From contig MKRX01000014.1 in the NCBI GenBank assembly GCA_001898035.1, forward strand, positions 13,874-60,681: a DNA stretch of 46,808 nucleotides. The letters are read 5' to 3'. The position numbers were made by a program, and so were the translations under genes. Under the pieces are notes generated by a model that saw only the letters and a program-made list of their open reading frames with translations, was not told the origin of the DNA and did no database searches. The stretch is from Armatimonadetes bacterium 55-13 (lineage in GTDB: Bacteria > Armatimonadota > Fimbriimonadia > Fimbriimonadales > Fimbriimonadaceae). This document shows positions 1-46,808 of this stretch, piece after piece. Every line of letters starts with the position of its first letter. Positions within the stretch are counted from its first letter, which is position 1.

Positions 1-166
1 CATCACGCTCTAAAATCAACAACGCGCCACCAACCACCGAGCGAAATGTTGCCGACGGTCCTACCGTCTTGAGCGCTCCCACCCCCAGAGCGCTCCCACT
101 ACGATCAACTTCCTGGACGAACGCCCTCAATTACAGGGTGTAGATGCGGGCGGAGCCCCACGCTGA
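1..166. repeat. Dispersed REP-like repeat copy at window start
   Basis: Bases 1-99 closely match the units beginning near 15014 and 15151 in the large array about 15 kb away. They share the starting CATCACGCTCTAAAATC and the hairpin at about 52-68 (GACGGT, CCT, ACCGTC), preceded by GTTG. A second hairpin-like element lies at 140-158: GTAG followed by GGGC-GGA-GCCC. No gene is supported in 1-330. The open minus-strand frame downstream of the ATP-grasp stop has no clear start or ribosome binding site and looks like repeat-derived sequence. Confidence 0.6.
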
Positions 167-330
167 GTGCCATCAGGCCCGAAGACGTTCTTGCCAAAGA
201 CCAGCCATGAACTGCTCACGTACCCTAAACTCCGGCCCCCAGCAGGGGTAGCCGAAGGTTCCGTCCCCCCACCACAGCGAGTAACCCAGAGCGCGGTCGC
301 TTCAAAACCCGCAGCGGCTGAATTCCAAAA

Positions 331-1182
331 TCAGCGCTCGCCAAGGGCTCCCCAAAAGCCCATGTGCGACATCTGGGTCACCGCCGAATACTGCAGATCT
401 CCCGTCTCAATCACCACCCATCCGCCTGACTCAAGCTGCCCAAGATCAACCACCATCAACGGGCAATCAATCCGGCGCGCCGCTTCTTCCGCTAACCGCA
501 CGATCGCTTGCCGCTCTTCGTCGGTCACATCTCCATAGGGATCGCAGGTCGGCCAGTAGAACCCCATCCCCACCACTTTCCCATCGATGAGGAAGCACCG
601 ATATTCCCGACTTGCTGGAAAATCTGACCTCAAGCCAGGGCAAGGACGAAACGGGGCAATTTCCCGGGCGATGAGCTTGCCGTCCCCCAGAAACCGACTC
701 CGCAGAGCCTCCGCATCCCGGACGACGCAGGCTTCCCAGCCTAGTTCCTTGCGCGACTTGATCTCGCCCTTGACGAAGACCGGATACCCAAGCGAACGAG
801 TCACTTCCTTCACGTCGTCAATGCCTCGAACCACCACGCTCTTGGGCGTTAGGTCGTGGATCAACGGATAAAACTGTTCAAACTCCATGGCGCGTCGTGT
901 CGCTTCGGGAGAGTTAATCATGCGCACCCCTTTGGTCAGCGCTGCTTCATAGAGCGTCTCGTAAAAGGAATCGCCGGAGACATAACCCAAAAAGACTCCT
1001 GCCCCATTCTCCATTTCCGGCAAGTACTCCAGAACATCGGCCGCGGTCGCATCTTTAAAGTTGCGGGGAAGGTGATAGACCCGGTGTCCAGCCAAGCGAG
1101 CTGATTCTGTAATCGACCTCAGATTCTGTTCTGCCGCCCCCTGTAAACTCTGCGGGGATGCTTGACTGAAGACGACAATCAT
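331..1182 (-). CDS. ATP-grasp domain protein
   Basis: This 283-aa protein has an ATP-grasp-like arrangement. The N-terminal third resembles a pre-ATP-grasp fold (MIVVFSQAS). The segment YPVFVKGEIKSRKELGWEA fits the nucleotide-binding lysine region, and the C-terminal part has REYRCFLIDGKVVGMGFYW and PLMVVDLGQLESGGWVVIE, typical of the Mg-ATP-binding acidic residues. ATP-grasp enzymes join a carboxylate to an amine or thiol via an acyl-phosphate. The substrate cannot be told here. The gene diverges from citrate synthase across 149 bp. ATG at 1182 is the only good start, but its ribosome binding site is weak. Beyond its stop lies only repeat-like sequence. Confidence 0.75.
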   Translation of the reverse strand: MIVVFSQASPQSLQGAAEQNLRSITESARLAGHRVYHLPRNFKDATAADVLEYLPEMENGAGVFLGYVSGDSFYETLYEAALTKGVRMINSPEATRRAMEFEQFYPLIHDLTPKSVVVRGIDDVKEVTRSLGYPVFVKGEIKSRKELGWEACVVRDAEALRSRFLGDGKLIAREIAPFRPCPGLRSDFPASREYRCFLIDGKVVGMGFYWPTCDPYGDVTDEERQAIVRLAEEAARRIDCPLMVVDLGQLESGGWVVIETGDLQYSAVTQMSHMGFWGALGER

Positions 1183-1331
1183 GCGGGCATTCTACACAGG
1201 CCGCGGTCGAGGCTGCCCGTTGTCCGCAAGGGCAGGACCACCGCCAAGCCAAGCAAAGCAACGGCAAAGCTCCCCAAAAAATAGCGGTACACTCGGGGTA
1301 CCCAAACCCGCAACCTTTTCGAAGAGGAACC

Positions 1332-2483
1332 ATGAGCGCGACTATTACCGAAAAGTATCCAAATTACAGCCCCGGCCTAGAGGGGGTCATTGCTGGCATC
1401 AGCACAATTAGCGAAATCGACAGTGATCGCAGCAGCCTTCAGTACCGCGGTTACGATGTCCACGACCTTGCCGAATATGGCAGCTATGAAGAGACCGCCT
1501 ACCTGCTGATCCATGGCAAGCTCCCCACGAAGAGCGAACTGGACGAGTTCCGAAAGCTCCTCGCTGCCGAACGAGAAGTGCCGGAAGCCGTCTACACGGC
1601 CCTCAAGGCTCTCCCGAAGGAAACGCATCCCATGGATGCAATTCGAACCGCCTTCTCCGTTCTTGCGCCCTTTGATCCCGATTACGAAAAACCTGCGACG
1701 GATGATGCCGCCAATGTTCGGAAGGCTGTTCGCATCGTCGCAAAAGCGGGAACCATGGTTGCCAACGGGCATCGAATTCGAAACGGGCTGGAGCCTCTTA
1801 AGCCCAAACCCGAGCACAACACCGCTCAGAACTTCCTCTATTTGATGACCGGCGAAGAGCCCCCGGCCAAGACCGTTCAGGTCATGGATGCCTCGCTCAC
1901 CCTTTATGCCGAGCACGGCTTCAACGCTTCCACCTTCGCTTGCCGAGTAACGGTTGCCACCTTGAGCGACCTCTACAGCGGCATTGTCACCGGTATCGGT
2001 ACCCTGCGCGGTCCGCTTCACGGTGGCGCCAACGAAGAAGCCATGAAGATGCTTCTTGAGATCGATACTCCTGACAAGGCTCAGGCGTGGATCGATGACG
2101 CGCTCGAAGGCAAGAAGAAGATCATGGGCTTCGGACACCGAGAGTACAAGAAGCGCGATAGCCGCGCCATCTACCTCACCAAGGTGGCCAAGGAACTCGG
2201 CGTCGAAAAGGGCGATACGCGCTTTGGCGATATTGCCGACATCCTGGAGAAAACGATGGAGGAGCGAAAGAACATTCACCCCAACGTCGATTTCCCCGCT
2301 GCCTATGCCTACTACTTGTTAGGTATCCCCACCGATCTCTACACGCCCATCTTCGTGATCGCTCGTGTCGCCGGTTGGAGCACTCATGCGATTGAGCAAC
2401 TGAGAAACAACCGCCTGATCCGACCGAAGTGCATCTACGAAGGGGACGCGAACCTCAAGTACGTTCCCCTCGAAGACCGGTAA
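1332..2483 (+). CDS. gltA: Citrate synthase
   Basis: This 383-aa protein condenses acetyl-CoA with oxaloacetate to make citrate, the entry step of the TCA cycle. The catalytic residues are visible: H230 in GPLHGGANEE, H269 in MGFGHREYKKRDSRA and D320 in VDFPAAYAYYLLG. The N-terminus has the usual GLEGVIAGISTIS and LQYRGYDVHDLA segments. Length matches the short bacterial (type I-like) citrate synthases of about 370-390 aa. The ATG follows GAAGAGGAACC, a good ribosome binding site. The gene stands alone: it diverges from the ATP-grasp gene and ends in a strong hairpin terminator. Because 2-methylcitrate synthases share the same motifs, that activity cannot be excluded. Confidence 0.95.
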   Translation: MSATITEKYPNYSPGLEGVIAGISTISEIDSDRSSLQYRGYDVHDLAEYGSYEETAYLLIHGKLPTKSELDEFRKLLAAEREVPEAVYTALKALPKETHPMDAIRTAFSVLAPFDPDYEKPATDDAANVRKAVRIVAKAGTMVANGHRIRNGLEPLKPKPEHNTAQNFLYLMTGEEPPAKTVQVMDASLTLYAEHGFNASTFACRVTVATLSDLYSGIVTGIGTLRGPLHGGANEEAMKMLLEIDTPDKAQAWIDDALEGKKKIMGFGHREYKKRDSRAIYLTKVAKELGVEKGDTRFGDIADILEKTMEERKNIHPNVDFPAAYAYYLLGIPTDLYTPIFVIARVAGWSTHAIEQLRNNRLIRPKCIYEGDANLKYVPLEDR

Positions 2484-2490
2484 ATCTGCG

Positions 2491-2530
2491 AACAAAACCC
2501 CGACGATGCAACCATCGTCGGGGTTTTGTT
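2491..2530 (+). terminator. Rho-independent terminator of citrate synthase
   Basis: A perfect 18-bp inverted repeat (2491-2508 with 2513-2530) with a CAAC loop begins 7 bp after the stop codon. Its outer part is A-rich on the left and T-rich on the right (GGGGTTTTGTTGTT), so it should end transcription rightwards and could also work leftwards. Confidence 0.9.
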
Positions 2531-2574
2531 GTTAATAAACTCGAATTCAATCTCAACTTGATGCCTATCGACAA

Positions 2575-3252
2575 ATGAAACGATCGCTTCCCCTCGCTGC
2601 CATCTTGTTCCTCATCGCGGGCTGTGCCGAAGAACCAAAAGTTCTGGATGCCTCGACGAGCTTTGATTTGTCCCTCAAGCCAAAGACTTCGCAGAAATTC
2701 GTCTATCGGATGACGACTACCGGACAAGATGTGACTTCGACCATCACGAGCCAATTGGAAGTGGTAGGACAATCGGAAGGAAAGACGAAGTTCAAGCAGA
2801 CGTTCACGGACTACACGTCTAACGGCGAAGCCAGTGTGGCCAAATCTAAAGAAGCGCTGAAGAAGGTGGTGGTGGATCTCACGGTCTCACCGACGGGTGA
2901 GGTCGAGGATCGAAGCGTGAACGGCGCCGAGCCTGGCCTGAGCGTCCCGGAAGAAAATGTACTGACCTTGCCGAACAAAGAAGTCAAGCCAGGTGATGAG
3001 TGGCCGGGAGGACTAAGTTTTGTCGGTCAGAAGGCGTCCGTTCAATACCACCTGAAGTCCTTTGAAACGGTAGACGGGCAGAATCTTGCTAATCTGATCA
3101 TTGATGTGAAATCAATGCCCGGCATTTACTTTGACGAGCCCATTCGAGCCTCGGTAAGAGTCGCTGACGGAATGATCGTGAAATTTAACGCGAGATTGCA
3201 GTCTGGGGATACGACAACGGTCGTGACAAAGGACCTTGTCTCAAATCCCTAG
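2575..3252 (+). CDS. Secreted lipoprotein, function unknown
   Basis: This 225-aa protein begins MKRSLPLAAILFLIAGCAEE: a positively charged start, a hydrophobic core and a lipobox (LIAGC). It should therefore be lipidated at C17 and anchored outside the cytoplasmic membrane. The rest is beta-rich, with segments such as QKFVYRMTTTGQDVTSTI and EVKPGDEWPGG. It superficially resembles DUF6263-like lipoproteins, but I do not recognise it firmly. The ATG at 2575 overlaps the stop of a possible 5-codon ORF (ATG at 2561), and there is no clear Shine-Dalgarno sequence, so weak or coupled initiation is possible. It ends tail-to-tail with the CAP-domain gene, with stop codons overlapping. Confidence 0.75.
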   Translation: MKRSLPLAAILFLIAGCAEEPKVLDASTSFDLSLKPKTSQKFVYRMTTTGQDVTSTITSQLEVVGQSEGKTKFKQTFTDYTSNGEASVAKSKEALKKVVVDLTVSPTGEVEDRSVNGAEPGLSVPEENVLTLPNKEVKPGDEWPGGLSFVGQKASVQYHLKSFETVDGQNLANLIIDVKSMPGIYFDEPIRASVRVADGMIVKFNARLQSGDTTTVVTKDLVSNP

Positions 3253-4385
3253 TCGTCGCCTGTCTGAAAAACCCAGTCTCGTATGATTTGTTGCTTCTTG
3301 GCCACCAGGACTTCTACGTGTGCTGAGTAGCTTGTGTTGGGCTTCAGTGGCTTCTTCGGAAGCAACATAATCGCATTGTCGAGGTGATCGTCGTTCTCGG
3401 GCGAATTCACGAAGCACTCAACTTCATCCCCCGCGCTCGTCTTGAGCCAGGCCCTTACCAGTGAAACAGGCAGGTTATCTTCCGAGAAATTCGCGAATAC
3501 AACCGGATAACCCACCATATCGCCCGCATTTGGGTGCATCCGAAGGGGATTGGGAGATTCGTTACCATTCCACTTGGTTGGCACATCGGATTGATTGACC
3601 CCGGGCGAGACGGATGATCCGCCGGTCCCGCTATCCCCAAACTTGATGGAAAGATTCTTTCCTGCAAACCCTGATCCGAACGGGACGATGCCCGGCTGAA
3701 GAAAAGGGATGCGATGGTAAGGAGCGTCGAAGAGATCGCGAACCGAGTTCTGAACCGTGCCGCTGTTGTAGGTTACGCACTCCCAAGAACTACCGCAGTA
3801 ACCAAAGGCTTCCAAGCGATCGCTCGGTGTAGCCCCGATGAATCCTGGTTCGCCCTCTTTCTCGTAGTGACCCGTCCGGCGATTGAGCGAGAGATACTTG
3901 GAATGAGCCAATGCGGCAGCGTTGAGTCTCGACTCCTGCTCCATCGAAGGCAACCCAATTCGCTGCCGGTAGGAGTTGGCAATCTGAAGTGCTAGGTCCT
4001 GATTGTCGGTCGGGGCCGGTAATTTTGCGATGGCCTGGTTCAAAATCTGGAACGACCAGTCCTTCGAAACCGTCAGACACTTGTCGACAACCACTTTGCA
4101 CTGCACGCGATAAGTCCCGGCAAGCAACGGTTGGTTCGGCTGGTACGTCAAACGTCGTGTATGCTCGTCGTAGATAGCGTTAACCTGCTGTCCATTGATG
4201 GACATGGTGCTGGAGGTAACCCTCGCCCCGCTGCTTGGCCAAACCTCCCAAGATAGGATGGGTGAAGACACCAAAAGGGAAGACTTCGGTCCATACGCGC
4301 GATGAAACGCTTGGATGGAGGAATTGACAGGTTGACCTGCGAATGCGAAGAAAAGCGCTGCCGATCCGGCAAGCTTTGTCAACAT
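3249..4385 (-). CDS. Exported CAP/SCP-domain protein
   Basis: This 378-aa protein starts MLTKLAGSAALFFAFAG, a signal peptide. I chose ATG at 4385, preceded by AGGAAGCGA, over the upstream in-frame start at 4427, which would add 14 residues before the signal peptide. The centre (about residues 130-220) looks like a CAP domain: ALQIANSYRQRIGL, then LNAAALAHSKYLSLN, GHYEKEGEPGF and SDRLEAFGY, with histidines and a glutamate in places typical of the CAP cavity. The flanking parts (about 30-115 and 290-378) look like two related beta domains, both ending in a DW(S/V)FQ motif (KDWSFQILN and RDWVFQTGD). CAP proteins are extracellular. Ligand or enzyme activity is unknown. Confidence 0.75.
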   Translation of the reverse strand: MLTKLAGSAALFFAFAGQPVNSSIQAFHRAYGPKSSLLVSSPILSWEVWPSSGARVTSSTMSINGQQVNAIYDEHTRRLTYQPNQPLLAGTYRVQCKVVVDKCLTVSKDWSFQILNQAIAKLPAPTDNQDLALQIANSYRQRIGLPSMEQESRLNAAALAHSKYLSLNRRTGHYEKEGEPGFIGATPSDRLEAFGYCGSSWECVTYNSGTVQNSVRDLFDAPYHRIPFLQPGIVPFGSGFAGKNLSIKFGDSGTGGSSVSPGVNQSDVPTKWNGNESPNPLRMHPNAGDMVGYPVVFANFSEDNLPVSLVRAWLKTSAGDEVECFVNSPENDDHLDNAIMLLPKKPLKPNTSYSAHVEVLVAKKQQIIRDWVFQTGDD

Positions 4386-4587
4386 TCGCTTCCTGCGCAG
4401 ACAAATCCTAGAACTACTATTGATCAAATACTTACCTCGGGACGATCGCGCTCTCTATTCGACACGTTCCGAAGATCGGAGAAAAAATCGCTGGGGATGT
4501 TACCAGAACCTCAGAAAACAAAAGCTAAAGCCAACGATTAATTTATCGGGATGCGTCACATAAAATGGAGACCGTTCCAGCGGAATA

Positions 4588-6375
4588 ATGAGCAATAGTC
4601 CCCCAACCACCCTTGGCAAATACCAAATCATCCGGGAAATTGCGCGTTCGAACGATATTGTTTACGAAGCGTATGACCCGTTGATGAATCGCCGGGTGGC
4701 CATCAAAGAACTGGCAATGCCCGGCGGATCGACGCCGCAGCAGCGAGAAGATCGTATCAATCGCTTCAAGCGCGAAGCTCAAGCCGCTGGCACCCTCAAC
4801 CACCCCAACATCATGACCGTCTACGAACTCGGTCAAGAAGGGGACCGGTTCTTCATGGCCATGGAATACCTCGATGGCCACACCCTGCGAAATGAAATCG
4901 ATACGCAAGGTTTTCTTCCCGTGGACAAAGCCGTTGAATATGCGACTCAGGTCCTCAAAGGCTTGGAACATGCCCACAAACAAGGCGTCGTTCATCGAGA
5001 CATCAAGCCCGATAACATTCAAATCCTGTCCAACGGCACGATCAAAATCACCGATTTCGGCATCGCTCGCCTAACCTTCCAACCCAATCTGACCATGGAT
5101 GGGCAAGTGTTCGGCACCCCCAGCTACATGTCCCCCGAGCAGGTCGTCGGCAAGGACATTGACGCCCGAAGCGATCTTTTTAGCGTGGGAGTAGTCCTTT
5201 ACGAGATGATCGGAGGACAAAAACCGTTCGCTGGCGATAGCGTCGTCACGATCACCTACGCGATCATGAACAAAGAGCCGGATCGGCTCAGCCAAGCAAA
5301 TTATCAAATTTGGCAAGTCATCGCTCGCGCCCTCGATAAAAGCCCCGGCCTAAGATACGCCAACGCCAGCGAAATGAGCCGCGCCCTAGAGGATGCCCAA
5401 ATGGGAACCGGCCCCGCCGGAGTCGTCCTCGCTCCGCCCCCCGCGCAGCCCCAAACCACCGTTTACGGCAATCAAGCGCCCCCACAACTCGGAAATCCCT
5501 ACTTAAACCCGTATCCGAATCAACCGGCTCAAATGCCCCAGGCCCCGGCGCCGCCCCCCGTCGCCTACCCTTACAATCCATATTCACAACCCGGACCGGC
5601 AAATTTCCCGCCCCACGCCCCCGGCGCCCCCCCAGGATTTGGCAACGTCCCCGTCTTTTACCCACCCCCTCCCCGGCAACCCCTCATCAAGCCGGAGACC
5701 AAGCAATTCATCGGCAAACTTTTCGTTTCGCTGCTCGTAATCGGCGCTCTCTTCGGCCTTATCATCGTCGGAATCAACACGATCAGTAAAGTGATCGAAA
5801 AGACCAGCGCCCAACGGCACGACTTTGATGTCGTCAAGGAGATCAAATCCATCCGAACGGATCTCCCCATCGATGAACAGATCCGCCAGCTAGAATCCCT
5901 GCGCGGCCGCCTCCAAGGCGACGTTCAAAAGAAAGAGGCCGACGCCAACCTCGCTGTCCTCTACGAACGCCAAGGTCGAGCCGCCTTCGAACGCCGAGAC
6001 TGGCTCCGAGCTGAGACCAGCTATCAAGAAGCCTCACGCATTGACCCAGACAACAGCGCCTACTACACCGACCTCGGCAGCCTTTACGCCAGCCGAGCCG
6101 ACCAAGAGCAGGATCCTCAACAAAAGACCACCTTCTGGCAGCAGTCCGCGCAAGCCTGGGAAAGCGCCACCACCAAGGAACCGAACGCCGAAAAGCGCGC
6201 ATCTTACGGCCAAGCCGCCGCCGTCGCGTACTACAACTACGCGGTTCTCCTAAGCCAATCGTCTAACCCGCCCGCCGAAGAAATCCGAACCGCGCTCTAC
6301 CTGGCCCAGCAATACGCCCCGCCTGGCTCAGACATCCTCAAACGAGTGCAGGAATTCCAGGCAAACCTTAATTAA
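4588..6375 (+). CDS. Membrane Ser/Thr protein kinase with TPR-like C-terminus
   Basis: This 595-aa Hanks-type kinase has the kinase domain at about residues 12-270: VAIKE with K40, HRDIKPDN with D138, DFG at 156-158, and GTPSYMSPEQ in the activation loop. A proline-rich linker (about 285-370) leads to one membrane helix (about 377-398) and an extracytoplasmic part with TPR-like repeats (GRAAFERRDWLRAETSYQEA, then DPDNSAYYTDLGSLYASRA). Such kinases phosphorylate Ser/Thr of cytoplasmic targets in response to outside signals. The glycine-rich loop is degenerate: IARSNDIVY replaces the usual GxGGMGxVY at residues 18-26. ATG at 4588 follows GGAATA. The stop overlaps that of the convergent SDR gene. 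Confidence 0.93.
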   Translation: MSNSPPTTLGKYQIIREIARSNDIVYEAYDPLMNRRVAIKELAMPGGSTPQQREDRINRFKREAQAAGTLNHPNIMTVYELGQEGDRFFMAMEYLDGHTLRNEIDTQGFLPVDKAVEYATQVLKGLEHAHKQGVVHRDIKPDNIQILSNGTIKITDFGIARLTFQPNLTMDGQVFGTPSYMSPEQVVGKDIDARSDLFSVGVVLYEMIGGQKPFAGDSVVTITYAIMNKEPDRLSQANYQIWQVIARALDKSPGLRYANASEMSRALEDAQMGTGPAGVVLAPPPAQPQTTVYGNQAPPQLGNPYLNPYPNQPAQMPQAPAPPPVAYPYNPYSQPGPANFPPHAPGAPPGFGNVPVFYPPPPRQPLIKPETKQFIGKLFVSLLVIGALFGLIIVGINTISKVIEKTSAQRHDFDVVKEIKSIRTDLPIDEQIRQLESLRGRLQGDVQKKEADANLAVLYERQGRAAFERRDWLRAETSYQEASRIDPDNSAYYTDLGSLYASRADQEQDPQQKTTFWQQSAQAWESATTKEPNAEKRASYGQAAAVAYYNYAVLLSQSSNPPAEEIRTALYLAQQYAPPGSDILKRVQEFQANLN

Positions 6376-7151
6376 CCCAGACCCTTGGTAAGCCCGCCGT
6401 CCACTAACAGATTCGTTCCCGTAATGTAGGCCGCCGGAACCGAGCAAAGAAACGAAATCGCCGCCGCTATCTCTTCCGGAGTCCCCAATCGCCCGACCGG
6501 AGTCTCCGCACCCCGCTTGGCCAAAGCCTCCTCGGGAGTGATCCCTTCCTTGCCCGCCACGATCTCCGCCAAGTGACGCTGTCGATCCGTCAACGTGTGC
6601 CCCGGCAAAACGCAATTCACCGTAACGCCATTTGCCCCAAACTCGCTCGCCTGTAGCCGAGTCAAGGCCATCAACCCCGACCGCAAAGTTGAAGAAATCG
6701 GAAGCAATGCCGAGGGCTCCTTCGCCACCAAACTCGTGACGTGAACGATGCGCCCAAATCCCGCCGCTTCCATCCCCGGAGCTACCAGTCGAACCAACCG
6801 CACCACGTTCATCAACGTGCTATCGAATCCAGACTGCCACTGCTCGTCCGTCATCTCCGTAAAATTTCCCGCAGGAGGCCCTCCCGTGTTCGTAACGAGA
6901 ATCTCCGGCGTGCCCAAATCGGTCACCGTCTGCTCATGCCACCAAGCCAGATCCTCGGCATTGCTAACGTCCACGACATAAGACCGAGTCTCTCCTCCAA
7001 TCTCTGCCGCCGCCGCTTCAAGCTGCTCCTCGTTACGAGCGCAAATCGAAATCTGGCAACCCTCCGCCGCCAGCATCTTCGCCGTAGCAAGCCCAATTCC
7101 TTTGCTCGCCGCCGCCAACATAGCCACCTTTCCGCTGATCCCAAGATCCAT
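6372..7151 (-). CDS. Atypical short-chain dehydrogenase/reductase (SDR)
   Basis: This 259-aa protein has the classical SDR fold and length. Near the N-terminus is AAASKGIGLATAKMLAAEG, the nucleotide-binding glycine motif (xxxSKGIG). It continues with ICARNEEQL, a VTNTGGPP segment in place of NNAG, and VTSLVAKEPSA with the catalytic-type Ser. It ends TGTNLLVDGGLTKGLG, typical of FabG-like SDRs. The YxxxK active site is replaced: Ser at 153 and Arg at 157 (SSTLR). This matches a known beta-ketoacyl-reductase-like subgroup (the cd05344 type) lacking the usual Tyr and Lys. The true start is ATG at 7151. A longer open frame continues upstream through the tRNA and is not coding. The substrate is unknown. 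Confidence 0.88.
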   Translation of the reverse strand: MDLGISGKVAMLAAASKGIGLATAKMLAAEGCQISICARNEEQLEAAAAEIGGETRSYVVDVSNAEDLAWWHEQTVTDLGTPEILVTNTGGPPAGNFTEMTDEQWQSGFDSTLMNVVRLVRLVAPGMEAAGFGRIVHVTSLVAKEPSALLPISSTLRSGLMALTRLQASEFGANGVTVNCVLPGHTLTDRQRHLAEIVAGKEGITPEEALAKRGAETPVGRLGTPEEIAAAISFLCSVPAAYITGTNLLVDGGLTKGLG

Positions 7152-7214
7152 GTCGTAAAGGCTACCAGCCCTAACCCTGGCAGCCAACCACCGATAATCA
7201 GTAAAATCTAATGC

Positions 7215-7302
7215 GGAGAGATGGCAGAGTGGTCGATCGCGTCGGTCTTGAAAACCGAAGGGCAGCAATGTCCCAGGGGTTCGAATCCCCTTCTCTCCTC
7301 CA
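7215..7302 (+). tRNA. tRNA-Ser (anticodon UGA)
   Basis: The acceptor stem is GGAGAGA (7215-7221) with TCTCTCC (7292-7298). The anticodon stem TCGGT/ACCGA encloses CTTGAAA, giving anticodon TGA at 7249-7251. A long variable arm (GGGCAGCAATGTCCC) marks it as class II, and the T arm is AGGGG-TTCGAAT-CCCCT. The 3' CCA (7300-7302) is encoded. The discriminator base is T (7299), whereas G is usual for bacterial tRNA-Ser. It decodes UCA and, by wobble, UCG. Confidence 0.95.
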
Positions 7303-7309
7303 GACCCCT

Positions 7310-7777
7310 CTAAGCGTCGCCTAAAGCCGCGCGCTCTCGCCCGGTTATCCGGTTCACCAGGATCGTCGTCAGGCCCCCACGCGGCAGCTTGCCTTGATAG
7401 GCCCCCCAAGCCTGAAAAAGATTCAGCGCCGTATTCGCCAAGCCGATCAGCGCCAAGATGATCCAAGTCACCGCCGACTTGATCAAGACCTGCCAAAGAC
7501 TAAAGTCTTTCCAACCGTTCTGATAGTGGTTCCAAAGACTCGCCACACTGAACGCCAGCGAGATCGCCCCCACCGTAAAGAGAAACAGATTCAGCAGCAG
7601 CGTCCCAATCAACGCGTGCAGCGCGTGGTAGCCCACATACCGATCTTTCCGGCAAAAAAGGCAGAACGCCAAGGGTCCAAGCAGAGGAAAAAATATCCCG
7701 GAAAGATGCGCGCCCGCTGCCAAAGCCCGCCGAGATGAGTAGCTCGAATCTTGCCCCACTCTCTCATTCTTCGCCAA
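7310..7777 (-). CDS. DUF4870-like membrane protein
   Basis: About 155 aa, with three predicted membrane segments. Residues near SSRRALAAGAHLSGIFFPLL lead into the first, RYVGYHALHALIGTLLLNLFLF contains the family's HALHALI-type signature and the second, and TWIILALIGLANTALNLFQAWGAYQG is the third. DUF4870 (Tic20-like) proteins are small bacterial membrane proteins of unknown function, usually about 110 aa. The start is uncertain: TTG at 7777 or GTG at 7759. The open frame continues upstream inside lnt but is not coding there. It is the last gene of the minus-strand string headed by the gene at 9874-10791. The tRNA is transcribed towards it from the other side. Confidence 0.7.
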   Translation of the reverse strand: MAKNERVGQDSSYSSRRALAAGAHLSGIFFPLLGPLAFCLFCRKDRYVGYHALHALIGTLLLNLFLFTVGAISLAFSVASLWNHYQNGWKDFSLWQVLIKSAVTWIILALIGLANTALNLFQAWGAYQGKLPRGGLTTILVNRITGRERAALGDA

Positions 7778-7794
7778 CTGCCGCTGACCTAGGA

Positions 7795-9240
7795 CTATCG
7801 ACGTAGGACCCGCCACCAAACCGGCAAGACCACCAAACTCAACAGAGCCAAAGCGGGAAACGCATAGAACCCGGCAAACGGAGCCCCGTCTGCTACCGGC
7901 ACTCCCACCGTGACTGCCCGGCATTCCCCCAGCGGGATCGCCGCCAAGACGTCTCCCCGTGGACCCACCGCCAGTGAATACCCCTGAGAAGCCGCCCGAA
8001 CCACCGGCAACCCCGTCTCCACCGCTCGCCAAATCGAATTCACCTTCAAATATTCCGGCGCCGCGGTTCCCATATACCAGTCGTCTACAGACATCACCGC
8101 CAGTAACTGCGCCCCATTGCGAGCCTGCTGATAGGAAACATTTGGAAACAATGCTTCAAAGCAAAGCACCGGCCCTACCTTCAGTTCACCCAAAGACAGA
8201 CTCTGAACGGAGTCCCCCGGAACCAGGTCTCCTCCGGGAATCTGAAACGCCGATGCCAAGAAGGGAAGTTGCTCGCGCAAGGGCACATACTCCCCAAAGA
8301 TCACTAACCGTGTCTTATCCGCGTAAGACCATTTCCCGTCGAACCCAAAGGCCGTTTGGTGCTGCCCCCCGTCTTGACGCTGCCCGCCAAACAAAACCGG
8401 AACTTTGCCATCCACCGAAAAGACGGGATGAGGAGGAAATGCCCCATCGTTCCCCGAGATTCCCTCCGGCAAGACCAGCAAGGAAGATCCCCGAGCCCGG
8501 GCCGCGGCAAAGAACTCCGGCACTGCCGTCCGCAACCTGGCATCATTTGCCTCACGGTTGCCAAACGCTAAATCGGTCCCTGGCTGCCCAATCGTCACTG
8601 CCTTCGTCACGGCAGAGACAGGCGCCTGATACCGCACTAAAGACGCCACCAGCACCAACACGAAAATCCCGACGTAATTCCGAATCGTCGACCAAGGACT
8701 TTGCCGAGCCAAGTACAGAGCCGCCACCACGTTCGCCAGCACCACCCAGGCGCTTACAAAGAACACAGAACCGTAAAACGCCGTTTGAATGACCTGCGGA
8801 AATGTCCACAGAGGAATCCCAATCAGCCCATAGGGAAACGCTAGTCCAGGTAGGTAAGAGCGAAAAACCTCAACTCCCGCCCAAACGAGCGGAATCGCCC
8901 AGATAGCCCGCTTCTCCCAGCACCGAGAAATCAACCCTCCCGCCAGCCCAAAGTACAGCCCGCCGATCGCCGAAGCCAACAAATAGGGAACCAGCGCCAA
9001 CCCCACGCTCCCCGTCCAACGGGAAACGAAGCTGAAGAGAAACAAGAACTGTCCGAGCAGGAACAGAAAACCAAAGGTCCACCCGCTCCTAAACCCCGCC
9101 TTGCCCGAAATCCCCTGCAAACTGACCAACCAGGGCGCCAACGCTACAAAAGCGATGAGCCCCAGGTTAAACGGAGGAAACGCCAGACACAAAAGCGCCG
9201 CGCTTGCCAAACAAGGCCAGGCCCTAACGACCCGCGCCAT
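7795..9240 (-). CDS. lnt: Apolipoprotein N-acyltransferase
   Basis: This 481-aa inner-membrane enzyme adds the third acyl chain to the N-terminal cysteine of lipoproteins, the last maturation step, so the organism likely has an outer membrane. The N-terminal half (about 1-210) has six or so membrane segments, including FPPFNLGLIAFVALAPWL and FPYGLIGIPLW. The C-terminal half is a nitrilase-type domain with the expected triad: E259 in LVLPEGISG, K309 in YADKTRLVIFGEYVP and C360 in GPVLCFEALFP. It ends in one more membrane segment (FYAFPALALLSLVVLPVWW). It overlaps the upstream phosphatase gene by 17 bp, pointing to co-transcription. Length is close to the usual 480-520 aa. Confidence 0.95.
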   Translation of the reverse strand: MARVVRAWPCLASAALLCLAFPPFNLGLIAFVALAPWLVSLQGISGKAGFRSGWTFGFLFLLGQFLFLFSFVSRWTGSVGLALVPYLLASAIGGLYFGLAGGLISRCWEKRAIWAIPLVWAGVEVFRSYLPGLAFPYGLIGIPLWTFPQVIQTAFYGSVFFVSAWVVLANVVAALYLARQSPWSTIRNYVGIFVLVLVASLVRYQAPVSAVTKAVTIGQPGTDLAFGNREANDARLRTAVPEFFAAARARGSSLLVLPEGISGNDGAFPPHPVFSVDGKVPVLFGGQRQDGGQHQTAFGFDGKWSYADKTRLVIFGEYVPLREQLPFLASAFQIPGGDLVPGDSVQSLSLGELKVGPVLCFEALFPNVSYQQARNGAQLLAVMSVDDWYMGTAAPEYLKVNSIWRAVETGLPVVRAASQGYSLAVGPRGDVLAAIPLGECRAVTVGVPVADGAPFAGFYAFPALALLSLVVLPVWWRVLRR

Positions 9241-9865
9241 CGACGCTTCCCGCCAGCACCACGTCCGTATCTAAATGCGAAATGTCGTTGTAGCGCCGAA
9301 TGCGGAACGGTCCGTAAGTCTGCCGCTCCAAGCTGGTCACCGAGGTGTTGTGAAATCGAAAAGCGCGGCAAGTCTCCAGCGTGCCGTGAACGAGTTGGGC
9401 CAGCAGAAGACCACAAGTTCCGCCGTGGGATACCACCGCCACATTCTTATCCGCAGACCGTAGGCGTTCCACCACCGGCGCAATCCGCTCCCAAACGTCG
9501 TGGAAAGACTCGCCGTTCGGGGGACGCAGTTTAAAGCGATCGTTCCCCTGCAACGCCTCCAGGCTGGACCACCACTTGGAAATGTCGTGAAAAGACTCTC
9601 CTTCCCAGTCCCCAAAGCCGCGTTCCCGCAAGAGAGGTGTCTCTTCATACTCCGCCCCCGTCGCCCGTACAATCGGTGCCGCCGTCTGTCGGGCGCGTCC
9701 TAAATCGCTGCAGAGCACTAATCCCACGGATCGCGAAGCAAACGCCGAATGAAGGGCTTCCGCCTGCTTTTCACCGGTCTCATCCAGCGGAATGTCGGAG
9801 TGTCCCTGGGCTCGTTCCGCAGCATTCCAGGCGGTCTGCCCATGCCGAACGAGGTAAAGGCGCAT
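9224..9865 (-). CDS. Histidine phosphatase family protein
   Basis: This 213-aa protein opens with LYLVRHGQTAWN, the RHG phosphatase motif in which the histidine forms the phospho-enzyme. It also has SDLGRARQTA, the ERGFGDWEG loop and VSHGGTCGLLLAQL with the second catalytic histidine. This branch of the superfamily contains cofactor-dependent phosphoglycerate mutase-like enzymes, alpha-ribazole phosphatase (CobC) and broad phosphatases, and the substrate cannot be picked from sequence. No cobalamin genes are near. The gene sits 8 bp after the upstream gene and overlaps lnt by 17 bp, so it is in the same operon. Confidence 0.9.
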   Translation of the reverse strand: MRLYLVRHGQTAWNAAERAQGHSDIPLDETGEKQAEALHSAFASRSVGLVLCSDLGRARQTAAPIVRATGAEYEETPLLRERGFGDWEGESFHDISKWWSSLEALQGNDRFKLRPPNGESFHDVWERIAPVVERLRSADKNVAVVSHGGTCGLLLAQLVHGTLETCRAFRFHNTSVTSLERQTYGPFRIRRYNDISHLDTDVVLAGSVDGAGR

Positions 9866-9873
9866 AACTAAAT

Positions 9874-10791
9874 TTATACCTGCCAGGGCCGGACTTCGCC
9901 CAACTCCCGCCCTGCCGTATCCACCCTAAGTCCTCCAATCCGCAAAATTCGGACCGGTGTTGGCGCCACCGCCGTCGAGTGCGCCTTCACGATGCCCCCC
10001 GCAAAGTCGATGGAGATGATCGCACCATAGCCAAAATCTTCGCCGCTAGATCGGGCAAAACTGCAAAGAAGCCCTTCGTATTCGGCGGGATGAGCAATGT
10101 GCGCCCGCGAGCAATGGAAATAGTCCAGCGCTCGCGCCATCTCGGAATCGGAAGGATCCTCCTCCGCTATCAAAAACAACGCCCCGCCTGCAATCTCGCC
10201 GTAAAGCCCTTTGCCCTTAAAAAATCGATCGAGCACCTCATGCGCAATCTTTTCCCCAGAGCCCAGCCGAGCGCCCTCAACGGAGAGCCGAGCCAACTCC
10301 AACTCGTGCTCCTCGCAGTTCTCAAACAGCTTCATCCAATGCGCCTTCCTCTGCGCATTTTGGACCATCGTGGGAAACGCCTGTTCCAACTCAACCTCTT
10401 GAGGACCCACCGGAAATCCCGCTTGTTCGAGAGGCGCGCCCTTGGGAAGCAAAATCTCATCGGGCTGAAAGATCTGCGCCATAAGCATCGTCACGTGGCG
10501 GAGCAAAGGGGTTCCGCGATATGCAAATGATTGGACGATGACGTCTTCCGAAGCTTGCGCCATCAACTGGACCAGCGCCGTGATCATTGTCTGAGGAGAA
10601 CGTTGCGGGTCCAGACTTCCATAGAAGTGCCAAGCCACAATCTTCTCGCCACGAAAGAGGCACAAACGGCCAGGCGGCGCTTGATCGGGTTCGGTGGGGT
10701 CTAGGCAAATAAGATCCCGGCCTTTGCGGTGATCCTTGAGCCAGTCGCGCCAAGTCCTGTCCGGGGTGGAGAGAAGAAGCGTGCGCGCCAT
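9874..10791 (-). CDS. Unrecognised protein, 305 aa
   Basis: I do not recognise this protein. It is soluble-looking, with no signal peptide or membrane helix. Visible segments include RLCLFRGEKIVAWHFYGSLD, a helical middle rich in Glu (FENCEEHELELARLSVEGA) and an ordered C-terminus (RILRIGGLRVDTAGRELGE). Two PQ-like loops flank residues 60-130. It appears to be the first gene of a minus-strand operon with the histidine phosphatase, lnt and DUF4870-like genes, 8 bp upstream of the phosphatase. A TATAAT box and a structured stretch (10847-10921) lie just upstream, so it may have its own promoter or leader. It could be a lineage-specific protein. Confidence 0.65.
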   Translation of the reverse strand: MARTLLLSTPDRTWRDWLKDHRKGRDLICLDPTEPDQAPPGRLCLFRGEKIVAWHFYGSLDPQRSPQTMITALVQLMAQASEDVIVQSFAYRGTPLLRHVTMLMAQIFQPDEILLPKGAPLEQAGFPVGPQEVELEQAFPTMVQNAQRKAHWMKLFENCEEHELELARLSVEGARLGSGEKIAHEVLDRFFKGKGLYGEIAGGALFLIAEEDPSDSEMARALDYFHCSRAHIAHPAEYEGLLCSFARSSGEDFGYGAIISIDFAGGIVKAHSTAVAPTPVRILRIGGLRVDTAGRELGEVRPWQV

Positions 10792-10846
10792 GTGATCGCA
10801 ACATTACCTCTGGTCGGGTGCGAAAGAGGAAAGCGCCAAGAAAATG

Positions 10847-10912
10847 GCGGTCAAGGGGAGCCTCCATGCTCCGACCTCCGTTTCCACCGAGATCCGTGGT
10901 GCCCCTGACCGC
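10847..10912 (-). ncRNA. Possible structured RNA leader or large terminator
   Basis: Read on the minus strand, GCGGTCAGGGG (10912-10902) can pair with CCCCTTGACCGC (10858-10847), an 11-bp stem with one bulged T. It encloses about 43 nt with a CCAC/GTGG hairpin and an alternative GGAGC/GCTCC pairing that competes with the closing stem. CATTTTCTT follows. It lies between the PPIase stop and the unrecognised gene, so it may be a terminator, a leader or a small RNA. It does not match SRP RNA or any riboswitch consensus I know. Confidence 0.35.
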
Positions 10913-10915
10913 TCA

Positions 10916-10921
10916 ATTATA
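10916..10921 (-). promoter_or_regulatory. Possible -10 box
   Basis: A perfect TATAAT on the minus strand starts at 10921, just after the PPIase stop. No convincing -35 box lies 16-18 bp upstream. If used, transcription would begin near 10909, inside the first arm of the structured element, and would drive the unrecognised gene, the phosphatase, lnt and the DUF4870-like gene. Confidence 0.35.
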
Positions 10922-10922
10922 C

Positions 10923-11792
10923 CTACGAACCAGAAGCTCCAGAGTTTTGCCAGAGTCGTTCGACCTTGACCTCATCGCGAATTTTTTGAAGAATCTGAGA
11001 CTTATTGGACTGAGCGTGAATCTCTCGGGCTTCCTCCCGGTCGTCACCTGTCGCGTCCTTGCCCCACATATCGATCTTGAAAATCTGGATGCCGTTCTGA
11101 GTCTGAACGGGTTTGGTATAGCCACCTGTCTTCAGAGTGGGAAATAGATCGCGTACCTCTTTTGGAAAGGCGTCCATCCGCCGCCATCCCACAATCCCTT
11201 TGGCCTTCAAGGTCCGCTCGTCGGTCGTCGAGAGAGCCAAAACAGACTCCCAAGAGTCGCCCTTTGTCAATTTCTCGTAAAACAAGTCCGCTTTCCGGAT
11301 CGCCGCCGTCAGCGAACTGGAAGAGATGCTGTCTGGCTTCACGATGATCGTGGAAATCTTCACGTACTCGTCCGCTTTAAAGCCGACCGCTGCCAACTGG
11401 TTCAAAAGCAAGTCCGTCTTAACTCTCAGGAATAAGCGAGATTTCGTAAATCCTTGGTCCAGGAGGTAGTCCTCAGGTTTCTTGCCACCGGTTACATTGG
11501 GGGTGAGCTGGGTCATCTGCTCGGCCATGGCGTTATCTACATCTTCATCGGTGACGGAGACCTTCGCTTTGTCTGCTGCCGCCTTAATCATCTTATAAGA
11601 AATGATGTCGGCCAATGCCTCTCGGCCCCGCCACTCCCACAGCAGGTCTTCCACCTCGCTTGCCTTGACCACCACGCCGTCTACCTTGGCGATCGGCGTG
11701 TCCCGGCTGGGCGCTTTAACTTGGTACTTGGCTGGAATATCCGCGTTTTGAATTGCGAAAGAGACGAAAACGAGAAGGGCAGGAAGGTTCAT
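10923..11792 (-). CDS. SurA/PpiC-like peptidyl-prolyl isomerase
   Basis: This 289-aa protein starts MNLPALLVFVSFAIQNADIP, a signal peptide. Residues about 35-150 form a SurA_N-like helical domain (IAKVDGVVVKASEVEDLLWE, then SYKMIKAAADKAKVSVTDE). Residues about 155-255 resemble a parvulin domain (VKISTIIVK, AIRKADLFYEKLTKGDSWES, GIVGWRRMDAFPKEV, TKPVQTQNGIQIFKID). Such proteins help fold exported and outer-membrane proteins. The HxxH-type parvulin signatures are weak (ISTIIVK where KARHIL is usual), so it may act as a chaperone more than an isomerase. It follows hemW by 25 bp and is probably co-transcribed. Confidence 0.85.
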   Translation of the reverse strand: MNLPALLVFVSFAIQNADIPAKYQVKAPSRDTPIAKVDGVVVKASEVEDLLWEWRGREALADIISYKMIKAAADKAKVSVTDEDVDNAMAEQMTQLTPNVTGGKKPEDYLLDQGFTKSRLFLRVKTDLLLNQLAAVGFKADEYVKISTIIVKPDSISSSSLTAAIRKADLFYEKLTKGDSWESVLALSTTDERTLKAKGIVGWRRMDAFPKEVRDLFPTLKTGGYTKPVQTQNGIQIFKIDMWGKDATGDDREEAREIHAQSNKSQILQKIRDEVKVERLWQNSGASGS

Positions 11793-11817
11793 GGCTCTTG
11801 TTTGAGACGATCTTGTA

Positions 11818-12930
11818 TTAAATCAGTTCCAGGGCGACTTCTGAACAAAAATGACGGCCCTCCGCTGTCAGCGCCGCACGTCCGTCCCTTTCCGTCAGCC
11901 AACCCCTTTCGATAAGCCGTTTGACGGGGCCCGGATTCAGCAACTCCGAAGAAACTCCTTCGTTCAACCGTAGACCCAGCATGACCCGTTCGGTGCGTAG
12001 TACGTCCCCGTCAAGAGACTCTCGCTCGAAATCCAATCGATCACCCGCTTCGACGGCATCTGAGAATCGTTCTGGATGCTTCAGATTGGTGTACCGGTAT
12101 CTTCCCCCGATGGGGTCTGTCATGCTCCCGACCGCGCCTGGACCATAACCGGCGTATTCTTCGCCGTACCAGTAGCAAAGGTTGTGGCGGCACTCTCGCC
12201 CCGGCTTCGCAAAGTTAGAAATCTCGTATTGAGAGAAGCCCTTGCTCAGTGCCCTTTCACAGCATTCGTCGTACATCGCCACCTGCGCCTCATCGTCCGG
12301 CAGATCAAGCTGCCCTTTCAGGTGCTTCTTGTAGAACGACGTGTTCGGTTCGATGGTCAAGCAATAGAGACTCAGATGGTCCGTTTCTAAGGAAAACGCT
12401 CGGTCCAAGTTCTTCCGCCACGCCACCAGCGATTGATGCGGAAGGGCAAACATCAAGTCGATGTTTACATTGTCGAACCCCGCTTGCCGGGCCGCATCTA
12501 CTGCCCTCTCGATATCTCCCGCCTTGTGAATGCGGTCGAGGGCGATCAAGTCGGAGTCGAGGAAACTCTGCGCCCCGAGTGAGATGCGATTGAAACCTGC
12601 CTCCCGCATGGCGGAGAATTTTGCCGCATCCACCGTCCCTGGGTTAGCCTCGCTCGTAATCTCGCATCCTTCCACAGGGGGATGAGCGCGAATCACCGCA
12701 TCGAAAATTCGAAGAAGCTGATCCTCGCTCAGGAACGTGGGGGTCCCCCCGCCAAAAAAGATCGTCTTCGCCGGTCGTCCCCTCCAGGGTGAACGCTCGA
12801 TCTCCGCACAAATCGCGCTCACCGTCCTCTCGACAATTTGCCCTTGCATCGCGTAAGAATTGAAGTCGCAATACCCACATTTACTGGGGCAGAACGGAGT
12901 GTGAACATAAACGGCGACGGGAGACATCAT
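11818..12930 (-). CDS. hemW: HemW-like radical SAM protein
   Basis: This 370-aa protein has the radical SAM cluster motif CPSKCGYC (CxxxCxxC, C14, C18, C21), preceded by YVHTPFC and followed by FFGGGTPTFL and SEANPGTVD, all signatures of the coproporphyrinogen III oxidase-like HemN/HemW family. The single-Cys spacing without HemN's extra N-terminal part, the length near 370 aa and the C-terminal winged-helix (RLIERGWLTERDGRAALTAEG) fit HemW, a heme chaperone, rather than the oxidase HemN. The start is ambiguous: TTG at 12933, ATG at 12930 or ATG at 12927. GAGGGG sits 8 nt before the TTG and 11 nt before ATG 12930. The PPIase gene follows. Confidence 0.9.
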   Translation of the reverse strand: MMSPVAVYVHTPFCPSKCGYCDFNSYAMQGQIVERTVSAICAEIERSPWRGRPAKTIFFGGGTPTFLSEDQLLRIFDAVIRAHPPVEGCEITSEANPGTVDAAKFSAMREAGFNRISLGAQSFLDSDLIALDRIHKAGDIERAVDAARQAGFDNVNIDLMFALPHQSLVAWRKNLDRAFSLETDHLSLYCLTIEPNTSFYKKHLKGQLDLPDDEAQVAMYDECCERALSKGFSQYEISNFAKPGRECRHNLCYWYGEEYAGYGPGAVGSMTDPIGGRYRYTNLKHPERFSDAVEAGDRLDFERESLDGDVLRTERVMLGLRLNEGVSSELLNPGPVKRLIERGWLTERDGRAALTAEGRHFCSEVALELI

Positions 12931-12984
12931 CAAAGCCGGGACCCCTCAATTTTACACCCCTAGCCGAGTCGTCCATCGTTGCAA

Positions 12985-13024
12985 GGTCGTCCCGACCATG
13001 GTTTTCACGGGCGTCCCGCCCGTG
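12985..13024. repeat. Two REP-like hairpins
   Basis: Two hairpins with TCC loops lie side by side upstream of hemW: GGTCG-TCC-CGACC at 12985-12997 and CACGGGCG-TCC-CGCCCGTG at 13006-13024. The second belongs to a dispersed repeat common in several phyla, which gives spurious peptides containing GHGRDAR when translated. The intergenic stretch 12934-13125 holds these, a run of degenerate CCACGCTC-like copies and the heptamer array. Confidence 0.65.
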
Positions 13025-13073
13025 TCCGGCCGCCGGCGCGCAATCCCCACGCCCCACGCTCCACGCTCCACGC

Positions 13074-13115
13074 CCTAACACCTAACACCTAACACCTAAC
13101 ACCTAACACCTAACA
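13074..13115. repeat. CCTAACA heptanucleotide array, six copies
   Basis: Six exact tandem copies of the 7-bp unit CCTAACA (TGTTAGG on the other strand) run without mismatch. A partial copy follows (CCTCT), and a looser CCACGCTC-type run precedes it (13049-13072). It lies between the hemW start and the stop of an exported-protein gene, so it is intergenic and could vary in copy number by slippage. Confidence 0.9.
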
Positions 13116-13125
13116 CCTCTGCCCC

Positions 13126-13890
13126 CTACCCCTCAGTCGGCAAAGCATCGACCTGGAAAAACGTGTCTTCGGTGATGTCGATCTGGAGAAGGTGGTTCCG
13201 TTCGTCTAGATAGACGTGCTGACGCTTCCCGCCAAGGGTGATGTCGTAAGTCGTCCCCTTGGCGGGCTCAAGGAGAATCTTGCCGTTGAATCGGCCCCCA
13301 ACGGTCGCTGAGCATGAAACGATCCCCAAAGTCTGAGGATCGAGAATCGAGAACTTCTTGTCTTTCAGCACGACTTTGCCGTCGACCACCATCGGCTTAA
13401 ATCGATCGAAGAAGGACTGGCAGCCTTCCGTGGGATAGAGAGTGGCCGTGCGTTCTTGTCCGTTTTCGGTAATCGTGAGTTCCACCGTCTTTGTCCCGTA
13501 GATCGCCTCCACCGTCCGAGCGACGCCCTTGGGCGTCTGGACCTCGAAGACCTGTCGAAGGATGTGGCCATCCTTTGCGACCCAAGTAGTTTCGGTGGCC
13601 GCCACCCCTAGGTCGGACTCCTTCAGGGGATCTTTCGTGTGTCCTTCCGCCTCGAATCTCCAAACCCGGCTGTTATTCATGACGTCGGACTTCACCGCGG
13701 CGGAGAGATACCCCATCCTCTGGGTGTACTCATTAGTCGAAGACCCAAACTCGTTCGGCTTGCTCCGCCGCCAAGTGAAATAGGAAAGAACGAGCGGCGG
13801 CGCTGCCTCAAGTCCAAGGATGATCTGTTTCTGCCCGCCTAAGACCGGCTCTGGCCGAGCAAAGATCACCGAAGCAAGCAGAGCGAGCAA
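13126..13890 (-). CDS. Exported protein of the local paralog family (copy 2)
   Basis: This 254-aa protein starts with TTG immediately after the stop of the upstream paralog (TAG then TTG), so translation is probably coupled. MLALLASVIFA looks like a short signal peptide. The body is beta-rich. It shares with copy 1 an ERTATLYP / KRTATIYP segment, FKPMVVDGKV, KDKKFSILDPQTLG, VGGRFNG and LLQIDI near the end. No known domain is obvious; it vaguely resembles LolA- or DUF3108-like periplasmic beta proteins. The function is unknown. The intergenic heptamer array follows its stop. Confidence 0.7.
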   Translation of the reverse strand: MLALLASVIFARPEPVLGGQKQIILGLEAAPPLVLSYFTWRRSKPNEFGSSTNEYTQRMGYLSAAVKSDVMNNSRVWRFEAEGHTKDPLKESDLGVAATETTWVAKDGHILRQVFEVQTPKGVARTVEAIYGTKTVELTITENGQERTATLYPTEGCQSFFDRFKPMVVDGKVVLKDKKFSILDPQTLGIVSCSATVGGRFNGKILLEPAKGTTYDITLGGKRQHVYLDERNHLLQIDITEDTFFQVDALPTEG

Positions 13891-14763
13891 CTAAGACCCC
13901 CCGGTCTTGATCCGGGTCGGAGAACCTTTGCCATCGGTAGGATCGGTTTGAGCAAAGAGGGTCTCGCCGTAGGGCAGGTTCACCTGCAACAGGTCCATAT
14001 CGAAAGTGACAAATCCGATCTGTTCACGACCATCAAAAGTGAAGTCTATCCGGTGCCCCTCAAACCTTTTTGTAAAGAGCGAGCCGGTGAATTTTCCTCC
14101 GACCTTAGCCTGAATCTTGACCACCCCGCCGGTAACCGGATCGAGACGAGAAAACGACTTCTCCTTGACCAGAACCTTTTCGCCATCGATCATCGGTTTG
14201 AATTCATTCGCAAAGAGTTCGACACCGCCCGCCGGATAGATCGTGGCTGTTCGCTTTCCCTTTGGCCCTGCGACTTCGATTTCAACTTCGTCTCCCTTAA
14301 ACGTCGCCTTGAGTTCATAGGTGCCCGATCCACTTCGGTAGCCACTGGTTTCAAAGAGAGGCGTCCCGTTTTCCGAAATCCATACTTTTCGGTATCGCTG
14401 CACCGGCGTGATGTTGATCACATTGATGCCATCGCTATTCTTGTAGTCGCGCCGCTTGTTGCGTGTAGCGTCCGACTCAAAAAGCAGGCACGGTTTCCCT
14501 TCGTAGACGGAACGACTCACTTTTGAGGCGCTAAATCCCACTGAAGTGGGTTCCTTGGCCATGGCATCCTTCGGATTTAGATCGTAGTAGCCACTCAAAT
14601 CGGTCCTTGGCCGACTAATCCTGGAAATACACTGGCTGAAAACCGTTGTGGGATGAAGCTTGAGCCCGATCGCCGATTCAAGATAGCCACCAAGATACGC
14701 TTCCTCTGGAATCGTCGTCTGCTTAGCCTGAGTCGCCAGAAGTAAGAGAGTCAGTCCCACCAT
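13891..14763 (-). CDS. Exported protein of the local paralog family (copy 1)
   Basis: This 290-aa protein starts MVGLTLLLLATQAKQ, a signal peptide. I chose ATG at 14763 (AGGTG eight bases upstream) rather than 14826, which would add 21 residues before the signal peptide. Key shared segments with copies 2 and 3 are RKVWISENG, KRTATIYPAGGVELF, FKPMIDGEKV, FSRLDPVTGGVV, VGGKFTG and the C-terminal RIKTGGS. No named domain is recognised. A secreted or periplasmic beta-rich protein is likely. It is directly followed by copy 2 with no gap. The 5' region has a decayed second copy at 15931-16014. Confidence 0.7.
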   Translation of the reverse strand: MVGLTLLLLATQAKQTTIPEEAYLGGYLESAIGLKLHPTTVFSQCISRISRPRTDLSGYYDLNPKDAMAKEPTSVGFSASKVSRSVYEGKPCLLFESDATRNKRRDYKNSDGINVINITPVQRYRKVWISENGTPLFETSGYRSGSGTYELKATFKGDEVEIEVAGPKGKRTATIYPAGGVELFANEFKPMIDGEKVLVKEKSFSRLDPVTGGVVKIQAKVGGKFTGSLFTKRFEGHRIDFTFDGREQIGFVTFDMDLLQVNLPYGETLFAQTDPTDGKGSPTRIKTGGS

Positions 14764-14879
14764 ACGAGCACCTGTACTAATATTAACGCAGGATTCATTC
14801 AAATATTCATTCGGAAACCGCGACAATCTGCGCTCCCTGAACCCCCAAAAACAATCGCCTCCCCGTTCTCAAGAGATCG

Positions 14880-15895
14880 CGCTCCAAATCCCACAACGCG
14901 CCACCGCACACCGAGCGAAATGTAGCCGACGGTCCTACCGTCGTGAGCGCTCCCGCCCTCAGAGCGCCCCCGTGAAAACCAGAACACCCCAAACCAAACA
15001 GCCCCCTAACCAACATCACACTCTAAAATCGACAACGCGCCACCAGCCACCGAGCGCAATGTAGCCGACGGTCCTACCGTCGTGAGCGCTCCACCCCCAG
15101 AGCGTTCCCGTCAAAGCCAGAACACCCCAAACCAGACAGTCCCTGACAAACATCACGCTCTAAAATCGACAATGCGCCGCCAACCACCGAGCGCAATGTA
15201 GCCGACGGTCCTACCGTCGTACGCGCGATGGCTAAACAGAGCGCCCTGAAACAGAACGCACCCACGTCAGGGGGACTGACGCCCACATCTCGCTCGGTGA
15301 TTATTCGCGCGTTACAGACCACAGAGCGCAATGTAGCCGACGGTCCTACCGTCGTACGCGCTCGGCCCAAACAGAGCGCCCTGAAACAGATCGCGCTCAC
15401 GTCAGGGGGACTGACGCCTACATCTCGCTCGGTGTCCATTCGCGCGTGATGTCCACAGAGCGTAATGTAGCCGACGGTCCTACCGTCGTACGCGCTCGGC
15501 CCAAACAGGGCGCCCTGAAACAGAACGCACCCACGTCAGGAGGACTGACGCCTACATCTCGCTCGGTGTCCATTCGCGCGTTACAGACCACAGAGCGAAA
15601 TGTAGCCGACGGTCCTACCGTCGTACGCGCGCGGAAAAACAGAGCGCTCTGAAACAGAACGCACCCACGTCAGGGGGCCTGACGCCTACATCTCGCTCTG
15701 TGATTATTCGCGCGTTACGAACCACCGAGCGCAATGTAGCCGACGGTCCTACCGTCGTACGCGCTTCCGCAAAACAGAGCGCCCTGAAACAGATCGCGCT
15801 CACGTCAGAAGGACTGACGCCTGCATCTCGCTCGGAGATTATTCACGCGTTACGAACCACAGAGCAAAATGTAGGCTACGGTCCTACCTCCAGAG
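14880..15895. repeat. REP/BIME-like tandem repeat array
   Basis: About 1 kb built from repeat units. Hairpin B (GCCGACGGTCCTACCGTCGT or near) occurs at 14925, 15064, 15201, 15336, 15470, 15605 and 15739, with a decayed copy at 15874. Spacing is 134-139 bp. From 15201 each unit also holds hairpin A (CGTCAG, 5-nt middle, CTGACG) in the opposite orientation, at 15265, 15400, 15534, 15668 and 15803. Both hairpins are mostly preceded by GTAG when read outward, as in REP elements, and each is flanked by CTACAT-like and CGCTCGGTG-like sequence. The first three units have a different spacer, found also at 1-99. Open frames through it are repeat artefacts. The stretch 15896-16139 holds no gene apart from a decayed fragment. 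Confidence 0.85.
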
Positions 15896-15929
15896 CGCCC
15901 CCGCCAACCCAGAACACCCACAGCGGCAA

Positions 15930-15978
15930 CCCGTCGCTTTGCAGGCATCGCCAAAGGGAAGGGGGCGAGACCCACCGT
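15930..15978 (-). pseudogene. Decayed 5' fragment of a paralog copy
   Basis: The stretch 15931-16014 aligns with 14715-14803, the signal-peptide and upstream region of copy 1, with small indels. The sequence before the start matches well (CAGGTGCT, GCGTnA, TCCTGCG). The start codon is ACG (15978-15976) instead of ATG, followed by GTG GGT CTC matching VGL of copy 1. After about 17 codons, similarity ends at the repeat array. It reads as the remnant of a fourth gene copy. Confidence 0.45.
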
Positions 15979-16139
15979 AGCACCTGCATTAACAGTGACG
16001 CAGGACCGCTTCAAGGACTCGCACGACTCGATATCCAGAAATCGCGCACACCTCCTCTCCCACGCAACCCCCAGAGAGCGGAGAACGGCTCAAGGTCGCT
16101 GGACCTTTTACGTTACCGGACACTGAGATTGATCACCGC

Positions 16140-16292
16140 CTAGGGTGACGAACCCTTAGAGGATCCGCGATGGTCCGGATGGGGCGGGAGGTCGTCCAGT
16201 CTTCGCCCGTAGTCCAAAAGCTCGGCCTGTTCTCCAAGCGAAAGCCCGATGTCTCCAAAGATGTCCAAAGGCCATTGAGATGGGATCGGCAA
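16140..16292 (-). CDS. Possible small protein, 50 aa
   Basis: The stop of paralog copy 3 (16298-16296) is followed by one codon and then TTG at 16292. From there an open frame of 50 codons in the same frame runs to TAG at 16142-16140. GGTGGGAG lies 7 nt before the TTG, so coupled initiation is plausible. The peptide starts MPIPSQWPLDIFGDIGLSLG, continues with an acidic helix-like stretch (EQAELLDYGRRLDDLPP) and ends HRGSSKGSSP. No family is recognised. It could also be readthrough sequence that lost its stop, or chance. Confidence 0.35.
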   Translation of the reverse strand: MPIPSQWPLDIFGDIGLSLGEQAELLDYGRRLDDLPPHPDHRGSSKGSSP

Positions 16293-16295
16293 GGA

Positions 16296-17132
16296 CTAGC
16301 TCCCACCGGTCTTAACCCGGAAAAGTCCAGCCTCGCCCGTCTTCGGTTCCACCATGAGCCGCTCGCCTGTCCCCAGGTCGAGCTGCAGGAGTTCACCCGT
16401 TTCGGAGACCCAGGCCGTGTCGAGATAAGTGCCTTGACTCAACTCCACCTGGACGCCCTTATAACGATCCTCGCCAATGAGACCCTCAAAAGTGCGAATG
16501 ACCTTGGCCGACCACAGGGAGAGCCCTCCCGAAAATGAGTCGAGTGTGGCGTACTCCTTCATTTCGCGTTTGATCTTGCCGTGGGAATACATGGCGAGAA
16601 ACTCATTCTCGAATTTCTCAGGTTGGACCGAAATCTCAACTTCGCCCCGCTGCGTCTTCTCGTCTTGAATTTTCGTGACGGCGAGGGTGCCGTTTTGAAA
16701 CAGCATATCGACCACGAATCCGTCGGGCTCCAGTTGCTCGTACCGGGTCTTGAGTACCGACCCCTCATCCCCGATCCAGACCTTGCGAACCCGAACGATG
16801 CGCCTCTTCACTCGCACGTCGTTCTGTCCCTCGCTCGGGTTATTGCCTAAAATATCTCGACTCGCCTTGGATTCCAGGCATAGGCAGCTAACCCCATCCA
16901 GGCGGGCCTCGCTAACCGTGGTTCGAGTCTCCCCCACACGTATCCAAGGATCGTTTGCGCTTTGTCGAACGCCCTTCGGGAAGTAGGCGGCAATCTTGCT
17001 CCGCCGCATGTAGAGCCCAAGAACCTGCTCAGGGTGTGGCCGCAAACCGCCAACAATCTCTGCCGCCCCGCCAAACACGGGCTCATTGGCCTTGCTGGCG
17101 ATCAAAAGAAGTCCTAAAAAAGCTGTAACCAT
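16296..17132 (-). CDS. Exported protein of the local paralog family (copy 3)
   Basis: This 278-aa protein starts MVTAFLGLLLIASKANEPVFGG, a signal peptide, at ATG 17132. It is the most diverged of the three paralogs. It keeps RKVWIGDEG, an EFLAMYSHGKI segment at the place of FKPMxxGKV, YATLDSFSGGL at the place of FSxLDPxTGG, LLQLDL near the end, and the C-terminal RVKTGGS, almost identical to copy 1. Its N-terminal EPVFGGAAEIVGGLRPHPE resembles EPVLGGQKQIILGLEAAPP of copy 2. It is separated from copies 1 and 2 by the repeat array. Function unknown. Confidence 0.7.
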   Translation of the reverse strand: MVTAFLGLLLIASKANEPVFGGAAEIVGGLRPHPEQVLGLYMRRSKIAAYFPKGVRQSANDPWIRVGETRTTVSEARLDGVSCLCLESKASRDILGNNPSEGQNDVRVKRRIVRVRKVWIGDEGSVLKTRYEQLEPDGFVVDMLFQNGTLAVTKIQDEKTQRGEVEISVQPEKFENEFLAMYSHGKIKREMKEYATLDSFSGGLSLWSAKVIRTFEGLIGEDRYKGVQVELSQGTYLDTAWVSETGELLQLDLGTGERLMVEPKTGEAGLFRVKTGGS

Positions 17133-17271
17133 CGTCCCAGTTACATCTTATAGGGGCTTCTTAAAAACAGATCGAGTTCATTGAATAACTCACAAAACGA
17201 TATCAGCCTGAAGGCGCCCAAATCGCGCCCTGATCCCACGCCCAACGTTCGCGCGAGGCGCCCAGAAACCC

Positions 17272-19269
17272 CTACATCCTCTCCGGTGCCGAGATCCCCA
17301 ACAAATCGAGAGCCCCCTTCAGGGCCACTCTTGTTGCCTGGCAAAGCCCCAATCGCGCCCGCGTCAATTCCGGCTGATCCGCCTGAATCACCCGACACGC
17401 ATCGTAGAAATGGTGATAGGTGCGCGCCAATTCGATCGCATACGTCGTCAAGCGGTGGACGCCGTAATCCTCGGCGCAGCGCTTGACCTCATAGGGAAGA
17501 TCGCAAACCTTCTTGATCAAAGTCAATTCGCGCTCATGAACGAGTTTTTCGAAATCCGCCGAGTCCGTGACCTCAAAACCAGCCTCTGCCGCCTTGCGCA
17601 ACACGCTGCAAATTCGCGCGTGGGCGTACTGAACGTAGAAAACCGGATTGTCGTCGCTCTGTTTCTCCGCAAGATCCAGATCAAAGTCGAATGTCGTGTC
17701 GTGAGACCGCATCAGGTAGAAGAATCGGGCCACGTCGCGGCCCGCCGTCGTCTTCTCCTCATCCGTCCCATCCGGCGCAACCTTCTCCCCAATTTCCCGA
17801 ATCAGGTCGATCAGCGCATAAATGTTCCCATCGCGCTTTCGCATCGGCGCCGGCTTGCCATCTTTCATGAAGCGGACCAACTGATAGATCTGCACTTCCA
17901 ACCGAGCCTTCGCTTCAGAAAGAGCCGCCAAACAAGCATCTCGCTCCTCCACCGACCCATAAATCTTCGCCTCAACCTCCGAAAGCTCCGAGGCATTTCC
18001 CGCACCCGGCACCCCGCCCCCCGCACCCTGTTCCGCGCGGCTGGCCGCGCGGAACATCGCGGCCACCACCGCCGTAAGTCGCCCAATATAACCGTGGTGA
18101 TCGGGACCAAGAATCGTAATCAGCTTGTCCGCGTTCTCGGGGCGGTTGAACTTATCCTTGTGATAGGCCACGTCGCTCGCGATGTAAGTCAGTCGCCCGT
18201 CTCGACGTCGCAAAACGCGATCCATGTCGTCGCCAAACTTCGTGGAACGCAGCCAAAGCGTCGGCTGCCCACCCTCGGTGACCTGAGCCGCGCTGGCGTT
18301 CGGATCGTCGTCGTCCTCCGAGACATCGCCCGTCTGGCTTTCGACAATCACCTCGTCGATCACCCCGCCCTTGGCTAACTTGAGCTTCGTTCGAACCGGA
18401 TTGGCATCCGCGACTCCCGATTCGATCATCTGATCGATTTCAACCGAAACCGCGCCCGCCTCATGAAGCGATTGCTCCGAAAACCAAGTGTCGAAGGCGA
18501 CTCCAAAGGCGGTAAGGGCACTTTCCTGCGCCTGGAGCATCGAGTCCTGAGCTTTCTGCTGGTACCAGTCGGTGGTCAGGGAAGGGAGACCGAGCGAGGA
18601 CGCCTCTTCCTTGATATCGGCCGCGACCGCATGAACATAGTCGCCCTTGTAGCCATTGTCTGGCACTGGCCGTCCCTCGACGATCGCTTTTACCGACTCC
18701 GCGAACAGGCGCATCTGCTCCGAGTTCACCCCATCGTTGATGTAGTACTCGCGATGGACGACGTTGCCCGCCGCCTGAAGCACATTGCTCAGCGTCGAAC
18801 CATACGCCGCGCCACGCCCTGAACCAATCGTAATCGGACCATTCGGGTTAACCGATACGAATTCGACGTTAATACGCTTTGAACCCGATTGAGACTTAGC
18901 CAAATCGGAGCCCTTGTCGAGGACGTTCGGAACAAACGAGGCCACCCAAGATGGATGAAGGCGGAAGTTGAGGAACCCCGGCCCCGCAACCTCGATCTCT
19001 CGAACCGCCGAGTCCCCCTTCGCCAGAATCTTTTCCCGCAAAGCCTCGCCCAACTGCCGAGGATTCATCCCCGCTTTCTTCGAGGCGACCATCGCGAAGT
19101 TGCAGGCGAAGTCCCCGTGCTCCGGCTGCTTCGTGTCCGAAATCTCCACCGGCGCCCCCCGAACATCTTCCGGCAAAACGCCCGAAGAAATCAGGTCCGA
19201 AACGACGCCAAACACAAGTCGGGAAAGGTGATCTCGAATCAAGCCATAAGGGTACCCCTGTGAACCCAA
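17272..19269 (-). CDS. argS: Arginyl-tRNA synthetase
   Basis: This 665-aa class I enzyme charges tRNA-Arg. The ArgRS N-domain is present (EHGDFACNFAM, VAGPGFLNFRL). The catalytic core has EFVSVNPNGPITIGSGRGAA, REYYINDGVNSEQM, GPDHHGYIGRL and the KMSK-region PMRKRDGNIYALIDL. The C-terminal DALR domain closes with ALKGALDLLGISAPERM, the family end. Two oddities stand out. The HIGH motif is TIGS (T147-S150), both histidines lost, and an insertion of about 48 residues (about 404-452) lies between GYIGRL and the KMSK region. The start is uncertain: TTG at 19269 or TTG nine codons later. It diverges from htpX. Confidence 0.93.
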   Translation of the reverse strand: MGSQGYPYGLIRDHLSRLVFGVVSDLISSGVLPEDVRGAPVEISDTKQPEHGDFACNFAMVASKKAGMNPRQLGEALREKILAKGDSAVREIEVAGPGFLNFRLHPSWVASFVPNVLDKGSDLAKSQSGSKRINVEFVSVNPNGPITIGSGRGAAYGSTLSNVLQAAGNVVHREYYINDGVNSEQMRLFAESVKAIVEGRPVPDNGYKGDYVHAVAADIKEEASSLGLPSLTTDWYQQKAQDSMLQAQESALTAFGVAFDTWFSEQSLHEAGAVSVEIDQMIESGVADANPVRTKLKLAKGGVIDEVIVESQTGDVSEDDDDPNASAAQVTEGGQPTLWLRSTKFGDDMDRVLRRRDGRLTYIASDVAYHKDKFNRPENADKLITILGPDHHGYIGRLTAVVAAMFRAASRAEQGAGGGVPGAGNASELSEVEAKIYGSVEERDACLAALSEAKARLEVQIYQLVRFMKDGKPAPMRKRDGNIYALIDLIREIGEKVAPDGTDEEKTTAGRDVARFFYLMRSHDTTFDFDLDLAEKQSDDNPVFYVQYAHARICSVLRKAAEAGFEVTDSADFEKLVHERELTLIKKVCDLPYEVKRCAEDYGVHRLTTYAIELARTYHHFYDACRVIQADQPELTRARLGLCQATRVALKGALDLLGISAPERM

Positions 19270-19394
19270 ATTGACGATCCGTAAACCAAGCCTCTATAGG
19301 TATCCCTTCGATCATAGGGTATCCACTAGGACCCCAGGAACGACCCCCAAAAACCCGGCGTTGAATAGACCAACGGAGGATCGTAAAAGAAACC

Positions 19395-20216
19395 TTGAAC
19401 ACCCTAAAAACTGGAATCCTGCTCGTAGTCGTCGGAGCATTGGCCGTCGGTATCGGCGCCCTGTTCTTCGGTCAAAGCGGTGCCATCATCGGCCTGCTCG
19501 CCGCCCTGCTGTTCCAGAGCATCTCCCTCTTTGCCGGCCACAAATTAGCCCTCTCTTTCGCCCGAGCCCAACCCCTCGGTCCGAACCAACTCCCCTGGCT
19601 CCACCAAGCCGCGGAGCGCCTGAGCCAAAAAGCCGGTATCCCAACCCCGACCCTCTATATCTCCCCCGACCCCCAGCCCAACGCCTTCGCCGCCGGCTGG
19701 AGCCCAAAGGTGGCCGTGATTAACTTCAACAAGGGCCTGATCGAAAACATGCCCGAGGACCAAGTGATCGCCGTCATGGCTCACGAAATCGGCCACATCA
19801 AGAACCGCGATATGCTCACCATGACTGTCGCCGCCGCCGCCGCCTCGTTCATCCAGTTCATCGCCTACCTCGCCTACTTCGTCCCCATCGGCGACGGAAG
19901 AGAGCGAAACCCCCTGGTTGGACTTCTCATCGCGATCTTCGCGCCCATCTCGGCGACGATCATCCAAATGGCAATCTCTCGCACCCGAGAGTTTGGCGCC
20001 GACCGCACCGCCGCAGAACTTCTGGGAACCCCCCAACCCATGATCCAAGCTCTCCAATCCTTGGACCGTGGCACTCACCGCATCAAATCTCCAGTGGCTC
20101 AGCCACAGATGGCCCATATGTACATCGCCAGCCCGTTCAGTGGGCAAGGTCTGGCAAAACTCTTCAGCACACACCCCCCAATCGAAGATCGAATCCGCGC
20201 TCTCAGCGCTGTCTAA
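19395..20216 (+). CDS. htpX: Zinc metalloprotease HtpX
   Basis: This 273-aa membrane protease of family M48B degrades misfolded membrane proteins. The N-terminus has two membrane segments (about 5-28 and 30-50). The zinc site is HEIGH at 130-134, preceded by NAFAAG, and the third ligand lies in TREFGADRTAAELLG. Two more membrane segments (about 145-165 and 178-198) follow, and STHPPIEDRI ends the family signature. The start is TTG at 19395; GGAGG lies 15 nt upstream, longer than usual, but no other in-frame start fits after the stop at 19362. A terminator follows. Length is close to the usual 280-300 aa. Confidence 0.93.
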   Translation: MNTLKTGILLVVVGALAVGIGALFFGQSGAIIGLLAALLFQSISLFAGHKLALSFARAQPLGPNQLPWLHQAAERLSQKAGIPTPTLYISPDPQPNAFAAGWSPKVAVINFNKGLIENMPEDQVIAVMAHEIGHIKNRDMLTMTVAAAAASFIQFIAYLAYFVPIGDGRERNPLVGLLIAIFAPISATIIQMAISRTREFGADRTAAELLGTPQPMIQALQSLDRGTHRIKSPVAQPQMAHMYIASPFSGQGLAKLFSTHPPIEDRIRALSAV

Positions 20217-20218
20217 AG

Positions 20219-20256
20219 AAAAAAATGTCCGTCGGTAAATCGGCGGACATTTTTTT
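20219..20256 (+). terminator. Terminator of htpX
   Basis: A 13-bp perfect inverted repeat (20219-20231 with 20244-20256) around a 12-nt loop, with seven A on the left and seven T on the right, starts right after the htpX stop. It separates htpX from the pilus operon and would work in both directions. Confidence 0.88.
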
Positions 20257-20412
20257 GTAACGCTCTAAATCGACACCCGTCAAGATATTTTTATCGCCCC
20301 CGATTAGCGAAGTTTCAACGATTGAACCTTGCACACGACCGCAACATGCGTTAACATTTCTCCGGCGGGGACGAAGAACGCGAACGAACTGTCCTACACG
20401 TCTCGTCCATAT

Positions 20413-20440
20413 TTGACAGGTGCGTTCCGCAATCCTTAAC
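20413..20440 (+). promoter_or_regulatory. Candidate promoter of the pilus operon
   Basis: TTGACAGG at 20413 followed by 16 bp and TAAC at 20437-20440. The same layout, TTGACAGG-N16-TAAC, lies upstream of pilM at 45936-45963, supporting a shared promoter. The -10 match is poor (TAACGC). The whole stretch 20257-20540 has no gene. Confidence 0.45.
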
Positions 20441-20471
20441 GCGAAATATTGGGCCCTTTGGTCTAGAATAA

Positions 20472-20521
20472 GTGTTCACGTCCAATTAGGGGAGTGCTCG
20501 GCACTGGATTGGACAGGACAC
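20472..20521 (+). promoter_or_regulatory. Structured 5' leader upstream of pilB
   Basis: GTCCAAT (20480-20486) pairs with ATTGGAC (20508-20514). An inner hairpin AGTGC-TCG-GCACT (20493-20505) sits inside, and GTGT (20472) can pair with ACAC (20518) outside. The structure ends 19 bases before the pilB ATG, just before GGGTTGGGTGG. It could affect translation of pilB. It matches no riboswitch consensus I can name. Confidence 0.45.
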
Positions 20522-20540
20522 GGGTTGGGTGGATAAGTAG

Positions 20541-22310
20541 ATGGCGTTGCCTCGCGTATCGATGGTGCAGTTTCTTCAGCAAAAGGGATATTTGACTCCC
20601 GAACAGCTCGAAGAGGCGATTAAAGTTCAACAGCAAACAAAAGAATCCGATCTCGGACGGGTTCTCGTTTCTCTTCGAATGGTTGGAGAGCGGGAAATTC
20701 TTCAGGCGAAAGCTCAGGAAATGGGCATCGCTTTCGTCGACCTAGATCGGATTACAATCGACAGCTCTGCGATCAATGTCGTTCCCGAACGGATCGCCAA
20801 AGCTCATAGCGTCATTCCTGTAAAGAAGGATGGCCAAACGCTTTGGCTGGCCATGGCCAATGACAAGAACATCATGGCCCTGGACGACGTGAAGATGGCG
20901 TCCGGCTGCCGCGTTGTCCCTGTTCTCGCCGTACCCGGCGCGATTGAGGACGCGATTCGGAAGACCTATGGTGGCAGCGCTACGAATGGCGAGGCTCCTT
21001 CCAGTCCCGCAAATCCCTCTCCGGCTACTCAGTCGGTGGACCTGCGCGCTGATATTCGAACGGCTATTGCTACGGCAGGCGTAAACCAACGAGAAGAGGA
21101 CCTTGGCGAAAAAGATGCGGAGCAGATGGCGGAGCAGGCTCCCATCATCAAGCTGGCTAACGCGTTGATTCAACAAGCCATTGCGGATCGAGCATCGGAC
21201 ATCCACGTTGAGCCTCAGCAAAGAGCGGTCCGAGTCCGATACCGACTAGATGGTGTCTTGATGGAGGCGATGACGGTTCCGAGGAACCTCATGGCCCCGC
21301 TGATCAGCCGCCTGAAGATCATGGCGGACATGAACATTGCCGAGCGTCGCGTTCCGCAAGACGGTCGAATCGAAGTGCGTCACGCCGGCAAAGAGTTTGA
21401 CCTTCGCGTTAGTTCGATCCCAACTCCATGGGGCGAGAAGATCGTCATGCGTATTCTCGACAAGTCGAGCGTTATGATCGGTCTGAACAAGCTTGGCTTT
21501 ACCGCTGAGAACGAAGCAAAGATTGAAGAGCTCGTTTCCCAACCGCAGGGTCTCTTCCTTTGTACGGGTCCTACGGGTTCGGGTAAGACCACGACTCTTT
21601 ACTCCTGTTTGAACCTGCTTAATACCATCGGCGTTAATATCATTACCGCTGAAGACCCGATTGAGTACCAGCTGGCAGGCGTAGCTCAGGTTGGTATGAA
21701 CCGTAAGGCTGGCTTGACCTTTGCCACCGCGCTGCGCGCGTTCCTTCGACAAGACCCCGACATCATGATGGTTGGAGAAATGCGTGACCTTGAAACGGCT
21801 GAAATCGCCATTGAGTCGTCACTTACGGGTCACATGGTTCTCTCGACGATCCACACGAACGATGCGCCTTCCACAACTCTACGTATGATCGACATGGGTG
21901 TGGAGCCTTACTTGATCGCGGCAACGCTGACGGGTGTTCTTGCACAGCGACTTGGACGACGAGTAGATCCTGATCATAAGGAAGCCTATGAGGTTCCGGC
22001 AATCGATCTTCGGCGATTCGGAATGAATTTGGAGAACCCGGATGAGATGATCACGCTCTATCGTGGCGTTCCTCACGAAGACAATCGAATGACGGGCTAC
22101 CGGGGACGAACGGGATTCCACGAGTTGATGGTTATGAACAGCGAGATAGCTGAACTCGTCGTAAGACGAGCACCGGTTGCTGATGTTCGTGCCGCCGCGA
22201 AGGCAAATGGGATGCACGAGCTGCGTGAAGATGGTCTCCTGAAGGTTCTTGCTGGACAAACCGATCCTCAAGAAGTCATGCGCGTCGTCTTCACCGCCGG
22301 CTTTGCGTAA
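20541..22310 (+). CDS. pilB: Type IV pilus assembly ATPase PilB
   Basis: This 589-aa GspE/PilB ATPase powers pilus extension. The N-terminal domain (about 1-150) is the MSHA_E/GspEII type (FLQQKGYLTPEQLEEAIK). Then come DIHVEPQQRAVRVRYRLDG, Walker A GPTGSGKTT (343-351), the Asp-box AEDPIEYQLAGVAQVG, Walker B QDPDIMMVGEMRD and the His-box LTGHMVLSTIHTNDA. The tetracysteine zinc motif common in PilB/GspE is absent here: the stretch after RLGRRVDP up to GYRGRTGFHELM has no cysteines. The ATG follows GGTGGATAAGTAG. It is the first gene of the operon, and a possible regulatory hairpin precedes it. Confidence 0.95.
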   Translation: MALPRVSMVQFLQQKGYLTPEQLEEAIKVQQQTKESDLGRVLVSLRMVGEREILQAKAQEMGIAFVDLDRITIDSSAINVVPERIAKAHSVIPVKKDGQTLWLAMANDKNIMALDDVKMASGCRVVPVLAVPGAIEDAIRKTYGGSATNGEAPSSPANPSPATQSVDLRADIRTAIATAGVNQREEDLGEKDAEQMAEQAPIIKLANALIQQAIADRASDIHVEPQQRAVRVRYRLDGVLMEAMTVPRNLMAPLISRLKIMADMNIAERRVPQDGRIEVRHAGKEFDLRVSSIPTPWGEKIVMRILDKSSVMIGLNKLGFTAENEAKIEELVSQPQGLFLCTGPTGSGKTTTLYSCLNLLNTIGVNIITAEDPIEYQLAGVAQVGMNRKAGLTFATALRAFLRQDPDIMMVGEMRDLETAEIAIESSLTGHMVLSTIHTNDAPSTTLRMIDMGVEPYLIAATLTGVLAQRLGRRVDPDHKEAYEVPAIDLRRFGMNLENPDEMITLYRGVPHEDNRMTGYRGRTGFHELMVMNSEIAELVVRRAPVADVRAAAKANGMHELREDGLLKVLAGQTDPQEVMRVVFTAGFA

Positions 22311-22358
22311 AGAGTAGGAGTTTTGACGTAAGTCTAGATATCGACAGCAATTCTAAAA

Positions 22359-23555
22359 ATGGATACTAATACCCCGATGTTTCAGGTGCCCGGAGCCGCG
22401 ACTCCGGAGCCGGTCTCTCAAGAGGAGGTCAAGAAGGCTGGCGCTCCCGTGCCGATGGAAGACCTTCATATCGACGAGCTTTTGCATATCGTCGTCGATC
22501 GAAATGCCTCTGACTTGCATATTTGCCAAAGCTCTGAACCCGTTATTCGAGAAGACGGCGCGCTGAAGCGTCTGAATTTTGAAAAGGCGACGCCGCAGAT
22601 TCTTCAGCGAATGATGTACGAAATCATCTCGGACGATAACATCAACCGATTTGAGACCACGCTTGAGTTGGACTTTTCTTACCAACTGCCTCGACGCGCT
22701 CGATTCCGTGTGAACATGTACCGAGATCGAGGTTCGGTGGCAGCCGCCTTCCGTCTTATTCCGCAAAAGATTCCAACCGTTCGCGATTTGAATCTTCCTC
22801 CATTCTTGGAGACATTGACGGATAAGCCTCGTGGGTTGATTTTGGTAACCGGGCCTACTGGCTCTGGTAAGTCGACCTCGTTGGCGGCGATGATTAACCA
22901 CATCAACATCAACAAGGCGCTTCATATCATCACGATTGAAGATCCGATTGAATACCTCCATACGCACAAGCAGTCTCTGATCAACCAGCGAGAGTTGGGT
23001 GGTGACACGAAGAGCTTTGCGAATGCTCTACGCGCATCCCTTCGTGAAGATCCTGACGTTTTGCTCGTTGGTGAAATGCGCGATATGGAGACGATCTCGC
23101 TTGCGATTACGGCCGCTGAAACGGGCCACTTAGTTTTTGCAACCTTGCACACCAACAACGCGGCTGAATCCGTTGACCGTATCATTGACGTTTTCCCTCC
23201 CGGCCAACAGGAACAGATTCGCGTCCAGTTGTCTAACAATCTTCAGGCGATCATCTCGCAGCAGCTTTTGCCGCGGGCAGGTGCGCCAGGACGAATTCCG
23301 GCGAATGAAATCATGACGGCAAGTCCGGCTATTCGAAACCTCATTCGTGAGGCGAAGACTCACCAAATTCCGTCCATGATTCAGACCAGCGCAAACTTGG
23401 GCATGATTACCATGGACCAGTGCTTGCGTGATCTCTACTTGAAGGGTTACGTGACCCTTGAAGAAATCTTCAGTCGATGTCAGAACCCAGACGAGCTTAA
23501 GAAGATGATCAACACCCCTCAGCAGGGACAAGGTGGAACGCCGCCTCGACGCTAA
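22359..23555 (+). CDS. pilT: Twitching motility ATPase PilT
   Basis: This 398-aa hexameric ATPase powers pilus retraction, which drives twitching. Visible motifs: the Walker A GPTGSGKST (165-173), DPIEYLHTHKQSLINQRELG (Asp box), EDPDVLLVGEMRD (Walker B), ETGHLVFATLHTNNA (His box), and AIRNLIREAK, the retraction ATPase signature at the C-terminus. The N-terminal 35 residues are a Pro-rich extension without a known domain, and the C-terminal tail is Gly/Gln-rich. The gene is 48 bp after pilB and 9 bp before pilC. Its ribosome binding site is weak. Confidence 0.96.
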   Translation: MDTNTPMFQVPGAATPEPVSQEEVKKAGAPVPMEDLHIDELLHIVVDRNASDLHICQSSEPVIREDGALKRLNFEKATPQILQRMMYEIISDDNINRFETTLELDFSYQLPRRARFRVNMYRDRGSVAAAFRLIPQKIPTVRDLNLPPFLETLTDKPRGLILVTGPTGSGKSTSLAAMINHININKALHIITIEDPIEYLHTHKQSLINQRELGGDTKSFANALRASLREDPDVLLVGEMRDMETISLAITAAETGHLVFATLHTNNAAESVDRIIDVFPPGQQEQIRVQLSNNLQAIISQQLLPRAGAPGRIPANEIMTASPAIRNLIREAKTHQIPSMIQTSANLGMITMDQCLRDLYLKGYVTLEEIFSRCQNPDELKKMINTPQQGQGGTPPRR

Positions 23556-23564
23556 AGGAGTACC

Positions 23565-24794
23565 ATGCCAGTCTATAGCTACACATTTCGGGACGCGAGC
23601 GGAGGTATCCAAAAGGGTACCGCCGACGCCGAAAGCGAAGAGATTCTAAGGAAGAGGTTCGAGGAACAGGGCTTCACGATCACCGAACTTACGATGATCA
23701 AGGCCAAGTCGGCCAAGCACAAGCAGTATGGCAAGGTCAAGCTTACAAACCTCTCGGTTTTCTGTCGCCAGTTCTCGACGATGGTCGATGCCGGCGTTTC
23801 ACTCGTTCGATGTTTAGACGTTCTTGGTCAACAAACGCAGGATCCCAAGCTAAAGAAGATCATTGTCGATATTGGCGAGCGGGTTGAGTCAGGCGAAAGT
23901 TTATCTCGATCCATGCAGCGACACCCCCGCACGTTTAGCAACCTGTTTATCGGTATGATTCGCGCCGGTGAAGTCGGCGGTGTTCTGGAAGAGACGCTAC
24001 AGCGACTTTCTCACTTTTTGGAAAAAGACGTTGAGCTGCGCCGAAAGGTCAAGTCGGCTTTGACTTACCCTGTTCTTGTCGCCATTATGGCAACGGGCAT
24101 TACGGGCTTTCTCGTCTACTGGTTCGTTCCCCAATGGGCTGACATTCTCTTCGATCTTGGTTTGAAGCGAGATGACTTGCCTGCTCCGACGAAGTTCCTA
24201 ATCGCCGTATCCGATACGATCAAATATCACTGGTGGATTGTCGCCATTGCGATCGTCGTCATCATCATCGCTTACAAGCTCTTTGTTTCGACTCGTTTTG
24301 GACGGCGAGTAGCCGATCGAGTTAAGTTGAAGATTCCGATTTTCGGAAAACTTCATCACAAGATCTGCATGGCGCGCTTTAGCCGAACCATGGGTACTTT
24401 GCTGACATCGGGTGTACCGATTCTTCAGGCGATGGAGACGGTTGCCGGGACGGTGGGTAACACCATCATGTCGGATGCGGTTCTGGAAGCCCGAGCAAGA
24501 ATTCGCGAAGGTGACCGAATTGGCGACCCGCTGGAAGAGTCGAGATTGTTCCCGCCGATGGTGGTTCACATGATTGGCGTTGGTGAAGAGTCGGGCTCGC
24601 TGGACTTCATGCTTCAGAAGATCGCAGACTTTTATGAAGCTGAGGTGGAAGCTCAATTGGCTTCGCTGACGGCGGCGCTTGAACCCATTATGATCGTCTC
24701 TCTGGGCTTTGTCGTAGGATTCATCGTTATTTCGATGTTCCTCCCACTCGTTGACGTTATATCGAAACTGTCTTCTGGCGCTGGAGACGAGTAA
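23565..24794 (+). CDS. pilC: Type IV pilus inner-membrane platform PilC
   Basis: This 409-aa GspF/PilC protein is the inner-membrane platform linking the ATPases to the pilus. It has two GspF repeats: VFCRQFSTMVDAGVSLVRCL with GMIRAGEVGGVLEETLQRLS, and FSRTMGTLLTSGVPILQAME with IGVGEESGSLDFMLQKIADF. Membrane segments lie near LVAIMATGITGFLVYWFVP, WWIVAIAIVVIIIAYKL and ALEPIMIVSLGFVVGFIVIS. The N-terminus PVYSYTFRDASGGIQKGT is typical. The start ATG follows AAAGGAGTACC. A hairpin separates it from pilD. Confidence 0.96.
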   Translation: MPVYSYTFRDASGGIQKGTADAESEEILRKRFEEQGFTITELTMIKAKSAKHKQYGKVKLTNLSVFCRQFSTMVDAGVSLVRCLDVLGQQTQDPKLKKIIVDIGERVESGESLSRSMQRHPRTFSNLFIGMIRAGEVGGVLEETLQRLSHFLEKDVELRRKVKSALTYPVLVAIMATGITGFLVYWFVPQWADILFDLGLKRDDLPAPTKFLIAVSDTIKYHWWIVAIAIVVIIIAYKLFVSTRFGRRVADRVKLKIPIFGKLHHKICMARFSRTMGTLLTSGVPILQAMETVAGTVGNTIMSDAVLEARARIREGDRIGDPLEESRLFPPMVVHMIGVGEESGSLDFMLQKIADFYEAEVEAQLASLTAALEPIMIVSLGFVVGFIVISMFLPLVDVISKLSSGAGDE

Positions 24795-24822
24795 ATCGTT
24801 TCTCTGGTAGAGCGGTTCGCTT

Positions 24823-24854
24823 TTGAGCCTGTCGGTGTAGACCGACAGGCTCAA
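24823..24854 (+). terminator. Intercistronic hairpin between pilC and pilD
   Basis: A perfect 14-bp stem (24823-24836 with 24841-24854) around GTAG lies in the 79-bp gap between pilC and pilD. There is no T run after it, so it may be a weak attenuator or an mRNA-stabilising end rather than a full terminator. Confidence 0.5.
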
Positions 24855-24873
24855 TTACTGATAGGATAAGCTG

Positions 24874-25893
24874 TTGTTTCCTGAATGGACTTGGGTTTTA
24901 GGATTGGCGTTTGGGGCTGCCATTGGCAGCTTCCTCAATGTCGTTATTTACCGGATGCCGCGAGGATTGTCCCTTTATAATCCTCCAAATAGTTTTTGTC
25001 CGAAATGTCAACATCGCCTCTTGATGAGCGACATGATCCCTCTTCTGACTTGGCTCTTTAGACGAGGCAAGTGCAAGTACTGCGGTGCTCCGGTTTCATC
25101 TCGCTATTTCTGGGTTGAGTTGCTCAATGGAAGTATTTGGGCGGGAATCTGGTGGCAGTACTTGATCGCTGAGGCGAATCCAGCTAAAGCGATTTGCTTT
25201 GCGTTAGCGGCCAGCACCTTGGTGGCCATCATCTTTATCGACTGGGAACTCTACATCATTCCCGATCAGATCAATGCGTTCTTGCTCTTCGTGGGATTGG
25301 CATTTAATGGCTGGCTTTACTATGTGAAGTCTCCGGCGGCGACCATCAATGGCTGGCCGAGCAGTGTAGTCGGAGCCCTTGTCGGAGTTGGGGTCTTGTG
25401 GGGGATTGCGTTTCTTGGACGGCTCCTCTTTAGAAAGGACGCGATGGGGCATGGAGATATCAAGATGGCGAGAGGAATCGGCGCCGTCCTGTTTCCGATA
25501 ACGGCAGTGATGAGTTTTGGGTTAGCAGTGGCCCTTGGTGCTGTTCTGGGTGTGGCTCAGGTCCTCCTTCGAAAGGGAGAGGGGGCTGCTCAGGAGTCAG
25601 AACCGGAAGGCGATTCAGCCTACGTGCCAGAGTCCATTGGGTCATTGCTTAAATGTGGCGTTGGATATATCTTATGTATCGACGTCATCGGGCTCTTTAT
25701 TCCCAAGCTTTATCGAGCGTGGTTTGAAGAGGATCCGTTTGAGCCTATTGAAGATTTAGAAGATTTCGAAGCCGGTCACACAATGATCCCGTTCGGGCCC
25801 TATCTGGCCCTTGGGGCTATTGTTGCTGCCGTGTTTGAAACTCAATTGCTAAGAGCGTTCCATTCCTATTGGCAATGGGCGGCGGGAAAATAG
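24874..25893 (+). CDS. pilD: Prepilin peptidase PilD
   Basis: This 339-aa aspartic peptidase cleaves prepilin leaders and N-methylates the new end. The N-terminal domain has FCPKCQHRL and CKYCGAPVSS (C42, C45, C67, C70), the zinc pair of the methylase part. The catalytic aspartates are D123 in FIDWELYIIPD and D195 in GHGDIKMARGIG. Several membrane segments follow. An acidic insert (about 230-245 and 285-300) makes it longer than the usual 260-290 aa. The start is TTG at 24874, with AGGATAAG upstream. Its substrates are probably the four pilin-like proteins just downstream. Confidence 0.95.
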   Translation: MFPEWTWVLGLAFGAAIGSFLNVVIYRMPRGLSLYNPPNSFCPKCQHRLLMSDMIPLLTWLFRRGKCKYCGAPVSSRYFWVELLNGSIWAGIWWQYLIAEANPAKAICFALAASTLVAIIFIDWELYIIPDQINAFLLFVGLAFNGWLYYVKSPAATINGWPSSVVGALVGVGVLWGIAFLGRLLFRKDAMGHGDIKMARGIGAVLFPITAVMSFGLAVALGAVLGVAQVLLRKGEGAAQESEPEGDSAYVPESIGSLLKCGVGYILCIDVIGLFIPKLYRAWFEEDPFEPIEDLEDFEAGHTMIPFGPYLALGAIVAAVFETQLLRAFHSYWQWAAGK

Positions 25894-25959
25894 AAAAAGT
25901 TGGAACAAGTTACGTTTGGGCTTAGTCCCACGTCTGGGGATAAACGGAGTCGAAAGACC

Positions 25960-26805
25960 ATGAATCGTAAGTCAGGCTTCACATTGATCGAATTGCTGGT
26001 GGTCATCGCGATCATCGGCATCCTTGCCGCGATCATTTTTCCGGTCTTCGCGCGAGCGAAGGTTGGGGCATATCGTAGCTCGGATATCACAAATATGAAC
26101 TCACTGAGGACCGCGTTGCAGCTTTATCGAGCTGATAACGGTGCGTATCCTCCCGCTTTGCTGGGTTACGTGAATACGTACAGTGGCGATCCTCTGGGGG
26201 CAGATGTAATCCCGGCGGAGCAATTGCGTGGTGCTCTCTATTCGAAGAGAGTGGACTCCGTGAAGACCTTTACGCCTGCTTATGAGCGTGCCAAGAGCGG
26301 TGATACTACGACTGCTGTGTGGCCCCAGGCGGATCCTCGAGCCGTTGGGTCAGCTCCTATTCTTGATTTGAATGGAGACGGTGTTGTTGATGCATCGGAC
26401 GACTTGGCCGGTGCGCGCCAGCAATATGGTACGGGCGATACGGTCCAGCGTCCCAATCCGCTAAGTCCTGGAACTCTCATCGATGCTCGGTTTTATAGCG
26501 TTAGCGGCTACGATACGGCGAGTGTAAGAATTCCGGGCGGTGGTAATCGACGTGAGCTGAGATACGCGCTTTTTTGGACGGGTTATGGTCTAAGCACAGG
26601 CGATGTAAAAGACGATCCTCGTCAGCTTGGATATTCCGATCCGCCTGAGACCACGGTTATTACGTGGAACAGCTACTTCCGCGATTACGATGGTTCCGGG
26701 AATGTTCAGAGGACCAAGAACGACATCGTCTTATTCCTTGGCGGAGCGGCTCGTCCTTACGATTCTAAAGACGTAAGTGATCGATCTTGGCGGGTCCTGC
26801 CTTAA
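25960..26805 (+). CDS. Type IV pilin-like protein
   Basis: This 281-aa prepilin has KSGFTLIELLVVIAIIGILA at the N-terminus: a leader ending in Gly, then Phe as residue +1 and Glu at +5, followed by the hydrophobic helix with the IFPVFARAK extension common in Armatimonadota pilins. The large C-terminal domain contains DLNGDGVVDASDD (D136 to D147), an EF-hand/dockerin-like loop. I set the start at ATG 25960 rather than 25900, since the longer form adds 20 residues before the leader. It sits 66 bp after pilD and 78 bp before the pilV-like gene. At 281 aa it is nearly twice a typical major pilin, so it may be the major pilin of this organism or a minor one. Confidence 0.85.
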   Translation: MNRKSGFTLIELLVVIAIIGILAAIIFPVFARAKVGAYRSSDITNMNSLRTALQLYRADNGAYPPALLGYVNTYSGDPLGADVIPAEQLRGALYSKRVDSVKTFTPAYERAKSGDTTTAVWPQADPRAVGSAPILDLNGDGVVDASDDLAGARQQYGTGDTVQRPNPLSPGTLIDARFYSVSGYDTASVRIPGGGNRRELRYALFWTGYGLSTGDVKDDPRQLGYSDPPETTVITWNSYFRDYDGSGNVQRTKNDIVLFLGGAARPYDSKDVSDRSWRVLP

Positions 26806-26883
26806 CTTGTTCGATTTTATTGGGGAAATGATCTGCCTAACGGTGGAGCGCAGTTGGGTCTTGTTTGACCCGAGGAGTGTTGG

Positions 26884-28857
26884 ATGATTCGAAGTCGACG
26901 CACTGCAGGTACGTCGCTCGTTGAGATTCTGGTTGTCATCGTCGTATTTCTGATCGGAATTCTGGCGGTGGTACAGATCTTTCCCGGTGGATTCCGCCTG
27001 CTTGGTCTTACCCGAAGTCAATCTGTTGGTGATCAACTGACTCGATCTGAGATCGAGCGGCTCAAGGCGATGGGCGACCAGCTCCCTGAGAAGATCATTC
27101 CGGTGTCCTTCCTTAGAAGTGGGGGACAAGTGTTAGTGCTCGGAGATAGCTCTCGCTTAGCATCTGATCTTGGGCCAGCGGCGACTCTTCTCAACGCAGA
27201 CGGCACCATGGAAAACGCTTCGGGCGTAATCGGTTCTTGGCATCAAACATCTGGCGCTAACGTCATAACTCGAATCATTGGTGAGGGCGGTCGCGTGCCG
27301 GCTCCTCGACCGATCGGCAACGGTCCTAATCAGTTTTATGGCGGATTGATGAACCTGCAGTTCGGCCCAATCCGCATGAATTCCACGATTGGTACCGACG
27401 ATCCCCTGGCCGCCGATCTTCGCCTCGTCGTTTATGGCAACGATTTGGTGCCCGTTCGTGGCGCGCCGACGGCAACTTCATCCATCGAGAACTATCAATA
27501 TTGGGTCGACCAAGCTGGCTCTCCAACTGCTGTAATGTACATTCCTCAAGTGGTGGAATCGCCAGTGCTCGTCCACCCCTACCGAATAGGATTCACTGCT
27601 TACATTGACGGCCCGACCCCTCGTGCGCTCGATGTGGTCGACTACCGGCTCCAGGTATCTGGCTCGTTGGCGCCAAGCTATGCGACGGTGGATTTTATGA
27701 CCATCGTTGCGCCTTATCTCGGTCCGGGTGAGTCGTTTGTCGGCGTTGAATTCGATTCGATCCAGCTTAATCGAGTTTTTGAGCGAATTCCAAAATATAC
27801 GGGCTTCGATCCCAACCAGCCTTATCAGTACAAGTTAATGGACGACATTAACGGTACGACTCAAGAAGCGAATACAGGCTCCCTCCTGTTTAATCCAGCG
27901 GCATATGATCTGTATGTTCCCGACGCGCAGGGAAAGAAGATTCCTCTTACGGCGCGAGCTAACTATAACGTGTTCGACTGGGGGATCATTCGGGACGATG
28001 TTCGCGTGCCCTATAACGAGCCTTACTTGGTGAAGCTCAAGTTGAGTTCCCTGAAGGTGAAAGGCAATCAAGATACCGATGGCCGTCCTTACAACGGTCT
28101 TGGGTTCGCCGTAGCGAATGGTTCTGGTGGTTCTCAGGAATTGGATGTCGTCGTCATGGATACGGAGACCGGCGCAATCCTCTCTCCGGATTCTTACAGG
28201 GTCGATAAGTCTCGGGGAACGATATCCTTCTTGGATAGCGACACCGGGACGGCGGGCTTGCAGGTCGTTCTGTTCGATCCTGACTCCTGGGGAGCAGAGA
28301 CTTTAGCGAACGCTTCGGGAAGAAGCTTCCGAGTGTTGTATCAGTCGTCCGAAGAGTATCAAGTTCAGGTATTAACGGCAGCGGCACGTTATATTGGCGT
28401 GAATGCGATTCCCAGTTTTGGGCAGATCACTTTGGGCAATCCGGCGGTTGACGATCAGGCAACCAAAATCTTCTTCCCTTGGTGCGACCTTGGTAGAAAA
28501 GTTTCAATTGGCGAGGCTTACTATTCGGTTAGCGGCTCGTTCGTGGGGCCGGTGACATTCAGTGGGGTAGTTCAGGCTCCGCGTGCAACGGATTCGGTTC
28601 AATTGCCCTCGATTGACTTGCGTCGAGATTACGACCCGAGTTTGCCGGCGACTGGCGTCTATCTAGATTCGAGCAAATATGGTTATGCCGTCAGATATGT
28701 GCGAGGTGCTTCGGTTGCCGTCCGGGTTCTCTGGAACCCAGCGAAGTTTTCGCTTGGATCCGATCCGGCGGCAAATATGAATGCCTTTGATAAATGGGGA
28801 CAGAATTGGCGACGGTCCATTACGGAGACCTACCTGCAGAAGGGAGGCCAGCAATGA
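26884..28857 (+). CDS. PilV-like large minor pilin
   Basis: This 657-aa prepilin begins RRTAGTSLVEILVVIVVFL: leader ending in Gly, +1 Thr, Glu at +5, then a hydrophobic helix ending VQIFPGGFRLL. TSLVEIL is typical of PilV/GspI. The rest is a big beta-rich domain of about 620 residues with no recognised family; typical PilV is about 150-180 aa. GAGGAG precedes the ATG. The stop overlaps the next start (ATGA), so the genes are coupled. It is the first of a pilV-pilW-pilX series. Confidence 0.85.
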   Translation: MIRSRRTAGTSLVEILVVIVVFLIGILAVVQIFPGGFRLLGLTRSQSVGDQLTRSEIERLKAMGDQLPEKIIPVSFLRSGGQVLVLGDSSRLASDLGPAATLLNADGTMENASGVIGSWHQTSGANVITRIIGEGGRVPAPRPIGNGPNQFYGGLMNLQFGPIRMNSTIGTDDPLAADLRLVVYGNDLVPVRGAPTATSSIENYQYWVDQAGSPTAVMYIPQVVESPVLVHPYRIGFTAYIDGPTPRALDVVDYRLQVSGSLAPSYATVDFMTIVAPYLGPGESFVGVEFDSIQLNRVFERIPKYTGFDPNQPYQYKLMDDINGTTQEANTGSLLFNPAAYDLYVPDAQGKKIPLTARANYNVFDWGIIRDDVRVPYNEPYLVKLKLSSLKVKGNQDTDGRPYNGLGFAVANGSGGSQELDVVVMDTETGAILSPDSYRVDKSRGTISFLDSDTGTAGLQVVLFDPDSWGAETLANASGRSFRVLYQSSEEYQVQVLTAAARYIGVNAIPSFGQITLGNPAVDDQATKIFFPWCDLGRKVSIGEAYYSVSGSFVGPVTFSGVVQAPRATDSVQLPSIDLRRDYDPSLPATGVYLDSSKYGYAVRYVRGASVAVRVLWNPAKFSLGSDPAANMNAFDKWGQNWRRSITETYLQKGGQQ

Positions 28858-31130
28858 GTTGGAGTTCGGGAACCAGGTTGCAGGGAGTTCAGTCTGACTT
28901 CCAGATGCGCAACGTTCATCGTGGTCGACGAGCCTTCACTTTGATTGAGCTTTTAACCGTCATTGCAATCACTGCGGTTTTGCTCACGATCATCGTTTTG
29001 CCGATCTTCCAGAGCTTCAATTTGACTCGCGCGGCTCAGGCTTACAGTGATGCGCAAGACAAAGCTCGAGTTTTGATCGAAAAGATCCAGCGCGAAGTCA
29101 ACAACGGCGTTTCGGTCCGGGACAACAGTGGCATTAATGGTGCGATTACCGTTGTGGTGCCATTCAATGGCACCGATGTTCCGACGACAATCGAGAACAT
29201 GAAGCTGGACATCATCAAACCCGCTGAGGGCGATCCTTCTCTCAAGGGCGCTGGCGGTGGATTCTTGGTGCCAGTCTATGACGCGCAAGGGAATTTCGTT
29301 AAATATATCGAGGACCCCACTCTACGATCTCCGAAGGGTCAGGTCGTTTTGCCCGTATTACCGGGTGTGACCGGTATTCGATACTTTGTCGGTCTTGCGA
29401 GGCCATTGGAGACCGATGCTACAAGTGGCAATTTACTTGCCGCTCGATATAACAATCCTTACGATGGGTTGTTGATGGCTCGCACGGGTGGGCGAGACGA
29501 CTTGTATGTCCTCTATCGTGCGGAATACCAAGCCAAGGTTTGGGATCCGGCAGCGAACGGTGGAACCGGAGGCTACATTCCGAACACGCAACTTTTTGAA
29601 GTTGACGGCAGCGGTAATCCCGTGTTGGATGACCCGGCTTTCTTCACGCTGTTGCCGGGCACTGATTACAATCCAGACCGAACCCTTACAGCGGCAGGCG
29701 CCGCCAAGGCCGCGCGGATTCAGAACTGGCAGCGTCGGGCGACGATTCAAACTGAAGTATCTCGCTATGACATGATCCTGCCGGTCTACGACAAAGCTTC
29801 TCGATTGGTGGCGTTCGATAATCGAACGGATCCAGCGGATGGAGTCGTACTTGATCGTCCTCGCTTGGTTCCGCTGGTGCAATTGCGTCCGACGCGTGTC
29901 AGTGGGGAGCCTGCGGAAGCCAAACGGGTTTCCAAGCTTGGCGAAGAGCAAGACAATGGCAGTCAATCTGGCCCCGACACCTATGTCACTCGCATGGGCG
30001 CATGGAGTTCCACGCTCATTCGCACCTATCCTGCGGGATGGTTGCGGACTGATCCTAACTTTAACGAGTATTTGGTAACCCGTGTCGATTCGGCAGATGG
30101 GCACACGAAGATCTTTGAATTTGATCCCGACGGCGGGGTCCCGGACGATCAAGGCGGTATACCGGTCTTTGATCTAACGGTCTATGCCGCTCAGTCTTCC
30201 GTGTTGGCCGGCAATCCGTTGGCGGCAGGGCCGTTTACAGCGGCGGTTCTGCCGGGAGCGTTGACGAATGCCGCAACCCGGAATCTGTTCATGGCCCACC
30301 TCGCGGATAGCGGTATTGGTCGAGTGATCGCAAGCTTTGGTATCGACACGGTCAAGTTGAACGGTAGCGCATTGCCCCCAGGAGTAGCCGTGAACCAGCC
30401 TCAAGCGGCAACGGGGCCAGCTTTGACGCCGACCCAAGATCCAGGCGCGGGAGCGGTTTATTCTGGCGCTGGTTACGAGATTAATTCCTGCTTCAATCGC
30501 AACTGGAACGACGGGGCTCTCGTCGCCCTGCGCGGTGGACAATTGCATCGATTTATTGATTTGAGGACGACGCTCCAAATTGATGGATCGATCAGTCCAT
30601 TACATCCGACGCAAGGATTTGGACGGGCCAAAATCGTTCCGGGCACCGAGGTTGTGATCGGTCCGGACCAGCATTCGGGGCCTAACTTCGGCCAGCCGGT
30701 ACGTTATACGCGGACGACGAGTAATCCTGGGCCAAATCAGTATCGGATTAACTATGTCGATCAGCCCGAGCCTACGGACTATTCTCTTTACGGCTTGCCG
30801 AATCCGCCCGCGGTTTATGACCCGGCAAGCTTTGTGAGCGCGGTATTTCAGCCCCGATTTAAAGCGGGTTACATTCAGCTCAACTCCGATCCCAACGTTG
30901 CGCTGCCGGCCGGGAACATTCGGGTCTATTATCGCTTCCAATTCACGGGAGGACAGCCGGTGGGCTCTCTTCCGAACAGTGCGAAGCAAGATACCTATGC
31001 CGTGGACTATGACACTCGTCAGTTGATGTCGATTCTGTTGACGATACGGAACTATCCGCAGTCGAACCTTCCGAATCCACAGACGGTGACGCTTTCTGCG
31101 ACGGCTAAGGTCAGGAACTATCTCAGGTGA
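28854..31130 (+). CDS. PilW-like large minor pilin
   Basis: This 758-aa prepilin has RRAFTLIELLTVIAITAVLL about 26 residues in, so the leader ends in Ala before +1 Phe, with Glu at +5 (PulJ/PilW-like). The helix is followed by RAAQAYSDAQDKARVLIEKIQREVNN, as in PilW/GspJ. The remaining 700 residues are an unrecognised beta-rich domain. A calcium-loop-like stretch, DGSGNPVLDD, lies near residue 257. I chose ATG at 28854, which overlaps the upstream stop and has AAGGGAGG before it, over 28794. It is coupled to its neighbours and far larger than typical PilW (about 200-350 aa). Confidence 0.85.
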   Translation: MSWSSGTRLQGVQSDFQMRNVHRGRRAFTLIELLTVIAITAVLLTIIVLPIFQSFNLTRAAQAYSDAQDKARVLIEKIQREVNNGVSVRDNSGINGAITVVVPFNGTDVPTTIENMKLDIIKPAEGDPSLKGAGGGFLVPVYDAQGNFVKYIEDPTLRSPKGQVVLPVLPGVTGIRYFVGLARPLETDATSGNLLAARYNNPYDGLLMARTGGRDDLYVLYRAEYQAKVWDPAANGGTGGYIPNTQLFEVDGSGNPVLDDPAFFTLLPGTDYNPDRTLTAAGAAKAARIQNWQRRATIQTEVSRYDMILPVYDKASRLVAFDNRTDPADGVVLDRPRLVPLVQLRPTRVSGEPAEAKRVSKLGEEQDNGSQSGPDTYVTRMGAWSSTLIRTYPAGWLRTDPNFNEYLVTRVDSADGHTKIFEFDPDGGVPDDQGGIPVFDLTVYAAQSSVLAGNPLAAGPFTAAVLPGALTNAATRNLFMAHLADSGIGRVIASFGIDTVKLNGSALPPGVAVNQPQAATGPALTPTQDPGAGAVYSGAGYEINSCFNRNWNDGALVALRGGQLHRFIDLRTTLQIDGSISPLHPTQGFGRAKIVPGTEVVIGPDQHSGPNFGQPVRYTRTTSNPGPNQYRINYVDQPEPTDYSLYGLPNPPAVYDPASFVSAVFQPRFKAGYIQLNSDPNVALPAGNIRVYYRFQFTGGQPVGSLPNSAKQDTYAVDYDTRQLMSILLTIRNYPQSNLPNPQTVTLSATAKVRNYLR

Positions 31131-31138
31131 TTTATCGA

Positions 31139-34100
31139 ATGGGCGCGAGTGCGATTGTGATGAAGCGAACGAAGAGAAGTGGGCAAACCCTAATCATCGC
31201 CCTGCTGATCTTGGGCGTGCTTTTGATTCTCGGATTTGTGTTTCTTGGCCTTATTAGCCGGAATATTACAACTGCGAATCGAGCTCGCCAGCGATCAGTG
31301 GCTAACGACTTGGCGGAAGCTGGTATTCGGTATGCGCATGGTCAGTTGCTGACCAATCCTTTGGCGGCCGACTGGCGTCCTCAGCCTACTGTTCCCGTTG
31401 GTTACGACCCTGTGACCTATCCGGCTTATCCTCACTTCCTGGGCGGAGTGCCAAGGGATCCCGACTACGCTTTGCTGCGCCCAGCACCGCTACCTGGCGA
31501 TCCAGGATTTGGCACGGACCTGGGTGGCCCTGATGGCCTCGGCGCCTACTCGCGAATCGAGTTCGAGGCGGGCCGGGCGCTGACGCGTGTGCATTACGGG
31601 CCGAGCGATGCGAACATTTTTGTACAAAATCCGAACGGTGCCTTGCGTAATCCTGGTCAAGCCAAGAACTTCATGATCATTGAGGCGGTTGGTAAGCCGG
31701 GCAAGATCAATCCTAACGATCCGACGACGGCAAGTGATGCACGAGGCGAGAAAGAACGTGCTCAGTCAAGGAAGCTGATCGCATTTGCATCTATCGGTTT
31801 AACCGAACAAGCCTTTTTCGTGACGAACAAGGACCGAGTAAGCCGCGCCATTGAGATTGGATCGCCTACGGAGTCAGGGCTTCAGTTTTACGACGGTAAT
31901 GGATCGGTGCCACCCGATGCAACTGTCCATATCAAGACGCAGTTCGGTGGAAGCCAAATCCTGCCTGACTTGAATGGCGGTACTTCTGGCGCAGCGGTGC
32001 CCTATGGTGCTTCCATGTATTTCAACGGCGACGTTGTGGTCCATGGCGATGTAACGGCAAATATGAATCGGTACTTTGGCGATAGCATCAACGTCGCCGG
32101 GACGATCATCGGGGCCGACAACAATGCGGTGCTGCGAGTTAACGGCGCTACGGTAGATATCGGAACGGGGAATTGGATTCCGATGGGTGGCGTGATGACG
32201 AATCCGGCGGGCACGTTGGACAGTCAGAGTTCCCAGTATTCAACCGTTTCTGGCATGGTTCGAGATGGCGTTCCATCTGCCGATGGCGCTGGAAACCCTC
32301 GCGGGGCGCGTTATAAGGAGCCTTCCTCGTTCTTGGCATCGGATCCGGTCTCGCACGAAGGAATTTATCGGCAAGCCGCTCGAGATAGCGGTGTCGTCGG
32401 GCCGGTCAGCAACACGGGTGCATTTGGATATGGGCGAAGCGTCTATGTCAACAACATCTCCGATGTTCAGAATCGAACCGATGAATCTGGTCGGATGTCC
32501 GTTGGAACTGCGGAATCGCTTGTCTATGACTGGCTGAATCCGAACAACGAGCAGGCTAATTCTGGTTGGCAAGGCGCCTTTTATGTTCCGCGTGGCGCTT
32601 ATGTCCAACTCGTTCCAGATGGCTTTATTATCCTCAGGGACTCGAGAGCGCCGGCGAGTGAAAGAACGTGGAGAAATCCTGACGGTACGGACACGGGTAA
32701 TTCCGTGAATCGATATCGAATCGTGCGTTCGGGAACTGGCAAGCTTTATATCGCGAATTCCTATACGCCGTTTGGCGGTGGTATCAACATCAATACTGCG
32801 ACACCCGCGCAAGTGGCGGCGGCCGGTCAGGAATTCACGGGACTTCTCTATTTCGAAGGAAACGTGAGGGTGCGCGGCGCGATCCCGACGGACGTGCAGC
32901 TGACGCTAGTGTCCGGCGGCACGATCTACGTGGAAGGCAGCATTACGAAGGGTATTTCTCGAACCCAAGCGGCTTTCGATCAGACGGGAGCGCTGGGTGA
33001 ACGGATCAACACGTCGAGCCGATCGATGTTGATGTTGGCCGCGAAGGACTTTGTGGCGGTGAATACCAGCCAATTCACTGGGATGCCTCCTACACAAATC
33101 ATTGAGGAGGTTAACGACTTGCCGAACGCAATCGAAACGAATCCGATTCGAATGCGGCGAACGCAGAGCGCTGATTATCCTTCCTCTTACACTTTCCGAT
33201 CCGAGTATCTGCTCAATCCGGATAGTGGAAACCCAGCTAATCCTTCAACGTGGAAGCCATATGCTTACACCTACGAGGAGTTTTCTTCTTCGCTTCCAAT
33301 CGGTACTGGGTTGATGTTGATGCATACCATGGACGATGGGCCAGCATCCAACACATTCATTTCTCTGGATGTGAACTACGGTCTGACGGCGCCTGGACGC
33401 GAAGATTGGCAATATCTCTTCGATTTGAATCGAACTCCAGCGGTCGCTCCGGTGAACCTGTTCGATCCTTATCAACGCAATAACGCTTCCGATTTCTTGC
33501 CGTACAGTACGGCGGGATTCTTTGAGAATGGTTATGGGGCTGCGCAGCAAGACCGAGGCAAGATTTATGGCTTGGGTTCGGAGTCTTGGCAGCGGTTTGC
33601 CAAATTTGAGACGACGTTCTTCCCGATTTCTCAATCGAATGGGGTTGGGGCTGCTTACACCACGTTCCCGTTGATCCCCACTCCGGCGGAACACGGTACT
33701 TATCAGCTATTGGCGCAGGAAACGAACGAATTCAATATTCGATTCAACGACTTGGGATTCAACGCATCGAACGACTATTTGATCGCTCGGGCGGCCATGG
33801 TTCCTAACGACGTTCGGATAGAAGCATCCATGTATGCGGAAGATGGATCCTTCTTTGTAATTCCTGGTCCCTGGTTCAATCCTAATCCTAACGATCGTCG
33901 CGACGCTTATCTTCAGCGAGTCACGGCTGTAGGTGTGGCAGAGGCTCAGGCGGAGCGGTACGAGGACTACGGCTCAGGGCCGATGACTCCTTTCTATGGC
34001 GAGCCGATTGACGTTAGAGTGTCGATTCTTGGATCAGTAAGCCAGAACATGCCGGTGCCCATGAGCCAACAGGTCGAATGGCAAAAGAAGTGGGGATGGA

Positions 34101-34390
34101 TTCCCCGGGTTATTGGTGACGCTCGAACTCCGGGTGGGGCCAATATCCAAATTCCTAAGCAGCACGTGCCGGTTGGATACGACTTGAGTAGCGATCTGTA
34201 CGTTCCGAATTTTGTGATCACGTACGATCCCGTTCTAGGTAGCGGACGCGCATGGAACCCTGTTAATCCGTCTCCGTTCTCGCCGGCGAATCCGGCGGTG
34301 CGATCGGACGATCAGGGCCGCATGTTGGCGCCGATGCCTCGATTGCCAGTGAGCCCGAGTTTGGCTTACTTTGGCGAGGTGAACCAGTAA
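31139..34390 (+). CDS. PilX-like large minor pilin
   Basis: This 1083-aa protein has KRSGQTLIIALLILGVLLILG near the N-terminus: a PilX/GspK-type segment lacking the +5 Glu, with one membrane helix followed by RARQRSVANDLAEAGIRYAHG. Next is a very large beta-rich part, including NGDVVVHGDVTAN and INVAGTIIGADNN that look like beta-helix turns. Typical PilX is about 150-200 aa, and GspK about 320. The start is uncertain: ATG at 31139 has AGGTGA upstream, and GTG at 31127 overlaps the upstream stop. The stop overlaps the next ATG by one base. Confidence 0.85.
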   Translation: MGASAIVMKRTKRSGQTLIIALLILGVLLILGFVFLGLISRNITTANRARQRSVANDLAEAGIRYAHGQLLTNPLAADWRPQPTVPVGYDPVTYPAYPHFLGGVPRDPDYALLRPAPLPGDPGFGTDLGGPDGLGAYSRIEFEAGRALTRVHYGPSDANIFVQNPNGALRNPGQAKNFMIIEAVGKPGKINPNDPTTASDARGEKERAQSRKLIAFASIGLTEQAFFVTNKDRVSRAIEIGSPTESGLQFYDGNGSVPPDATVHIKTQFGGSQILPDLNGGTSGAAVPYGASMYFNGDVVVHGDVTANMNRYFGDSINVAGTIIGADNNAVLRVNGATVDIGTGNWIPMGGVMTNPAGTLDSQSSQYSTVSGMVRDGVPSADGAGNPRGARYKEPSSFLASDPVSHEGIYRQAARDSGVVGPVSNTGAFGYGRSVYVNNISDVQNRTDESGRMSVGTAESLVYDWLNPNNEQANSGWQGAFYVPRGAYVQLVPDGFIILRDSRAPASERTWRNPDGTDTGNSVNRYRIVRSGTGKLYIANSYTPFGGGININTATPAQVAAAGQEFTGLLYFEGNVRVRGAIPTDVQLTLVSGGTIYVEGSITKGISRTQAAFDQTGALGERINTSSRSMLMLAAKDFVAVNTSQFTGMPPTQIIEEVNDLPNAIETNPIRMRRTQSADYPSSYTFRSEYLLNPDSGNPANPSTWKPYAYTYEEFSSSLPIGTGLMLMHTMDDGPASNTFISLDVNYGLTAPGREDWQYLFDLNRTPAVAPVNLFDPYQRNNASDFLPYSTAGFFENGYGAAQQDRGKIYGLGSESWQRFAKFETTFFPISQSNGVGAAYTTFPLIPTPAEHGTYQLLAQETNEFNIRFNDLGFNASNDYLIARAAMVPNDVRIEASMYAEDGSFFVIPGPWFNPNPNDRRDAYLQRVTAVGVAEAQAERYEDYGSGPMTPFYGEPIDVRVSILGSVSQNMPVPMSQQVEWQKKWGWIPRVIGDARTPGGANIQIPKQHVPVGYDLSSDLYVPNFVITYDPVLGSGRAWNPVNPSPFSPANPAVRSDDQGRMLAPMPRLPVSPSLAYFGEVNQ

Positions 34391-37300
34391 TGACTTTAAG
34401 ATGGGCCGGATTGGCTGCTTTGTCGCTCGCTTCATCGGTTGCGGTTTCGCAATCGTTGAACTATGCACAGCGTGGGACGCAGGTTCGCGCGGGAGTTGTT
34501 CTGATCGACAGCTCGCAGGTTGTTCCAGGAGTGCCCGCTAATCGGTCACCTCACGTTTGGTACAACCTCGACAGTAATACGGCCATCAAGCCCGCCGGTT
34601 GGAATATTTACAATCCAAATGCGCCTGCACAGGCGACCCAGGAGATGGTCGATCGTTGGGCTGCTTTGGGTGGTGGGCCCACTCTTTTTGAGAGACTCAA
34701 TAAGAGGATGGCTGGTTATTGGGAAGTTCAACTGAGCAAGCTGAGTGACGCGCAGATTTCGCAGTATGATGTTCTGCTGCTGGACGCTACTGGCAACGTT
34801 GCATTGAATGCGCTTGAGCGGGAGAAACTTCGCCAGTTCGTTGACCGTGGCGGAATTCTCTGGGTGGAAACGGCATCTGTGAACCAGGGCCTGTTCGCCG
34901 ACAATGTCATCAACAATTTTCCCATTCCTTTTGGGCTGTCAACGGGAACGGGCGGTGGAAACTTTGACCAGTATCACCCAGCGCTTAGTTATCCTTATAC
35001 CTTTGGTGTCTCAAGTCTTCCTTATCTCAATGGGTCGACCAATGCCGTTTTGACGGCGCCGGCAATCGCTGGTTCCGCGCTTTCGCTATCTTATCCGGTG
35101 GCGGCAGACTGGGGCCGACTCAAGCCGGTCGTGTTGTCTGGTGGCAATGCGACGATGATGGTTGGACGCATAGGCGATGGGTTTGAGGTTGTGACGTCAC
35201 GAGACGCGGCGGGTTATCTCAATCGAGTTAAGAACGACCCGGGTTCTTTGCCCACCTATCTAGCTAACCAGGGTTTTTATGCCTTGGACCCCAGAGGGCG
35301 ATTTGACAAGGTGTCCGATACTTTGGGGCGGCTTGCGGTCAATATCATCAGTCTTGGCTCCGGATCGGAACAGTCCGCCACCGGCAGCCGCAAGTCTGGG
35401 TCCATTCCTGTCGATATCAGCGCTCCGCTTTTGATGCGCTATGACGCTGGTATTACGGCATTGGATCCAGGAAACAAGACCAACTTCCCGGTTGCAAGCT
35501 ATAAGAACATTATTGCGGTATCGGCAAACGATCGAATTTACGTCTACGATGCCAACCCTAAGCAAGACTTGGACGGCGATAACAATCTCGACGATGGCCT
35601 TCCTGACTTTGCCTTTGGTACGAATGAAGATTTGCTATGGGTCAGTCAACCGCTTTCGGGGCCGATCTCTGCACCTATTTGCGTTGAAGTTGCAAACCCA
35701 GTTGGATTGCCAAGCGACCAGGTCATGGTCACGGACGCGAATGGTCAACTGGTTTCATTCGCTATCTTTCCAACCAATGCGTTTGGTCAGATCGTGGGGA
35801 ATGCCAATGCCGCACCACTTTATGCTGTAGCGGCTCCAGATGCGCAGCCCGTCGGTGGACTTTCTACGGGAGCGCCATGGCACGGACCGTATGCTCCAAC
35901 CTACCATGAAGGTTTGGTTTACGTAGCCACAAATCATGGAACGGGATTGGGTGGTCCTAACGGAATGGTCTGGATCGTTAATCCAGCGAACGGTCAGGGA
36001 CTCGATACCGCAGGGAGCCGATGGTTTGTGGGTGGCACTTCTAGCACGGTGATGAACGAGATCACGGCAAGTCCCACGGTTGGATATATTCCAATTGCCG
36101 ACAACTCGGGCGGCATGGATCGCGTCGTTTATGTTCCCACACGGTCACCTAACCAAAACGCGGGAATCTTTAGCCTCTGGGCCGGTACTCGGGGAGAGAG
36201 CCCGCTTTCGGTCACAGCATCCGGCGGCACGCTCACGGTGTCCACACGCGCTTCGCAGAAAGGACTTAACGTCCGATTGTCCAGTGACTCACTAGGGGTC
36301 AAGCTCACCGTCATTAAGGCAAATGGCGATCCTTTGACGGTGACCGAGATGAACACCTTGTTTAATGGCACCGTAACGCAAGGTATTGCGGGGGTGTTGG
36401 ATTTTGGCCTAAGCGGCGCTTGGGATCCGAACTACAGTGTTCGAGTTGACTACACGATCGATTGGGGAAGAGAACCAAGACCTTCCATTGTTCGTGGCAG
36501 TATTTTTCTTCCAGACGACACTAGCAATCGCCGACCCATTATTGGCAGTATCGCGATGAGCGCTCGCGGAACGATCTATGTCGTTCACAGTAGCGGCGAG
36601 GACTCCTTTACTCCCAATCCTACGCAGGGCGGGGCGTTCTACGCGTTCAGAGAAGAAGGACAGGGAGCATTTAAGTGCGTCATTCGATATGACGCCTATG
36701 GCCCCCACACGATTAATCTTAATCAATCGACACCTGCATCGGTGCCCGCGACCATCAGCGACGACGACGAACTGGTCAATCTATTTGCACCCATCCTTGG
36801 GGGGACGGTCAATAAAATTACGTTCACCAGTAGTCCGGTGGTGAAGGGTGATTACGTCTACGTAGTCGCAAGCATGCGAAAGACGGGCGCACCTTTCTCG
36901 CAGTTCATTCCTTTCACGGTATTGATGGCGTTTAAGTCCGAGCCCGAGATGCCCGAGATTGCAGTCGGCGACTTGCGCGACGGATTCTCACTGGTTCAGC
37001 CAGATATAACGCGAAGTTCCAGCAAGAGCATTCCGACGGTATTGAGCGTCGCCTCGCCAGGAATCTACCAGTACATCCGATCTTCTGGAAAGATTCGCTT
37101 TGATAGTCTGATGACGCCGAGTCGCGGGCAAATTCAGAGTGCATTCAGTCTTAGCCAACCTGTCGTATTGCGATCAGGGGGCCGACCGGACACATTGGTT
37201 TACCCAGACGCAAGCGCTGGTAGTCGGTGGAATCCATTGGCTTGGTATGTGGTCTTACACGGTTACGAGCAACCCACGACTCCCGTTGTGACGGGCGGAA

Positions 37301-39015
37301 CGCTCTTTATTGGCGGCGCGAGCAAATTGCCGAATATCATCGTGAAAGGACAAAACCCAATTACGGCGCCGACGACAGGTTTGCTGTACGGCATCAACGC
37401 CGATATCAGCGAGCGTGATCAGTTCATCCGGGTCGATGCTTCCAGACCGTGGTTGAGACAAGTCAACATCATCAAGCCCTCGGGAGCTGGTATCGCGGGA
37501 AATCCGAATATCCGCTGGCCACAGACGGTTGGGGTTGGTTCGCTAGAGGACTGGAAGATTCGGTTAGCTCAAACGAACATGCCTCGCACCAGTCGAACGA
37601 TGTCCTTGGCGGCTGGCGATGGCGGGCTGTATGTGACAGGTGGAACCAACAATCCCGGCGCTTACGGTGGAAATGGCGTTCTCTATGGTTTCTCTCGCGC
37701 CGATTTCGTCGTCTGCGACGAAGGACGGCTGGGGCGATTCGATGCCGCGGGAAATCCCCTTTTTGCAACCGATGCGACGAGTAGCTCCGGGCCGGAGACC
37801 AACGTGGGTGGGACGGTCAATGTGCGTACTCTTCAGCGACCCGTCCGTGCCTATCCATTTGGCCCGACCGATCTGGTAGCGGTTGATCCCTCCGGTAATC
37901 GGGTTGTTAGGATCGACAGCGCGGGACGAGAAGTACGGTCCTTGAACGACTTCAAGATCGATCCGGCATCAAACGTTCAATTGGAACCGAACGAGTCGTA
38001 TAAGTTCAATAACCCAAGAGACGTCGCGGTTTATGGCGAGTTTGTGTCGAATCCCACCGGGGTCACAAGCCCGCAGACTCTGGAGTATTGGATTCACTAC
38101 GTCGTCGCCGATACGGGTAACCATCGAATTCTTGATGTTATCGATCGACATGCTGTGGGTCCGAATCGTCAAATTGGCGATGCAATTCAAATCGGCAACG
38201 AGCGAATGCTCGGTGTTCTTCGATGGCATAGTCCCATCGAATACTCAGGTAAGCGATTTGAATACACTTCCATCACGCGGGCCGCGTTGCCATCGGGCGC
38301 CTACTACTATGTAGCGGGCATCGGAAATGGCGCGCCAACCAGAACCGATATCGGCTTGGATACTCCGGCGGGGACGAATGAGCGACAGGCTCGCGACGGA
38401 AACGGCGGAATCATAATTTTCGATCCGGCCGGCCCTTCGGCTTCCACGGCAATCTACGATATCGTTGTTCCGCAAGTAGATGCGGGAGGCTATTTCGATC
38501 CTAATACGGGAGACTTCACCTCGGCAGTTCGCCCCCTTCACCGAAAGAAGCTCACGAACTTGACCTCGGTTACCGCCAGGAATATCCCAGGCGTATCGCT
38601 ACCGGCGATCATGTTTACGGATTCTACGGGTGTTTACGAGGTTATCAACAACGGTACCGATTGGGTTGTTCGTTGGATGATGCCGAACGAGGTCTATCGC
38701 TACATGCGCTATCAGCCCGGAGCCCCGCCAACCATCTTTGGAAGCAATGCACGAGGATTGCGAGCAACCTACGCACGCAGGTTGGAATCGGGCGATGTGC
38801 TTATTGTCAACGGCTATATTGGCCGAAAGCTCAACGGCGACGTGTTCAACGGTGAGGTCGTCCAAGTAGATGGAGCTTTCGGGACAGGCACGGATGATGG
38901 CTTTGCCTGGAATCGGCCAAATCTTGGTTTCTATAGCGGAAGCATTCGCTTTGAGCTCCCGCCCATTACTGGCGCTCGTGACCTTTATCAGCCAGTCTTT
39001 GCTGATCGACGTTAA
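34390..39015 (+). CDS. Giant secreted beta-propeller protein in the pilY1 position, 1541 aa
   Basis: The protein starts with a signal peptide (MTLRWAGLAALSLASSVAVS). Residues about 30-190 contain YDVLLLDATGNVALN and LRQFVDRGGILWVETAS, similar to a GATase-like domain found in large secreted proteins. A beta-propeller-like part follows (about 350-620), with repeats such as IAVSANDRIYVYDA and GLVYVATNHGTGLGG. Inside it lies DLDGDNNLDD (D393-D402), matching the DxDxDxxxD calcium loop known in PilY1. A further NHL/PQQ-like part (about 1155-1300) has DPSGNRVVRIDSAGREV and VVADTGNHRILD. The ATG overlaps the preceding stop. Position after pilV-pilW-pilX suggests a tip adhesin or pilus regulator of the PilY1 kind. 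This is inference, and no direct sequence match was made. Confidence 0.75.
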   Translation: MTLRWAGLAALSLASSVAVSQSLNYAQRGTQVRAGVVLIDSSQVVPGVPANRSPHVWYNLDSNTAIKPAGWNIYNPNAPAQATQEMVDRWAALGGGPTLFERLNKRMAGYWEVQLSKLSDAQISQYDVLLLDATGNVALNALEREKLRQFVDRGGILWVETASVNQGLFADNVINNFPIPFGLSTGTGGGNFDQYHPALSYPYTFGVSSLPYLNGSTNAVLTAPAIAGSALSLSYPVAADWGRLKPVVLSGGNATMMVGRIGDGFEVVTSRDAAGYLNRVKNDPGSLPTYLANQGFYALDPRGRFDKVSDTLGRLAVNIISLGSGSEQSATGSRKSGSIPVDISAPLLMRYDAGITALDPGNKTNFPVASYKNIIAVSANDRIYVYDANPKQDLDGDNNLDDGLPDFAFGTNEDLLWVSQPLSGPISAPICVEVANPVGLPSDQVMVTDANGQLVSFAIFPTNAFGQIVGNANAAPLYAVAAPDAQPVGGLSTGAPWHGPYAPTYHEGLVYVATNHGTGLGGPNGMVWIVNPANGQGLDTAGSRWFVGGTSSTVMNEITASPTVGYIPIADNSGGMDRVVYVPTRSPNQNAGIFSLWAGTRGESPLSVTASGGTLTVSTRASQKGLNVRLSSDSLGVKLTVIKANGDPLTVTEMNTLFNGTVTQGIAGVLDFGLSGAWDPNYSVRVDYTIDWGREPRPSIVRGSIFLPDDTSNRRPIIGSIAMSARGTIYVVHSSGEDSFTPNPTQGGAFYAFREEGQGAFKCVIRYDAYGPHTINLNQSTPASVPATISDDDELVNLFAPILGGTVNKITFTSSPVVKGDYVYVVASMRKTGAPFSQFIPFTVLMAFKSEPEMPEIAVGDLRDGFSLVQPDITRSSSKSIPTVLSVASPGIYQYIRSSGKIRFDSLMTPSRGQIQSAFSLSQPVVLRSGGRPDTLVYPDASAGSRWNPLAWYVVLHGYEQPTTPVVTGGTLFIGGASKLPNIIVKGQNPITAPTTGLLYGINADISERDQFIRVDASRPWLRQVNIIKPSGAGIAGNPNIRWPQTVGVGSLEDWKIRLAQTNMPRTSRTMSLAAGDGGLYVTGGTNNPGAYGGNGVLYGFSRADFVVCDEGRLGRFDAAGNPLFATDATSSSGPETNVGGTVNVRTLQRPVRAYPFGPTDLVAVDPSGNRVVRIDSAGREVRSLNDFKIDPASNVQLEPNESYKFNNPRDVAVYGEFVSNPTGVTSPQTLEYWIHYVVADTGNHRILDVIDRHAVGPNRQIGDAIQIGNERMLGVLRWHSPIEYSGKRFEYTSITRAALPSGAYYYVAGIGNGAPTRTDIGLDTPAGTNERQARDGNGGIIIFDPAGPSASTAIYDIVVPQVDAGGYFDPNTGDFTSAVRPLHRKKLTNLTSVTARNIPGVSLPAIMFTDSTGVYEVINNGTDWVVRWMMPNEVYRYMRYQPGAPPTIFGSNARGLRATYARRLESGDVLIVNGYIGRKLNGDVFNGEVVQVDGAFGTGTDDGFAWNRPNLGFYSGSIRFELPPITGARDLYQPVFADRR

Positions 39016-42000
39016 TGAAGAACAAATCGGTGAAATCGATGAGATCGAAATTGAATCTTTGGATTGGGACGTTGACTGCCGTAAGCATGGCGCTTGCGGC
39101 CAGTTCAGCCGTAGCTCAAGACTTTCGCGGTCTGAAGGGAGACAATGCTCGTACAGGTAAGAATGCTACGCCGAACCTCAGTAATCCGAGCCGAGGAAGG
39201 CTGACCTGGTTCCGCCCCAATGCAACCGATAGCCGCAGTGGGACGATTATCCGAAACAACACTGCCTTGGCTCCCAATGTGGCCTCGACAGCGGGATGGC
39301 TTGCCTCCCCCAACGATGCTACCTCGGCGGCATTTTGGTACGACCAGCCATCGTATGCCGATCAGACTTCAGACGAAAATGTCGGCGCGTTTGCCATCTA
39401 CCCAGGTGTGCCTGGATTCGATGGTCGATTTCCAGCCTATCGCTACACAACGACGGTGAGCGCAACGCCGCTTCCCAACAATCCTGCTATTGGCGCCACC
39501 CAGAGCTTCACGTGGGTGATGGATCCCACCGTCGCTCCCCTTAACGAGCCGGCAGGAACCCCCAAGAACTACGCGCTCTATGTTTGGCTCCCATCAGGTG
39601 GGACCGGAACGGGATTGGCCAGGCTTTATCCGCAACGCTATTTTGTTTATCAAATTACGTATGACGGAGTAAAGACATACACGGATGTCGTAGACACCTA
39701 CGCCGCCGGACCAGGCTGGGTTCGGCTTGGGAATGGTGGTTTAACGACCAACCGACAATTTGCTTACAACGGAACCAATCCCATTCAAATCACCCTGTTT
39801 AACACGGTGCCTTTTTCGGCCAATACCGGAGCGCTGACAGATAACCCGGGGACCAGCTTGGTCTACGCAGACGCCGCGATGGCGGTGCCGCAAATTGGCG
39901 AGATGCAGGCGACGCCGACGATCACTAACATTACGGGCGGAACCCGTGCGGTGGCGGCGGTCAACCAGAAGTCGATTGGCGAGCGAAACAATGAAACGGT
40001 TGGTATCTCCCAGGGCGTGGTCACCAGCTACGACTACGACACGGGCACTCGCCGTTGGACCTTCCGTCCCGCCGAACAGGCGTTCACCTTTACAAAAGAT
40101 GATCTGAGTTCCGGCGTAACGGCCAGTGCTGGCTTCGTCCAGATACCGATTGGGTTGGGCACAGCTGCGGGCCGAGGCACGACCTACTACCGAGCACCTT
40201 TAGCGGTTGGAGGCACGGATGGTGTGATCTACGACACCGATCTCGGTGGAGGTAACTCAGCGCTGGAAGATGGTCTCTATGAAGTCCAGCTTTATTTGGC
40301 GCCTTCAGTAATTGGTGAGGATCACGGAAACTCCGTCAAGGTAATTGTCCACGAGAACGGTGTAGACCAACTGTTCTATATCGACATGAACCGCGGACCG
40401 GGGTGGTATTCAGTTGGCGCGAGACGGTTTGAAAACACTCAAGCGATGCCGTTGCGAGTGGAGATTTCGAACGATACGAATTCGGCGGCAGATATCGGCA
40501 AATTCTCTTACGCTGACTCTGTTCGGTTCATCGGTGCTTTCGATTCCGAAGTTATTTCGACGCCGACTACGGCAACGGTCAACATTCGACAACCGGGTGG
40601 AGCGGTCGTCTCCCAAGACGTCGTCATCGTGGCCTGCGAGGATGGACATATCTACTGCCTGGACGCAGTTGGAAACGCGGATGGGACGACGAATGTCATC
40701 TGGGCCTATCCGAGTATCGAAGACGAGACAAACCCGTCTTGGGTCGATCCGAACATCACGGCTGGAATCGATGGCGAGGTAGGCACGGGTGGCCCGGCCA
40801 CGATAGCCGAGATGCCGACTGGATTTGGGCGAAGTTCTCCTATCGTTCAACGAGTGGGAGGCAATGACTACGTTTTTATTGCCGCTTCCAATGGCCGTGT
40901 TTACTGTATCGATGCAACCGGTCGGGGCGACTACGATTTGGCTGGGGGTAAGCCCGGTACGACTTCGCGAGTATGGTCTTACCCAAGCGACTACCCGTCC
41001 TCGCGACGCAGCGGCACTTTGGGATCCTTTACCAATGCATCGCTTGCCTATGCGGAAGTTGGTGGAACGCCTCGCCTATATGTTCCTACGGAAAGCGGCC
41101 ATATGTACGCACTTGATCCGGCAGGTAACGCGGCCTCGCACACGACCACGGTTTTGTGGGATTATCCCGGCAGATCGAATCAGTTGCCTGCGATCACCAC
41201 GACTCCAGCTATTGACTTTGGTCGAATCTATTTTGGAACGGCCGAAGACGATAACGGTGTTGGCAGCTTCTATTCATTGGATGCTACAAACGGTGGTGGT
41301 GCCCAAGTATTTACGGCCACCGCTGGCTTGCCAACGCCACTCTCGTTCGTAGGCGGGCCCGCAACGGCTTCCGCGGCTTTGATTGGTGGCGCGGCGCCAG
41401 TTGATACCGTGTTTGTAGCCAACCAGAACTTGAACGTCTATGCGCTAGACGCGGCGAATATCAATAACGTCTTGTGGAGGACAAACGAACTCAACACGAC
41501 GGTGACCGGACCTCTGACGTTCACCCCGATGATTGTTTACGATAGGACGAGCGTTCAGAATCTTCTGCCGGTCGTTGTAGTACCTGGAGACAATGGCCAG
41601 TTCACGGCACTTTTTGCCCGATCCGGCCTGACAAACGATTCTTCGAATATCTACGACGGAAAGCGGGCTTGGTTCTATCAGGCGGCCGATGGAACGGTGG
41701 GAGGCACCTCGGTTGGTAGCCCAGTTGGGTTCCCAGGATTCATGTATGGAGGAGACCTGTCTGGAAACCTCTATGCATGGAGTAATACGGGCCTGTTGCC
41801 TGGCCAGGGCGATCCTCCAGGAGCTGAAGGCATTCCGGAGAACGATCCTCGGGGAGCCCTCTTTAGAGATGCTCAAATCAAGTCGGTCACAGCGGCTGAA
41901 TATGCCGCACTTAGAGACGATCCGACGGCAGTGACCTACAATGATATTCTCGGCTGGGCGGGAACAGACGTCGACTTTGAATGGGGTGAAACGGCTTACT

Positions 42001-45000
42001 TCGTGGTGTACGGATTCCCGTACAAAGAAGATGTCGATGGCAACGCTACCGATACCCCTTCTTTGGTCAATTTCCAGATCAGTACGGACGGAGCGACGAC
42101 TCGACAGTTCGCCGTGGTGTCGCGTCAACTTAACTCTCCCTTAGTTGCGGAGAAAGATGGCTATGCCATTCTGGCCTTTGCCATTCAGGGAAGCGGGCCC
42201 AACAGCCTTCCTCCTGGAAATGGAAAGGTCACCTACACGGTTTCGCCGGGAAGGACCACCAGCAGCGGAGCTCAAGTAGTTATCGCGACGAATCCGGCTA
42301 ACGGACTCGATTTCCGAGTTGCCAATCCGCTTGGTATCAAGATGTCCGCGTCCGGCGTGAACGACGGAATAGGTGTCACCACGGTGACTTCCGACCCCGA
42401 CGCGCTGGTCAATGGAAGCCCTGATGTAGCGGCAACGGCAGGCAACAATGAGTCGCTTTTGACCAGCCACTTCGGATTGATTGGTCATGCGCAAGTTGGA
42501 TCCAGCGTGGTCTACGTGTACGACCGAAGCGCGATGACGCTACTCCGAGGTCCGGATAGAGGTCTGGATCAGGTTCGCGTCTATCGACCTGAACTCTCTT
42601 GGCTGGGCGGAGCCGCGGCGGTTGTGAAGCCAATTCCAACGGCGATCTTTGGAACGCTCTTCGAGGATCTACCCGATCAGCGGCCGAATATCAGCCTTGA
42701 CTATCCGAATATCCGTGCTGAAAACGTAAACGTCACCAAGGATCCGAACGGGAAGACCGAGAATCCTGGATTTAGCGGAGTTAGCTTAAACGCGCCAACT
42801 TTGGCTGGGGGTGGCTTGATCGATCAAGACAACTTCCAAAATCGCGTCTTGCGACCGACTCCGTTTGCCATTGATGTGGATATTCCTCTGCACCAACCGG
42901 CCAACTTCAATGTGGACTGGACGAACTCAGCAGGAAGTCTGCTCAAGGTCGGCTACTCGGGTCGGATGCGGGTCTTCGTCGATAGCAACACGGACGGCAC
43001 GCTCGACACAATTGGTGGTCGCACCGAAGCCCACCGAGACTTCTGGTTGAATGGCGCCGTTGCGGTGGATGAAGCGGTGGCGATCCGAACGCCGAGTCTG
43101 GATCTGGGCTCGTTCCCGGCTGGTGCGGGCTACTCACCGCTGACTCCGTGGAGCGGAGGCCCGTTCACCCCGTGGGGAACGGCAACCGACTATCCGCAGA
43201 TGTTCAAGGAATTCCAAGTATCGAATCCTGGAAATGTCAACCTCTTGAATTTGAGAATCGCCACCCGCGTAAATCGCGGTGGAACCCTCAGTTCCTGGGG
43301 CATGTACTCATCGTCCGTGGATGAATTCGGTTGGATCGATACAGGGCTTGAGCTGTGGAGCGATATCAATCAGCCGTTTGCGCTAACTCCACAGGTCATT
43401 CTGCAAAAAGCCCGAGTGGGTGAGCGAGGAGATACTTATCTTCAGACCAATCCTCGGTATGCAGCAAATCCAAACTTGGATACCAACGGTGGTCGCTTCT
43501 TGCCAAGCCCGCTTTCGGATAATCCAAAGGTTGCGGTGTCTGTGCCGATCGGCGTTCCAGTTGGAACCTACACACAGATCATCCGGGTTATTGAAGACAC
43601 GGCGGCGGCTAACCAGGCGCTGGACATGAGTCTCGTTAATCCGAATATCACGGCAGAAACGTTCTCGGAGCCGGGCATGCAACTGTCATTGAAGGTTCGA
43701 GAGACTCGGCTGACCAATAACTTCACTAAGTTTAGTGCGCCAATGACCGACGATCCGACCGTTCTGGGTTCGGATACGGCGGCGTTCCTCCACAAGAACT
43801 TGCAGCCAGCGGGCACCCGAACGGTTAATGGTGGATTGGTAGCGGCCTGGACATCGAGCCGAGCCGCAAACACGGCGACGCAACCTACTCAGGCCAGCGG
43901 CAACGATCAATATCGCATCTATCTTGCCGGCGTTAATGGAAGCGGAGCGGCTCCAGGCGGACTCGATCCCAAGAACGGACTGCGGGATCTGTTTGGATTC
44001 TTCTCCCCGGGAACTCAATGGTTCCAGGCTTCGCCTTCGACGACTAATGGCTATCCGGCGGGCGGCTATCTCTATCCGACCACGGCAGGCGAGACTATTG
44101 TCCCTGGGACCGAGAAGTATGGAGCGCCCAGTCTGCCAGTTCGTGGGTTCGTCAATCCGTTCGCGGCGGGGCCATTGAACGCTGGCGACCCCACTGTGTT
44201 CAATAGCCTTGACATGGCCTTCGTCGGTGAGGCGATGAAGCAGACTTCGGGTGGAAGGACGAGCGAGTCTCGCCTCTTTATGACGCGGATGGTGGTTGAT
44301 AACACCGGTGTGCCAACGCTGGATGCGACGCCCTATCCCATGCCGTACGATCCGAACACCCAGAAAGGCAAAGCGAGCGTCGTCAAGATGGATGCTAATC
44401 GATCTTTGGCAATGTACAGCGCCTTGGGAACGGGAAACACCAATATCTTCTGGACGATCTTTGATTACAACCAACGAAACGACGCGACAACCGGTGGCTT
44501 CACAGCGCCGCAAACGCTGAACTTTGGCGACGGTTTTGAATCGGTAGGATCTCCAGCGCTTAGTGGTAGAAGATACACTGGAGGCGAGGCCAATCTGGCT
44601 GGTCGCCCGGTGTACGATCTTTCCTTCACCGGAAAGCTTCGTGGTCAATCCAAGACCGAGGTCTTCCTCACGAGGATTCTGGCGGACGGAGCGGGAGTGC
44701 CACAAAGCGTGGTGAACTTCCCTGAAGTCGCTGAGGAGCGGCTGACGGGCAACTCTCAGCGCAGCATCTTCACGGCTACTGGCGTGGATTGGGATATCAC
44801 GCAGCCGATCGTCCTCTCGATTCGCAACATCGGTTCCACGGCGACTCAGACGCTGGTCTCAGGCACACCTAAGGTGGATCGAGAAACTGGATTGGTCGTC
44901 ATGGACACCAAACTCGGTGGAAAGGCGTATCTTGATCCGCGACTTGGGCAAGTTCGCTTTACCGGTGGGTTGCCGCTGGCGACTAGTGAGATCCTGCTGC

Positions 45001-45716
45001 AATACACACCTAAGTTCAAGCGAGTGAGCGTAGGCACGGCTTCTGGCTACACCGGAGCTTCCATGTTTGTTGACAATCGATTCGAGGGATTGGATGCCCC
45101 GCGTGTCACCAAGTATTGGGCGAACAACTCGGGTGGAAGCATCGTTGCTGGCGATCATCCACGAGTAAACCGAATGGTCCTCACTTACAACCGCGCCGCG
45201 GCAGGTGCTGGACAGTCGGCACGACCGATGATGAAGACGATGCGGTTAGGCATTCAACTGCCTTACCGAATCTATACCGATGAGACTGGAAACATGTCCT
45301 TCGGAGGAACGCCTACTCTACAGCTAGGTGCGCCGGTAAGCGGGTTCTTCCAAGTCGATCCCGTCAAGGGACGCGTTTACTTCAGTCCAGAAGACGAAGG
45401 AAAGTCTGTTGTTATCGATTTCTATTGGATTGATAGCTCGGACGGTACCGCCCATCGGTACATTAACCCTGTAACGGGCAATCCAGGCTACACGGCGCCG
45501 ATTACATGGATCACGGAGACCGAGGAAGCACCCGTTCCCGTTGAACAAGCGGTCAACGAAGCGAACCTCTTCGCGTTCCCTGACCCGCTGGACGATCCGG
45601 CGTTCCCGCGACCTAACCTCATTTGGATGTTCTGGACCAGCACACGTAGCGGCTCTCCAGACATCTACTTCCAGACGATGGCGCCAAGTTTTGCGCCTAA
45701 GCCTGCTGGGAATTAA
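39015..45716 (+). CDS. Giant secreted protein with golvesin-like and PQQ-propeller domains, 2233 aa
   Basis: The protein starts with a signal peptide (about residues 1-35, ending SSAVAQ). Residues about 163-292 and 357-511 resemble golvesin-type C-terminal domains (YALYVWLPSGG, YVYQITYDG, PGWVRLG; YEVQLYLAPS, PGWYSVGARRFEN, YADSVRFIG). Residues about 533-926 hold PQQ-like propeller blades, each of the form GHIYCLDA, GRVYCIDAT, GHMYALDPA or LNVYALDA. A calcium-loop motif, DSNTDGTLD, is at D1323-D1331. The remaining C-terminal half is beta-rich and unrecognised, ending FWTSTRSGSPDIYFQTMAP. Its ATG overlaps the upstream stop by one base. It is the last gene of the operon, and a strong terminator follows. 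A surface or pilus-associated adhesin is the best guess. Confidence 0.75.
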   Translation: MKNKSVKSMRSKLNLWIGTLTAVSMALAASSAVAQDFRGLKGDNARTGKNATPNLSNPSRGRLTWFRPNATDSRSGTIIRNNTALAPNVASTAGWLASPNDATSAAFWYDQPSYADQTSDENVGAFAIYPGVPGFDGRFPAYRYTTTVSATPLPNNPAIGATQSFTWVMDPTVAPLNEPAGTPKNYALYVWLPSGGTGTGLARLYPQRYFVYQITYDGVKTYTDVVDTYAAGPGWVRLGNGGLTTNRQFAYNGTNPIQITLFNTVPFSANTGALTDNPGTSLVYADAAMAVPQIGEMQATPTITNITGGTRAVAAVNQKSIGERNNETVGISQGVVTSYDYDTGTRRWTFRPAEQAFTFTKDDLSSGVTASAGFVQIPIGLGTAAGRGTTYYRAPLAVGGTDGVIYDTDLGGGNSALEDGLYEVQLYLAPSVIGEDHGNSVKVIVHENGVDQLFYIDMNRGPGWYSVGARRFENTQAMPLRVEISNDTNSAADIGKFSYADSVRFIGAFDSEVISTPTTATVNIRQPGGAVVSQDVVIVACEDGHIYCLDAVGNADGTTNVIWAYPSIEDETNPSWVDPNITAGIDGEVGTGGPATIAEMPTGFGRSSPIVQRVGGNDYVFIAASNGRVYCIDATGRGDYDLAGGKPGTTSRVWSYPSDYPSSRRSGTLGSFTNASLAYAEVGGTPRLYVPTESGHMYALDPAGNAASHTTTVLWDYPGRSNQLPAITTTPAIDFGRIYFGTAEDDNGVGSFYSLDATNGGGAQVFTATAGLPTPLSFVGGPATASAALIGGAAPVDTVFVANQNLNVYALDAANINNVLWRTNELNTTVTGPLTFTPMIVYDRTSVQNLLPVVVVPGDNGQFTALFARSGLTNDSSNIYDGKRAWFYQAADGTVGGTSVGSPVGFPGFMYGGDLSGNLYAWSNTGLLPGQGDPPGAEGIPENDPRGALFRDAQIKSVTAAEYAALRDDPTAVTYNDILGWAGTDVDFEWGETAYFVVYGFPYKEDVDGNATDTPSLVNFQISTDGATTRQFAVVSRQLNSPLVAEKDGYAILAFAIQGSGPNSLPPGNGKVTYTVSPGRTTSSGAQVVIATNPANGLDFRVANPLGIKMSASGVNDGIGVTTVTSDPDALVNGSPDVAATAGNNESLLTSHFGLIGHAQVGSSVVYVYDRSAMTLLRGPDRGLDQVRVYRPELSWLGGAAAVVKPIPTAIFGTLFEDLPDQRPNISLDYPNIRAENVNVTKDPNGKTENPGFSGVSLNAPTLAGGGLIDQDNFQNRVLRPTPFAIDVDIPLHQPANFNVDWTNSAGSLLKVGYSGRMRVFVDSNTDGTLDTIGGRTEAHRDFWLNGAVAVDEAVAIRTPSLDLGSFPAGAGYSPLTPWSGGPFTPWGTATDYPQMFKEFQVSNPGNVNLLNLRIATRVNRGGTLSSWGMYSSSVDEFGWIDTGLELWSDINQPFALTPQVILQKARVGERGDTYLQTNPRYAANPNLDTNGGRFLPSPLSDNPKVAVSVPIGVPVGTYTQIIRVIEDTAAANQALDMSLVNPNITAETFSEPGMQLSLKVRETRLTNNFTKFSAPMTDDPTVLGSDTAAFLHKNLQPAGTRTVNGGLVAAWTSSRAANTATQPTQASGNDQYRIYLAGVNGSGAAPGGLDPKNGLRDLFGFFSPGTQWFQASPSTTNGYPAGGYLYPTTAGETIVPGTEKYGAPSLPVRGFVNPFAAGPLNAGDPTVFNSLDMAFVGEAMKQTSGGRTSESRLFMTRMVVDNTGVPTLDATPYPMPYDPNTQKGKASVVKMDANRSLAMYSALGTGNTNIFWTIFDYNQRNDATTGGFTAPQTLNFGDGFESVGSPALSGRRYTGGEANLAGRPVYDLSFTGKLRGQSKTEVFLTRILADGAGVPQSVVNFPEVAEERLTGNSQRSIFTATGVDWDITQPIVLSIRNIGSTATQTLVSGTPKVDRETGLVVMDTKLGGKAYLDPRLGQVRFTGGLPLATSEILLQYTPKFKRVSVGTASGYTGASMFVDNRFEGLDAPRVTKYWANNSGGSIVAGDHPRVNRMVLTYNRAAAGAGQSARPMMKTMRLGIQLPYRIYTDETGNMSFGGTPTLQLGAPVSGFFQVDPVKGRVYFSPEDEGKSVVIDFYWIDSSDGTAHRYINPVTGNPGYTAPITWITETEEAPVPVEQAVNEANLFAFPDPLDDPAFPRPNLIWMFWTSTRSGSPDIYFQTMAPSFAPKPAGN

Positions 45717-45728
45717 GATTCCGGGGAA

Positions 45729-45766
45729 AAAGAGGGGCTAGAGAAATATTTCTCTAGCCCCTCTTT
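45729..45766 (+). terminator. Terminator at the end of the pilus operon
   Basis: A perfect 18-bp stem (45729-45746 with 45749-45766) with an AT-rich apex begins 12 bp after the stop of the 2233-aa gene. The stem core is AGAGGGGCTAGAGAAA, ending in TTT on the right. Confidence 0.9.
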
Positions 45767-45935
45767 CTGTTTGTACTGCATGCCAGGAAAATCGACGAAA
45801 GTTAAGGAATTTGAACTCGAGTTGATGACCGCAGTTCGCATTAGAACGCCAAGTTCCCGCCTTTTTCTTGTATATCCGAACACTTTAGGGCTTTGGCCCC
45901 GTCTTCTCAGCGTCTCGACTAGGGGCGCTAGCTTG

Positions 45936-45965
45936 TTGACAGGCTCATCCCGGCTTTGATAACAT
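45936..45965 (+). promoter_or_regulatory. Candidate promoter upstream of pilM
   Basis: TTGACAGG (45936) then 16 bp then TAACAT (45960-45965) gives a sigma70-like promoter with an 18-bp spacer; GATAAC at 16 bp is an alternative. The same TTGACAGG-N16-TAAC layout precedes pilB. The region 45767-45999 holds nothing else that I can support. Confidence 0.6.
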
Positions 45966-45999
45966 AGACCGCGACCCTGGGAAGCAGGTAGTTCACCAT

Positions 46000-46808
46000 A
46001 TGGCTAAAAAGCTCACAAGCGTTCTTGGCATCGATATCGGTAGCCAAAAAATTAAAGTTGCCGAAGTTAGGGCGCAGGGGAAGGATGCCGTCGTTTCTGC
46101 ACTCGGAATGATTGACACGCCAAGCGGCGCCGTTGATCACACCGGTGTGTACAACAGCGACGCCGTTGGAACCGCGCTCAAACAAGCAATTACTGAGAGT
46201 GGGGCTTCTGTCTCCTCTGCAGTCGTATCCATTGCTGGGCAAGCGTCTGTGCTTGTGCGGACTCTCGAAGTGCCGAGAATGAACCCAGCCGAGCTCAAGG
46301 AGCACATGCAGTGGGAAATCAACCGAAATATCCCATTTGCAGAAAGCACGGTTGTTAGCGACTTCAAGCCGTTGGCTGATGAAGACCCGAATTCAACGAA
46401 TATGGACGTGGTGATGGCGATTTCACCTCAGTCGGCGATCGATACGATCGTCGATTGCGTCAAGAAGGCGGGCAAGACTGCGGCTGTGATCGACGTAGAA
46501 CCTTTAAGCATTGCGAGATCGATTACACAAAGCTACGGCGACGAGTATCGCGATCAAACGGTTTGCGTGGTTGAGATGGGTCACAAGACCACTTCCATCA
46601 ACATCTACCGGAACGGCAAGTTGCTCATGCCTCGACAGATTCCGATCGGGGGAGAAATGTTCACTAAGGCAATCTCCGACTCGATGCAGATCTCGATCGA
46701 AGAAGCGGAACAAATGAAAGTTGCTTCGGCCGAGATTCCGGAGAACGCTGCGGATACTCTTGCTCCTGCCGATCCATTCGGAACACCCACGCAAGGATTC
46801 CAGCCCTA
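46000..46808 (+). CDS. pilM: Type IV pilus assembly protein PilM (partial)
   Basis: An open frame of 269 codons reaches the window end without a stop. It starts MAKKLTSVLGIDIGSQKIKV, with GIDIGSQKIK as the PilM actin-like ATPase phosphate-1 motif. It continues with SIAGQASVLVRTLEVPRM, EHMQWEINRNIPF (PilM's E..I-P motif), VEMGHKTTSINIYRNGKLLM and QIPIGGEMFTKAI. PilM is a cytoplasmic actin-like protein that binds the N-terminus of PilN and links the alignment complex PilMNOP to the ATPases. AAGCAGGTAG precedes the ATG. It is probably the first gene of a pilMNO(P)Q unit beyond the window. The true C-terminus is missing. Confidence 0.93.
   Translation, partial: MAKKLTSVLGIDIGSQKIKVAEVRAQGKDAVVSALGMIDTPSGAVDHTGVYNSDAVGTALKQAITESGASVSSAVVSIAGQASVLVRTLEVPRMNPAELKEHMQWEINRNIPFAESTVVSDFKPLADEDPNSTNMDVVMAISPQSAIDTIVDCVKKAGKTAAVIDVEPLSIARSITQSYGDEYRDQTVCVVEMGHKTTSINIYRNGKLLMPRQIPIGGEMFTKAISDSMQISIEEAEQMKVASAEIPENAADTLAPADPFGTPTQGFQP

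Follow-up and report, generated by a model that had tools for sequence, protein, structure and literature searches.

An array of short inverted hairpins in Armatimonadetes bacterium 55-13 is very probably a BIME of REPIN type that has its cognate REPtron on contig C25 and whose dimers are computed to fold as a clover through compensated stems. The array occupies positions 14909-15899 of the window, which is the whole stretch of 46,808 nucleotides analysed (C14:13874-60681 of genome G000, 4.53 Mb in 27 contigs). It is extragenic, between the ORFs 13891-14826 (-) and 16296-17132 (-), and has a tandem period of 134-139 bp. We read the locus as an extragenic BIME in which each full unit of approximately 135 bp comprises an S1 REP and, facing the other way, an S2 REP, so that GTAG lies at both outer ends. 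On this reading, the unit is a heterodimeric REPIN of approximately 115 bp, joined to the next by short linkers. The system is a further example of the known REP/RAYT type, and its mobilisation by a RAYT is presumed from the families involved.

S1 consists of GTAG, one base, and CGACGG-TCCTA-CCGTCG; S2 consists of GTAG, one base, and CGTCAG-TCCCC-CTGACG. Each is a short hairpin (6-bp stem, 5-nt loop) with an unpaired GTAG at its foot, as in GTAG-type REPs. The consensus left flank CACCGAGCGCAATGTAG is common to both, and the stems differ (CGACGG/CCGTCG vs CGTCAG/CTGACG). No match to either hairpin was found in shuffled windows. An earlier note on this DNA had described a REP/BIME array built from hairpins A (GTCAG stem, S2 here) and B (GACGG stem, S1 here), with different stems in opposite orientations. 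The description holds for the hairpins, which both carry GTAG and the same outer flank, and for the array as a whole, given its tandem period, the opposed hairpins, the genome-wide copies, and a RAYT with matching flanks.

The array contains seven intact S1 copies on the plus strand, located at 14909-14951 (64.8 bits) and 15048-15090 (64.2 bits), both with a degenerate S2 partner, and at 15185-15227 (63.0 bits), 15320-15362 (62.1 bits), 15454-15496 (62.5 bits), 15589-15631 (64.6 bits), and 15723-15765 (61.0 bits). A degenerate S1 copy (15858-15899, +, 19.2 bits) terminates it. Five S2 copies were found on the minus strand, at 15257-15299 (56.3 bits; CCAC replaces CTAC in the GTAG-type tail), 15392-15434 (66.2 bits), 15526-15568 (65.0 bits; loop variant), 15660-15702 (60.5 bits), and 15795-15837 (60.7 bits; loop variant). 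S2 was no longer recognisable in the first three units of the array. Elsewhere in the window, a lone S1 copy, in which GTAG reads GTTG, was found at 35-77 (+, 48.5 bits), and CCTAACA forms a perfect 7-bp tandem repeat of 6.4 copies at 13074-13118.

The family is distributed over the whole genome. A BLAST search of the genome with a 281-base probe returned 122 matches, and the motif GCGNNATGTAGNC matched 195 times, as against 7 matches for the reversed control pattern. In 349 kb of fetched stretches, which cover only the parts of the genome with matches, 86 S1 and 115 S2 copies were counted in 35 arrays, giving totals of approximately 200 copies and at least 35 arrays; further copies on C20 and C21 were indicated by a model search. 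The family is dispersed over more than 10 contigs. In the fetched stretches, the arrays lie outside convincing ORFs, and the ORFs that overlap some of them stem from a caller based on length only. Such a high-copy (~200), extragenic distribution is that of a GTAG-type REP. The array on the downstream side of the RAYT contains an assembly gap (L004 2216-2271), and contigs C1, C3, C5, C7, C13, C18, C19, and C25 end in this REP; hence, the number and length of the arrays are probably underestimated. Near S1/S2 copies on C18 (L046 10600-11360), relic-like GTAG hairpins with the stems CGCGGG and CGCTGG were observed, which are possibly remnants of older REP families.

Orientation and spacing followed a strict rule. 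Within arrays, 340 S1-S2 pairs were opposed and 10 were parallel; same-family pairs showed the reverse (322 parallel, 10 opposed). The step was 80-84 nt in GTAG-outside pairs and 52-53 nt in GTAG-inside pairs. Inverted REP pairs in regular modules are the hallmark of a BIME/REPIN, and because of the opposed orientation and the fixed steps, we take the unit to be a heterodimeric REPIN in tandem, arranged as in E. coli BIMEs (PMC2817692). A CRISPR-like or satellite tandem repeat with no tie to transposition would share the regular 135-bp period, but the motif strictly alternates between strands, arrays occur at scattered sites, and a RAYT has the unit beside it; these data already contradict such a repeat, which we regard as hardly credible.

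The genome encodes seven Y1 domains. One belongs to a RAYT of 181 aa at L004:1429-1974 (C25:51939-52484), the frame of which is intact and contains the PDHVH and Y-x3-N motifs. The protein matches Pfam Y1_Tnp and E. coli TnpA-REP (4er8, E 1.7e-7). Upstream of the gene, S2(+) alternates with S1(-); downstream, S1(+) alternates with S2(-). The Y1/HUH gene therefore has inverted REPs on both sides (S2(+) upstream, S2(-) downstream), which is the arrangement of a REPtron. The RAYT with matching flanks that the earlier note proposed to look for is thus present on C25, with S1/S2 REPs on either side. Of the 35 arrays, 14 are on the 82-kb contig of this RAYT, which makes up 1.8% of the genome (p 7e-16), a test weakened by its disregard of collapsed arrays and of contig breaks at REPs. 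The excess fits the report that new REPs arise near a rayt gene (PMC2817692). No S1/S2 was found in the 3.3-kb locus of the RAYT paralogue L005 (C26, 55% identical). Relatives of the RAYT in other genomes and phyla adjoin hairpins tagged GTAG, GTGG, or GGAG with quite different stems, and several of these loci have one stem per strand; since the scan required paired stems, it shows diversity and is no evidence of covariation.

Mobilisation by the C25 RAYT would not be needed if S1/S2 were an old REP family on which the RAYT is inactive and whose amplification now depends entirely on slippage during replication or on recombination among the 135-bp repeats. Copies are indeed more alike within than between arrays (identity of 0.913 vs 0.868 for S1 and 0.877 vs 0.840 for S2), as local duplication would give, and some units are degenerate. 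However, the presence of the family at 35 or more places on more than 10 contigs needs copying between sites, the stems and GTAG are almost invariant across the dispersed copies, and the frame and motifs of the RAYT are intact. Passive arrays of this kind are therefore considered unlikely. Spread and amplification of the family by the C25 protein, a single-strand transposase (RAYT/TnpA-REP), are very probable, although the 60 relatives searched all lack this REP and thus offer no pair of occupied and empty sites. This RAYT should recognise the GTAG tetranucleotide and the hairpin in single-stranded DNA.

The earlier note had also claimed that hairpin A covaries within the array, with CAG..CTG becoming CAGG..CCTG at 15668, and that stem shape rather than sequence is conserved. 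The change at 15668 proved to be a one-sided A-to-C substitution in the loop (the S2 copy at 15660-15702); the other units already carry the partner G, and the substitution adds one loop-closing pair. Seeming covariation inside one array should therefore be treated with caution. Copies were then gathered from the genome by the left flank alone, such that the stem was not preselected. Among these flank-anchored copies, GTAG was almost invariant, one-sided stem changes were found in 11 of 474 cells for S1 and 6 of 570 for S2, and no two-sided (compensated) change was found within S1 or S2. The rarity of the former and the lack of the latter indicate strong conservation of the stem sequence within each family, and the stem is among the most conserved parts of each.

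Between the families, the pattern is different. The S1 and S2 consensus sequences agree throughout the 17-nt left flank. Their stems differ at four positions, and these make up two compensated pairs; with four changes placed at random in the stem, the probability that every one of the six pairs stays intact is 0.0035. The layout recurs in a diverged relic unit at C13:92.1 kb, where the stems are CGGCGG/CCGCCG and CGCCGG/CCGGCG. With this unit added to S1 and S2, pair 3 is seen as AU, UA, CG, and GC; because the alignment was chosen by hand and includes the C13 unit, the statistics from shuffling it serve as an illustration and not as an independent test. The claim that shape is conserved over sequence, and the genome-wide covariation check attached to it, therefore fail within each family, where no double change occurs, and stand between families, as seen in S1 versus S2, the C13 relic, and the RAYT-linked REPs elsewhere. 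The outer flank arms showed no covariation within dimers: their identity in GTAG-outside pairs was 0.807, compared with 0.811 after shuffling, and it was below the shuffled value in GTAG-inside pairs.

These results also bear on whether the hairpins act as a transcribed RNA element (a terminator, an mRNA stabiliser, or a riboswitch-like structure) with selection on hairpin shape. The hairpins are extragenic, and in other systems REPs can act as transcript stabilisers or terminators (Di Nocera 2013; PMC3733652). Nevertheless, a search of Rfam gave no match at the gathering threshold, many arrays sit between divergent ORFs, and the stems within a family lack compensated changes, unlike those of a shape-selected RNA. 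The family is also absent from the 60 relatives searched, which include two genomes of the same genus, each only approximately 75% complete. Together, these observations make an RNA element very improbable, and a mobile REP family is the reading that we retain.

Folding offers a reason for the two stems. When 57 GTAG-outside dimers were folded as single-stranded DNA, both REP hairpins were kept in 91% of the natural heterodimers (mean probabilities of 0.93 and 0.88), and the fold was a clover, with an outer stem built from the paired shared flanks and two REP hairpins. In-silico homodimers, made by swapping the S2 core for S1 or the S1 core for S2, formed one long hairpin that was favoured over the clover by approximately 14 kcal/mol (12-16 kcal/mol), and 0% kept the REP hairpins; this collapse is partly foregone, since self-folding is expected of every perfect inverted repeat. 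The folding further showed that the natural differences between S1 and S2 suffice to lose cross-pairing while self-pairing stays. S2 alone folds weakly (-5.9 kcal/mol, z -0.8). All energies refer to equilibrium and leave out proteins and the order of folding. Beside other RAYTs, 17 compact heterodimers (8 loci) and 3 homodimers (3 loci) were found; both hairpins were kept in 10 of the 17 and in 0 of the 3, a small sample whose trend agrees with the clover reading. The compensated pairs would thus let each REP keep its own hairpin while pairing badly with its inverted partner, and stems unable to cross-pair well would lead the dimer to fold as a clover instead of a long hairpin.

The clover was proposed as the RAYT-readable form by Bertels and Rainey (PMC3116915). 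Di Nocera and others (2013; PMC3733652) saw no obvious reason why heterodimers are preferred and suggested protection from hairpin nucleases. We tentatively propose that heterodimeric REPINs may be selected: compensated divergence would abolish cross-pairing and favour the RAYT-readable clover over the long hairpin. Selection for non-cross-pairing stems, as such, would be one possible source of the two-stem system.

The system resembles several known ones. E. coli BIME-2 likewise has two REP types (Y and Z2) in alternating orientation and tandem modules, and the E. coli REPtron (yafM/TnpA-REP) has BIMEs on both sides of the RAYT gene (PMC2817692; PMC6006769). The S1/S2 stem and loop sequences differ from those of BIME-2, and the stems are short (6 bp); Y and Z2 differ also in loop length, whereas S1 and S2 differ mainly in two compensated pairs and loop bases. 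The heterodimers of the GTAG superfamily, as described in Di Nocera 2013 (PMC3733652), share the GTAG tag, the hairpin, the GTAG-outside (HH) dimers, and two stem variants. That study lists 24 families, subdivided by complementary stem residues; compared with the superfamily as presented there, the S1/S2 system stands out in that nearly all of its dimers are heterodimers. The REPINs of Pseudomonas fluorescens (Bertels and Rainey, 2011) are also inverted REP doublets and the likely replicating unit, and both the clover and the long-hairpin fold were considered for them (PMC3116915). In Pseudomonas REPINs, as described there, one REP is paired with an inverted copy of itself and a long hairpin is formed (PMC3116915), whereas the ends of the S1/S2 dimer differ and the clover is its computed minimum.

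Some Y1 domains were observed inside host genes. The large chain of carbamoyl-phosphate synthase is encoded by carB. In this genome, a RAYT-like Y1/HUH domain lies in frame within carB, between CPSase_L_D2 and L_D3 (L007, G000:C27:21163-24399), and inverted GTGG-tagged hairpins border the insert and are translated. An insert is present at this site in G000, G001, G006, and G003, which represent three genera (relatives' loci L120, L124, and L146). From AIRGLE to PTDERLW, carriers have 218-274 aa and six other relatives have 38 aa in total. Another Y1 domain of this kind lies in frame within a large ORF (L003, G000:C6:734961-738188, reverse strand), and the same-genus genome G002 has one at a similar place in the ORF (L117/L122); the host ORF is a putative GH38-type glycosidase. 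The differences between the hairpins that border the L003/L117/L122 domain, CATGGGCG-TCT-CGCCCATG and CATCGGCT-TCC-AGCCGATG, are compensated pairs. Other genomes of the order also carry Y1 domains of this clade (L121, L123, L125, L127, and L131); they lie in open frames 494-988 aa long, and the host differs from case to case. In a tree of the in-frame RAYT domains, most forks were open, and the tree fits one insertion as well as several.

With its pair of stems, its strictly kept orientation, and a single transposase that has matching REPs, this is a clean two-stem REP/RAYT system in a little-studied bacterial group. Should the reading of non-cross-pairing stems hold, it would tell why heterodimers prevail, a question still open in work on REPs, and it would provide a general rule that accounts for the heterodimer excess noted in 2013.
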